Source of the DNA: Polyangiaceae bacterium
Lineage (GTDB): Bacteria; Myxococcota_A; Polyangia; Polyangiales; Polyangiaceae
Reading direction: 5' to 3'
Assembly: GCA_029261965.1 (NCBI GenBank)
Contig: JAJDAH010000199.1
Span: forward strand, 1 to 48,083
DNA: 48,083 nt
In this document: piece by piece, positions 1 to 48,083 of the stretch
How the letters are laid out: the number at the start of each line of letters is the position of its first letter
Numbering within the stretch: position 1 is the stretch's first letter
The notes under the pieces: generated by a model
What the model was told of the DNA's origin: nothing
Database searches by the model: none
The model's input: only the letters and a program-made list of their open reading frames with translations
Program-made: the position numbers and the translations under genes

Positions 1-1
1 T

Positions 2-490
2 GATCTCGCGGCCGGACAAGAGGTTCGCGCCCCGAGCGGCGGCTGCAAGATTGCCGAGGACGGCTCACTCATCCAACGCGAGAGGCCGGGGCCGAACGGC
101 GTGATTCTGGAAGACCGCGCGGTTCAGAACGTGAAACGCGAGTGGAACAATGCTTTCGGTCTTCGCGCGGGCATCAGCTACTGGGTCACCGAGCCGCTCG
201 AAATCGTCGCCGGCATCGGATTCGACGGGGATCCCGTCCCCGACGCCACGACCGATCCCGGTCTCTGGGACACCAACGACATCGCCATAGCGGCGGGTCT
301 CAAATACAACGTCACCGACGATTACAAGATCGGCGTTTCGTACACGCACATCAATTGGATCGAGCACACGGTGACCCCCGATCAGAGCACGCTCGAAGAT
401 CTTCGCCCCCCGACCGGCAGCCCCGATGCTGCTGGCACGTTTTCGTCGTGGGTGGGCATCACGAACATCAACATGGAGTGGACGTTCTAG
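2..490 (+). CDS. FadL/OmpP1-type outer-membrane transport protein, C-terminal part
   Basis: The frame is open to the left edge, so only the last 162 residues are present. The visible part alternates polar and hydrophobic residues as in beta-strands (ITEPLEIVAGIGFD-like strands, then YKIGVSYTHINW) and ends in an aromatic residue (NMEWTF), as outer-membrane barrels do. The strand pattern and the end resemble the FadL/OmpP1/TodX family, which carries hydrophobic compounds across the outer membrane. The family call rests on this C-terminal pattern only; another beta-barrel is possible. The gene ends just before a block of tandem repeats. Confidence 0.6.
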   Translation, partial: DLAAGQEVRAPSGGCKIAEDGSLIQRERPGPNGVILEDRAVQNVKREWNNAFGLRAGISYWVTEPLEIVAGIGFDGDPVPDATTDPGLWDTNDIAIAAGLKYNVTDDYKIGVSYTHINWIEHTVTPDQSTLEDLRPPTGSPDAAGTFSSWVGITNINMEWTF

Positions 491-500
491 GCGAACTCCG

Positions 501-580
501 CCCTTTCTGAAGAAACCGCCCCCTTTCTGAAGAAACCGCCCTCTTTCTGCAGAGACCGCCCTCCCTCTGAAGAAACCGCC
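501..580. repeat. Four tandem copies of a 20-bp repeat
   Basis: The unit ccctttctgaagaaaccgcc occurs at 501-520 and 521-540 exactly, then at 541-560 and 561-580 with three or fewer changes. Partial units extend on both sides (about 497-500 and 581-587). The block fills the 97-bp gap between two convergent genes, so it may affect the 3' ends of both transcripts. It has no spacers and is not a CRISPR array. Confidence 0.9.
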
Positions 581-587
581 CTCTTGC

Positions 588-3389
588 TCACGAGCGGTCG
601 AGGACCTCCTTCACTTTTCCAATCAGCGCGTCGGGTTTGAACGGCTTCTGCAGGAAGTTGACGCCTTCGTCGACCGATCCGCTCTGGCTCAGCTCGTCTC
701 CGGTGTAGCCCGACACGAACAGGATCTTGATGTTGGGCCGGAGCCCTTCCAAACGACGCGCGAGGGTCGGCCCGCTCATCTTGGGCATCACCACATCCGA
801 GATGACCAGGTCGATGGCCGCCGACTCGTTCGAAGCGATTTCGATCGCCTCGGCCCCGTTTTTGGCGACCAGCACGTCGAAGCCGGCCCGTTGCAACACG
901 CGTCGTGCGGCTTGACGCACGAGCCGCTCGTCTTCCACCACCAGAACCGTGCGATTGCCCACCGCAGAGAGGTTCGTCACCGAGCTGGGCCGCCGTGGCG
1001 CGGGCTCGGCGCTGGTGTAGGGCAGATACACCGTGAAGCGGCTGCCCTCTCCGAGCTTCGAGCTGACGACGATGGCTCCGCCGCTCTGAACGACGATCCC
1101 ATGGGTCGTCGCCAGTCCGAGACCCGTGCCCTTCTTCGGACCCTTGGTCGTAAAAAATGGCTCGAAGACCTGTAGTCGCGTTTGCTCGTCCATTCCCACC
1201 CCGCAATCGGAAACCGAAATCGCCACGTAGCGACCAGCTCCGATCTTCGCCGCTAGCCTCCGAATCGCCCCGTCGTCGAGATAGACGCGAGAGGTTTCGA
1301 GCGTCACGGTTCCGCCGTTCGGCATGGCGTCTCGGCCGTTGGCGACGAGGTTGACGATGACCTGCTCGAGCTGAGTCGGATCGGCGCGAACCGTGGTGCT
1401 GGTCTTGCCGAGGCGAATCTCCAGATGAATCGTCTCGCCGAGGAGGCGCTGCAGCATGGCCTCGACACCCGAGACGACGGCGTTGACGTCGAGCACGCGG
1501 GGCTCGAGCACCTGCTTTCGACTGAACGCCAAGAGCTGTTTGGTGAGCGACGCCGCACGAACCGCCGCTTGGCTGACCTCACCGACGAGCTCGCGCGTGT
1601 CGCCCTGGACCAGGTCGTCCGACTCGACGATGCTCAGGTTGCTGAGGATGACCGTGAGGAGGTTGTTGAAATCGTGGGCCACTCCTCCGGCGAACCGGCC
1701 GACGGACTCCACCCGCTGAGCCTGCCGCAGTTGAAGCTCGAGCTCCGCGCGCACTTTTTCCGCGCGTTTTCGTTCGCTGGCGTCGCGAATGATGGCTTGA
1801 ACGAACATCGACCCGTCGTCGCGTTGAAGCAAACGTTGGTTCACTTCGACGTCGATCAGCTTGCCGTCCCGACGCCGCATGCTCAGCTCGAGCGGCGGAC
1901 GCTCTTCGCCGGACACGAGGGCCGACAGCTCGCGGTCGATGACGAGTTTCCCGTCACTGGTGAACAGATCGACGTCCGAAAGCGAACGTCCGGTGAGCTC
2001 ACCGGGTGTGTAGCCCAGGAGCCGTTTGGTGGCCGGATTGCTCGACTCGACGATGCCCTCGGTGGTCACCGTTAGGATGACGTCCGGCGAACCGAGCACG
2101 AGCGCAGCGAAGTTTTGCTCGCTCTTGCGTAGAGCCGCCTCCGCCTGACTGCGCTCGACGGCGTTCGACAAGAGGCTGGCCGCGACCCGAAGAAAAATCG
2201 CCTCGTCGCCGGTGAACCTACGCGGCTGTTTCGAATACACACCGAGCACGCCAAAAGGGCCGTCTCCACAAATCATCGCTACGCTCAGCCCACTGCGAAT
2301 GTCGTGATCTCGGAGAACGCCGTAGCTCGTGTCGTCGGCATGAGCATCCAAGTCCTCGACGAGCACCGGATCGCTCGAAGCGAGTGTGCTCACGGCCCGC
2401 GAATCCCAATCGGTGAGCTCGAAAGAGCGGCCCGAATGCTCCTTTTTCCACCCCACGCCAGCACAAAGTCGAACCATCTTCGGGTCCAGCTGAAGCTGCA
2501 GCACGCAGGCATGGCTGACGCCGAGCGTCTCGGCGACATGCTCGGTCGTGCTGCGGAGCATTTCTGGCAAGCTCTGAATTCCGAGAGCGCGGCGGCCAAT
2601 CTCAGCCAAAGCTCGCTCGCGTCGGGTGCGTTGCTCGAGCTCTGCGGTCCGCTCTGTGACGCGGCTCTCCAGGGAGCGCTTGGCGTGCTCGAGCCACCCG
2701 TGGGCGTGACTCACGTGCTCGAGCAGAGCCGCATTGTGAAAACGCAGGGCAAAAGCGTCCAGCATCGATCGGTTCACGTTGCGCGCGACCAGCACGAGCC
2801 CAAGAGCGTAGAGCGTGACCATGGCGCCCATGCCCATGTGCACGTCGCCTCCCTCGAGAAAGAGCCGCGCGATGAGCGGCGCGACGCTCAGAACGAAATA
2901 GGCGAAAAATGCGGGGAGATAGCACGCCAGCGCCCCCGCGGCACCGGCGCCCATGCCTCCGATGACAAACGCGACGAGCAATTGAAACGAGAGCGATCCG
3001 GGTACGAACAGCACGAAACCGCAAAAGCCCCACATCACTCCGGCGCAGGCGGAGCCAGCGACGAAAAAACTCGCCCAGCGGCGGGAGTCTTCCGGCCCAG
3101 GCTCGCGCGCCCAATACCACCGCCGCAGCAGCATGCGACCAACGCACATCGACAACATCGCGCCACACCATCCGACGAGCACACGCCGGTCGATGGAACC
3201 CCAGAGCAACGCGCTGACGATCAGCGCGTTGACGAAGTTCGCCATGAGCACGGGGACGCTTTGCCGGTAGAGCGTCTTGACTTGTTCGCCGACGACGAGC
3301 GGGGCGATCTCGCTGTCGTCGATCTCCGGCGCGGGGGCGATTGGAGTGACCGGCAGCTCTTCGGTTTCGTCGACCAGCCCCGCGTGCAT
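588..3389 (-). CDS. Membrane-bound hybrid sensor histidine kinase (TM-GAF-PAS-HisKA-HATPase-REC)
   Basis: A 933-residue two-component sensor. About six hydrophobic segments lie at residues 45-205, followed by a short coiled coil (235-260), a GAF-like domain (265-415) and a PAS domain (425-540). The kinase core has the H-box AHDFNN with phospho-acceptor H572, the N-box around N684 ([12 protein letters not shown]) and the G-box GTGLGLA at 754-760. A C-terminal receiver (812-930) has the acidic pair near D820, phospho-acceptor D865 (ISDVVMP) and K915 (QKPF). It probably senses a signal at or in the membrane and passes phosphate internally. No partner regulator lies next to it; it is downstream of the glutathione peroxidase on the same strand after 177 bp. 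The signal is unknown. Confidence 0.93.
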
Positions 3390-3467
3390 ACGAACCGACC
3401 ATGGTAAGGGCTGCGGCCGACCTGACCATCCGGGATGACACGGAGGTGGGCGGATCGAGAAAGCGCG

Positions 3468-3485
3468 GTGTCAACCGCTTGACAC
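3468..3485. promoter_or_regulatory. Perfect inverted repeat, possible operator
   Basis: The sequence gtgtcaa-ccgc-ttgacac is a perfect 7-4-7 dyad in the 177-bp gap upstream of the histidine kinase gene. Both arms contain TTGACA in the outward orientation, which looks like a -35 element, but no convincing -10 hexamer follows at 16-18 bp on either strand. It may be an operator. Confidence 0.3.
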
Positions 3486-3566
3486 TCGACCACGACGCCG
3501 GCGACGCGAGCGCTCGACCGCGCCGCGCGGGGGCCAGTTCCGCTTTTCCTACGACGTCTTCGTCTT

Positions 3567-4049
3567 CTACAGCGCCTTGTGCAGCGCTTCGATGAGCTCG
3601 GGCGCTTCGGGATCCGTTTGGGGCCCGAACCGTGCGATGACCTCTCCGTCCTTACCCACCAAGAACTTGGCGAAGTTCCAGGCGATGTCGCCAGGGCCGT
3701 CGGGGGCGGTTTCCTGGGAGGTGAGCCAATCGTAGAGCGGTGCTCGGCCCGGACCGTTCACGTCCAACTTCGCGAACATCGGAAACGTGACGTCGTACTT
3801 GCTCGAGCAAAACTCTTGGATCTCGGCTTCGGTTCCCGGTTCCTGACCACCGAACTGGTTGCAGGGAAAGCCGAGAACTTCGAAGCCCTTTTCTCGGTGC
3901 TGCTCGTAGATCTTCTGGAGTCCAGTGTAGTGCGGGGTGAGCCCGCACTTCGACGCCACGTTCACGACCAAAAGGACCTTGCCGGCGTAGTCGCCGAGCT
4001 TCCTGGAGGTCCCGTCGATGGTTTTGGTTTCGTAGTCGTGGATCGGCAT
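3567..4049 (-). CDS. Glutathione peroxidase (cysteine type, probably thioredoxin-dependent)
   Basis: A 160-residue protein of normal length for bacterial GPx. It would reduce hydrogen peroxide and organic peroxides in the cytoplasm. The peroxidatic residue is Cys35 in VASKCGLTPHY, where animal enzymes have selenocysteine. The other catalytic residues are in FPCNQFGGQEPG (Gln69) and WNFAKFLV (Trp124, Asn125). Cys81 in EFCSSKYDVTFP stands where two-cysteine, thioredoxin-dependent GPx enzymes carry their resolving cysteine, so thioredoxin is the likelier reductant. It starts at ATG 4049. It lies 52 bp downstream of the DUF547 gene on the same strand and may share its transcript. Confidence 0.95.
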   Translation of the reverse strand: MPIHDYETKTIDGTSRKLGDYAGKVLLVVNVASKCGLTPHYTGLQKIYEQHREKGFEVLGFPCNQFGGQEPGTEAEIQEFCSSKYDVTFPMFAKLDVNGPGRAPLYDWLTSQETAPDGPGDIAWNFAKFLVGKDGEVIARFGPQTDPEAPELIEALHKAL

Positions 4050-4101
4050 GCCCCAAGGCTGAACCCGTCCGCGGGCGGCCGCAAGACCCCCGAGCCCGAG
4101 G

Positions 4102-5031
4102 TCAGACGACGGTATTCAACGACCAATCGTAGCGCTTGTAGGACACCGCATAGTCACCCTCGAAAGCGCGCTCGAGGTCGGGCCGGTTCTCTTCAGCCAT
4201 GTGCCTTCGCAGAAACTCGCGAGTGGCCGAGACGTCACCAAAATCCACTTGGTAGTAGCGAAACGTAATGGGCAGAACGAGCTGACGGCGATCGTGGTCG
4301 ACTTCGACGCCGCTCGTCACGTAGCTCGCCGTCGCCAGGTCGAGTTGGGCGTCGAGCTTCTCGGCGTCGTAGAACGCCACCGGCGGACAGCTCTTGGACG
4401 CGCAAACGAGAGCGGTGTGGATCCTGGGGTCGAGCACCGACGGACAGAACTCGAGCTCGCCTGCGCCCTCGGGGAACTGTTTCGTCTTGGTCACCGGGTG
4501 GGGCGCGTTTCTCCGGAGGACGCCGTTCTCCACGTCGTCGAGGGTGAAGAGAAAACCGCCGACTCGATACGCGATCGAGCCAAAGAACGACGGAACCTCC
4601 ATCACCGAGCTTTCGAGCCCGAGAGCCAGAACGCCGTGAATCGCGAGCACGTTGTACAGGTTGACGAAAAAAGCGATGCGTTCGGCATCCGTCTCGAGGT
4701 CTGCCGGACTCACCACAGCCAAGCCGCGACTCGTTTTTTCCAGCTCCCGGTAGGTCGCGCCCCCTCGCAACTGGCCGTAGTGCACGTGCCCACCATCGTC
4801 GATGGCCTCGAGCTTGAGACGGTTGCGTACCGCGCGGAGCTCTTTCGCGATGGCCTTGGCGTCGACGTCCATTGGCACAGCGCCATCGTTCAGCACGCGC
4901 CGCGTGCGCATCGAAGCCGGAACGAGCGCGCGGAGTACCTCCGTGGGGTTGCGAGCGTGCCGAAGGATGTCGGCGCCGTCTCTCAGGGCGTCGAACAGAC
5001 TCACGAACTTCGATCCGTCATGGCTGCGCAC
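4102..5031 (-). CDS. DUF547 family protein
   Basis: A 309-residue protein of unknown function. It shows the hallmarks of the DUF547 family: FFVNLYNVLAIHG, a CPSVLDPRIH segment, CASKSCPP, and the C-terminal motif KRYDWSLN. No signal peptide is evident. The start taken is GTG 5031; GTG 5004 in the same frame is an alternative, since neither has a clear Shine-Dalgarno sequence. It begins 12 bp after the stop of the lipoprotein gene at 5044-5508, so the two are probably co-transcribed. No catalytic role can be given. Confidence 0.85.
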   Translation of the reverse strand: MRSHDGSKFVSLFDALRDGADILRHARNPTEVLRALVPASMRTRRVLNDGAVPMDVDAKAIAKELRAVRNRLKLEAIDDGGHVHYGQLRGGATYRELEKTSRGLAVVSPADLETDAERIAFFVNLYNVLAIHGVLALGLESSVMEVPSFFGSIAYRVGGFLFTLDDVENGVLRRNAPHPVTKTKQFPEGAGELEFCPSVLDPRIHTALVCASKSCPPVAFYDAEKLDAQLDLATASYVTSGVEVDHDRRQLVLPITFRYYQVDFGDVSATREFLRRHMAEENRPDLERAFEGDYAVSYKRYDWSLNTVV

Positions 5032-5043
5032 GCGGCGAGGCCG

Positions 5044-5508
5044 CTACAGGACGCGGCAGTATCCGGTAATGGCGAGCAGGAGCTGGTTCTCTTTCTTCAC
5101 GGCCGCGTTGAACTCCTTCTGCGCGGCGTTGGCCTTTTCGACGTCGTCTTTTTTGAGCGCCGTCCCGGCGCGCCGCGCTTGGGCGGCGGCGTCGCGAGCG
5201 ACTTTCTTGTACTCGCCCGCGTAGATGACGAGCTGTGGGTCGTTCAGCTCGAAAGCGCCAACGGTGGACGACACTCGATCATAGAGCTTCGCCAACTCGA
5301 GCCGGCTCGCGGCCGCAGCGTCGTGCTCGGAAGGATCGGCGACCTCACTCTTGCCGGTGTGCTTTCGCATCGCGGTCGCGTTGTCGTTGATGGCCAGGAT
5401 GAAGCGGTTGCATTCCTTCCGCTTTTCCGCCTGTCCCTCTCTCGGGTCCTCGCACGCGAGATTCGACGCGAAGAGCGCGGCGACGAGAAGCAGTGGGGAC
5501 TTACGCAT
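5044..5508 (-). CDS. Small lipoprotein of unknown function
   Basis: A 154-residue protein. The N-terminus MRKSPLLLVAALFASNLAC is a short lipoprotein signal peptide with Cys19 as the probable lipidated residue. The mature part is mostly charged helix with a heptad-like Ala/Lys/Glu-rich stretch (residues 95-140) and ends GYCRVL. The frame runs further upstream, but that stretch is Arg-rich and unlike protein, so ATG 5508 is the start. It is the first gene of the minus-strand run that continues into DUF547. It is divergent from the histidine kinase at 5642, so 5509-5641 should hold promoters for both; I see no clear hexamers there. Confidence 0.75.
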   Translation of the reverse strand: MRKSPLLLVAALFASNLACEDPREGQAEKRKECNRFILAINDNATAMRKHTGKSEVADPSEHDAAAASRLELAKLYDRVSSTVGAFELNDPQLVIYAGEYKKVARDAAAQARRAGTALKKDDVEKANAAQKEFNAAVKKENQLLLAITGYCRVL

Positions 5509-5641
5509 GAGTCGAAGGCTCGGTCGAAAGGCTCCGAGGCGCCTGAGCCGGAGCCTCGACGAGAGCCTAGAACACCTGTAGAAAGAGAGGAACGCTCTAA
5601 AGGGCCGAGCGGCGTGGCGACGCCACGTCCCGGCAGCTCGC

Positions 5642-7225
5642 ATGGAGGATTGGTTTTCCGGATATCGCCGGCGCCGGCGACAGCGCTCAGCTCGGCGTGA
5701 ACGCGAGTGGGGTCGTACGCTCATCGCCGAAGCCCGAAACACGGTCTGCGTGCACGACCTCGACGGCCACATCGTCGACGTGAACGACTACGCGTGTGAA
5801 ACCCTCGGCTACCGGCGAGAAGAGCTGATCGGCCGCCCGCTGTGGGACGTCGAAGTCGGCCTCGAGCGTGAGGACATCCTCCGGGTGTCGCGCAAGCTCG
5901 AGCCTGGTGTTCCGCAGACGGCGCAGGGGATCCACCGCCGCCGCGATGGGGCGACTTTTCCCATCGAGGTGAGGGTCGTCCGGCTGGATTCGGGACGAAT
6001 CTTCGGAATCTGCCAGGACATCAGCGAGCGACAGCGCGCCGAGGCCGACGCCGCGAGACTCGAAGCCCGGTCCCTGCACGCCCAGAAGATGGAAGCGATT
6101 GGCACCCTGGCCGGCGGCATGGCTCACGACGTGAGCAACCACTTGCTCGCGATCCGCCTGCACACGGAGCTCGCCATGGCCGCGCTACCCGAAGGCAACC
6201 CCGGTGCGCGCAACCTCGAGCAGGCCCTCAAGGCCGCCGAGCACTCGACCGACTTGATCAAGCAAGTGATGACGTTCAGCCGGAGCGGCGCCGGCAGTCG
6301 ACGGGTCACCGCCCTCGGGTCGTTGGTGGAGGACGTCATCCGATTGCTCAAGCCGACGTTCCCTCAAACGATCGACGTCGCGACGAACCTCGTCGGTACC
6401 GACGATGCGGTCGTCGTGGACGCGGCACAGATTCAACAAGTCCTGATGAACTTGTTGGCCAACGCCGTCCAGGCCATGGGTCGGGGTGGGCGCATCGAGA
6501 TCGGCGTGCATGGTGTCGACCTCGACGACGACGCCGTGGCGTCGCTGAAGCCGGGGGCCTACGTCCTGCTCACGCTGTCCGACACCGGAATGGGCATCGA
6601 TGCCGCCACCCTCGCACGAATCTTCGAACCGTTCTTCACCACCAAGGAGGTGGGTCGCGGCGCCGGCATGGGGCTGAGCGTCGTGCACGGGATTGTCACC
6701 GGTCACGGGGGCGCCGTCGCCGTCGACAGCGAGCCCGGTCGCGGCACGACCTTCCGACTCTACTTTCCTCGCGCCAAGTCGACGACCCTCGAGGCCAACA
6801 TGCCGCGGCTCGCCACTTCCCGACCCGCACGAGTGCTTTTTGTCGACGACGACTACATCGTCGCGAGCGGTGGCCGTCAGACGCTCGAGCTGCTCGGGTA
6901 CGACGTCTCGGTTCGGATGAACCCGGAGGACGCGCTCACGGACGTGATCGCCGACCCCAACGCCTTCGACGTGGTGATCACCGATCAGCGTATGCCGCGA
7001 ATGAGCGGTACCGAGCTCGCCGGCGAGATCACACGGTTGAACCCCGCACTCCCGGTGATTCTCTGCGTGAGCTACGAGGGCGAAGTTTCGGTAGCCGACG
7101 CCGAGGCCATCGGGATCCGACGCGTTCTGCACAAACCGATCGGCATCGAAGGTTATTCCGAGGCGATCGACGAAGTTTTACAGACACACTCGGACTCGGA
7201 CTCGATGCGGTCCGCCACGAAATAG
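5642..7225 (+). CDS. Soluble PAS hybrid histidine kinase (PAS-HisKA-HATPase-REC)
   Basis: A 527-residue kinase with no membrane segment. The N-terminal tail is Arg-rich (residues 9-22). A PAS domain spans about 25-130. The H-box is [14 protein letters not shown] with phospho-acceptor H162, where Val-Ser replaces the commoner Phe-Asn. The N-box has N274 ([10 protein letters not shown]), and [16 protein letters not shown] is the G-box region. The receiver (395-515) has VDDD at 401-404, phospho-acceptor D448 (ITDQRMP) and a LHKPI lysine. Its stop codon overlaps the GTG start of the next gene by one base, so the two are translationally coupled, which is odd for a kinase and a redox enzyme. Confidence 0.92.
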
Positions 7226-10200
7226 TGGCTGACCCCAAACATGAAAATCGCCTCGCGGGTGAGACGAGCCCGTACCTGCTCCAGCACGCGCACAATCCCG
7301 TCGATTGGTATCCGTGGGGCCCCGAGGCGCTCGAGCGGTCGAAGAACGAATCGAAGCCGATCCTCTTGAGCATAGGCTACGCCGCTTGTCATTGGTGCCA
7401 CGTGATGGAGCGCGAGTCCTTCGAAAACGAAGACATCGCCAAGCTCATGAACGAGCACTTCGTTTGCATCAAGGTGGATCGGGAGGAACGACCGGACCTG
7501 GACGACGTGTACATGGCGGCAACGGTGGCGATGAGCGGCAGCGGTGGGTGGCCAATGACGGTCTTTCTCACGCCGGAGCAAACGCCGTTTTTCGCCGGCA
7601 CCTACTTCCCGCCGACGGACAAGTACGGGCGGCCCGGGTTTGCGACCCTTTTGACCCAGCTGCACGAGCTCTGGACGAACGAGCGGAAACAACTCTTGGC
7701 GCAAGCCGCCGAGCTCACCGAGCACGTTCGGTTGCAGTCGCAAGTCTCGCCGCCGGTCACGGTCGGAGGAGACGGAATCGCCGCGGCCGTGAAGACCCTC
7801 TCGGCTCAATTCGACGAAGAGTGGGGCGGCTTCGGCGGGGCACCGAAGTTCCCACCGCACGCGACCCTCGACGTCTTGTTCCGCCACCACGCCCGCACTG
7901 GAGACCGCCGCGCGCTTCAGATGGCGCAAAAGACGCTCGATGCGATGCACGCCGGAGGCATCTATGACCACCTCGGCGGCGGCTTCGCTCGCTACTCGAC
8001 GGATGAACGCTGGCTCGCACCGCACTTCGAAAAGATGCTGTACGACAACGCGCAGCTCGTTCGCGTCTACCTGACGGCGTTCCAAGTCACCGGCGAGCCC
8101 CTATACGAGCGCGTCGCGCGGGAGACTCTCGACTACGTCATTCGCGAGATGCAAGACCCGCGGGGCGGCTACTATTCGGCGACCGACGCCGACTCCGAGG
8201 GCGTCGAGGGCAAGTTCTTCGTGTGGGACCCCGACGAGGTCGCCGACGTCGTCGGCGCCGAGGCCGCGGAGAAGTTCTGCGAGTACTTCGACGTCCGCGC
8301 CGGAGGAAACTGGGAAGGGGTGAGCATCCTGCACACGCCTCGGCCTCTCGATGCGGTAGCCCACGAGCTCGGCGTCAGCGCGGACGAGCTCGAAGAGTCT
8401 CTTCGCGACTCGAAGAAGAAGTTGTACGACGCGCGGCTGAAGCGCGTCCCACCGCTGCTCGACGACAAGATTCTCACCGCATGGAACGGCCTCATGATAG
8501 GCGCCATGGCCGTCGGCCACCGCGTGCTCGGTGACCCTCGCTATCTCGACAGCGCCACGCGAGCCGCCACTTACCTTTCGACGGTGCTACGCCGTGACGA
8601 CGGCGGGCTCTACCGCACCGCGCGCGGTGACAAGGCGCACCTCGATGCCTACCTCGAGGACTACGCGTACCTCGGCGACGCTCTCATCGACCTGTACGAA
8701 GCGGGCGCGCCCGCAAAATTTCTGCTCGAAGCGCAAACCCTCGTCGATCGCATGCTCGGCGACTTCAGCGACGAGGCGGGAGGGGCGTTTTTCCACACGG
8801 CGCACGGCCACGAAGCGCTCATCGTTCGCACCCGCGAAGGGCACGATGGCCCGATCCCGAACCCCAACGCGGTGGCCGCACGCGCCTCGAGTCGTCTGGC
8901 GGTACACTTCGGGCGCGACGCGCTTCGGGATCGCGCGATTTCCGCTATCCGGGCGTATGGCCGTCAGATCGAACGCCAGCCGCGAGCGTTCGCCACGGCG
9001 CTCGGTGTCACCGATTTCCTGCTCGAGGGGCCGGTCGAGCTCGTCCTGGCCGGAACACCCGGCGACGCTGGGTTCGACGCGCTCCGACAGCGAGTAGCGA
9101 GCCATTATCTGCCAAACCAGGTGATCGCCTACGTCGACCCCAAAGCGACCACCAACGAGAAGGCGCGGAATCTACCGCTGACCGCCGGTAAAGGGCTCGT
9201 CCGTGGCAAAGCGGCGCTCTACGTCTGCCGCGATTTTGCGTGCCAGGCGCCCATCACCGACCCCGCCGCGGTGAAAGCGGCCCTCGACGGCGGCGCTCGT
9301 CGCGCGTCCCGCGAGCGTGCGCCGGAGCTCGGTGCGGGCAAGCTCGAAGGGAGCGCGACCGAAAACGCTACGGCCGCGTATGCAAAAAAGCACCCAGGCC
9401 AACGCCATCGGGAACTCGGAACGACGGGGCTCTTGGTGAGTCGCGTGGGGTTCGGCGGATATCGCATCGACGACGGTGCCCCCGAACATCGCGCCGCGCT
9501 CCGGCAAGCGTTGCAGGGCGGGTGCAATCTGGTCGACACCTCCACGAACTACTCCGATGGACGAAGCGAGCGACTCGTCGGCGACACGATTCGCGCGCTC
9601 GTCACCGAGGGCAAGCTCGAACGAGAGCAAGTCGTCGTCGTGTCGAAGATTGGCTACGTGCAGGGCGCCAACCTCGACGTGGCCCTCGAGCGAAAGAACG
9701 CCAACAACCCGTTCCCCGAAGTCGTCGAGTACGAAGAGAAGCTTTGGCATTGCATTCACCCCGAGTACCTCGCCGATCAGCTCACACGATCGCTCGCGCG
9801 GCTGGGGCTCGATACCCTCGACGTGTGCTTGGTGCACAACCCCGAGTACTTTCTCGTGGACGCCGTCAAACGCGGCGAGGGACCCCTGAGCGATCTCCGC
9901 GACCAGCTCTATTCGCGGCTCGGCAAGGCGTTTTCGCACTTCGAAAAGGAGATCGAAGCGGGCCGGCTCCGGTTTTACGGCGTGTCCTCGAACACGTGCA
10001 CGGCCCCGTCGGGTGATCGCGAGGCGATCGATCTGGCGCGCATGCTCGAAGCGGCCGAGCGGGCGGCGGGCGACGAACATCACTTCCGGGTGCTCCAGCT
10101 CCCGTTGAATCTCCGAGAAAGCGGCGCCGTTTTCGAGAAGAACACCGGTGCGCCGCCTCAGACCGTGCTCGAGCTCGCCTCGGCTCGTCGAATCGCCGTC

Positions 10201-10869
10201 CTGGTCAACCGCCCGCTGAATTCTTTCGCCGAAAGCGGCCTCGTGCGACTCGCCGAGCCGCCAACCCTCGACGAGGCTCCACACTTCGACGCCCAGCTCA
10301 GCCGAGTCGAGCGACTCGAGACCGAATATCGACGAGAAATCGCCAGCCGATTGCGCTCGGCACCGGGGAGCAAAGTCAGCCCGGAGAGTCTCTTCAATTG
10401 GGCCGATCAGTTGGCCAACCTGCCTAGTCGAATCACGGGAATCGAGCAGTGGGGGCAAATGGAAGCCCAGGTCATCGTGCCGCGACTGCTCGGTGCGCTC
10501 GAAACACTCGACCGAGCGATGCCCGGAGCCGCGGGAGAAGAATGGCGAAAGTGGCGCGAACGCTACTTGCCCGAGCTCGAGGGTTTGCTCGCCGCGCTCA
10601 GAAAACGCGCCGCGCACAAGAGCCGATCACGAGCGGCGGCCATCACTAAGAACATCGACCCGGAGCTGCCCGAGCACCGACGCCGGGCGCCCCTGACCCA
10701 AAAAGCACTCGCGACGCTGACGAGCACCCCCGGGGTGACGGCGGTGCTCGTCGGGATGCGAGAGCCGGCGTACGTCACCGATGCGCTCGGCGTGCTCACC
10801 CTGGACGACCTCGACAAGGTGGAGCCGGTGTATCGAGCCGCGGAACGAGCGGCATTGCCGCCGGCCTGA
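7225..10869 (+). CDS. Fusion of a thioredoxin-like/SPATA20 (YyaL) protein with an aldo/keto reductase
   Basis: A 1214-residue protein. Residues 1-690 match the YyaL/SPATA20 family end to end: [18 protein letters not shown], then a thioredoxin-fold CxxC motif (Cys55-His-Trp-Cys58), then an (alpha/alpha)-barrel-like region ([31 protein letters not shown]). Family members are normally about 680-790 residues and end there. After a 40-residue linker, residues 731-1214 form an aldo/keto reductase: [18 protein letters not shown], the tetrad Asp771, Tyr776, Lys808, His871, and a long insertion around 1010-1150. It starts at GTG 7225, inside the tag stop of the kinase gene. The reading frame is uninterrupted across the junction. 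A substrate cannot be given. Confidence 0.92.
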
Positions 10870-10888
10870 CGCGACAAGTCATTCTGGT

Positions 10889-10915
10889 GGGGACGGCAAT
10901 TCCTCATTATTTTTA
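10889..10915 (+). terminator. Weak candidate Rho-independent terminator
   Basis: A five-pair stem (gggga at 10889-10893 with tcctc at 10901-10905, one G-U pair) is followed by attattttt. It lies 20 bp after the fusion gene. The stem is short for such a GC-rich genome. The same AT-rich patch could instead belong to the promoter of hppA. Confidence 0.3.
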
Positions 10916-11004
10916 GCTAGTTGGGCGACAGCGCGGCGCGGCCCCGTGGCCGCCGAGCTCTAGCTTTTCGGGGTGCCTTGGTTTATAGCGGGCGCGCTTC
11001 GGCC

Positions 11005-11010
11005 GGAGGA
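11005..11010 (+). promoter_or_regulatory. Shine-Dalgarno site that fixes the hppA start
   Basis: GGAGGA ends seven bases before ATG 11018. It selects the start MDSLIYAAP over the upstream in-frame start near 10973, which has no such site. Confidence 0.75.
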
Positions 11011-11017
11011 ACTTCGA

Positions 11018-13114
<2,097 letters not shown>

Positions 13115-13264
13115 CGCCGCGCCGAAGCCCGGAGCCCCCGAGCCCGTGTAGCGTGCGCACCACACTGTGAAGCTCGGTACGCGCGGCAGTCGTGCTCGCA
13201 GCGCGCAAGTGCTCGAAAGCACAAGAGCCCGGCGGATGGCACGAAGTTCGCTCTTGGCGAGCCA

Positions 13265-14380
13265 ATGCTGCTCGCCTACCTGCTCGTCACCCTGTGCACC
13301 GCCTGGACGGTCGCGGGTCTCGGCGCAGTGCTCTGGACCACGAATCGACGAGTGCGCGCGCTAGAAGCGCTCCCCGGGGTGACGATCCTGAAGCCGCTCT
13401 CGGGCGCGGACATCGGCCTCGAGCGCAACCTCGAGTCGTTTTTCCAGCAGAAGTATCCGAGCTACGAGCTGGTTTTCGGAGTGCAAGACGAGCACGACCC
13501 CGCCATCGCCGTCGTCCGCCGCCTGCGCGCTCGCTACCCGGAGGTCGCGTGCAAGCTCATCATTCATCATGGCACCCCGGGCACGAATCCCAAGGTGCGA
13601 AACCTCACTGGAATGCTCGCGTTCGCCGCGAACGATCTCGTAATCGTCAGCGACAGCAACGTTCGTGCGCCTCGGCACTACGTGCGCGACATGGTTCAAA
13701 CTCGTTTCCGGGGAGATCGGCCGGCGGGCATCGTGAGCAACCTGTTTGCTGGAAGCCGTGAGGACGCGCTCGGCTCGGCGCTCGAAAATGTCCAGCTCAA
13801 TGGCTTCTGCGCCGCGGGAGCTGCCTTACCGACGCTTTTTGGCGACGCGGCGGTCATCGGCAAGTCGATGCTCTTCTCGCGCCGCACGCTCGACGATCTC
13901 GGCGGTCTCTGCCGTGTCGCCGACGTGCTGGCCGAAGACTATGTGCTCGGCAAGTTGTTCCAGCACGCCGGCTACGAAGTCCGCATTGCCCGGACGGTGC
14001 TGCAAAACGTCACCAGTCGGATGAGCAGCGCCGACTTCATGCGGCGACACCTCCGATGGGCGATGCTGCGCTGGCGGCTCCGGCCCCCGGCCTACCTGCT
14101 CGAGGTCCTGACGAGCCCCGTCGCCCTCTTGCCCGTCGCCTGGACCTTCCTCGGCCCGTGGGCGCTCCTTTGGGCGACAGCAGTTCTAGTGACCCGCGAT
14201 GTCGGAGGCTGGGTCGCGCTTCGAGGCCCGCGCCGAGCGTGGATCCCGCTCGTGCTCGGTCCGGCGAAAGATGTCGCGATGTTGATCGTGTGGCTGCGGG
14301 CGCCGCTCAAGCGGCACGTCAGCTGGCGCGGACATCGTGTCCGTCTCGGCCCCGGCACGTTGCTGTACCCCGCGCGCTGA
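13265..14380 (+). CDS. Ceramide-glucosyltransferase-like glycosyltransferase (family GT21)
   Basis: A 371-residue membrane glycosyltransferase. An N-terminal membrane anchor (residues 2-24) precedes the GT-A domain, which starts [12 protein letters not shown]. The GT21 series of catalytic motifs is complete: D1 near Asp75 (VQDEHD), D2 at Asp130-Ser-Asn132, D3 at Glu224-Asp225-Tyr226, and RxxRW at 261-265. Two or three hydrophobic segments lie at 275-345. Eukaryotic members add glucose to ceramide; bacterial members glycosylate ceramide or hopanoid lipids (HpnI). Sphingolipids are known in myxobacteria, which makes ceramide a reasonable acceptor. It converges with the peroxiredoxin-like gene with a 4-bp gap. 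Confidence 0.88.
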
Positions 14381-14384
14381 GCGC

Positions 14385-15128
14385 TTACTTCGGTGCCAAA
14401 CCCTTCGAGTCGAGCATGGCGAGTAGCTGCTCGTTCTTCGGCCGCACCTTGTAGTCCGTGTCGGCGTGGGCCCACTTGATGAGCCCGTCGACGATGAGAA
14501 AGATGGCGGGGACCGCGATCTTGTGGTGCTTCTCCCCTGAAGATTTTTCGAGATCGATGCCGTACCCGCCGAGCTTTTTGTAGGTCTTGTCGTCGACCTC
14601 GTTGACGACTCGGTACGCCTCGTGGGCGACGAGCTTGGGATCGCTCAGCGTGGGGAACTCGATGTCGTAGGCCTTCTTCGTCTTGGTCGCCTCGTCCACC
14701 TTGTCGACGCTGACGACGACAGGCATGACTCCCCGCTTCTTGAACTCTTCCATACCCTTGGCGAGAGCACGAACCTGGAAGTTGCAATAGGGACACCACC
14801 CGCCGCGGTAGAACACGAGCAGGACGGCCCCCTTTTCGTAGAGCTCGCTCAGCTGGACGCTTTTGCCATCGGCGTCCTTCAGCGCCGCTTCCGGCGCCTC
14901 GTTGCCAATGGGCAAACCGATGCCCTCGGGGAGGATGCCAAGCTTGCCGTCGGGAGGCGCGTCGGACTCCTTGAATCGTGGCCCCTCTGGCTTCTTGTTC
15001 GTGGTGATCCTGGGTTTCTTAGCTTCAGCCGACGGCTGGGCGGATCCCGCGGCTTCGTTGCTGGTTTCCGGGCCCTTCGAGCACGAAACGGCGAGCATGA
15101 CCGCAATGACGGTGGTGGAGCGCAGCAT
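14385..15128 (-). CDS. Peroxiredoxin-like (AhpC/TSA) lipoprotein
   Basis: A 247-residue protein. It begins with a short signal peptide ending in AVSC (Cys16 lipidated), followed by a Glu/Lys/Pro-rich linker to about residue 65. The rest is a thioredoxin-fold peroxiredoxin-like domain with GAVLLVFYRGGWCPYC, giving Cys112 and Cys115 in a CxxC arrangement. This matches the AhpC/TSA-like group rather than classic two-Cys peroxiredoxins. Being tethered to a membrane, it probably acts on thiols or peroxides in the periplasm. ATG 15128 is chosen; TTG 15137 would add three residues. It is divergent from the TerB-like gene, with 84 bp between. Confidence 0.85.
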   Translation of the reverse strand: MLRSTTVIAVMLAVSCSKGPETSNEAAGSAQPSAEAKKPRITTNKKPEGPRFKESDAPPDGKLGILPEGIGLPIGNEAPEAALKDADGKSVQLSELYEKGAVLLVFYRGGWCPYCNFQVRALAKGMEEFKKRGVMPVVVSVDKVDEATKTKKAYDIEFPTLSDPKLVAHEAYRVVNEVDDKTYKKLGGYGIDLEKSSGEKHHKIAVPAIFLIVDGLIKWAHADTDYKVRPKNEQLLAMLDSKGLAPK

Positions 15129-15212
15129 GGGGCGCAATGTAGCAAGAGTTTGGCCCGAGTCGAGGCTGCCGAAAGGGAGGAAAACTGGCCGCGAGCGGTG
15201 TACCGTCTGAGC

Positions 15213-15749
15213 ATGAAGATCGAAACCACCACGATCACGAGGTTGCGCGACGCATTGCTACAGAGCGGCCGGCGGCCGAGCACGGTGATGTCCTCCGCCT
15301 ACGAGACGTTGACCCGCGAAGGCATGCTGAGCCCCGAAGAAATGGCGGCGCTGAATCGTATCGACCCCCTGGCGGAGACCATGTTTCTCATGATGGCCGC
15401 CGACGGCGTGGTGTCCGATGTGGAGCGCGAAGCCGTTCGAGGGGCGATCCGCGGCCTCACCGACAATCTGATCCGCACCGGAACGATCAACGTGATGATC
15501 GAGAACTACGCCAAGCAGCTCGAAGCCTCGAGCCGTGACGAGCGTCTGCACGAAATCGCCGAGACCCTCGCCGAAGACAAAGAGGAAGCCGAAGGTGCCT
15601 TCGCTCTCGCCGCCGCCATCGCGCTCGCCGACGACGAGGTCGCGGAAGAGGAAAATGCCCTGATCAACCAAGTCGCCGACTGGTTCGGCATCTCGGAAGA
15701 GCGCTCGTCGGCGATCCTCGACCAGCTCGAAGACGACCGCGAAACCTGA
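15213..15749 (+). CDS. TerB-like protein
   Basis: A 178-residue acidic, all-helical protein with no signal peptide. Residues 48-175 fit the TerB (tellurite-resistance) fold: DPLAETMFLMMAADGVVSDVERE, followed by a second similar half (FALAAAIALADDEVAEEE), the two acidic helix-loop segments typical of the fold. Many TerB-domain proteins have no link to tellurite, and no other ter genes are near, so a resistance role is not implied. ATG 15213 is taken because the frame upstream runs antisense through the peroxiredoxin-like gene. It converges with the Cys-rich lipoprotein gene. Confidence 0.75.
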   Translation: MKIETTTITRLRDALLQSGRRPSTVMSSAYETLTREGMLSPEEMAALNRIDPLAETMFLMMAADGVVSDVEREAVRGAIRGLTDNLIRTGTINVMIENYAKQLEASSRDERLHEIAETLAEDKEEAEGAFALAAAIALADDEVAEEENALINQVADWFGISEERSSAILDQLEDDRET

Positions 15750-15764
15750 CGGGATACTCGGTCG

Positions 15765-16523
15765 CTACTGGACGCAGTTCGCGGTGGGTGTCTCGCCGGA
15801 ATGCGGGCAGTGGATGGCGGCGGTCGCCGGTGCGTTCTCCGCCGCGACGCTCACGTGGTAGGTGCGGCACTCGCGCGAATCCCCGGTGACTATCGTGGCG
15901 TCATAGGGACCGGCCACCGTGTAGGCGAGGCACTTCTCCGAGCACGTTCCTGGATCGGTGAAGCTGCCGGGGCAGATGTTCTGCATCAAGGTGCAATACC
16001 CGTCGCACTCCGAGCCGCAGGAACCGGCGCCGGAGGGACCAGCCTTGACGCAGTTGCCTGCCGGATCGTTGGCCGCGCCACGGGCAAAGAAGTGGCGACA
16101 GCCGAGCGTGTTGCCGGACTCGTCGGTCTCGGTCCCGAGGTTGAACGCCGGGCAAGCACCCATGCACGTGTCCAGATTGGTCCACTGAATGTCCGTGCCC
16201 TGGCAATTGGCCATGATGTCGCGGCAATAGGTTTCACAGCTGAGACCAGTCCCGGTCCCTCCACCCGTGCCGGCACCGCCAGTGCCGCCGCCGCCGCCAC
16301 CGCCGCCGGTCCCACCGCCGTCGTTGCCGCCGCAGCTACAAGCGTCGAAGCCGGACGCGTCGTCCCGGCACGTCTGGGTCCCCATGACGCCGCCTCCGCA
16401 CTCGCACGCCTGTTGCACTCCCGCGGTACACGCCGCCTCGATCTTGTTCGTCGAGGAGCATCCCACAAGCCCCCAAACCGGGATGGCGGCTAGTGCAAAC
16501 GCAATCAAATTCTTAAGAGACAT
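15765..16523 (-). CDS. Cys-rich lipoprotein with a Gly-rich stalk and a duplicated domain
   Basis: A 252-residue exported protein of unknown function. Signal peptide with Cys22 lipobox (GLVGC). Residues 32-64 form a small Cys module (CTAGVQQACECGGG...CSCGG). Residues 65-94 are almost all Gly and Thr. The remainder is two copies of one domain, about 96-170 and 173-250. Each has CxxYCxxxxxxCxG, then CxxxC, then CRxxxxxxAAxxxPA and a closing Cys. The even spacing suggests disulphides outside the cytoplasm. ATG 16523 is chosen as it precedes the signal peptide directly. Such proteins are common in Polyangiales. Confidence 0.8.
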   Translation of the reverse strand: MSLKNLIAFALAAIPVWGLVGCSSTNKIEAACTAGVQQACECGGGVMGTQTCRDDASGFDACSCGGNDGGGTGGGGGGGGTGGAGTGGGTGTGLSCETYCRDIMANCQGTDIQWTNLDTCMGACPAFNLGTETDESGNTLGCRHFFARGAANDPAGNCVKAGPSGAGSCGSECDGYCTLMQNICPGSFTDPGTCSEKCLAYTVAGPYDATIVTGDSRECRTYHVSVAAENAPATAAIHCPHSGETPTANCVQ

Positions 16524-16582
16524 TGACCCGAGCCTAGCTAAGCGACCCCGACCGGGCAAGCAACCCCCTCGGGCTCTTCGGC

Positions 16583-16606
16583 GCCGGGACCCGGCCTCGG
16601 CCGATT
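16583..16606. other. GC-rich inverted repeats downstream of the WYL regulator
   Basis: gccggg-a-cccggc (16583-16595) is followed at once by ggcctcggcc, a second short dyad. They lie between the WYL gene end and the lipoprotein start. There is no T-tract, so a terminator role is only possible. Confidence 0.25.
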
Positions 16607-16664
16607 TTGGAGCCGGACACCACAGTACGCGCCCGAGGCGTCATCGGATCGTCGAAATTCGGGC

Positions 16665-17366
16665 TCAGAGTCCGAGTCCGCCGCGCGCGTTGGGCCCGAG
16701 CGTTGCCAAGAAGTCTTCGAGAGTGCGCCCCTTCTCCGGCTCGAACTCCTCCTCCAGCACGGTGATCTTCCGAATCCGATCGACACGGAAGTTCCGGAAG
16801 TCACAACGCAGCTCGCACCATGCGGTCATCGTCCAGACATTTCCCCAGAAAAGCGCGGCGAGCGGTCGGACGACACGCCGGCTCTTCTCCCCGTCGTCAC
16901 GCGAGTAGTCGAGCTGGAGCTTTCTCCGCTTCACGACCGCCGTGCGAATCGGGATGAGCGTGCGACTGATGCGCGGGCCCATCGAACGCTTCGGAGCAAA
17001 AAGCGCGCTTCGAGCCAAGGTCGCTCGCAAGTGCTTGGGTAGCACGGTCTCCACTTTGCTGAGCGCGCTCCGCGAGGCCTTGGCGAGGTCCTCGTCTCCG
17101 AAGCTCTCGACCACGCGGGCTCCGAGCACGAGTGCCTGAATCTCCTCTTCGTTGAACATCAGCGGGGGCAAGTCGTAGCCGGGGCGAAGCGTGTAACCGA
17201 CGCCGGCTCCCGAATCGATGGGCGTTCCCGAGAGAACGAGGTCGCGCACGTCGCGGTAGATGGTTCGCTCGGACACCTCGAGTTGCTCGGCGAGAAACGC
17301 CGCCGTGACGACCTTTCTGCGCCGGAGCAACTGGATGATTTGGAACAGTCGATCGGCGCGGCGCAT
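16665..17366 (-). CDS. WYL-domain transcription regulator (YafY type)
   Basis: A 233-residue DNA-binding protein. The N-terminal winged helix-turn-helix (residues 1-60) has AAFLAEQLEVSERTIYRDVR as recognition region. The C-terminal WYL domain spans about 135-205; in place of the name-giving triad it reads VWTMTAWC, followed by the usual FRNFRVDRI. WYL domains bind ligands, often nucleotides or nucleic acids, and steer the HTH. It begins 31 bp after the VOC gene on the same strand, so the two likely form one transcript, with the regulator controlling its own operon. Confidence 0.92.
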   Translation of the reverse strand: MRRADRLFQIIQLLRRRKVVTAAFLAEQLEVSERTIYRDVRDLVLSGTPIDSGAGVGYTLRPGYDLPPLMFNEEEIQALVLGARVVESFGDEDLAKASRSALSKVETVLPKHLRATLARSALFAPKRSMGPRISRTLIPIRTAVVKRRKLQLDYSRDDGEKSRRVVRPLAALFWGNVWTMTAWCELRCDFRNFRVDRIRKITVLEEEFEPEKGRTLEDFLATLGPNARGGLGL

Positions 17367-17397
17367 TCGTCACGCCATGATAGTCGGGGTCGGCGGC

Positions 17398-17742
17398 CTA
17401 CTGCTCGACGAGCCCGACGACGTTGCCTTCGGGGTCGGAAAACAACGCGATCGTGACCTGATCGGCCTTGGTGACCGGCAAGATCGTCTTGGCGCCTAGC
17501 TTCTCCGCCTCGTCCAGACTGGCCTGCAGATCCTTCGACGCGACGTAGAACGTGACGTGCGTCGAGCCATTCTGAGCGGGACCGATGCCGCCGGGGATGC
17601 CTTCCTTCGAGCCGGTGTCGACCATGCCGTACTTCATGGGGTTGTCCGCATTGATCTTCCAACCGAAGAGGCTGGAATAGAAGCCGCTGAGCTGGTCGCT
17701 CTTCTTGCCGGTGACTTCAAACCAAACGACGGGGTGATTCAT
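17398..17742 (-). CDS. VOC-superfamily (glyoxalase-like) protein
   Basis: A 114-residue protein of one VOC module length: MNHPVVWFEVTGKK at the start, FYSSLFGWKI, then HVTFYVASKDLQ and FSDPEGNVVGLVEQ at the end. These are the marks of the glyoxalase/bleomycin-resistance/dioxygenase fold. The substrate is unknown. AAAGGA nine bases upstream of ATG 17742 supports the start. Next gene on the transcript is the WYL regulator. Confidence 0.9.
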   Translation of the reverse strand: MNHPVVWFEVTGKKSDQLSGFYSSLFGWKINADNPMKYGMVDTGSKEGIPGGIGPAQNGSTHVTFYVASKDLQASLDEAEKLGAKTILPVTKADQVTIALFSDPEGNVVGLVEQ

Positions 17743-17825
17743 TTTCTGGGATCCTTTTGTGGGTGAAACGCTCCGAAGATTCGAAAGCGTGAGAGCAACC
17801 TAAAGCAGGGCCCCTGCCACCATTC

Positions 17826-17900
17826 TGTCAGGAGCTTGTCAGGAGCTTGTCAGGAGCCCGACACTGCTGACGACGTGGTGTCAGGAGGTTGTCAGGAAGG
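17826..17900. repeat. 11-bp tandem repeats upstream of the VOC/WYL genes
   Basis: tgtcaggagct occurs in direct tandem at 17826-17836, 17837-17847 and, with one change, 17848-17858. After a 20-bp break two degenerate copies follow at 17879-17889 and 17890-17900. The block occupies the 221-bp gap between two minus-strand genes and may lie in or near the promoter of the VOC gene. Confidence 0.85.
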
Positions 17901-17934
17901 TCGTGGACCGTCGTCAGGCCGTGGGCGACAGTGG

Positions 17935-17978
17935 CACGGCCGCCGTCGATCGCACGGCCGCCGTCAATCGCACGGCCG
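17935..17978. repeat. 18-bp tandem repeat running into a gene end
   Basis: cacggccgccgtcgatcg (17935-17952) is repeated at 17953-17970 with a single g-to-a change, then starts a third time (cacggccg). The changed base creates the tca that is the stop codon of the minus-strand gene at 17964-18818. Confidence 0.85.
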
Positions 17979-18818
17979 AAGCGCTTCTTTCAACGACGGA
18001 GTCATCGCTCCGACCGAGAGCTTCTGGCTGATCGCGACGACGCGGTCGCAGAGCCCCGCACTTGGTGTTGCGCCCATCAAGAGCGCCGCAATCAAGGCGC
18101 CGGCGTCGTCGTCACGTTCTTGCTTCGCGTATTCGTCCGCCAAATCCGCGACGATCTCACGCGTTCGTTGCCACGAGTCACTCGGCTCTCCGATCACGTC
18201 GTGGAAGAAGAGCATCGCCTCTTCGGGACGGCGCGCCTGCGCATAGGCGACGACGAGGTGCCCGAGCGCCGATGCTTCGATGAAGCTCGCGCAGTCGTCC
18301 GTCCAGGCCCGCGCGGGGCCGACGAGCGCGACGCACGTCGTGATCACCTCATCGGGACCACCCACAGCAGCCTGGACTTGGGCGAGGCGCAGGTTGGCGA
18401 GAAGCTGCGCCGGCGAACCGTGAGGACCGAGGGCATCCACTTGCAAAAACGCCCGCTGGGCGGCCTCCTGCTCATCAGCAACTCGGCTCAACTCGCCGAG
18501 GCCGAGCCACGCTAGCTGCCGGATCTCCTGACGAGCCGCGGTGTTCGTGAGTTCGACGAACCCTCTCGTTGCTTCGTCCTTGCTCCCCCTCTGCTCGGCC
18601 TGCCACGCATGGCGATAGGGCTCGTAGTCGTCGGTCGCTTCGAGCTGTCGGGCCTGCCGGATCTTTTCGATGCAGGTTTCGAGCGAGCGAGGCGAACGCG
18701 ACGGCCCGACCGACCGCCGGCGGCTCGACCCCGTTTCTTCGGGGGCCGCGATTTCGACCGACGTCGGCGACGCGGTGGGGGCTCGCTGTCCGGCGCACGC
18801 CGCCGACGCGAACGCCAT
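17964..18818 (-). CDS. Tetratricopeptide-like helical protein, probably exported
   Basis: A 284-residue protein I do not recognise. It starts MAFASAACAGQRAP, a poor lipoprotein signal that lacks a positive n-region; the residues just upstream in frame (RHAACA) would complete a better signal, but only a non-standard start codon would allow it. From residue 55 on it is a run of helix pairs with Ala-rich packing (GLGELSRVADEQEAAQRAFLQ, HLVVAYAQARRPEEAMLFF), like tetratricopeptide repeats. It lies 23 bp downstream of the AgmX-like lipoprotein on the same strand. The C-terminal RPCD and the stop are encoded by a tandem repeat. Confidence 0.65.
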   Translation of the reverse strand: MAFASAACAGQRAPTASPTSVEIAAPEETGSSRRRSVGPSRSPRSLETCIEKIRQARQLEATDDYEPYRHAWQAEQRGSKDEATRGFVELTNTAARQEIRQLAWLGLGELSRVADEQEAAQRAFLQVDALGPHGSPAQLLANLRLAQVQAAVGGPDEVITTCVALVGPARAWTDDCASFIEASALGHLVVAYAQARRPEEAMLFFHDVIGEPSDSWQRTREIVADLADEYAKQERDDDAGALIAALLMGATPSAGLCDRVVAISQKLSVGAMTPSLKEALRPCD

Positions 18819-18841
18819 GGCGCACGCCGCGTGACGGATGC

Positions 18842-19384
18842 CTACATGCCCCAGCTGAACGGCGTGATGGACTTGGCTTTCTCTTTCCACTCGATTTTGC
18901 GCGCCACGGAATCGAGACACGTCTCGATCTTCTTGTTCTTGGGTGTCACCTTCACCGTCACACCCACGGTGCGACCGTCCCAGACCGCGAGCTTGAGCGT
19001 CACCTTGACGTTGCCCGGGACTTTGCACTCGGCGAACACCTCGGGGTTGAGCTGGCCGGTGAACAAATCCTCCGGCACGTGCTCGTCGGACGCACCCTGA
19101 GCGGCATTGAGGGCTTCGTTCTGACTCATGCTGCCGGTGAACTCGGGCTCTTTCATTTGTTTCTTGGGTTCGTCTTCGTCCTCCGCCGCCTCGACGACCT
19201 TCTCTTCCACGTCGGGCATCTCGGTCATGCCGCTCTCGAAGCCGGCAGGTGGCGCCTCACTCGGCAACGGTTCGGGCTCCATGGTTTCAGGGTCGGCAGT
19301 TTCAGCCGGCGGCGCGGTCCCCCCGCAGCCGACGACCGCAGCGGCAACGAGGGCCGGCAGGATGAGTCGTCGTTTCATGGGCAT
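18842..19384 (-). CDS. AgmX/TonB-C-like lipoprotein
   Basis: A 180-residue protein. Lipoprotein signal MPMKRRLILPALVAAAVVGC, then a Pro/Glu/Asp-rich linker (residues 22-85) and a C-terminal domain of about 75 residues. That domain has the layout of the AgmX/PglI C-terminal or TonB-C fold: ECKVPGNVKVTLKLAV, a DGRTVGVTVKV strand, a lone Cys in IETCLDSVARKIEW. In Myxococcus, AgmX-type proteins are linked to gliding motility, but the domain is common and no motility genes are near. ATG 19378 (MKRR) is an equally good start. The long open frame upstream is a shadow of the crotonase gene. Confidence 0.7.
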   Translation of the reverse strand: MPMKRRLILPALVAAAVVGCGGTAPPAETADPETMEPEPLPSEAPPAGFESGMTEMPDVEEKVVEAAEDEDEPKKQMKEPEFTGSMSQNEALNAAQGASDEHVPEDLFTGQLNPEVFAECKVPGNVKVTLKLAVWDGRTVGVTVKVTPKNKKIETCLDSVARKIEWKEKAKSITPFSWGM

Positions 19385-19482
19385 GGAGCGTACACCCGCC
19401 GCCCGCCACACCGTCAATGGGCATGGGACCGACGCTCTCTCTCGCCGACGTCGCCCCCCCCGCGCGGGCGCGGCGGCCACCG

Positions 19483-20397
19483 CTAGCCCTTGTTGGTCGA
19501 GGGTCCGAAGTCGCCGAAGGGATCGTCGCGGTCGTGCACGGCTTGTTTGAAGCCGGCTTCCATCGCCCGTCGTTGGAAGGCAAATCCCTCCGGGGTGTGG
19601 CGGGCGATGCCGTCGAAGACCGTGCCGAGCACCTGGGTCGCGTGAAGGCCCTGCGCGTACAGGGTTTGATTGACCAGGAGCTTGTGCATCACCAGCTGGT
19701 TGATCGGCACCCGCGCGATTCGCGAGAGCAGTGACTCGAACCGCTCGTCGAGCTTCGCCGCCGGCGCGGCCTCGATGGCAAGCCCCCACTCGAGCGCCTC
19801 GGTGCCCGAAAGGCAATCGCCGGTCAGCAGCAGTCGTTTCGCGCGGGCCGCCCCGACTCGATGGGCCCAGAGCGCCGTCGTCGGCACGCCCCAAACCCGT
19901 GCCGGTGGATAACCAATCTTGGCCTTGTCCTCGATGACGAGCAGATCGGAACAGAGCGCCATGTCGGTTCCACCCGCAACGCAGAAACCGTGCACCTTGC
20001 ACACCACCGGCTTCTCGCTGTGAAAGAGGCTCATGAACCCGCGCACGTTGCGGCTCATCATCGCGTAGTCGACCATGGGGTCCCACGTGCCACTCGGATC
20101 GTGGTTCTTCGCTTGAACCGCGGGATCGAGCGGCGAGCCCTCGGGCGCCCGGCCCGCGTCGAGCTCCTCCATGTTGCGCTCGGCGCTCGCCACCAAATCG
20201 TAGCCGCCGCAAAACCCCTTGCCGTTTCCGGAGAGGGCAATGACATGCACCTCGGGATCGAGATTCGCTCGCTCGACGCAGTCGGTGAGCTCTCGTGGCA
20301 ACTCGAAGGTGATTCCGTTGCCGCGGTGAGGTCGGTCGAGCGTGATACGGGCTACTCGCCCGTCCCGCTCGTACTTCATGGTCGACAGAGTTTTCAT
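19483..20397 (-). CDS. Enoyl-CoA hydratase/isomerase family protein (crotonase)
   Basis: A 304-residue crotonase-fold enzyme, which would act on a CoA thioester in the cytoplasm. The two oxyanion-hole segments are visible (SGNGKGFCGGYDL and GFCVAGGTDMAL). The segment that holds the second catalytic Glu in hydratases reads PPARVWGVPTT here and has no Glu, so simple hydratase activity is doubtful. It is longer than the usual 260 residues because of an insertion around 75-120. ATG 20397 follows a weak GAGG. The PIG-L gene ends 38 bp upstream on the same strand, so they probably form an operon. Confidence 0.88.
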   Translation of the reverse strand: MKTLSTMKYERDGRVARITLDRPHRGNGITFELPRELTDCVERANLDPEVHVIALSGNGKGFCGGYDLVASAERNMEELDAGRAPEGSPLDPAVQAKNHDPSGTWDPMVDYAMMSRNVRGFMSLFHSEKPVVCKVHGFCVAGGTDMALCSDLLVIEDKAKIGYPPARVWGVPTTALWAHRVGAARAKRLLLTGDCLSGTEALEWGLAIEAAPAAKLDERFESLLSRIARVPINQLVMHKLLVNQTLYAQGLHATQVLGTVFDGIARHTPEGFAFQRRAMEAGFKQAVHDRDDPFGDFGPSTNKG

Positions 20398-20435
20398 CGA
20401 AGCGTGCCTCGCGGGGCTGCGCGATTGCGGACCAC

Positions 20436-21215
20436 TCAATCGCTTTTTTTGGCGACGAGACATCCGTCGGCGAGGGCGTCGGCCAACGGGTTGGCCTTTT
20501 CCGAGCAGAAACCAGCATGCATGTGCTTGCGCCACCCCTCGGCGAGCTCGAACTTGCCGCTCATCTCGCCCACTTCTTTGGCGAAGCTCCGCACGGCCTC
20601 GAGATACGAGTCCATGCCTTGGGTGCGGTCGAGCCAATCGCGTTGGCTCTGGTGCTCCGCCAACATGGCGAGCTTGTCTTCGATGACGGCGCCCACGTCG
20701 ACGAAGATGCCCGGACGCACGACGTTGCCGAGCTGGTCACGGTTGAAGTGTGGTTGCGCGTGGTAGACCGTGACTTCGCCACCGTAGGGATCCCGCCGCG
20801 GCGACGTCACGAAGTTGCGCATCGCCCGAGCGAACGCCGCGGCGACGGCGAGCCGTGACGTATTCGTGTGGTCTTCCTGATAGCACTCGGGTGCGTGAGT
20901 CAAGATGATCTCGGGGCGCACGTCCCGAACGACGGCGGCCATCTGCTGCAGCAAACGCGGCTCATAAAATACTTGGCAGTCGTCAGCGAGACTCTCGTGA
21001 TAGACGGCCTCCGCGCGAGCTGCAGCTCGCTTGGCTTCGTCCCGGCGAAGGGCCGCGGTCGAAAAACAATCGAGAGTCGTGGAGCCACACGATCCGTTCG
21101 CGACGGACATGTAGTGAAGCTCGTACCCTTCTTTGCCAAGCAGAAGGAATGTCCCTCCCATGAAAATTTCGATGTCGTCGGGATGGGCACTGATGGCGAG
21201 CACGCTCTTGGTCAT
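20436..21215 (-). CDS. PIG-L family N-acyl-sugar deacetylase
   Basis: A 259-residue metalloenzyme that removes an acetyl or similar acyl group from an N-acyl glucosamine-type substrate. The zinc-binding AHPDD motif is at residues 10-14 (LAISAHPDDIEIFMGGT), and the third ligand region is THAPECYQEDHTN. The usual length is 220-270. GAGG at 21226-21229 lies ten bases before ATG 21215. It is first in a pair with the crotonase at 19483 and divergent from the His-rich lipoprotein. Substrate unknown; MshB- and LmbE-like roles are possible but nothing here specifies one. Confidence 0.9.
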   Translation of the reverse strand: MTKSVLAISAHPDDIEIFMGGTFLLLGKEGYELHYMSVANGSCGSTTLDCFSTAALRRDEAKRAAARAEAVYHESLADDCQVFYEPRLLQQMAAVVRDVRPEIILTHAPECYQEDHTNTSRLAVAAAFARAMRNFVTSPRRDPYGGEVTVYHAQPHFNRDQLGNVVRPGIFVDVGAVIEDKLAMLAEHQSQRDWLDRTQGMDSYLEAVRSFAKEVGEMSGKFELAEGWRKHMHAGFCSEKANPLADALADGCLVAKKSD

Positions 21216-21412
21216 TTTTCGGGAACCTCTTCGGTGAGATACGAGCACCGAGCCGACGGGGGCTCAACGAGTGCGGTCGGAGGCCGTCATCGTTCGCCCA
21301 TCGGACGATTGTGTCTCGGCTAACCTTCTGCATTCGCGCGCGGTGCGGCAAACTGTCGCAGTTTCCGCTGCAAAATCGCGCATCTGCGACCATTGGTCAC
21401 AGCGACCACTCA

Positions 21413-21436
21413 CCCGAAGCGTGCTAACTCTTCGGG
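21413..21436. promoter_or_regulatory. Inverted repeats in a divergent intergenic region
   Basis: cccgaag (21413-21419) and cttcggg (21430-21436) are perfect arms around ten bases. A second dyad gacca-t-tggtc lies at 21388-21398, and aaact-gtcgc-agttt at 21350-21364. The 274-bp region separates the PIG-L gene (minus) from the His-rich lipoprotein gene (plus) and must hold both promoters. No confident -35/-10 pair was seen. Confidence 0.35.
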
Positions 21437-21489
21437 AGTCGCTGCGAACGAATCATCGTTTCGCCCCACGAAGCCCCCGGAGAAAAAAA

Positions 21490-21867
21490 GTGAAGCTTCA
21501 CCAGTATTCGATCCTCGGAATCGTCGCCGCCGCAGTTCTGACGTTTGCCGCCTGCTCCGACAGTGGAAGCGGCGACAGCGACTCGGGGCACGACGATGGC
21601 CACGGCATGGACCGACCGGCAGAGTGCAACAGCCTCATCGACGCCTGCCACTCGAAGGACGACGGTAACCCCGGGCCGATCAACACCTGCCACGAGCCCG
21701 GACACACCGGCACGAAGGCGGAGTGCGAGGCGGCCATCGCCGACGGCTGTATCGCCACGTGCGAAGCCGCACCCGATGTAGCCGGAATGCACATGATGCA
21801 CGGCGCAGCCGGAGGTCACGGCATGGCTGGGGGCCACGGAATGGCTGGCGGCGCCGGCGGCACTTGA
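21490..21867 (+). CDS. Small His/Met/Cys-rich lipoprotein
   Basis: A 125-residue exported protein of unknown function. Signal peptide KLHQYSILGIVAAAVLTFAAC with lipidated Cys22, then an acidic Ser/Gly stretch. The mature part has six Cys (ECNSLIDAC, NTCHEPG, ECEAAIADGC, ATC) and ends in His/Met-rich repeats of GGHGMAGGHGMAGG after GMHMMHG. His, Met and Cys clusters of this kind suggest metal binding, perhaps copper; that is inference. The start is GTG 21490, with GGAG seven bases before it. The in-frame sequence further upstream is not protein-like. Confidence 0.75.
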   Translation: MKLHQYSILGIVAAAVLTFAACSDSGSGDSDSGHDDGHGMDRPAECNSLIDACHSKDDGNPGPINTCHEPGHTGTKAECEAAIADGCIATCEAAPDVAGMHMMHGAAGGHGMAGGHGMAGGAGGT

Positions 21868-21925
21868 GCTGAGTCCGAGTGCAGGCGAAGGCCGCGTTCG
21901 CCGACCGGGCGGGCGCGCGACGCGT

Positions 21926-22918
21926 CTAGCGGCGGTACTCCACCTCTGGCGGTGTGGGGTCGGGGTTGCGCACGCAACGAAAGCCGAGACCGGGAACTCG
22001 ATAGGTGTACTTCGAAGCCGCCCGGTACTTCACCCGAAGGCCGCTGGCGCTGCGGTTCCAACCCCCACCGCGAAGCACCCAGACTTTGCACCCGTGTCCG
22101 AGGTCGGGGTTGTCCACGGGATGCGGGTCCGTCACGGGTCCCTTCGGGAACGGAATGGAGCAGTCGCTCGTCCACTCCCAGACGTTGCCCCCCATGTCGT
22201 AAAGCGCTCCCGTCGGCCACTCGGTGCGCCCCTGGGGATGGCTCTTCACCTCGCTCGTGCCGCCACCGCGGCAACCGTGGTTGCCCGCCGGATCCGTCTG
22301 CGGAGAGCCCCCGGGGGTGAAGTCCGCCAGCTCGTTCTCGCAGGTGGGTTCTTCGTTGCCCCACGGATACTTGCGATCGTCTCCGCCGCTCGCCGCCCAC
22401 TCCCACTGCGCCTCGGTCGGCAGCGCTTTTCCAAGCTTGTCGCAGTAAGCCGTCGCGCTCGAGTGATTGACCATGTTGATGGGGTGTTTCTCGCGCTGAC
22501 CTCGGTAGCTCTTTCGCATGTTCGAGTTGACGTCGCCGAGCTGCGGCCGCTCACACCCCTCGCTGTCCACGCAGCGACGGTATTCCGCGGTCGTCACCTC
22601 GGCCTCGTCCATGCAGAACGGCTTGGAGAGAATCACGGTGTGGCGTTGGCTGTCGGTCCGAGGGTCGCCCTCACCCATCGTGAAACCTTTCGCACCGGTC
22701 GGCGGGATGTAGACCTCACCCGCGAGGCAATTCGGTTGGCACTCGCCGGCGACACATTTCTCGATGCTGAAACACGGCGGGTTGCAGACCGGCTCGGCCA
22801 CGGCGCTCGCGGTCGCGCTCGTCGACGGCACAGCCGAGGCAGCCGGAGCATCTACGACGGCGACGTCGCTTTCGCGACACGATGCGAGCAGGAGCCCAAG
22901 AGCGAGCAGTCTTCTCAC
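21926..22918 (-). CDS. SUMF1/formylglycine-generating-enzyme-like lipoprotein
   Basis: A 330-residue protein. Signal peptide MRRLLALGLLLASC (Cys14 lipidated), a linker with two Cys motifs (VCNPPC, KCVAGEC), and an FGE-sulfatase domain from about residue 70: FTMGEGDPRTDSQRH, EVTTAEYRRCVDS, ALPTEAQWEWAASGG, YDMGGNVWEWTSDC, VLRGGGWNRSA, GFRCVRN. True formylglycine-generating enzymes oxidise a sulfatase Cys; the surface-anchored myxobacterial forms are numerous and most are thought to lack that role. No sulfatase gene is near. The start is GTG 22918. It lies 49 bp downstream of the CapA-like gene on the same strand. Confidence 0.9.
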   Translation of the reverse strand: MRRLLALGLLLASCRESDVAVVDAPAASAVPSTSATASAVAEPVCNPPCFSIEKCVAGECQPNCLAGEVYIPPTGAKGFTMGEGDPRTDSQRHTVILSKPFCMDEAEVTTAEYRRCVDSEGCERPQLGDVNSNMRKSYRGQREKHPINMVNHSSATAYCDKLGKALPTEAQWEWAASGGDDRKYPWGNEEPTCENELADFTPGGSPQTDPAGNHGCRGGGTSEVKSHPQGRTEWPTGALYDMGGNVWEWTSDCSIPFPKGPVTDPHPVDNPDLGHGCKVWVLRGGGWNRSASGLRVKYRAASKYTYRVPGLGFRCVRNPDPTPPEVEYRR

Positions 22919-22967
22919 TCTTTCTTTTATCGCATCGCGGGCGACCTTTCCCGAGCGACAAATTCAG

Positions 22968-24272
22968 TTATCGAAGCTGCCCCGCGTCTCGTCGTCCCCG
23001 GGGGATCCGGTCGCTGGCCGCGTGCGGCGAGCGGCGTTTCGTCGGTGGACCCACCTTCATGCAGCTGTGCTCTCCGGGCTCGCCGACGTCGCTCCGTCCG
23101 GTCCCGACGCTGATTTGCTGCAGGTGGCGTCGAATCATGATTTCGACGGCCTTCCGCCCGCGTTCGCCCTTCGACGATAGGAGCATTGGGGTGGTGCCGT
23201 GGATGTGAAACGGGCAAACGGCCGCGTCGAGGCGACCATCGCGGTGAAACGTGAGCTTGGCGAGCAATCCGATGCCGGTCCAGCGATGGTCGCGGTGCAT
23301 GCCGAACACGAAGTTGCCCAAGCTGCGGAACGCGGGGCGATCGCCGAACCACGAGATGCCCTGCATCACGTGCGGGTGGTGACCGAGGAACGCATCGGCG
23401 CCGGCCATCATGACGGCGTTCATGATCGGCGCCGACGTCTGCATGGGCTGGTCCATGTATTCGCTGCCGCCATGGTAGCTGAAGAGCACGAGGTCGTTTT
23501 CCTTGCGGGCGCGATCGATACGCCGCCGCACCTTCTTCACGTCGGCCCACGCCACGTGGTGCCTGCCTTCGTGTCGGTTGAAGACACCCTGGTTCCAGAT
23601 CTGAGTCACCGCGAAAACGGCGACCCGCCACCCTTTGATTTCGAGGATGACCGGGTCGTAGGCCTTTTCGCCGGGCTCGGCGCTGCCTCCCGCGAATGCA
23701 ACACCGGCGCTCGTCAAGTGATCGAGCGTCTCGAGAAATGCGCTCTTTTGGTAGTCCCACGCGTGATTGTTGGCGACCGACACGATGCCGACCCCCGCGC
23801 GGGCGAGCGTCCTCGCACCACCCGGCGGCCCCGTGAACACCAAGTGATTACGAGGGGACTGAGTCTCGCCACCCTGGTCGCTGAGCGGCGACTCGAGATT
23901 GACGAAACGAAGATCGGCAGCCTTCCAAACCGGGGCGATCTCACTGAACGGGTCGTAGTCGGGATCTCGCAACACTTGCTTTCCGAGGGTCCGGCCGAAG
24001 TTCACGTCCCCACCGGCGTAGATGGTCAACGTCTTTGCCCGGTCGGGCGCTCGGGGACGGGCGACGGCGTGCGCCGCGAGCGCGTCGGCGGCGGCATCCC
24101 GCGGGGCGGCGACATCCCGCAGGGCGATGGCACCCGACGTGGCGGGCGCGGATGCGGGTGCGGCGGGGGCGAGGGCCGATGCAGGGCCGCTCTCTCCCGG
24201 CGAGCTCGGACTCGTGTCACAGCCACCGGTCGCGCATGCGACGAGAACCGCAATCATCGCGCGGCGCGACAC
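22968..24272 (-). CDS. CapA-family (PGA_cap) lipoprotein
   Basis: A 434-residue protein. Lipoprotein signal MSRRAMIAVLVACATGGC (GTG 24272; ATG 24257 would remove the positive n-region). An Ala/Pro linker runs to about residue 80. The domain then shows the metallophosphoesterase-like motifs of CapA: IYAGGDVNFGR, NLESPLSDQGG, ANNHAWDY, FSYHGGSEY, GHHPHVMQG. CapA is needed for poly-gamma-glutamate capsule in Bacillus, but the family is much wider, and no capB or capC is present. It may act on a surface polymer. The last 45 residues are basic and unlike the domain. It is divergent from the ThDP enzyme (146 bp). Confidence 0.9.
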   Translation of the reverse strand: MSRRAMIAVLVACATGGCDTSPSSPGESGPASALAPAAPASAPATSGAIALRDVAAPRDAAADALAAHAVARPRAPDRAKTLTIYAGGDVNFGRTLGKQVLRDPDYDPFSEIAPVWKAADLRFVNLESPLSDQGGETQSPRNHLVFTGPPGGARTLARAGVGIVSVANNHAWDYQKSAFLETLDHLTSAGVAFAGGSAEPGEKAYDPVILEIKGWRVAVFAVTQIWNQGVFNRHEGRHHVAWADVKKVRRRIDRARKENDLVLFSYHGGSEYMDQPMQTSAPIMNAVMMAGADAFLGHHPHVMQGISWFGDRPAFRSLGNFVFGMHRDHRWTGIGLLAKLTFHRDGRLDAAVCPFHIHGTTPMLLSSKGERGRKAVEIMIRRHLQQISVGTGRSDVGEPGEHSCMKVGPPTKRRSPHAASDRIPRGRRDAGQLR

Positions 24273-24418
24273 GGCGCGTTTGCTCGTGGAAGGCCCGATG
24301 CGTCAGCGTACGAGAAAGCAGCGCCCAAGCACCCAAAAACCGCTCGGTGTGGACGCCTCCGCGCCCGAGTGCCAGGATGCGCTCCCCTCTCAGCGACCAT
24401 GTCAGGAACGACAAGACG

Positions 24419-25975
24419 ATGAAAGGCGCCGACGCACTCGTCCAAGCCAGTGCCGCTTCAGGCCTCGAGGTTTGTTTCGCGAATCCGGGAACGACCGAGA
24501 TGGCGATGGTCGAGGCCCTCCGCCAGTCGACCGAGGTGCGAAGCGTGCTCGCGCTGTTCGAAGGAGTCGCCTCCGGCGCGGCCGACGGCTACGCGAGAAT
24601 GGCCGGCAAACCAGCAAGCGTGATGCTGCACCTCGGCCCAGGGCTGGGCAACGCCACGGCGAACCTGCACAACGCTCGCCGTGGGCAGTCACCGGTCGTC
24701 AACTGGGTCGGAGACCACACGACCTGGCTCCTGCCTCACGATCCGCCGCTGAGCTCGGACATCGACGCCATCGCCCGCGGCACATCGCGCTGGATCCGAA
24801 CCAACAAGAGCGTGGACGCGCTTCCGGGGGATGCCGTTGACGCGATCGCGGGCGCGTTCGGGCCGATCTCCGGAGTCGCCACGCTCATCCTGCCCGCCGA
24901 CTTCCTCGAGGCGACGCTTCCCGACGGCGTCGAGCTACCGAAACAGAAAGCCGCGGGTCCGGCACCCAACGCCGTCGACGACGCGGTTCTCGAGGGCATT
25001 GCAAAAAAACTTCGTGACGCCAAAAACCCCCTCGTTTTGCTCGGCGGTCCCGCTACCGGCAAAGCGGCACTGCTCGCCGGTGGCGGCATCGCCGAAGCGA
25101 CGGGCGGCAAGCTTCTGTTCGAGCAGTTTCCGCGCTGCGTGAGGCGCGAGCCCGGTGTGCCGTCGCCCGACAAGATGGGCTACATCCCGTTCCAAGCGCG
25201 CGCGCAGCTCGCCGATCACGACGTGATCCTCAGCGCGGGCGCCGGTGTGCCGGTGTGCTTCTTCGGCTACCCAGGCGAGTCGCCGTTGCTCGCCCCCGAA
25301 AGCGCCGAAGTGATCGACCTCGCCGAAGGTGGCGCCGACGTTTGCCGCTCGCTCTCGGCGATCGCTTCCCTCGTCGATGCTCAGGCACCGAAGAACGTTC
25401 CCGAGCGCGCGGTAATAGGCGACGTGAGCGGCCATCTTCAGCCGCAAACAGTTTGCGCCGCGCTCGCTCGTGCGCTGCCGGACGACGCGGTCGTCGTCGA
25501 CGAAGGCATCACATCGTCTTTGGCGCTTTATCCGGCGCTCACGGGCGCCGCGCCGCACGAGTACCTGTCGTGCAAGGGTGGCTCGATCGGCTGGGGCACT
25601 CCGGCGGCGACGGGCGCCGCCATCGGCGCGCCTGGTCGGCGGGTCGTCTGCTACGTCGGCGACGGCTCGGCCGCCTACACAATCCAGTCGCTGTGGACCC
25701 AAGCCCGCGAAGGGCTCGACGTGACCACCATCGTCATGGTCAATCGAACCTATGCCGTGCTCCAGATGGAATTGATGCGCTCAGGGGCTCCGGTCGAGGG
25801 CGCCGGCAAGCAGATGACCGAAATCGGTGGACCCGATCAGGACTTCGTCGCCCTCGCCAAAGGTTGGGGAGTTCCGGCCCGTGAGGTCCGCGATGTCGAC
25901 GCCCTCGCTAAGGCGCTGGAGGAGTCGTTCAGCACTCCGGGGCCCATGCTCATCGCCGCGGTGTTCGGCTCGTGA
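24419..25975 (+). CDS. Thiamine-diphosphate enzyme, IlvX-like (acetolactate synthase large-subunit family)
   Basis: A 518-residue enzyme with the three-part layout of the acetolactate synthase/benzoylformate decarboxylase family. The N-terminal domain has VCFANPGTTEM and LFEGVASGAADGYARM, with the catalytic Glu that activates ThDP. The C-terminal domain holds the ThDP/Mg motif GDGSAAYTIQSLWT...NR. It looks most like the short IlvX type (about 515 residues) rather than the 560-residue IlvB, and no small subunit is near. The reaction is not defined; 2-keto-acid decarboxylation is likely. ATG 24419 is taken, with AGGAA upstream. Its stop overlaps the next start (gtga), so both are translationally coupled. 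Confidence 0.9.
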   Translation: MKGADALVQASAASGLEVCFANPGTTEMAMVEALRQSTEVRSVLALFEGVASGAADGYARMAGKPASVMLHLGPGLGNATANLHNARRGQSPVVNWVGDHTTWLLPHDPPLSSDIDAIARGTSRWIRTNKSVDALPGDAVDAIAGAFGPISGVATLILPADFLEATLPDGVELPKQKAAGPAPNAVDDAVLEGIAKKLRDAKNPLVLLGGPATGKAALLAGGGIAEATGGKLLFEQFPRCVRREPGVPSPDKMGYIPFQARAQLADHDVILSAGAGVPVCFFGYPGESPLLAPESAEVIDLAEGGADVCRSLSAIASLVDAQAPKNVPERAVIGDVSGHLQPQTVCAALARALPDDAVVVDEGITSSLALYPALTGAAPHEYLSCKGGSIGWGTPAATGAAIGAPGRRVVCYVGDGSAAYTIQSLWTQAREGLDVTTIVMVNRTYAVLQMELMRSGAPVEGAGKQMTEIGGPDQDFVALAKGWGVPAREVRDVDALAKALEESFSTPGPMLIAAVFGS

Positions 25976-27489
25976 AATCTCACGCAACAATCCGGCAGGC
26001 CGCGGGCTTCGCCGCGCTCGCCCTCGGGTGCATCGGGTGCAAAAGCGACGCCGACAAGACCGCACCCGCCGCCTCCGCGGTCCAACCCGAGCCGAGCGCC
26101 GTCGGCAAAACTGCCGCTGCGGGCCCGGGGGCAAGCGACACGCCAGAGGCCAAGTCGCTCTGCAAGGTCGAGAGTCACGAGGTCATCGCCAAGAACACGA
26201 ACCAACGCACCGGCATCACCACCAAGACTCTCGATGACGGTCGCATTCTCGTCGGCATGGCCGTCGGGAACCGCCCCAACGTCGTGGTTTTCGACGGGAA
26301 AGGCGTGGCGTCGCGCCAGGGAATCGTCCAGCGCAAGGACTCCGAGCTCGCCAAGGCCATCACCAAGGCCGAGGGACGACGCGACCTGCAGCGCGTGACG
26401 CCGGTCCTCCGCGACGGTCGCATCACCGCCTACGCCGACTATCGAGACAAGTACAAGAGCGGTCGACGTCGCATCTCCTGCGGCCCGGCGGATGGCGACA
26501 CGGCGCTGCTCGAGTTCGACGGCACGCCGGTGCTCGACGAGCTCGCCGAAGAGAAGAAAGGCGCTGGGCAAGAGCCACCAAAAAAGGATCCGCCCAAGAA
26601 GATGCGAATGCGTCTTCCCAAGATGGTCGGCGCACGCCCGGCACCAGGTGCGGCGTCCGCCCCGACTCCGAAAGCTCCCGCGGAAGCCACCCTCCCCCCG
26701 CCGAAGCGAAAAGAGAAGCTGCGCGAAATTCGTGACTGCCGCACGTTCAGCGACGCTGGGGGCAAGGACGTCTGGAGCGTCGGCTCGGAGCTCGTGGGCA
26801 AGCTACAGAAGGACGGCGAGTACGAGTGGAAGATGCAGCTCTTTTCGAGGAGAGCCAACGGAAGTCGCAATCTCCTGTTCAGCACCGATCTGGGTAGCGA
26901 CCCGAAGAAGCTGCACACCCACGAAGCACCCATCGCCGAGCAGCTCGCCGACGGCTCGTTCGTTCTGACCGCGCGATACAAGGGTGGCCTCTACACATGG
27001 CTGTTGAGCCTCGAAAAGAAGCGCCGCGCCGTCCAGCCATACCGCGATGGATACCCGAGCTTGCCGCGCATGATCGCCGACGGCATGGACCACCTGGTGC
27101 TGACCTCGCACAAGGTGAAAGAAGACCGGTGGCAGATCGGTTTCATCCGCCTCACCGGCGGCGAACCTCAACTTCCGACCAAAATGACCGAGCCGACGAT
27201 CGACGTCGGTCTCGTGAGTCACGCCGAGCCCACCCTCGCCAAAGCCGGCAATCAGCGATGGCTGGCACTTCACGGTGACAGTCGGCGAAGCGGCAAGCTG
27301 TTCTTGGTTCCTGTCGACGCGAACCTCGCGTCGAGCGGTCCAAAATTCGAAGTCGAGAGTGGCGCCGTGTACGAGTCCCATGTCTTCGGCATCGAAAACG
27401 ACAAGCTACTCGTCGTGTACGTGACCCGGCCGGATGGATCCGCGCCCGAGCTCGTCGCGGACGTGCTCAGCTGCCAGGTCCCGAGCTAG
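25972..27489 (+). CDS. Large lipoprotein of unknown function, coupled to the ThDP enzyme
   Basis: A 505-residue exported protein. Signal peptide KSHATIRQAAGFAALALGC, with Cys20 or Cys23 lipidated, then an Ala/Pro linker. The rest is two beta-rich parts, around residues 65-190 and 245-500, separated by a Lys/Pro-rich hinge (PPKKDPPKKMRMR near 204). The repeated pattern of short strands with hydrophobic/Gly turns (GSFVLTARYKGGLYTWLLSL, GNQRWLALHGDSRRSGKLFLVPVD) could be a beta-propeller. I recognise no family. The start is GTG 25972, sharing four bases with the upstream stop. Confidence 0.75.
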   Translation: MKSHATIRQAAGFAALALGCIGCKSDADKTAPAASAVQPEPSAVGKTAAAGPGASDTPEAKSLCKVESHEVIAKNTNQRTGITTKTLDDGRILVGMAVGNRPNVVVFDGKGVASRQGIVQRKDSELAKAITKAEGRRDLQRVTPVLRDGRITAYADYRDKYKSGRRRISCGPADGDTALLEFDGTPVLDELAEEKKGAGQEPPKKDPPKKMRMRLPKMVGARPAPGAASAPTPKAPAEATLPPPKRKEKLREIRDCRTFSDAGGKDVWSVGSELVGKLQKDGEYEWKMQLFSRRANGSRNLLFSTDLGSDPKKLHTHEAPIAEQLADGSFVLTARYKGGLYTWLLSLEKKRRAVQPYRDGYPSLPRMIADGMDHLVLTSHKVKEDRWQIGFIRLTGGEPQLPTKMTEPTIDVGLVSHAEPTLAKAGNQRWLALHGDSRRSGKLFLVPVDANLASSGPKFEVESGAVYESHVFGIENDKLLVVYVTRPDGSAPELVADVLSCQVPS

Positions 27490-27499
27490 CGCCGAATCA

Positions 27500-28513
27500 A
27501 TGCGGATCACCATGGTAAAAAAGCGGCTCGCAAACGGCGAGCCCTGCGCGAAGTGCTTGCAAGCCGAGCAGATGCTCAAGACCCGCGGTTTGTGGGACCG
27601 CATCGACGACGTCGTTTGGGCGGACGAACTCGATCCCAACTCCGACGGCATGTTGCTCGGCAAGAAACACGGCGTCGACGTCGCGCCGTTTTTCATCGTC
27701 GAAGGGGACGACGGCGAAGAACGAATCTACGAGAGCTCGCTCAAGTTCGTGAAGAAGGAGCTAGCGGCCCCAGTCAGCCCAAGCACGTCGAAGGAGGCTC
27801 CTTCCACGGAGGACCTCGCCGCCGTCGCCGAGCACTTCGCCGAGCGAGACCCGGCGGAAATCGTGCGCTGGGGGCTCGAGCGCTACGGCGACCTCTGCAC
27901 GATCGCATTCAGCGGCGCCGAGGACGTGGTGCTCGTCGACATGGCGTCGAAAACGGGGTTGCCGTTCAGCGTGCTTTCGCTCGATACCGGTCGGCTTCAC
28001 CCGAAGACCTACCGCTTCCTGGAGAAGGTGCGGAAGCACTACGGAATCGAAATCGAGTTCGTCTATCCGCAAGCGCAGCTCGTTCAGGACCTCGTCCGCA
28101 AGAAGGGGCTGTACAGCTTCTACGAAGACGGCCACACCGAGTGCTGCAGCATTCGCAAGGTCGAGCCGCTACGGCGGGCACTTCAGCAGTACGACGCGTG
28201 GATGACCGGCCAACGACACGACCAGAGCCCAGCCACACGATCCGACCTCGTCGTCGTCGAGAAAGACGACACGCACGAAGGCAAGAGTGGAGCCCTCTCG
28301 AAGCTCAACCCCCTGGCGTTTTGGTCCAGTGACCAGGTCTGGCAATACATCCGCGAGAACGACGTTCCGTTCAACGACCTGCACGAGCGCGGGTACAAGA
28401 GCATCGGCTGCGAGCCGTGCACGCGTGCCACCCTGCCGGGGGAGCACGAACGGGCGGGGCGCTGGTGGTGGGAAGAAGCCACCAAGCGGGAGTGCGGCCT
28501 TCACACCGGATAG
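27500..28513 (+). CDS. cysH: APS/PAPS reductase (CysH) with an N-terminal thioredoxin-like domain
   Basis: A 337-residue enzyme for sulfate assimilation, reducing adenylyl sulfate to sulfite. Residues 105-337 are the reductase: AFSGAEDVVLVDMA (PP-loop-like), LDTGRLHPKTY, and the catalytic Cys332 in ECGLH. The Cys215-Cys216 and Cys304-x-x-Cys307 pairs are those that bind a 4Fe-4S cluster, so APS rather than PAPS is the probable substrate. Residues 1-90 form a glutaredoxin/thioredoxin-like domain with Cys16-Ala-Lys-Cys19 and APFFIVEGDDG. Plant APS reductases carry such a domain at the C-terminus; here it is N-terminal. ATG 27512 (MVKK) is an alternative start. A standalone gene; the other sulfate genes are not in view. 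Confidence 0.9.
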   Translation: MRITMVKKRLANGEPCAKCLQAEQMLKTRGLWDRIDDVVWADELDPNSDGMLLGKKHGVDVAPFFIVEGDDGEERIYESSLKFVKKELAAPVSPSTSKEAPSTEDLAAVAEHFAERDPAEIVRWGLERYGDLCTIAFSGAEDVVLVDMASKTGLPFSVLSLDTGRLHPKTYRFLEKVRKHYGIEIEFVYPQAQLVQDLVRKKGLYSFYEDGHTECCSIRKVEPLRRALQQYDAWMTGQRHDQSPATRSDLVVVEKDDTHEGKSGALSKLNPLAFWSSDQVWQYIRENDVPFNDLHERGYKSIGCEPCTRATLPGEHERAGRWWWEEATKRECGLHTG

Positions 28514-28541
28514 CCGAAAAAGCCTCGACTTTCCGCGGATT

Positions 28542-28556
28542 CGGCGGTAACCGCCG
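28542..28556 (+). promoter_or_regulatory. Hairpin just upstream of the UDP-glucose dehydrogenase start
   Basis: cggcgg-taa-ccgccg is a perfect six-pair stem with a three-base loop, ending five bases before GTG 28562. It covers the place where a ribosome-binding site should be, and no Shine-Dalgarno is seen. It could reduce translation or mark the end of the cysH transcript. Confidence 0.35.
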
Positions 28557-28561
28557 CTCTC

Positions 28562-29881
28562 GTGAAGGTAGCGATCGTAGGTACGGGTTACGTCGGACTC
28601 GTTGCCGGAGCCTGCTTGGCAGACTCCGGACTCGACGTCACGTGCGTCGACGTCGACGAAGAGAAGCTCGCGAAGCTGCGCCGGGGCGAGGTGACGTTTT
28701 TCGAGCCCGGGCTCGAAGAGCTACTCAAGCGCAACTGGCCGGCGCGATTGCATTTCAGCTCGAATCTCGCCGAATCGATCGAGGGTCGCGGCCTGGTGTT
28801 CGTCGCCGTGGGCACGCCACCGACGGAGGACGGGGCAGCGGACCTCTCGCATGTGCTGAGGGTGGCGGAAGACGTCGCCAAGGCGGCACAACACGACCTC
28901 GCTATCGTGCTCAAGAGCACAGTCCCCGTCGGCACCAACGAGAAGGTCAGCCAGCTCGTCGAGAGCGTCGCCAACACCCGCATCCCGGTGGTGAGCAATC
29001 CAGAGTTTCTGAAGGAAGGCGACGCGGTAAACGACTTCCTCAAGCCGGACCGCATCGTCGTGGGCACCGATGACGACGGGGCCTTCGAGCTCATGCGCCG
29101 CCTGTACGCCCCGTTCAATCGCCAGCGCAACCGGCTCATGCGTATGAGCCCGAAGAGTGCGGAGATCGTCAAGTACGCGGCCAACGCAATGCTCGCGACC
29201 AAGATTTCGTTCATCAACGAGATTGCCCATCTGTGCGACGTCGCCGGCGGCGACGTCGAAGAAGTCCGCGTGGCGCTCGGCTCGGACAAGCGCATCGGCT
29301 ACCAGTTCCTCTACCCGGGCCTCGGCTTCGGAGGCAGCTGCTTCCCCAAAGACCTGCGCGCCCTGGTGCGCACCGGCAACGAGCTGGGGGCACCGCTCAG
29401 AGTCGTCGAGGCGGCGATTGCAGCCAACATGCAACCGCTGACCGAAATGCTCAGCCACATGAAACACGACCTCGGGGGCTTGGGCGGGAAAACGATCGCC
29501 GTCTGGGGACTGTCCTTCAAGCCGAGGACCGACGACGTCCGCGAAGCACCAGCGATTCGAGCTATCGCCGAACTCGGCGCGGCAGGAGCCCGGGTCCGGG
29601 CCACCGACCCCGAAGCTCTCGAGACGGCTCGCGTACAGCTCGAAAACAGCGGCATCCGCGAAGGCGTCGAGCTCGTCGGTGACGAATACGAAGCCTGCCG
29701 GGACGCCGACGCGCTCCTCTTGTGCACCGAGTGGAGCGAGTATCGGGCGCCCGACGTGGTCCGGCTCAAAGAGTTGATGCGCGGTTGTCACATCTTCGAC
29801 GGGCGCAACATCATGGACCGCGCCGAGCTCGAAGAAGCCGGGTTCAAGTACCGCGGCGTCGGACTACCCGCGACCCGCTAG
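28562..29881 (+). CDS. ugd: UDP-glucose 6-dehydrogenase
   Basis: A 439-residue cytoplasmic enzyme that oxidises UDP-glucose to UDP-glucuronate with two NAD+. The Rossmann motif VAIVGTGYVGLVAG starts at residue 3. The catalytic Cys260 is in GFGGSCFPKD. Other family marks are VGTPP, LKSTVPVGT, SNPEFLKEGDAV, KYAANAMLATKISFINE and WGLSFKPRTDDVREAPA. Length and order are normal. The start is GTG 28562. The product feeds capsule and lipopolysaccharide sugars, and the epimerase at 40648 would use it. A hairpin overlies its 5' end, and it converges with the cytochrome-like gene. Confidence 0.96.
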   Translation: MKVAIVGTGYVGLVAGACLADSGLDVTCVDVDEEKLAKLRRGEVTFFEPGLEELLKRNWPARLHFSSNLAESIEGRGLVFVAVGTPPTEDGAADLSHVLRVAEDVAKAAQHDLAIVLKSTVPVGTNEKVSQLVESVANTRIPVVSNPEFLKEGDAVNDFLKPDRIVVGTDDDGAFELMRRLYAPFNRQRNRLMRMSPKSAEIVKYAANAMLATKISFINEIAHLCDVAGGDVEEVRVALGSDKRIGYQFLYPGLGFGGSCFPKDLRALVRTGNELGAPLRVVEAAIAANMQPLTEMLSHMKHDLGGLGGKTIAVWGLSFKPRTDDVREAPAIRAIAELGAAGARVRATDPEALETARVQLENSGIREGVELVGDEYEACRDADALLLCTEWSEYRAPDVVRLKELMRGCHIFDGRNIMDRAELEEAGFKYRGVGLPATR

Positions 29882-29896
29882 CCGAAAGCTCGAGAG

Positions 29897-29919
29897 TTGG
29901 CCGCCTATTTGGCGGTCAA
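29897..29919. terminator. Candidate bidirectional terminator hairpin between convergent genes
   Basis: ttggccgcc-tattt-ggcggtcaa forms a nine-pair stem with one G-U pair and a five-base loop. It lies 15 bp after ugd and includes the stop codon of the minus-strand gene. No T-run follows on either side, so the terminator call is tentative. Confidence 0.4.
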
Positions 29920-30510
29920 CCACTTCCGGAAATCCGCGACGGCGTTGGGGGTGTTCGCGTAGCTCTTCGTATCGCTGTGGCAGCTGGTGCACTTGAGCTT
30001 CTCGCCGCCATCTCGCGCCTTTTTCACGATGACGCGCATCAAATCCTTCGCTGCGGCTTGACCACCCTTGTTGCACGCAGACTTCACCGAGCCGAAGGCG
30101 AAGCTCTTGCGCTTGCATGGGTTCGGCCCCGAATACGCCTCGACCTCGGGCTTCTTTTCCTCGGGTTTCTTCTCGGTGGGCTTCGCTGCTTTGCCTCCTG
30201 CAGCCTTCGTGTCGGCTTCCTTCTTCTCTTCGGCCTTCTCTTCCTCTTCTTCCGCTTCTTCCCCACCACCGTCCGCGTCGTCTTTGGCCTCTTCTTCTTC
30301 AGACTCCTCGGCCTTTTCCTCTTCTTTCGGCGGTTCGGCGGACGCGGCGGGCTCGGCGGAAGGCGTCGCCTCTGGCTCCGCCGGCTTCTTGTCCTCGCAG
30401 GCAACGGCCAGGGATGCGCCGAGCACGAGAGCAGTCACGAGAGTGATGTTGCCGAATGCAGGGTGGACGGTCACGAGCAGCCTCCTCGAAGTGGACGTGG
30501 GGCGCGCCAT
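29905..30510 (-). CDS. Lipoprotein with an acidic linker and a single c-type haem motif
   Basis: A 201-residue exported protein. Signal peptide with lipidated Cys38 (ASLAVAC). Residues 45-130 are an extreme Glu/Lys/Ala-rich stretch of low complexity. The C-terminal part has two Cys (NPCKRKS, SACNKGG) and one CTSCH motif, Cys174 to His178, that would bind haem c. No Met or His follows the motif that could be a distal ligand in the last 23 residues, so either haem is bound by an upstream residue (Met around 155) or haem is not bound. ATG 30510 is taken; the frame upstream encodes no signal peptide. Role unknown, perhaps electron transfer. Confidence 0.75.
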   Translation of the reverse strand: MARPTSTSRRLLVTVHPAFGNITLVTALVLGASLAVACEDKKPAEPEATPSAEPAASAEPPKEEEKAEESEEEEAKDDADGGGEEAEEEEEKAEEKKEADTKAAGGKAAKPTEKKPEEKKPEVEAYSGPNPCKRKSFAFGSVKSACNKGGQAAAKDLMRVIVKKARDGGEKLKCTSCHSDTKSYANTPNAVADFRKWLTAK

Positions 30511-30707
30511 GTCTGCGCGCTCGGGGGGCTTACGGATAACCCCTCCGAACCGTTTCCACAATTTGTGCGCGCAAGAGAAAGATCCACCGAGGCAGAAAAC
30601 CTGGGGTCCAACGGAGGGCGAAAAGTTGCATCGGGGCTGAAAATCCAGCTATTTCGAGCTGAACTCCGCTGCTGAAGGCCGGCCTAGACCGTAGAATTTC
30701 CCTCGTG

Positions 30708-31040
30708 ATGACAGACGTATCCAATCGTGGGATCCGGGCCTCGGCCGAGTTCCCGGTAGTCGAGCACGCCGGCCGCTTTCAGTTTTACGTGCGCGGCTTG
30801 AACATCTCGACGTCAGGCTGCCTGGTCAATCGCGGCGACCTACCGCTGCGAGAGGATCACGTCGTCGAGCTCGAGATCCACCTCCCCGAACGCGAAACGC
30901 CGATGCGCGTGCTCGCCTCGACCGTTTGGACGAAGGGCTCGCTCGAGGGACTGAAGTTTCTCGGTCTGAACGACGCGGATCGCCTGACCTTGGCCGAAGG
31001 GCTCGATTCGATCTCGGCGCAGGGCGGCGACCTGGAGTAG
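30708..31040 (+). CDS. PilZ-domain protein
   Basis: A 110-residue single-domain protein. It has the c-di-GMP-binding features of PilZ: the Arg-containing N-terminus (SNRGIRASAEFPV), the NxSxxG motif as LNISTSGCLV, and strands VELEIHLP and RVLASTVWTKG. The first motif, usually RxxxR, has only a partial match, so ligand binding is uncertain. GTG 30705 is an alternative start one codon earlier. It would act in the cytoplasm as a second-messenger reader. It stands alone and converges with the glycosyltransferase fusion. Confidence 0.85.
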   Translation: MTDVSNRGIRASAEFPVVEHAGRFQFYVRGLNISTSGCLVNRGDLPLREDHVVELEIHLPERETPMRVLASTVWTKGSLEGLKFLGLNDADRLTLAEGLDSISAQGGDLE

Positions 31041-31043
31041 GGC

Positions 31044-31075
31044 GGCGACCCTCGAGGACGGCGACCCTCGAGGAC
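31044..31075. repeat. 16-bp tandem duplication
   Basis: ggcgaccctcgaggac is repeated exactly at 31044-31059 and 31060-31075 in the gap between two convergent genes. The sequence ggcggcgacc is also present just before, in the end of the PilZ gene, suggesting slippage. Confidence 0.85.
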
Positions 31076-31095
31076 GGCGCGATTGAGAGGGAGCG

Positions 31096-33294
31096 TCAGC
31101 TCGAGCGAGACGCTGTCTTCGGCGCGCCAGATTGAAAGTCGACGCCCAGTTTCGACACACTCGCGAGACGTTTTCCCGTCGGGATGAGTTCGACGTTCTC
31201 GACGAACTCGACGTCGATCTGCATCTCCTCGCCGAGGTACTGGCGAAACGTGGCGAGGATTTCCTCGAGCACGTCGTCGGAGTACCTGCCGCCTTTGACG
31301 ACGCGAAACGACATCGCGTGCGGTTGCTCTTGCACGACTTGAAACCGCTGGATCGCGTGGTCGAACTCCTTGAGGTAGTGAGCAAAAAACGTCCCCGGCA
31401 GATACCGCCCATCGGTACCTTGGATGATTGATTGAACGCGCCCCTCGATGTCTCCGATGAGCGGGAGACCTCGGCCGCAGGCGCAAGAGCGCGAGGGATC
31501 TGTCGCCACGGCGAGATCCCCGATTCGGTATCGGATGAAGGGTAGACAGTAGTTGTTCAGATCCGTGATGACGACCTCGCCGACTTCGCCGGGCGGGGCG
31601 GGCTCTCCGTTGCGAAGTATCTCGACGATGTAGCCCTCGCCGACGACGTGATGGCCCGAATGGGCATCGCACTCGTAGGCGATGCCGCTGAATTCCCGGG
31701 CGCCATACTTGTCGAAAACCTTGCAACCGAAGGCTTCTTCGATGAGTCGCCGGCTCGGCGCCGGAAGCGTTTGTGCGCTACTCATCAACGCCTTCGGTCG
31801 TACGTCGACACGTCCGCGGCTCTTCAAGTACTGCGCGAGAAAGTCGAGCGCCTCGGCGTAACCATCCATCAAGACGGGCTGCCAATCGGCGATCTCGCGC
31901 ACCATCTCGTCGAGCTTGTGCTCGCTCATTTCGAACACCGGAACGAATTTCCTCCGGCTGAGCCACGCGTCGAGCATTTCTTGGCGCGCCTGAGTCGGCG
32001 ACATGCCCAGCGTCTGGTGCCACAGCCGCACGGTCCGGTCACCGAACTGGTACCCCGTCCATTCCTGGGCTCTGAGCGTCGCCGCCCACCGAAACTCGAG
32101 CTGCGACCGGTCCGCGTAGCAGACGAACGGCTCGCCCGTCGAACCGCTCGTCGTGATCTTGAGAACGGTATCCTTGTCGTGGTTCTCGCTCAACATGTCG
32201 AAGTACAAATGCTCGCGAACGTCGTCCTTGGTCAGGAAATCGAGCTTGTGCAAATCGTCCTGGCCGCGCACGTCTTCGGGGCGGAGCTTGTTTCGCCGCA
32301 TGGATTCCCGGTAAAACGGCACGTTTCGGTAGGCGTGGCGAACCAAGCGCCGGAGCTTCTCGTCTTGGAGCTCGCGGAGCTGGCTGGGCTCGAGCCACTG
32401 GGTCTGCCGGAGCGCGTCGTAGTCCTGCTCGACGTCGCGGGTGATCATCCAATGCGTTTCGTCGAAGACGCCGAGATACCCCTTCCAGTGCAGACGACGC
32501 GAAGGCGACAGCTTCGGGCTTCGGTCGACGACCGGGTGGCGCCGCAAGAATTGCTCGGACACGTCGTGCGGACGGCGCCGGACGCGGTACTCCCACGCGG
32601 CCTTACCGAGGTCGACAACGCTCCTGGCTGCGGCGGTGTACGCGATGTCGTCGAGGAAGCTCTTTCCCGAGCGACGGCGCTCGAACAGTGTTTCGACCTG
32701 TTTGTACGAGTACCCCTTGGCGTGCGCCGCGACCATGATGAAGGACTGCCAATAGGAGTAGGTGCCCCGATAGGTGAGCAGGTCCTCCATGACCTCTTTG
32801 GAGCAGATGACGAAACCGCTCTTGTTGTCCTGGAGCGACATGCCGAACGCCTTGTTGAGCATGAGGTTGAACCCTCGGCTCAAATGGTAGCGAGCGTCGC
32901 GGCGGCGCCCGACGGCGCTTCGCCAGCCCTGTACGACGTCGACGCTGTGCTCGTAGAGCTCTCGATACAACCGCAGCAGGTCCTCAGGCTGGTATTGGAG
33001 GTCGGCGTCGATGATGGCCACAATCGGCGCTCGCGCTGCGGTCGTGCCGCTCCTCCACGCCTCGGCGATACCGCGATTGCTCGGGTGATACGCCCCGATC
33101 ACCCGACCGGGATAGGCTCGTTCCAGAGCTTCGATCGCGGCGCGCGTGCCATCCGTGCTGCCATCGTCGACGAGCACCAACTCGCCGGGAAGCTCTCCGC
33201 GGTCGAACACCGCGAGCACACGCCGCGCGAGTTCGGGGACGTTCGTCTCCTCGTTGAAACAAGGCGCGATGACCGTAAGCGCGAGATCGCTCAT
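31096..33294 (-). CDS. Fusion of a family-2 glycosyltransferase with a CapK/phenylacetate-CoA-ligase-like adenylating domain
   Basis: A 732-residue protein with two halves. Residues 1-235 are a GT2 domain of the polyprenol-phosphate sugar transferase type: TVIAPCFNEETNVPEL, DDGSTDGT at 43-50, DAD at 96-98, and no membrane segment. Residues 290-732 are a CapK/PaaK-type AMP-forming domain: RNVPFYRE, the P-loop TTSGSTGEP (381-389), DKYGAREFSGIAYEC, LPFIRYRIGDLA, and a C-terminal cap with GRVQSIIQG. CapK genes often lie in polysaccharide clusters but stand alone; this fusion I have not met. Its ATG follows the stop of the crotonase gene with no gap, so both are coupled. Joint work on a lipid-linked or acyl-modified sugar is inferred. 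Confidence 0.9.
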   Translation of the reverse strand: MSDLALTVIAPCFNEETNVPELARRVLAVFDRGELPGELVLVDDGSTDGTRAAIEALERAYPGRVIGAYHPSNRGIAEAWRSGTTAARAPIVAIIDADLQYQPEDLLRLYRELYEHSVDVVQGWRSAVGRRRDARYHLSRGFNLMLNKAFGMSLQDNKSGFVICSKEVMEDLLTYRGTYSYWQSFIMVAAHAKGYSYKQVETLFERRRSGKSFLDDIAYTAAARSVVDLGKAAWEYRVRRRPHDVSEQFLRRHPVVDRSPKLSPSRRLHWKGYLGVFDETHWMITRDVEQDYDALRQTQWLEPSQLRELQDEKLRRLVRHAYRNVPFYRESMRRNKLRPEDVRGQDDLHKLDFLTKDDVREHLYFDMLSENHDKDTVLKITTSGSTGEPFVCYADRSQLEFRWAATLRAQEWTGYQFGDRTVRLWHQTLGMSPTQARQEMLDAWLSRRKFVPVFEMSEHKLDEMVREIADWQPVLMDGYAEALDFLAQYLKSRGRVDVRPKALMSSAQTLPAPSRRLIEEAFGCKVFDKYGAREFSGIAYECDAHSGHHVVGEGYIVEILRNGEPAPPGEVGEVVITDLNNYCLPFIRYRIGDLAVATDPSRSCACGRGLPLIGDIEGRVQSIIQGTDGRYLPGTFFAHYLKEFDHAIQRFQVVQEQPHAMSFRVVKGGRYSDDVLEEILATFRQYLGEEMQIDVEFVENVELIPTGKRLASVSKLGVDFQSGAPKTASRSS

Positions 33295-34080
33295 CTACGT
33301 CTTTCGGGCGCGCTTCTCGAGAAACGCGGCGACGGCGGCACGATGCTCTTCGGAGTCCACCGAGAGCATGTACTGATCCGTGTCCATGTGGATGACCGAC
33401 GCATCGCCTGCCGACGCAATGGCGTTGATGCTGCGCTTGATAGATTGCGCCGCGAAGGGAGGTTTCTCGGCGTAGGCGCGAGCGAGCTCGAGCGCGCGCT
33501 CGCGTAGTTTCGACTCCGGGATCAACTCGTCGAAAAAACCCCATTGCACCAGAGTTTCCGCCGGAACCTTTTCTCCGAGAACCACCATGCGCTTGGCGCG
33601 CGCGGGACCGACGAGCCGCACGCAAAGTGGAAGCGCTCCCCAGCTCAGGTTCATACCCAGATCGATTTCCGGGTATCCAGCTACGGAGCCCTCGGCGCCG
33701 AGACGAAAATCGCACGCCGTTGCGATGCAGGCGCCGCCCCCGAGCGCTCCACCGTGGATGGCGCAAATCGTGATCGGGTTCATCTCGTGGATCGCTCGGA
33801 TCATCGTGGGGCCCACGCGGAACCGACGCCAACGCGCACCGTGCGACCCCGAGGTACGGTCGCCCTGTTCGGCGTCGGCGAGATCCGCGCCAGCGGTGAA
33901 GTATCGCCCCGCCCCTCGAAAAATTACGGCCCGCACTGCTTCGTCCGCGCTCAGCTCGCCCGCGACCGCGGTGATCTCGCGCATGAGTGCCACGCTGAGC
34001 GCATTGAGGCGCTCGGGGCGGTTCAGGGTGACTACCGCGACGGGACCGTCGCGCTCGACCTCGAGTGACTCGTAAACCAT
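33295..34080 (-). CDS. Enoyl-CoA hydratase/isomerase family protein
   Basis: A 261-residue crotonase-fold enzyme of normal length. The oxyanion-hole segments are FRGAGRYFTAGADL and IHGGALGGGACIATACD. The catalytic-Glu region reads GYPEIDLGMNLSWG, so a hydratase-type acid/base Glu is present, unlike the crotonase at 19483. It starts at ATG 34080 and ends exactly where the GT2-CapK fusion begins, so both come from one transcript. It would act on a CoA thioester, which fits an adenylating partner that makes one. Substrate unknown. Confidence 0.92.
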   Translation of the reverse strand: MVYESLEVERDGPVAVVTLNRPERLNALSVALMREITAVAGELSADEAVRAVIFRGAGRYFTAGADLADAEQGDRTSGSHGARWRRFRVGPTMIRAIHEMNPITICAIHGGALGGGACIATACDFRLGAEGSVAGYPEIDLGMNLSWGALPLCVRLVGPARAKRMVVLGEKVPAETLVQWGFFDELIPESKLRERALELARAYAEKPPFAAQSIKRSINAIASAGDASVIHMDTDQYMLSVDSEEHRAAVAAFLEKRARKT

Positions 34081-34118
34081 CGCTCGCAGAGTTCGCGCCG
34101 CTCGTGCTCCAGCGGGGC

Positions 34119-34478
34119 TCAGGCGCAGCTGACGGTTACGCCGTGCGTGTGAGCGTTGCTGTTGTCGGAGGTGACGTTGATCGTGCGACCGCCGGCGAGA
34201 GACGCGAAGCGATCGGCGGAAATCGTCACGGTGTGGCTGTGTCCGGCTCCGCCGGCGATGTCGTAGGTCTTGGTCTCGCCCGCCGCCACGTCGGCCGCCG
34301 ACACGGTGAGGGTGTGGCCGTGATTCGCCGAAATGGTGGAGCTCGTGCCGTTGTCGACGCAATTGCCGCCGGATTCTTCGCCACCGCCGCCGCCGCACCC
34401 AGCGCCGGCGCTCAAACCGAGCGCCCCACCCGCCACGGCGAGAGAGGCGCGAAAAAACTCCTTCCGAGTCATCTGCAT
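34119..34478 (-). CDS. Small exported protein with three HxH motifs
   Basis: A 119-residue protein I do not recognise. It opens MQMTRKEFFRASLAVAGGALGL, which resembles a twin-arginine signal (TRKEFFR, Arg-Lys in place of Arg-Arg), with a lipobox Cys28. A Gly-rich linker follows. The mature domain of about 80 residues is beta-rich and repeats a strand with HxH three times: HGHTLTV (53-55), HSHTVTI (80-82) and THGVTVSCA (His110 and His112). Ser/Thr-rich strands alternate. The histidines may bind a metal. The start ATG 34478 is fixed by AAGGAG six bases upstream. It sits 38 bp downstream of the crotonase, on the same strand. Confidence 0.75.
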   Translation of the reverse strand: MQMTRKEFFRASLAVAGGALGLSAGAGCGGGGGEESGGNCVDNGTSSTISANHGHTLTVSAADVAAGETKTYDIAGGAGHSHTVTISADRFASLAGGRTINVTSDNSNAHTHGVTVSCA

Positions 34479-34566
34479 CGCGGGCTCCTTGTGCTTAAAG
34501 TGCGCGAACGGACACGTGACAGTAGTCGAGAACGGCGGTAGAGCGAAGCGACTCGAGCAATCGGCA

Positions 34567-35310
34567 ATGAAAGCGGTCAAGTGGCTTCTGGTCGGGGTAT
34601 TCGCTGTCTTGTCGCAGTGCAGCCCGACGCTTCCTTCATCTACCCCGCTCGGGGGAGAAGACGAGGGCGAGCCCGATGCACCCGATGGGAGCGCGCCGAA
34701 AAAACGCGACGCCGGTCTGGAAAGTGCGCCGACGCCGCCTCCCTCGGTCGAGGCACCGGCCGACTCCGGGGTCGACGCCGAAGACGCCGAGGCCGACGCC
34801 CTCGACGCGCAGGTGGATGCCGACGCGAGCCGCGCCCCGAACCCGACGGCGGCCGCGGAACCCTGCAAGAACTCCGAGGGCAATCCGCCCGGTTGCGGCC
34901 AGATGTCGGACCAATGCCCCGGCGGCAAATCGGTGACCTACCTCTGCCAAGCGATGCGGAAAGTCCTTCAGCCGAGACCGGCCGAGAAGATCATCGCTTG
35001 TTTCGCGAAGGCGGCGGCGGCCGGTGAGCTTTGCGGCAAAGACGAGGCGATCGAAAACTGCGTGCGCGTCATGCTGAAGGGCTCCTGCGCCGAAAAGGAC
35101 ACGGAAAAGTTCTGCACGGGCATCGAGCAGGCGTGCCCGAACAGGTCGAAGTTGACTCCGGAGTTCAACAGAGAAAACTGCGTCAAGGGATTCTCGGCGA
35201 TGCGACCCGAGTATCGAAACGATCTCGCCGAGTGCTTGAAGAAGAGCTGCGACCTTTCGGACTGCGCTGGCATGACCCTGATGAAATCCGGCATCATGCC
35301 AGGTGGCTGA
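34567..35310 (+). CDS. Cys-rich lipoprotein
   Basis: A 247-residue exported protein of unknown function. Signal peptide KAVKWLLVGVFAVLSQC (Cys18 lipidated), then a long Asp/Ala/Pro linker to residue 95. The mature domain has about 14 Cys in spacings such as CKNSEGNPPGCGQMSDQC, FCTGIEQAC and SCDLSDC, which suggests several disulphides and a small helical Cys-stabilised fold. Such proteins recur in this window. The start is ATG 34567 because the upstream frame is antisense to the HxH gene. It is divergent from the HxH gene by 88 bp. Confidence 0.75.
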   Translation: MKAVKWLLVGVFAVLSQCSPTLPSSTPLGGEDEGEPDAPDGSAPKKRDAGLESAPTPPPSVEAPADSGVDAEDAEADALDAQVDADASRAPNPTAAAEPCKNSEGNPPGCGQMSDQCPGGKSVTYLCQAMRKVLQPRPAEKIIACFAKAAAAGELCGKDEAIENCVRVMLKGSCAEKDTEKFCTGIEQACPNRSKLTPEFNRENCVKGFSAMRPEYRNDLAECLKKSCDLSDCAGMTLMKSGIMPGG

Positions 35311-35330
35311 CGCCGCGCGGCGGGCTTTGT
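35311..35330. terminator. Weak hairpin between convergent genes
   Basis: cgccgcgcggcg is a 12-bp perfect palindrome directly after the stop of the Cys-rich lipoprotein gene and before ggctttgt. A four-pair stem and short T-run are weak evidence for a terminator on the plus strand. Confidence 0.25.
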
Positions 35331-35355
35331 CGGTCGCGAAAGAGTTGGCCGTGGG

Positions 35356-38300
35356 TCAAACGAGAGCGGAGTACCCCGGCGTACTCATCTCGAGGCACCG
35401 GTCGACGTTGAGCACGCCCTCGGTCGCGAAGTAATGACTGGTTTGCTCGAGCAACCGCTGACCTTCGTCGCCACCCAAAAGCTGCCCTCGGCGACGACGC
35501 GCACACGCGGCGAGATAACCCATGTCGCACGCGTCCAGACCGGAGATCGCTTCGGACAACTCGCGCTCTGCCGTTTCCGCATGACCGCGAAGCGCGGCGA
35601 TGCTCGCCCCGAGTAGGCTACTCATTGCCGGCGCGTGCCGCTGCGGCTCCTTCGCGAGTCGCGACTTGTTGGTTTCGGCGATCGTCATCAGCTGTTTGCG
35701 ATCGATACCAGCCTCGGCGGCAGCGATGGCGCTGAGGGCCTGTTCAAAGGTGGAGAACGCCCGCACCATGTTGACCCGCAGCAGGTGGGACTGTTCGAGG
35801 CGGGGGTATTCCCGCTGAAAGCGCGCCCAACCGGCTTGGGGATCGGCGAGGTAGCGCTCGACGGATGCCGCGGAGATCAACGCACCCCAGTGCCCCGCGG
35901 TGAAACGATCCTGGCCGTATGACCGAGCCACGTCGAGCGCAAACTCGAGCGCCCCCGAAGCATCGTCGTCGCACAGTACCGAAATGGTGTTCGGATAGAT
36001 GAGGTTCATCAGCCCAAAGAGATCCTCGCGTTCGCGCGCGTCCTTCACGAGCGCCGGCACCCGGCGGCGAGTCTCGGCGAGCTGGCCGCTCAAGATCATC
36101 GCGTTCGTGCTCTGCGCACGGGCGACGGCGAGCTCCCAGGCTACGGCGCGGCACCGCTTGCTCAAGATCGCCTCGGCTTCGTCGAGCAGGGTGATCGACG
36201 GTCGCCATTCGCCGCCGTAGAGCCTCACCAAACCCGCGGCGACCTTGGCCAGCGCGAGCGCATGGGGCTCGTCCATTTTGACCGCGAGGCGCTCTGCCGT
36301 GCGCACGAGCTCGTTGGCACGACGGCGCGAGCCGTCTCCGACGGCAGAGACGTTTGCCGCTTCGAGAGCCACCGCACGACAAATTCGCACGGGCTCTCCG
36401 GCTTGGAGCGCGAGCAGCAAGTAGCGCGTCGAAAAGTCGGCTCCTCGCACGACGTCGCCGAGAGACAAGCCGATGGTCGCGGTGAAAACGGCGTCCACGC
36501 GAGTGAGCTCACGGCGAGCAATCTTCTTCTCTGGCCGCTCGCGAAACTTCAAACCTCGAAGCCGCAACCGAGCGCTGTGGTACACGAGCGACGCGATCGT
36601 CGCCGCCTGGGTCTCGGGGTACTTGATGTCGATCTCGCGCAGCACACGACGAAGCGTCGCCACTCCCACCGCCTCGCGGCCGCTCTTCAGGTAGAATTCC
36701 GCGGCGAGTCGGCGCAAGTCGAGCGCCTCCTCCGGTGGCGCGCTGTTGCAAGCGTCGATGTACGCGTCCGCGGCGTCCGCGCCAAGACCCGCGCTGGCCA
36801 GAGCCACACCCGCGCGGCGCAAAAGCTCGTGAGGCGGCGTGCCGGCGCCGAGATCCACCGCGAGGCGGTAGAGCTTCGCCGCTCGGCGGAAAGCGAGACC
36901 GCTGGCGGCTTCGTCGGCGGCAATGACGACATGACGACGCGCCTGATCGCGTTCGCCGGCCGCCAGGTAGTGCTCGACGAGCTCGCCGGCCTCCGCGCGA
37001 CCACCGTCCTCGAGCACGCGCGCCAGACGCCCGTGCCACTTACGGCGACGTTCGGGCGGAAGAGCGGCGCGTACGGTTTCCCGGATGCGCGCATGAAACG
37101 TCTCCGCTTCGTCGCGATCGCTCAACCCGTGCGTACGTACGAGCTTCGACGATCGGAGCGCTGCGGCCACCGTCCGGTTCTTCTGTTCGAATCCCGCCGC
37201 CTTTTCGGCGACGCGGTGTTCCAGCGGGCCATTGGCCACGGCAAAAACCTCGAGAAGGGTTCGAGCCTCATCCGGTAGCCTGCTCACGCGATCGCGAACG
37301 ACCTCTTCGAGCGACACCGACTCGAGCTCGCCGCGATCCCCCCGGGCCCGGCGCTCTTGCTGCCACCGCACGAGCTCGGTCAAGAAGAACGGAATGCCTT
37401 GCGACTCGCGGGCGATGGCGCGGGCGACGTCCGAGCTCAGCGGCGCCTCGTCGACGATCGACGCACGCGCGAGATCGATGGCCTCGTGGTCCGAAAGAGT
37501 GCCGACTTCGATTTCCGAATCGGCGACACCCGGAGCTTCGCTCACGAAGGTCGCGAGTTGCTCGACCGCCTCTCGCGACTCGGCGTTCTCGTCTCGATAG
37601 CTGAGAACGAGCAGCACCGGCGGGGCGTCCGCCGCGCCGAGCATGTCGCGAATGAGCTCGATGCTGTCGCTGTCACCCCACTGCATGTCGTCGATGTGCA
37701 GGATCAGCTGACGATTTTTGCACACGTTGCTGACCAAGTCTCGAAAGGCCTTGAACGCGCGCAACCGCATCTCGCGGGGCTCGGCGTTTTCGCGAGGGTC
37801 GTCGGTTCGCGGGGCGAGATCGAAGGCGGCCACGTTTCGGAGCACCGGGAACACTCGAGACAGATCGTGTGAACCTTCGGGAACGAGCGGTTGCGCGTCG
37901 GGGTCCGCCAGACGCATCAGCCATCGGCTGAGGTCGTCGACCACGCTGTCGAGCGCTTTGAATGGAACCGACTCGCGCTCGTAACATCGGCCCGAGAGAA
38001 CGAGCACGCCTGCCCGTTCTGCCGCGTGCGCCGTGAACTGCTGAAGCAGCGTCGACTTGCCCATCCCGGATTTTCCACGCACGAACACCACGACCGGCTG
38101 TTCTTTCCCAGCGAGATCGAGCGCGGCTTCGAGTTTTTCGAGGTGGTTGCGGCGGCCGACGAACGGCGCCGACTTGGTTCCCGTGGTGGTCGTCTCGCCC
38201 GAGCCGAGGATCGCGAGAATTTCTTCTCCGGTCGGTCGGTCCTCGGCGCTCTTCGAGAGCAACGCCACGCAGAGATCGTTGATGTCGTTCGGGACGCCGG

Positions 38301-39195
38301 TGACGATCTCGTTGGGTGGAACGGGCGTCGCGTATTGTTTCCCGAAGAAAACGTGACGCGTCTCTCCACCGAAGGGGACCCGGCTGGTGAGTGCTTCGTA
38401 CAGCATGACACCGACCGCATACCAATCTGATGCCGGCTCTGGCGTCCGTCCGGCGGCTTGCTCCGGCGCCATGTACGCGGGCGTGCCGACGATGTGTCGT
38501 TCGAGGGTGTCCTCGCCCTTTCGGCGCGCGTCGTAGTCTTGGATCAAGCCGAAGTCCAAGAGCACGACGCGACCCTGTTTGGTCACGAGCACGTTCGATG
38601 GCTTGATGTCGCGGTGCAACTTGCCGGACGCGTGAAGCGCCATGACCCCAGCGACGAGCTGGCGCAGCGTTGCCCGCAGGCGGTCCATGTCGTCGACGAG
38701 CACGGGCTGCACCGGCGCCGCTTTGCTGGCCGGAGCAGTCTTCAGGCTCTCGAGCGTGGGGGGAGGCTCGGCCTCGGCGTCGACGCTCGGGCGGGTCTCC
38801 GCCGCCATCGTCGCGGCGTTCGCTTTCCCGGTGACGCCCGGACCCCTGGCTCGTCCTGAAGGGGAGAGCTTGACGGTGGTGACGTCCTGCAACCAACTCA
38901 AAAAGTCGACGCCGTCGACCAACTCCATCGTGAAGAACCAAGTGTTCTTCTCCGAGATGAGCTCGTAGAGCTCGACCAGGTTCGGATGGGAAATGTCGGC
39001 GAGCGAACGAAACTCGGTCTTGAACCTCAAGAGCGCGTCTGGATCGATGTACGACATCGTCTTGAGCGCGACCTGCGCTCCCATTTCCTGGTCGTAGGCG
39101 CTGTAGACGACCCCCATGCCGCCCTCACCGACTCGACTGGCGATGTCGAAACGCTCGTTCCCGGTGAACTCGCTGCTCGCCGCGTCGGATCCCAC
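35356..39195 (-). CDS. Ser/Thr protein kinase fused to an AAA-type ATPase and helical repeats
   Basis: A 1279-residue signalling protein. The kinase (residues 15-330) has VGEGGMGVVY, Lys45, the catalytic HRDIKPSN (Asp196) and DFG (214-216), all intact. An unusual 65-residue low-complexity insert lies in the kinase at about 105-170. A STAND-like ATPase follows: Walker A GKSGMGKST at 374-382 and Walker B LILHIDDMQW near 497-505. The last 550 residues are helical repeats of the tetratricopeptide kind. This layout resembles PknK-type kinase/ATPase regulators. The start is GTG 39195, four bases after the stop of the receiver gene. The insert and the repeats suggest binding of other proteins. Confidence 0.93.
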   Translation of the reverse strand: MGSDAASSEFTGNERFDIASRVGEGGMGVVYSAYDQEMGAQVALKTMSYIDPDALLRFKTEFRSLADISHPNLVELYELISEKNTWFFTMELVDGVDFLSWLQDVTTVKLSPSGRARGPGVTGKANAATMAAETRPSVDAEAEPPPTLESLKTAPASKAAPVQPVLVDDMDRLRATLRQLVAGVMALHASGKLHRDIKPSNVLVTKQGRVVLLDFGLIQDYDARRKGEDTLERHIVGTPAYMAPEQAAGRTPEPASDWYAVGVMLYEALTSRVPFGGETRHVFFGKQYATPVPPNEIVTGVPNDINDLCVALLSKSAEDRPTGEEILAILGSGETTTTGTKSAPFVGRRNHLEKLEAALDLAGKEQPVVVFVRGKSGMGKSTLLQQFTAHAAERAGVLVLSGRCYERESVPFKALDSVVDDLSRWLMRLADPDAQPLVPEGSHDLSRVFPVLRNVAAFDLAPRTDDPRENAEPREMRLRAFKAFRDLVSNVCKNRQLILHIDDMQWGDSDSIELIRDMLGAADAPPVLLVLSYRDENAESREAVEQLATFVSEAPGVADSEIEVGTLSDHEAIDLARASIVDEAPLSSDVARAIARESQGIPFFLTELVRWQQERRARGDRGELESVSLEEVVRDRVSRLPDEARTLLEVFAVANGPLEHRVAEKAAGFEQKNRTVAAALRSSKLVRTHGLSDRDEAETFHARIRETVRAALPPERRRKWHGRLARVLEDGGRAEAGELVEHYLAAGERDQARRHVVIAADEAASGLAFRRAAKLYRLAVDLGAGTPPHELLRRAGVALASAGLGADAADAYIDACNSAPPEEALDLRRLAAEFYLKSGREAVGVATLRRVLREIDIKYPETQAATIASLVYHSARLRLRGLKFRERPEKKIARRELTRVDAVFTATIGLSLGDVVRGADFSTRYLLLALQAGEPVRICRAVALEAANVSAVGDGSRRRANELVRTAERLAVKMDEPHALALAKVAAGLVRLYGGEWRPSITLLDEAEAILSKRCRAVAWELAVARAQSTNAMILSGQLAETRRRVPALVKDAREREDLFGLMNLIYPNTISVLCDDDASGALEFALDVARSYGQDRFTAGHWGALISAASVERYLADPQAGWARFQREYPRLEQSHLLRVNMVRAFSTFEQALSAIAAAEAGIDRKQLMTIAETNKSRLAKEPQRHAPAMSSLLGASIAALRGHAETAERELSEAISGLDACDMGYLAACARRRRGQLLGGDEGQRLLEQTSHYFATEGVLNVDRCLEMSTPGYSALV

Positions 39196-39199
39196 GGAC

Positions 39200-39634
39200 C
39201 TACGACTGCCGCTTGGGGCGGCGACCCGACTTGAGCTCCACCTGGCGCGCCGGAAAGCTCGGCGCTCCGACGGCAGCGGCGTGTTCGTGACGCGCGTGAA
39301 CGACCTCTTGAATGGCCTGGGAGAGCACCTCGACGCCTTCGTCTCGCTCCACGACGACACCGAGATTGCCGGCCCGGTGGCGCTGATCGGCGTCGCGCAT
39401 CGTGTCGAAGAAGATCACGTCGATGACGCGCTCCTCGGCGATCAGCCAACCGGCAAGCGAGATCCCAGGACCGTCGGGAAAGGTGAGCGGAAACACGCCG
39501 CAGTCGAAGGGACCGACGTGGCCGCATGCCGCCTCACACGAGCCCGCGACGGTCACCTCGTAACCTCGCTGCTCGAGCACGCGCCTGATGGCCTCGGCCA
39601 CGGGCGCGGAAGGTTCCGCCACCAACACCCTCAT
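39200..39634 (-). CDS. Degenerate receiver-domain protein
   Basis: A 144-residue protein with the fold signature of a response-regulator receiver (MRVLVAEPSAPVAEAIRRVLEQRGYEVTVAG) but without its key residues. The acidic pair is Glu-Pro (VAEPS). The phospho-acceptor position reads FDCGVFPLTFPDG, with no Asp at the usual place. The Lys of strand 5 appears as a Glu (VVVERDEGV). It should therefore not be phosphorylated in the classical way, and may act as a binding module. Its gene sits 60 bp after the flippase-like gene and just before the kinase gene (4-bp gap), so it probably partners with that kinase. Confidence 0.75.
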   Translation of the reverse strand: MRVLVAEPSAPVAEAIRRVLEQRGYEVTVAGSCEAACGHVGPFDCGVFPLTFPDGPGISLAGWLIAEERVIDVIFFDTMRDADQRHRAGNLGVVVERDEGVEVLSQAIQEVVHARHEHAAAVGAPSFPARQVELKSGRRPKRQS

Positions 39635-39694
39635 CGTCCCGGCGCCGAGACTACCGCGGCGCCGGGCGCCGGGGAACTGGGATTTTCGAGCCGC

Positions 39695-40642
39695 TCAGCT
39701 CGCCTCGAGCAGGCGATACGCTCTTCGCATGAAGAGTGGCGACATGATCAGCTGAACGAGTGTGATGCCCACGGCCCAGCTCAGCGTGGCAGCGGCGACG
39801 GCCGCTTCTCCGTGCTCTTGTCCACCCGCCGCGTATCCGGCGAACAGCTGGAGGGCGATGACATCACGCGTACCCACGCCTTGAGGGGTGATGGGCAAGA
39901 CGACGATGAGCATCAGCACCGGGCACAGCGCCAGCGCCGCAGTGAACGGAATGTCGACGTCGAAGAAGCGAAACGGGATCCATGCGCCCAAAAACTGAAT
40001 GCAGATGTGCGGCAGCCGCGTCAGGACCCCCATGGCATGGCCTCGCAGACCGGCGTCCACCAATGGCGCCGTGGCCTGACGCTTCCGGAGAAACTGGGGC
40101 CCGACGCCTATGACCACCAAGTACAGCAGCCCGGCAACTACCAAAACGATGATGACGGGCAGCAACCACGGCATCGTGTCGTAGTTGAACGGAAGCCCGA
40201 GGATTCCGAACAACACGAGTGTCGCGAAGGATGTCGCGTAGACAAAAAGCGTGGCGCCGGCGACCCGCCACAGTGGTGCATCGTAGGTTTTCGAAATGAA
40301 GTACGTCAGCCATGCCTGGCCAACGTTGTGGTTGATCGCGCTCGGCAAGTAAGACGCGCCACGAATGATGAAGATTTCACCGAACGTCACCGGACACACG
40401 CTTCGGTAGGCGTAGGCGGTAGCCGCAGAGTCCGCCGTGAGCAGGGCCAACACGAACGCCAACGTGAAACCGAAAAAACCCAAGTAGTGCGTCGCCCCAA
40501 GCGCTTCGACGAATTTTGCGAAGTCGATCCGACCAAGGACGAACGCGACGAGCCCCGCCCCGATCAGCAAAGGGAGCAGTCGTCGCCAGAGAGGCGGTTT
40601 GGGAGGCACCGCGGGCTCTGACCCCGCCGCTGGCGCGGACAC
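39695..40642 (-). CDS. Lysylphosphatidylglycerol-synthase-type membrane protein (flippase-like, YbhN/AglD family)
   Basis: A 315-residue integral membrane protein with about eight hydrophobic segments. It belongs to the LPG_synthase_TM/UPF0104 family: GLVAFVLGRIDFAKFVEAL, SYLPSAINHNVGQAWLTYF and the late motif LPITPQGVGTRDVIALQLFAG. Relatives flip or transfer lipid-linked molecules, for example with glycosyltransferases. It lacks the soluble MprF domain. The start is GTG 40642, five bases after the epimerase stop. ATG 40696 would overlap the epimerase by 49 bp and is less likely. It is the second gene of the epimerase-flippase-receiver-kinase run and probably handles a uronic-acid glycolipid. 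Confidence 0.88.
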   Translation of the reverse strand: MSAPAAGSEPAVPPKPPLWRRLLPLLIGAGLVAFVLGRIDFAKFVEALGATHYLGFFGFTLAFVLALLTADSAATAYAYRSVCPVTFGEIFIIRGASYLPSAINHNVGQAWLTYFISKTYDAPLWRVAGATLFVYATSFATLVLFGILGLPFNYDTMPWLLPVIIVLVVAGLLYLVVIGVGPQFLRKRQATAPLVDAGLRGHAMGVLTRLPHICIQFLGAWIPFRFFDVDIPFTAALALCPVLMLIVVLPITPQGVGTRDVIALQLFAGYAAGGQEHGEAAVAAATLSWAVGITLVQLIMSPLFMRRAYRLLEAS

Positions 40643-40647
40643 GTCGT

Positions 40648-41625
40648 TCAACCAGGTCCTCGATCGCGAGGCGGGGCCTCGGGACCGTCGAGCCATTCGA
40701 CCCAGCGAGCGATTCCCTCCTCGAGACTCACTTTCGGTTCGTAGTCGAACGCTCCAGCCGCCTTCGACACGTTGGCGGAGGTGACCTTCGATTCACCGGG
40801 TTGGAGCCGACCGACCTGCACCCGAGGCTCGACACCGAGAGCCTTTCCCATCAACTCGATCAACCGAGTGACGCGCACGGGCTCGCTGCGGCCGAGGTTG
40901 AACGTGTCCGTGCGGCGCCCTTTGCCGACCCAAGCTACGGCGCCCATCACCCCGTCGACGATGTCGTCGATGAAGGTGAAGTCTCGTTCGGTCTCCTCAC
41001 CATGCAGGGTGATGGTCTCGCCAGCCCAGAGCTGCCGGGTGAACTTCGCCACCGCCATATCCGGGCGACCCCGGGGACCATAGACGGTGAAGAAGCGCAA
41101 AATCGCGATCGGCAGATCGTAGAGGTCGTGATAGGCGTGCACCATCATTTCCGCCCCACGCTTGCTCGCGGCATACGGGGACAGCGGGCGGTCACAGTAG
41201 TCGTCTTCGACGAAAGGAACGCGCGACGTGTTGCCATAGACCGAAGAGGTCGATGCAAAAGCCATCGCGGTGCCATGCACTTTGCAGGCGTCGAGCAAAT
41301 GAAGACCCCCGAGTTCGTTGACACGAATGTACGACGCCGGATCGTCCACACTCGCTCGCACGCCGGCTTTCGCGGCCAAGTGAACGACGATGTCCGGCTC
41401 GGCCATTTCGAACGCTCGCGTCACGGCGGCACCGTCGGCCACGTCCGCTTCGACGAGGCGATAAGAATCGTTGGATTGAGCCTGGGCGACGTTTCGACGT
41501 TTCTGGGCGGGATCGTAGTACGGGTCGAAATTGTCGACCGCCGTCACGGTGTAGCCGTCGCGAAGGAAGCGGTCGGCAACGTGTGAGCCGATGAAACCTG
41601 CACCGCCGGTCACCAAGGCTCGCAT
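40648..41625 (-). CDS. UDP-glucuronate 4-epimerase (NAD-dependent epimerase family)
   Basis: A 325-residue SDR enzyme that interconverts UDP-glucuronate and UDP-galacturonate. Features: GGAGFIG at 7-13 for NAD, Asp31 in AVDNFDPYYDP, ASTSSVYG with the catalytic Ser/Thr, Tyr151 and Lys155 in YxxxK. The segment RFFTVYGPRGRPDMA and ERDFTFIDDIVDG are typical of the glucuronate epimerase branch rather than GalE. Length is normal. It starts at ATG 41625 and is followed by the flippase-like gene after five bases. The substrate comes from ugd at 28562. Divergent from the SelD fusion across 195 bp, where no clear promoter was seen. Confidence 0.92.
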   Translation of the reverse strand: MRALVTGGAGFIGSHVADRFLRDGYTVTAVDNFDPYYDPAQKRRNVAQAQSNDSYRLVEADVADGAAVTRAFEMAEPDIVVHLAAKAGVRASVDDPASYIRVNELGGLHLLDACKVHGTAMAFASTSSVYGNTSRVPFVEDDYCDRPLSPYAASKRGAEMMVHAYHDLYDLPIAILRFFTVYGPRGRPDMAVAKFTRQLWAGETITLHGEETERDFTFIDDIVDGVMGAVAWVGKGRRTDTFNLGRSEPVRVTRLIELMGKALGVEPRVQVGRLQPGESKVTSANVSKAAGAFDYEPKVSLEEGIARWVEWLDGPEAPPRDRGPG

Positions 41626-41820
41626 GGGCGGCGATACTAGCAGCGAATCGGCTTCAGGCCCCCGGGTCTTCACGGCGTTTTTGACGGTCGGCGAGCGCCG
41701 CGTCTCCCGCCGAAATCCGCAGCTGTGCGAGAATACGCGCCGCACGAATTCCGTTTGCGATTTTTCGAGACGCGGCACTAGCCACGGACCGCGAGCTATG
41801 CGGTAGATGAGAGCGGCGAG

Positions 41821-44055
41821 ATGACGATCGGAACAGGCGCGCGACGCTCTGAAGTCGTCCTCGTGGGTGGCGGTCACGTGCACGTACAGGTGCTCGCCAA
41901 GCTGGCCATGGAACCCATCGACGGAGCCCGCGTCACTGTCGTTCTCGACCACCCAATCGCGGTCTACTCGGGCATGGTCCCGGGATTCATCGCCGGACAG
42001 TACTCCGCCGAAGAGCTCGAAATCGACGTCGTGCCGCTCGCTCGCCGCGCAGGCGCCAACGTCGTTCTCGCTCGCGCCACGCACCTGGACGTCAAACAGA
42101 GACGTCTGCATGTGGTCGGCCGACCGCCGCTTCGGTACGACTACGCGAGCATCAACATCGGCTCGACCGTCGCCGGCCTCGAGACCCCGGGGGTTCGAGA
42201 GCTCGCCGTTCCGTCGCGTCCCATTGGCGAGCTCGTTCGCCGGATGGAAGACGTTTTGCGACGCGCGGAGCTGAGCTCCGACCGCCCGCTGTCCGTCGTG
42301 GTCGTCGGCGCGGGCGCCGGCGGTGTCGAAGTCGCGTTCACACTGGACCAACGGCTTCGCAAACGCTGCGCGGGCGGGGTCCGAATCAGCATCGTGCACT
42401 CCGGCGACCGCCTGCTCGGCACCTACCCGAAAAAGCTGAGCCGCCGGGTCACCGCTTTGGCGGTCGAGCGGGGAATCGAGACACTGCCCAACACCGTGGT
42501 GCGCGCCATCGAGCCAGGATGCGTCGTTTTCGACGACGGGGAACCGCTCGATGCCGACACGGTGTTCTGGGTCACCGGGGCTTCGGGCCACTCTTTTTTC
42601 CGCGATTCGGGGTTGCCGACGGACGCGCGCGGGTTCGCCAAGACGTCGCCGGAGCTGCTCCTCGAAGGCCGGGGAGACGTGTTCGCGGTCGGCGACTGCG
42701 CGACGCTCACCGACTATCCCGACACGCCGAAAGCCGGCGTCTACGCGGTTCGCGAAGGGCCGTATCTCGTCGACAACCTTCGAGCCGCCGTGCGCGGCAC
42801 GGCGCTCCGGCGCTACGAGCCGCAATCCGATTTTCTGACTCTGCTCAACCTCGGCGACGGGACGGCGATCGGCGCCAAGTGGTCCCGAGTGATCGAAGGC
42901 GCGTGGGTCATGTCGCTCAAGGACTCGATCGATCGCCGGTTCATGCGCCGGTTTCGTGTTCTCGAATCAACCGGCGCCCTCACGGAGCACTTCGCGAGCG
43001 CCCCGGTGATGGACGAGGAAATGCCGTGTGGTGGGTGCGCGGCCAAAGTCGGTCAGTCGGTGCTCACCCGAGCGCTCGAACGACTTCCCAAACCTGCGGC
43101 GGACTCGTCCGTCACCCTCGGCCTCGACGCCGCGGACGACGCCGCGGCGTTCAAAACTCCGAGCGGGGACCTCGTCGTGACGAGCGTCGACGCGTTCCGA
43201 GCCTTTCTCGACGACCCCCACCTCGTCGCAAAAGTGGCGGCGGTGAACGCCGCCAGCGACCTGTTCGCGAAGGGCGCCGAACCGAAACATGCGCTCGCGC
43301 TCGTCGCCGTTCCGGTCGAGCTCTCGCCGGAGGACGCGGAGGAGCTTCTGTTCCAGGTGATGTCCGGAGCGCGGAGCGTCTTCGACGAGATGGGGGTCAC
43401 GCTCACCGGCGGACACACCACGACGGCGCCGGAGCTGCTCGTCGGTTTCGCGGTGGACGGAACGACGACCGCACCGCTTTTGACGATGGACGGTCTCGAA
43501 CCCGGCATGGCGCTGGTCTCGAGCAAGCCACTCGGCACGGGTGTGGTTCTCGCCGCGGACATGCGTGGCCGGGCGCGCGGCGAGTGGCTCGAGGCGACAC
43601 TCGCGTCGATGCTCCAGTCGAACGCGGAAGCCGCGAGCGAAGCGCGGCGCTTCGGAGCCACCGCTGCGACCGATGTCACCGGTTTCGGATTGGCGGGGCA
43701 CTTGCACGCCATGCTGGAGCGGGCCGGCGCGAGTGCGACGCTCGATCTCTCACGAATCGTGGCGCTGCCCGGCGCCGTCGAGCTCAACGCCGAAGGGTTT
43801 CGCAGCACCGCGCACGCCGAGAACGTAAAGGTGAAGCGCGCTTTCAAGATCGAGAGCTCGGCGGCCAGTCACCGAAGGCTCGAGCTGCTCTTCGACCCGC
43901 AAACGTCGGGAGGTCTCTTGGTCGGTTTGGAGCCGGACGCCGCGGCGAGCATGGTTTCGCGCTTGAACGAGAGGGGCCACCGCGCAGCCGTCATCGGCAA
44001 CGTCGAGCCACCTCGGGCGGACGGTGCCGTCATCCGCGTCGTCGCGAACCCGTGA
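41821..44055 (+). CDS. selD: Fusion of an NADH-dehydrogenase-like flavoprotein with selenide, water dikinase (SelD)
   Basis: A 744-residue protein. Residues 10-385 form a type-II NADH dehydrogenase-like FAD/NAD oxidoreductase: VVLVGGGHVHVQVL, the second dinucleotide motif VVVVGAGAGGVEVA, and the FAD-contact DVFAVGDCATL. Residues 395-744 are SelD, which makes selenophosphate from selenide and ATP: MPCGGCAAKVG with Cys403, Cys406 and Lys409, LGLDAADDAAAF, TSVDAFRAFLDDP, TGGHTTTAPE and TDVTGFGLAGHLH. Such fusions are known from several bacteria. No selA, selB or tRNA-Sec is in this window, and the peroxidases here use Cys, so selenophosphate may serve tRNA modification or a cofactor. ATG 41821 is the start. 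Confidence 0.95.
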   Translation: MTIGTGARRSEVVLVGGGHVHVQVLAKLAMEPIDGARVTVVLDHPIAVYSGMVPGFIAGQYSAEELEIDVVPLARRAGANVVLARATHLDVKQRRLHVVGRPPLRYDYASINIGSTVAGLETPGVRELAVPSRPIGELVRRMEDVLRRAELSSDRPLSVVVVGAGAGGVEVAFTLDQRLRKRCAGGVRISIVHSGDRLLGTYPKKLSRRVTALAVERGIETLPNTVVRAIEPGCVVFDDGEPLDADTVFWVTGASGHSFFRDSGLPTDARGFAKTSPELLLEGRGDVFAVGDCATLTDYPDTPKAGVYAVREGPYLVDNLRAAVRGTALRRYEPQSDFLTLLNLGDGTAIGAKWSRVIEGAWVMSLKDSIDRRFMRRFRVLESTGALTEHFASAPVMDEEMPCGGCAAKVGQSVLTRALERLPKPAADSSVTLGLDAADDAAAFKTPSGDLVVTSVDAFRAFLDDPHLVAKVAAVNAASDLFAKGAEPKHALALVAVPVELSPEDAEELLFQVMSGARSVFDEMGVTLTGGHTTTAPELLVGFAVDGTTTAPLLTMDGLEPGMALVSSKPLGTGVVLAADMRGRARGEWLEATLASMLQSNAEAASEARRFGATAATDVTGFGLAGHLHAMLERAGASATLDLSRIVALPGAVELNAEGFRSTAHAENVKVKRAFKIESSAASHRRLELLFDPQTSGGLLVGLEPDAAASMVSRLNERGHRAAVIGNVEPPRADGAVIRVVANP

Positions 44056-44091
44056 ATGAAGAGTGTCTCACACAGACTCGCGCAGGCGGCA

Positions 44092-45186
44092 CTACACCGA
44101 GGCGCGGAGACGGACCTCGAGGTCGAACGATTCTCCGTCCCGCTCGAGCCGCGCGACGAGCCGCTCTTGCTCGCGGGCTTGCAGAATCGCGGCGACGGCA
44201 TCGGCGATCGTCGTCGGCACTTCCCCATTCACGGCCAGGAGCAGGTCGCCGTCCCGCACACCGAGGCGACCCAACAACGACGCAGGCTTCACCCCGTCGA
44301 TTCTGAGGCCGACGACGAGCTCGTCTCGCTTCACGGGCTGAATGTCGAGACCCGACAGCAAGCTCTCACCGCCACGAAACAGCTCTTCGACCGCGTCGGG
44401 GGACAGGACGTACTCGGTCGACGAAACGCGCTGTATGGCCGCCGCGATCGATTCCGGCACGGTCCAGATCGCGACGTCCTCTTCGGGGAGCAGTGGCGCA
44501 TTTGCTGGCCCGTCGCCGACGAGCTCGAGCTCGATGGTGCCCTTCTTCGCGATTCGTTGCGCTGCGAGCACGCCGCTCGAGTGCATCGTCACCGCGCAGC
44601 GCGCGCCTCCGGACTCGAACCACACGCGGTCCCAATCGATTTCGGCCACACGCCAGTTGCCCACCGTGTCCCCGATACGCCGCTGACGCGCCGGGGCGCC
44701 GGGTTTCGACGCCACGGTGGCGACTGACCACTCGGGGTCGTCGGGAGAGCGGGTGATGAGGCGGACTTCGAGCCCACCACAGGGGCCCTGCGGTTTCGCC
44801 GTCGCGCGGGCGCCGCCGCTGTGTGAAACGGCACTCATCGGTCGATGCGACACGGGAAGGTGTGCGGCAAGGCGAGGCTTGGCGCGGGACCGCTCGGGCG
44901 GTCGCTCGTCCGGCGCGCCGCGCAACTTTCGTTCGAGCTCGGCTTCGCTGCCGATGCCGTGGTCGTCGTTCGTTCCGACACCGGACGAGGTGCGCTCCGT
45001 CGCTGCGCTGGTCTCGGCCGCGCCATTTTCGGTGGCGGCCTCTTCGGCGGCGTTCACGCTAGACGACAGAGCAGGGTCCGACAGAGCAGGGTCTGCCGGG
45101 TTGTCGACTCGCCACACGTACCCCGCGACGGCGAACCCCGGGATCGCGACGAGGCACGCCCGCGCGATGAGCGAGTCGGCGTCCAT
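44092..45186 (-). CDS. GspC-like protein with a PDZ domain
   Basis: A 364-residue inner-membrane protein of the type-II secretion GspC kind. A single membrane segment lies at residues 5-25 (SLIARACLVAIPGFAVAGYVW). A Glu/Ser/Arg-rich linker follows, then an HR domain at about 150-250 (GLEVRLITRSPDDPEWSVATV, RRIGDTVGNWRVAEIDWDRVWF) and a PDZ-like domain (285-360, VKPASLLGRLGVRDGDLLLAVNG). GspC links inner-membrane and secretin parts in the secreton. No other gsp gene is visible, so this may be a lone copy. ATG 45186 is preferred, with AAGG five bases upstream; longer forms to 45309 would put Cys/His residues before the membrane segment. Confidence 0.85.
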   Translation of the reverse strand: MDADSLIARACLVAIPGFAVAGYVWRVDNPADPALSDPALSSSVNAAEEAATENGAAETSAATERTSSGVGTNDDHGIGSEAELERKLRGAPDERPPERSRAKPRLAAHLPVSHRPMSAVSHSGGARATAKPQGPCGGLEVRLITRSPDDPEWSVATVASKPGAPARQRRIGDTVGNWRVAEIDWDRVWFESGGARCAVTMHSSGVLAAQRIAKKGTIELELVGDGPANAPLLPEEDVAIWTVPESIAAAIQRVSSTEYVLSPDAVEELFRGGESLLSGLDIQPVKRDELVVGLRIDGVKPASLLGRLGVRDGDLLLAVNGEVPTTIADAVAAILQAREQERLVARLERDGESFDLEVRLRASV

Positions 45187-45356
45187 TTCGCCTTCGTCGT
45201 AGCGAATCTCGTGCCACGGCCGAAAAAACCTGGCGATTCGATGCGAGGCCCGGAACGACGCGATTTTCGCTGCCTCGGGGTGGGGATGGCAGCAGCACGA
45301 CGCTGACAAACTGGCACGAAGCGGGCAATATCAAGGGCGCTTTTGACAGGTTTGCA

Positions 45357-45758
45357 ATGGGCGCGACCCTCCAAAACCACAGCGAGATCGAATTCCCCGA
45401 CCCCTCGAAGCTGGTCGCACACAAGCCGATCACGGTCGCGGTTTTTCTGATCACGCCGCAGGGCGACAGGCCGGTGATGGCCGGACGCAGCACGTCGACC
45501 CACATCCGGCCGAACGGCGCCATTCTCCAAGTTCGCCCACAGATCACACGACCGTGGCCGGTCAAACGCAACGACGAAGTGAAGCTCCGTATGTCCCGCG
45601 GCACCGATCAACCGCCGCTGGTCGGCAGCGGCAAGGTCAGCTGGGTGCGCGACCGCGCGTTCATGCCGAGCGGCTTGGCCGTTTCGATGGTCGGGGTGAC
45701 GTTCGATTGGGATCCGACGGAGATGGCGCTCGAGGTCGCGGCGTTTTTGGTCGAGTGA
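45357..45758 (+). CDS. PilZ-like domain protein
   Basis: A 133-residue protein of the size and strand pattern of a PilZ domain with TIGR02266-like features: HKPITVAVFLIT at the start, then a THIRPNGAILQV motif in the place of the PilZ DxSxxG motif (with Asn-Gly kept), KLRMSRG and VSMVGVTFDWD. The key Arg residues for c-di-GMP binding are not clear, so it may not bind it. CAGG lies six bases before ATG 45357. It is divergent from the GspC-like gene across 170 bp and converges with the SUMF1 gene at 45766. Confidence 0.65.
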   Translation: MGATLQNHSEIEFPDPSKLVAHKPITVAVFLITPQGDRPVMAGRSTSTHIRPNGAILQVRPQITRPWPVKRNDEVKLRMSRGTDQPPLVGSGKVSWVRDRAFMPSGLAVSMVGVTFDWDPTEMALEVAAFLVE

Positions 45759-45765
45759 CGCGCGT

Positions 45766-46761
45766 TTACTCTGCGGGGCTGGAGGCTGCGCGGCTGGACT
45801 CTGCGAGGTTGGGGGCTACGGCGCTTGGCTCGCTGCAACACCGAAACCCGATCGAATAGTCGTGATAGCCGAATGGGTGACCGATGGTGCGGTAGCCGCA
45901 ACCGTGACCGTTCTGAAACGTGTCCATGAAGAACCCCCCGAAAAAAGTGCCCTCGGGATCCGCAACCCATTCGTGGAGGTTGCCCACCATGTCGTAGACC
46001 CCGTGCTCGTTCGTGCACTCCTTCTTCGAACCGGTGGGCACCAGCGTGTGGGACATTTCGTGGATGCGTTTGTCGTCCATCCACTTCGGCATCCACATTT
46101 CCTTCGGGTCGGTGCCCGGCGGCGCAGCTTTCCGAAACAATCGCGGGATCGGATGGCGATCCAAAATCTTGAAGCGATCGTTGCACACGTTCGCGCGGCG
46201 TTCGTTGCCGTAGGGGTAAGTCGTCTTTTTGGGACCCCGGCAAGCCACTACCCATTCGTCGATCTCACACAGGCGTTTCTTCGAGCGTCGGCAAACCTGA
46301 TCGGCTTGTTTGCCACTGATGTACCCCTGGGGTCGACGACCGGGCACGCTCACGGCCCGAAACTGCGTCTCCCGCCCGTCGATGTTCTCGTTGCTCGGCC
46401 AAGGCGTCTCCTTGCCGTCGGTCCCGAGGCGCACGAGGGACGCTTCCCATTTGTCGATGCAGTAGGGTCCCTTGGCACGTCGAACGAGCGCCATCTCTTC
46501 GGAGCATGTCAGCTCGGGTGGTGGCGATGCGGAAAGCTCTTCATTGCTGACCTCGGCGTCCGGTGGCTCCGCGGTGGTGGACTTCGGGACTTGCTCCGCA
46601 GGTGGCTCGGAGCGGACGGTTGTGGTGGCTTCGTCGAGAGCGCTCGTTTTCGGCGCGGCGGGCCCCTGAGGTGGCGTGGCGGCGCAGCCGGCGAGAGCAA
46701 AACAGGACAGCGCGACGAGGTGCGAGGCCAGCGGTTGGCCGTTTTTGGCGAAGCCGCTCAA
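45766..46761 (-). CDS. SUMF1/formylglycine-generating-enzyme-like lipoprotein
   Basis: A 331-residue protein. Signal peptide with lipobox LAGC (Cys26), a Pro/Glu/Thr linker, then an FGE-sulfatase domain from about residue 95: PYCIDKWEASLVRLG, ISGKQADQVCRRSKKRLCEIDEW, YGNERRANVC, HGVYDMVGNLHEWVAD, GFRCCSEP. The fold marks are present, but the true enzyme's active site cannot be confirmed by eye. It is related to the lipoprotein at 21926 but not closely. It starts at TTG 46761, which overlaps the stop of the saccharopine dehydrogenase-like gene by four bases (ttga), so the two are coupled. Confidence 0.88.
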   Translation of the reverse strand: MSGFAKNGQPLASHLVALSCFALAGCAATPPQGPAAPKTSALDEATTTVRSEPPAEQVPKSTTAEPPDAEVSNEELSASPPPELTCSEEMALVRRAKGPYCIDKWEASLVRLGTDGKETPWPSNENIDGRETQFRAVSVPGRRPQGYISGKQADQVCRRSKKRLCEIDEWVVACRGPKKTTYPYGNERRANVCNDRFKILDRHPIPRLFRKAAPPGTDPKEMWMPKWMDDKRIHEMSHTLVPTGSKKECTNEHGVYDMVGNLHEWVADPEGTFFGGFFMDTFQNGHGCGYRTIGHPFGYHDYSIGFRCCSEPSAVAPNLAESSRAASSPAE

Positions 46762-47906
46762 GCCGACTCCGACCGTTCTCGAATGTCGATCCCGCGCGCG
46801 CGGACGGCTCGCAAGAACCCTTCGAGCGGTAGAGCACGCTCGCCCGGCAGCACACCTCGGCCGAGCGCCTCCCCGCGTCCGATCATGTGCGCCACGGCCG
46901 CGGCCGGGTAGGACGTCGTTCTCGCCATCGCCGAGTGACCCGTCTTGGGATCGTGCTCGTCGATGAGCTCGAACACCGTGCGGCTCGCGCCGATGACTTC
47001 GACGCGCATGAGCACGACGTCGGTGTCGTCGTCGACCAAGGTGCGCACGATCATCGATTCCACGAGCTCACGTGGCACCACTCCGTCGACAGGCTCGGAG
47101 GAGAACAGCCCGAGCTGTGCCATACCGGCGAAAGCGGCGCAGTGCCCCGGGTAGCGGATCGTCTTGTAGTCGAGCTCTTCGACTTTGCCAGCGAGCGTCC
47201 CGGGAAGCGTCGACGAGCCACCGGAGGTGTTGAACGCTTCCAGGCGCCCGAACGGCGGCGGAAAATCGATGGGCTCCATGTCAGTGAGAGATTCGACGCG
47301 CGCGGGCTTGCCGGCGCGGAGCACGTCGGCCGGCTCGAGGTACTCGTTGGTCAGCCCGCGTGGCGAAAAAACCAACTTGTAGTTGAGCGGCGGTTTCGGG
47401 TTTTTCGGCAAGCCACCCACGCGGATTCGAACCTCGTCGGCGGTGCCACCTGCGCGCTCGACACCGAGCGCGGCCAGCAAACACGCCATGCCCGGCGCCA
47501 GCCCGCAGTCCGGAACGACCGTGATGCCGGCGTCACGAGCCTGCGCGTGGAGCGCGAGCTGCCGCTCGACGACAAATGGGTTCCCCCCGAGATCACAGAG
47601 ATTCACCCGAGCCTCGATCGCCGCTCGAGTCACCTGCTCGTTGAATCGATAGTCGGCGGACGAGAGCGCCACATCGTGACCGCGTAGGGCGGCGACTAGC
47701 TCGTCGGACTCGACGTCGAGCTCGAGCGCTTCGAGCTTCGCCGATGCGGAGACTTTGCCGAGAGCGGCTTCGACCTCGTCGCGCGCGCCGAGGGCGATCG
47801 ACAGCTCGCGGTCCACCACGGTGACCGCTTCGACATCGGGCTGCCGCGCCAGATCCCACGCGGCCGCGCGCCCCATTCTGCCTGCTCCGAGCACGATCGC
47901 CTTCAT
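46758..47906 (-). CDS. Saccharopine dehydrogenase-like oxidoreductase
   Basis: A 382-residue NAD(P)-dependent enzyme. The Rossmann start is AIVLGAGRMGRAAAWDLA (GxGxxG at 7-12). Family marks are CDLGGNPFVVERQ, TVVPDCGLAPGMACLLA, and YKLVFSPRGLTNEY. The layout matches the saccharopine dehydrogenase/lysine 6-dehydrogenase group, which acts on lysine-derived amino acids or carboxynorspermidine. ATG 47906 is the start; no Shine-Dalgarno was seen. It is coupled by ttga to the SUMF1 lipoprotein downstream. The exact substrate is not evident. Confidence 0.9.
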   Translation of the reverse strand: MKAIVLGAGRMGRAAAWDLARQPDVEAVTVVDRELSIALGARDEVEAALGKVSASAKLEALELDVESDELVAALRGHDVALSSADYRFNEQVTRAAIEARVNLCDLGGNPFVVERQLALHAQARDAGITVVPDCGLAPGMACLLAALGVERAGGTADEVRIRVGGLPKNPKPPLNYKLVFSPRGLTNEYLEPADVLRAGKPARVESLTDMEPIDFPPPFGRLEAFNTSGGSSTLPGTLAGKVEELDYKTIRYPGHCAAFAGMAQLGLFSSEPVDGVVPRELVESMIVRTLVDDDTDVVLMRVEVIGASRTVFELIDEHDPKTGHSAMARTTSYPAAAVAHMIGRGEALGRGVLPGERALPLEGFLRAVRARGIDIRERSESA

Positions 47907-47993
47907 GGGGGAGCCAGCATATCGCTGGCGGCTGGGGCGGGGCGTTGGTCTTTGACTGCGGGGGAACGGCGGCGAGTCGATGGGGGACCAGGA

Positions 47994-48083
47994 GGGGACG
48001 GAGCGGGGACGGAGCGGGGACGGAGCGGGGACGGAGCGGGGACGGAGCGGGGACGGAGCGGGGACGGAACGGGGACGGAGCGG
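47994..48083. repeat. 11-bp tandem repeats at the window edge
   Basis: ggggacggagc is repeated head-to-tail eight times from 47994 to 48081, with one changed base in the seventh copy (ggggacggaac). A ninth copy begins at the edge, so the array continues outside. It lies upstream of the saccharopine dehydrogenase-like gene, in its likely promoter region. No spacers are present. Confidence 0.95.

Follow-up and report, generated by a model that had tools for sequence, protein, structure and literature searches.

The locus and the fusion gene

The window, a stretch of 48,083 nucleotides from a Polyangiaceae bacterium (contig JAJDAH010000199.1), contains at 31096..33294 (-) an open reading frame that starts with an ATG at 33294-33292 and codes for a protein of 732 residues. 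ORF, motif and domain searches, together with alignment, show that this protein joins a GT2 glycosyltransferase domain to a CapK/PaaK-like adenylating domain, with the motifs DDGS at residues 43-46, DAD at 96-98 and TTSGSTGEP at 381-389. The length and the three motif positions are exactly those given in a preliminary description made from the sequence alone. A linker at about residues 240-280 (32455..32577 (-)) is poorly conserved in the alignment. The AlphaFold2 model of the fusion had a mean pLDDT of 83.7 and a pTM of 0.77. A sequencing or assembly artefact was ruled out as the source of the fusion, because full-length copies of it are also present in other genomes.

A crotonase-family gene adjoins the fusion gene at 33295..34080 (-) (PF00378, 153.7 bits). 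Its stop codon, TAG at 33297-33295, immediately precedes the fusion ATG with zero-base spacing, as had been described. The crotonase frame is open upstream of the ATG at 34080 as far as a GTG at 34398, but this extension overlaps an ORF on the same strand (34119-34928); therefore the ATG at 34080 is the likely start.

The GT2 half

The GT2 domain (residues 7-169, 32788..33276 (-)) was assigned by Pfam and by profile and structure comparison. Glycos_transf_2 (PF00535) matched with 97.3 bits, above the cut-off of 23.3, and both aspartates of the D96-x-D98 motif (33001..33009 (-)), the DxD type expected in this family, are invariant in 30/30 aligned copies. When the GT2 profile was compared with PDB sequences, the top seven matches were polyprenyl-phosphate glycosyltransferases (E 2e-22 to 1e-19), and the next match had an E of 1.7e-14. 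Structure comparison with the predicted model gave Z scores of 19.8-26.1 for DPMS, ArnC and GtrB against 19.7 for the best other GT2; DPMS (Z 25-26) stands clearly ahead, whereas the weakest GtrB entry (19.8) has no lead.

By profile and predicted structure, the GT2 half is thus nearest to the polyprenyl-phosphate sugar synthases, with DPMS (5mlz), ArnC (9bhc, 9bhe) and GtrB (5ekp) as nearest solved relatives. The stretch DADLQ..PE is common to the fusion and to both DPMS and ArnC in alignments. Unlike the fusion, these enzymes have no adenylating domain joined on. C-terminal membrane helices characterise ArnC and GtrB.

The CapK half

The adenylating domain covers about residues 297-715 (31150..32406 (-)) according to NCBIfam, profile and structure comparisons. 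The Pfam AMP-binding model, at residues 365-577, reached 26.6 bits, under its cut-off of 29.9; the fold match is nonetheless clear, with Z scores of 27-29 for PaaK-type chains against the predicted model and an E of 1e-40 in the profile search. An NCBIfam PaaK-like AMP-ligase model matched residues 297-620 with 151 bits (equivalog cut-off 300), and TIGR02155, the PaaK equivalog, scored 104.7 bits, far under its cut-off of 646.3. As these PaaK equivalog cut-offs were not reached, the earlier idea that an aryl acid might be the substrate gains no specific backing.

The ANL signature residues are present in 30/30 copies: T382-G387 of the P-loop TTSGSTGEP (residues 381-389, 32128..32154 (-)), Y530, G531 and E534 of the A5 motif YGxxE, G592 and D593 of A7, and K708 (31171..31173 (-)) of the A10-type TGK motif, as described in PMC8388817. 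Fold, P-loop, A5, A7 and A10 are thereby common to the CapK half, PaaK (2y27, 2y4o) and BT_0428 (4r1l). The CapK half differs from them in its sub-threshold equivalog score, in its A8 hinge (see below) and in being part of a fusion.

Active-site conservation and phylogeny

The alignment comprised the window protein and 29 of 35 non-redundant locus proteins (L022, L030, L038, L042, L044 and L060 were omitted). Six proteins had been dropped beforehand as at least 95% alike (L024, L048, L053, L059, L061, L063), L043 for its two internal stops, L055 and L062 because they are short, and L064 because its frame is broken. Out of 37 active-site positions checked, 32 were invariant in 30/30 copies; the variable ones were D43 (27/30), G45 (28/30), A97 (24/30), E388 (28/30) and V620 (29/30). 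Both halves keep their catalytic residues, a point on which the preliminary description had made its reading depend, and a degenerate half in the fusion is ruled out.

In trees built without L044, the CapK halves of the fusions group in one clade. Lone copies of the fusion's GT2 exist in some genomes, and one of them, L077, is nested among fusion sequences in the GT2 tree, so that a single origin of the GT2 half is not established.

Distribution of the fusion

The database search for carriers and neighbours called for in the preliminary description found full-length matches in 22 of 377 sampled Myxococcota genomes, its own genome counted. This number is a lower bound, since scoring was confined to the top two candidates of each genome, and it includes one genome (G348) with two stops inside the matched range. 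Outside Myxococcota, the fusion was found in three loci from other groups, one of them frame-broken; further sampling covered two of these three groups. The fusion therefore recurs across myxobacteria, but patchily.

The locus search yielded 76 matching stretches; a relative is encoded by 55 of them, which fall into 49 loci. As four loci (L066-L069) are distant GT2 matches only, 45 other fusion-bearing loci are left; near-duplicates are present among the 46 loci compared.

Other associations of CapK with glycosyltransferases

CapK genes recur in polysaccharide clusters, and we know of no demonstrated reaction for CapK proteins. No published description of a GT-CapK fusion was found in a literature search that reached few subscription journals. 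Six genomes, all from a single related genus within the family, have a different CapK fused to a glycosyltransferase of family GT4, and the CapK and GT4 homologues lie next to each other as separate genes in five genomes of two other genera; both counts are lower bounds from a survey that scored the best three candidates per genome. The CapK-GT4 fusions (L079, L080, L088-L093) likewise join a CapK-like domain to a glycosyltransferase, but with reversed domain order and GT4 instead of GT2, and their CapK is about 35-37% identical to the GT2-fused one and forms a separate clade. Fusion of CapK to a glycosyltransferase thus arose at least twice. The view of CapK as a separate protein, taken from the preliminary description, must be amended for the 22 Myxococcota genomes and for the independent CapK-GT4 fusion.

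In the psc1 cluster of Rubrivivax gelatinosus, PMC3684757 lists a CapK gene (RGS1_10410) next to one for a group-1 glycosyltransferase and close to genes for Asn synthase (wbpS). In that biofilm-formation study, RGS1_10410 bears a transposon insertion. It is listed as a separate gene, and we liken it to the fusion by name and context.

Gene neighbourhood

Of the 129 genes lying within 5.5 kb of 16 fusions, 14 matched an epimerase model and 10 a methyltransferase model. In the 16 random control regions, with 138 genes, both were absent from the families with two or more members; the 25 commonest of 184 control families were considered, and "at most 1" is read from absence there. Assuming one in the control, Fisher P is 3e-4 for the epimerase and 4e-3 for the methyltransferase, with control regions drawn from 7 fusion-bearing genomes rather than from the 16 that supplied the fusion set. 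Genes above 1500 aa were excluded from both sets. An in-house script based on codon bias served to predict the genes; it found none in L065, where the ORF listing was used. Neighbour clusters 1 and 2 are single-linkage groups in which several epimerases and methyltransferases are mixed. Protein kinases were equally common near fusions (4/129) and in the control (5/138). PMT_2 (2/129) was the sole glycosyltransferase family among the 25 commonest of 103 neighbour families, and no obvious Wzx/Wzy or capsule-export cluster was seen around the myxobacterial fusions.

Relatives of the methyltransferase flanking the Sorangium fusion (E<=1e-40) occur in 7 of 39 genomes, all within the 14 in which either the fusion or its GT2 on its own is present. 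Relatives of a DUF362 neighbour (E<=1e-60) occur in 5 of 39, all within the 12 carrying the fusion. The co-occurrence P values, 0.0002 and 0.0014 respectively, ignore shared ancestry. In the window genome, the methyltransferase relative lies on a separate contig and no DUF362 relative was found at E<=1e-60; in two other genomes (G015 and G022), the DUF362 gene and the fusion are on different contigs.

In the window itself, comparison across loci showed that an LPG_synthase_TM membrane protein (39695..40696 (-)) is 38-44% identical to proteins encoded 1.4-2 kb downstream of the fusion in five other loci, four of them from Polyangium. Gene comparison and domain search place an NAD-dependent sugar epimerase at 40648..41625 (-), with the estimated start MRALVTGG. 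A membrane-protein/epimerase fusion spanning 40648-42825 was rejected: its N-terminal 395 residues match no Pfam family and no predicted gene of the compared loci and are taken as read-through, so that only the epimerase was counted. A UDP-glucose dehydrogenase (28562-29881) was also rejected as a conserved partner, since of the loci compared L058 alone has a relative among its predicted genes.

Proposed function

The intact catalytic sets, together with epimerase and methyltransferase neighbours above background, make it a fair reading that a sugar and an activated acid are brought together on a lipid carrier. The preliminary description had linked an activated acid to a lipid-linked sugar; this part is supported as a reading, and the crotonase step it included is not. 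We propose, with a probability of about 0.4, a bifunctional enzyme that would place a sugar on a polyprenyl carrier and activate a carboxylic acid to modify that sugar. It would act in the cytoplasm in cell-envelope glycan assembly. The GT2 half, like DPMS, ArnC and GtrB, would use a nucleotide sugar as donor and polyprenyl phosphate, or a similar acceptor linked to a lipid, as its target. The CapK half would form an acyl-adenylate from ATP and a carboxylic acid, and pass the acyl group to the glycolipid, or to a small carrier feeding it, leaving an ester or amide decoration. We infer that each half is active, that the acceptor is a polyprenyl, that the acid takes part and that one site hands over to the other. 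Counting against this proposal are the lack of an obvious Wzx/Wzy or capsule-export context, the A8 hinge (see below), the contig positions of the methyltransferase and DUF362 relatives described above, and the place of L077 in the GT2 tree.

It is possible, but in our view rather unlikely, that the CapK half transfers adenylyl or acyl groups with no CoA step at all, either adenylylating a hydroxyl, as F390 synthetase does with F420, or passing an acyl group from AMP to sugar, with GT2 supplying the acceptor. The A8 hinge of ANL enzymes is Rx(D/K), as described in PMC8388817. In the fusions it reads RVQ (34/35) or RTQ (1/35), and this glutamine, found in 35/35, means that the customary reaction with CoA may be weak or may not occur. 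The CapK half does match models for F390 synthetase and F390-related proteins (58.2 and 40.2 bits), but PaaK and other CoA-ligase models score higher (151, 128.1 and 104.7 bits). Moreover, D or K is absent from the hinge in 12/12 unfused or GT4-fused CapK relatives, in which Asp or Glu stands at the next position, so that alignment register or a subfamily habit may explain the difference.

Equally doubtful is that the two halves serve one pathway but work on different molecules, the fusion merely fixing stoichiometry or expression and a CoA thioester made by CapK being used by an unlinked acyltransferase. The variable linker, the adjacent but separate CapK and GT4 genes of five genomes and the lone GT2 copies are consistent with this, as are the MBOAT O-acyltransferases listed for the Rubrivivax CapK cluster in PMC3684757. 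However, CapK matches above 38% identity, among the best few candidates scored per genome, are all fused to GT2. Moreover, the genome searches turned up no case in which the two domains were cleanly separated, and the break in L064 lies inside the CapK half.

A pathway in which the crotonase modifies the acid activated by CapK before its placement on the lipid-linked sugar, as first suggested, is very improbable, although the zero-base coupling in the window genome speaks for it. This coupling is unique to the window genome among those searched: the crotonase is missing from all 45 other fusion-bearing loci (39 of which include 1.5 kb or more of upstream sequence), and a search of 59 further genomes from the family gave no relative at E<=1e-50. 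Furthermore, in an alignment to 3-hydroxypropionyl-CoA dehydratase, Cys replaces the Glu of GGGxE, which we take to be the first of the two catalytic glutamates of enoyl-CoA hydratases; the Glu of the PE stretch is kept. The crotonase was therefore rejected as a partner, and its position looks like an accident of a single genome.

The proposed bifunctional enzyme could be one case of something wider. GT-CapK fusions might form a self-contained class of glycolipid-decorating enzymes, evolved at least twice, that would mount a sugar on a lipid carrier and use an acyl-adenylate to acylate or amidate it, needing neither free acyl-CoA nor another enzyme as acyltransferase; we regard this generalization as improbable, if conceivable. 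The conserved fusion links the CapK half to one type of glycosyltransferase, which hints at the class of its acceptor; the tie between CapK and glycosyltransferases is repeated in the other fusion, the one with GT4. Thus, a vague CapK annotation becomes one protein that can be purified and assayed for both steps.

The fusion gene and its distribution

The fusion is encoded by an ORF of 732 codons (window 31096-33294, minus strand) in a source genome of 9.6 Mb assembled in 480 contigs. Reading of the translation confirmed the positions assigned to the GT2 and CapK motifs in the preliminary description, as well as the zero gap to the crotonase gene, whose TAG is directly followed by the ATG of the fusion. 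The closest relatives occur in records of Polyangiaceae and other Myxococcota MAGs, Sorangium, Polyangium and Minicystis.

The fusion is conserved yet patchy in its occurrence. In 39 genomes (the source genome and relatives, matches counted at E<=1e-30), it was found at full length in 12, with at least 59% identity to the window copy. Two more genomes carried GT2 without CapK (54% and 49% identity), and the CapK part alone was matched in a further three (30-35% identity). Across the phylum, 22 of 377 genomes, including the source genome, gave a full-length match, which in one case is interrupted by two stops. At E<=1e-60, a match of any extent was obtained in 27. The fusion or pieces of it made up 45 of the 49 loci retrieved from the genome collection. 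Three of these loci lie outside the Myxococcota, in MAGs labelled 'cyanobacterium' (L051), Candidatus Uhrbacteria (L064) and Endomicrobiales (L065). Sampling of the class of L064 (191 genomes) and the phylum of L065 (198 genomes) recovered the fusion in the starting genomes themselves and nowhere else. It is therefore rare in these groups, where it was perhaps acquired or misbinned. The L064 reading frame is broken within the CapK half.

Active sites of the two halves

In an alignment of 30 copies, the invariant residues of the GT2 half were D44, S46, D96, D98, Q100, E104, D105, Q122, R125 and S126. Those of the CapK half were T382-G387, Y530, G531, R533, E534, R588-R590, G592, D593, C606, R608, R619, Q621 and T706-K708. 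Positions D43, G45, A97, E388 and V620 varied slightly, and the linker (approximately residues 240-280) varied freely. Judged from sequence, both halves look active.

The top PDB matches of the GT2-half profile were the polyprenyl-phosphate glycosyltransferases DPMS, ArnC and GtrB. The predicted GT2 structure gave DPMS a clear lead (Z 25-26), whereas the weakest GtrB entry (Z 19.8) had no lead over the best other GT2 (19.7). The CapK half matched both phenylacetate-CoA ligase (PaaK) and BT_0428, by profile and by predicted structure. The adenylating-enzyme motif A8 is given as Rx(D/K) in a review (PMC8388817). It reads RxQ in all 35 fusions; at the hinge position, D or K is likewise missing from 12 other CapK proteins (L078-L087, L102, L103), which carry Asp or Glu one position further on. 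Since A8 departs from Rx(D/K) in fusions and relatives, we infer that this CapK subfamily may not form ordinary CoA thioesters and may differ from CoA ligases.

Genes around the fusion

The preliminary description had proposed the crotonase (window 33295-34080, minus strand) as a pathway partner, a role that its distribution does not bear out. By tblastn (E<=1e-10) it matched its own locus alone and was absent from the 45 other fusion-bearing loci of the collection, 39 of which include at least 1.5 kb of upstream DNA. A search of 59 further genomes from the family gave no relative at E<=1e-50, each genome having 5-57 first-look crotonase candidates. In its best PDB match, 3-hydroxypropionyl-CoA dehydratase, the GGGxE stretch carries a Glu, whereas the window protein has a Cys there but retains the Glu of the PE stretch. 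We take these two Glu to be the catalytic pair. The crotonase is best seen as a lineage-specific neighbour and putative bystander.

The commonest neighbour groups at 46 loci, near-duplicates included, were sugar epimerases (20), methyltransferases (15) and DUF362 proteins (14). Around 16 non-redundant fusions (129 genes within 5.5 kb), the best single Pfam models for epimerases and methyltransferases accounted for 14 and 10 genes; neither was listed with at least two members in a control set of 16 random regions (138 genes). Protein kinases were equally frequent in both sets. Except for PMT_2 (2 of 129), other glycosyltransferases were absent from the 25 commonest neighbour families.

The DUF362 gene (L031:12241-13644 and relatives) lies directly downstream of the fusion on the same strand at 12 of 14 loci, in Sorangium, Polyangium and Minicystis. 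Ignoring shared ancestry, DUF362 relatives occurred in 5 of the 39 genomes, all fusion-bearing (on another contig than the fusion in two), and relatives of the methyltransferase flanking the Sorangium fusion in 7, every one of which carries the fusion or the lone GT2. The lone GT2 of L077 has an Asn synthase on one side and, on the other, a methyltransferase with 54% identity to the one at the Sorangium fusion. In L064, the genes that come directly after the fusion encode a methyltransferase and an Asn synthase. In L065 (2123-21059), the fusion lies in a codirectional run with three GT2 proteins, a GT4, an Asn synthase, four B12-binding radical SAM proteins and a nucleotidyltransferase.

In the window, genes for an LPG_synthase_TM protein and an epimerase, both related to near-fusion genes elsewhere, are found on the same strand 6-8 kb upstream. 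Between them and the fusion lies the gene for a 1334-residue Ser/Thr protein kinase that also carries an AAA_16 ATPase domain (35356-39360, minus strand). A small gene (34119-34928, minus strand) probably starts inside its ORF, at a signal-like MTRKEFFRAS; its product has a His-rich C-terminal half and matched no Pfam family. Another gene (41821-44055, plus strand) joins a pyridine nucleotide oxidoreductase to an AIR-synthase-type domain.

Ancestry of the two halves

In a tree with 12 relatives, either unfused or fused to GT4, the 35 fusion CapK halves formed one clade (support 100/100); there are long branches among the relatives. The GT2 tree gives no support for a single origin of the GT2 half. 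Indeed, all fusions came together in just 6% of bootstrap trees, and the lone GT2 of L077 was placed, on a long branch, beside the two distant fusions; one alternative is that this lineage lost its CapK half.

A separate fusion, with an N-terminal CapK-like domain and a GT4 domain at approximately 491-822 of 849 residues, was matched at full length in six genomes, all from a single genus of the same family (L079:8449-10998, L080:7248-9782, L088-L093; the two copies read have 849 and 844 residues). Because the CapK clades differ, this fusion counts as independent of the GT2 one. Two other genera of the family contribute five genomes (G018, G947, G950, G788, G804) in which the homologues are separate genes, 56-62% identical, adjacent and codirectional, with a spacing, as matched, that ranges from a few bases of overlap to a gap of about 70 bases. 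In G955 they adjoin, yet are divergent. By gene order, CapK and GT4 appear as a classic fused/adjacent pair.

Proposed function

We propose, with a probability of roughly 40%, that the fusion is a bifunctional enzyme. The GT2 half would mount a sugar on polyprenyl phosphate or a similar carrier, and the CapK half would activate a carboxylic acid that then decorates the sugar-loaded carrier. Most doubtful is whether both sites serve the same molecule. The nearest functional evidence seen comes from a biofilm-formation study of Rubrivivax gelatinosus (PMC3684757), in which a transposon insertion lies in a CapK gene listed next to a group-1 glycosyltransferase. The portions of the literature searched contained no description of a GT2-CapK fusion. 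The novelty lies in the combination, the component parts being already known.
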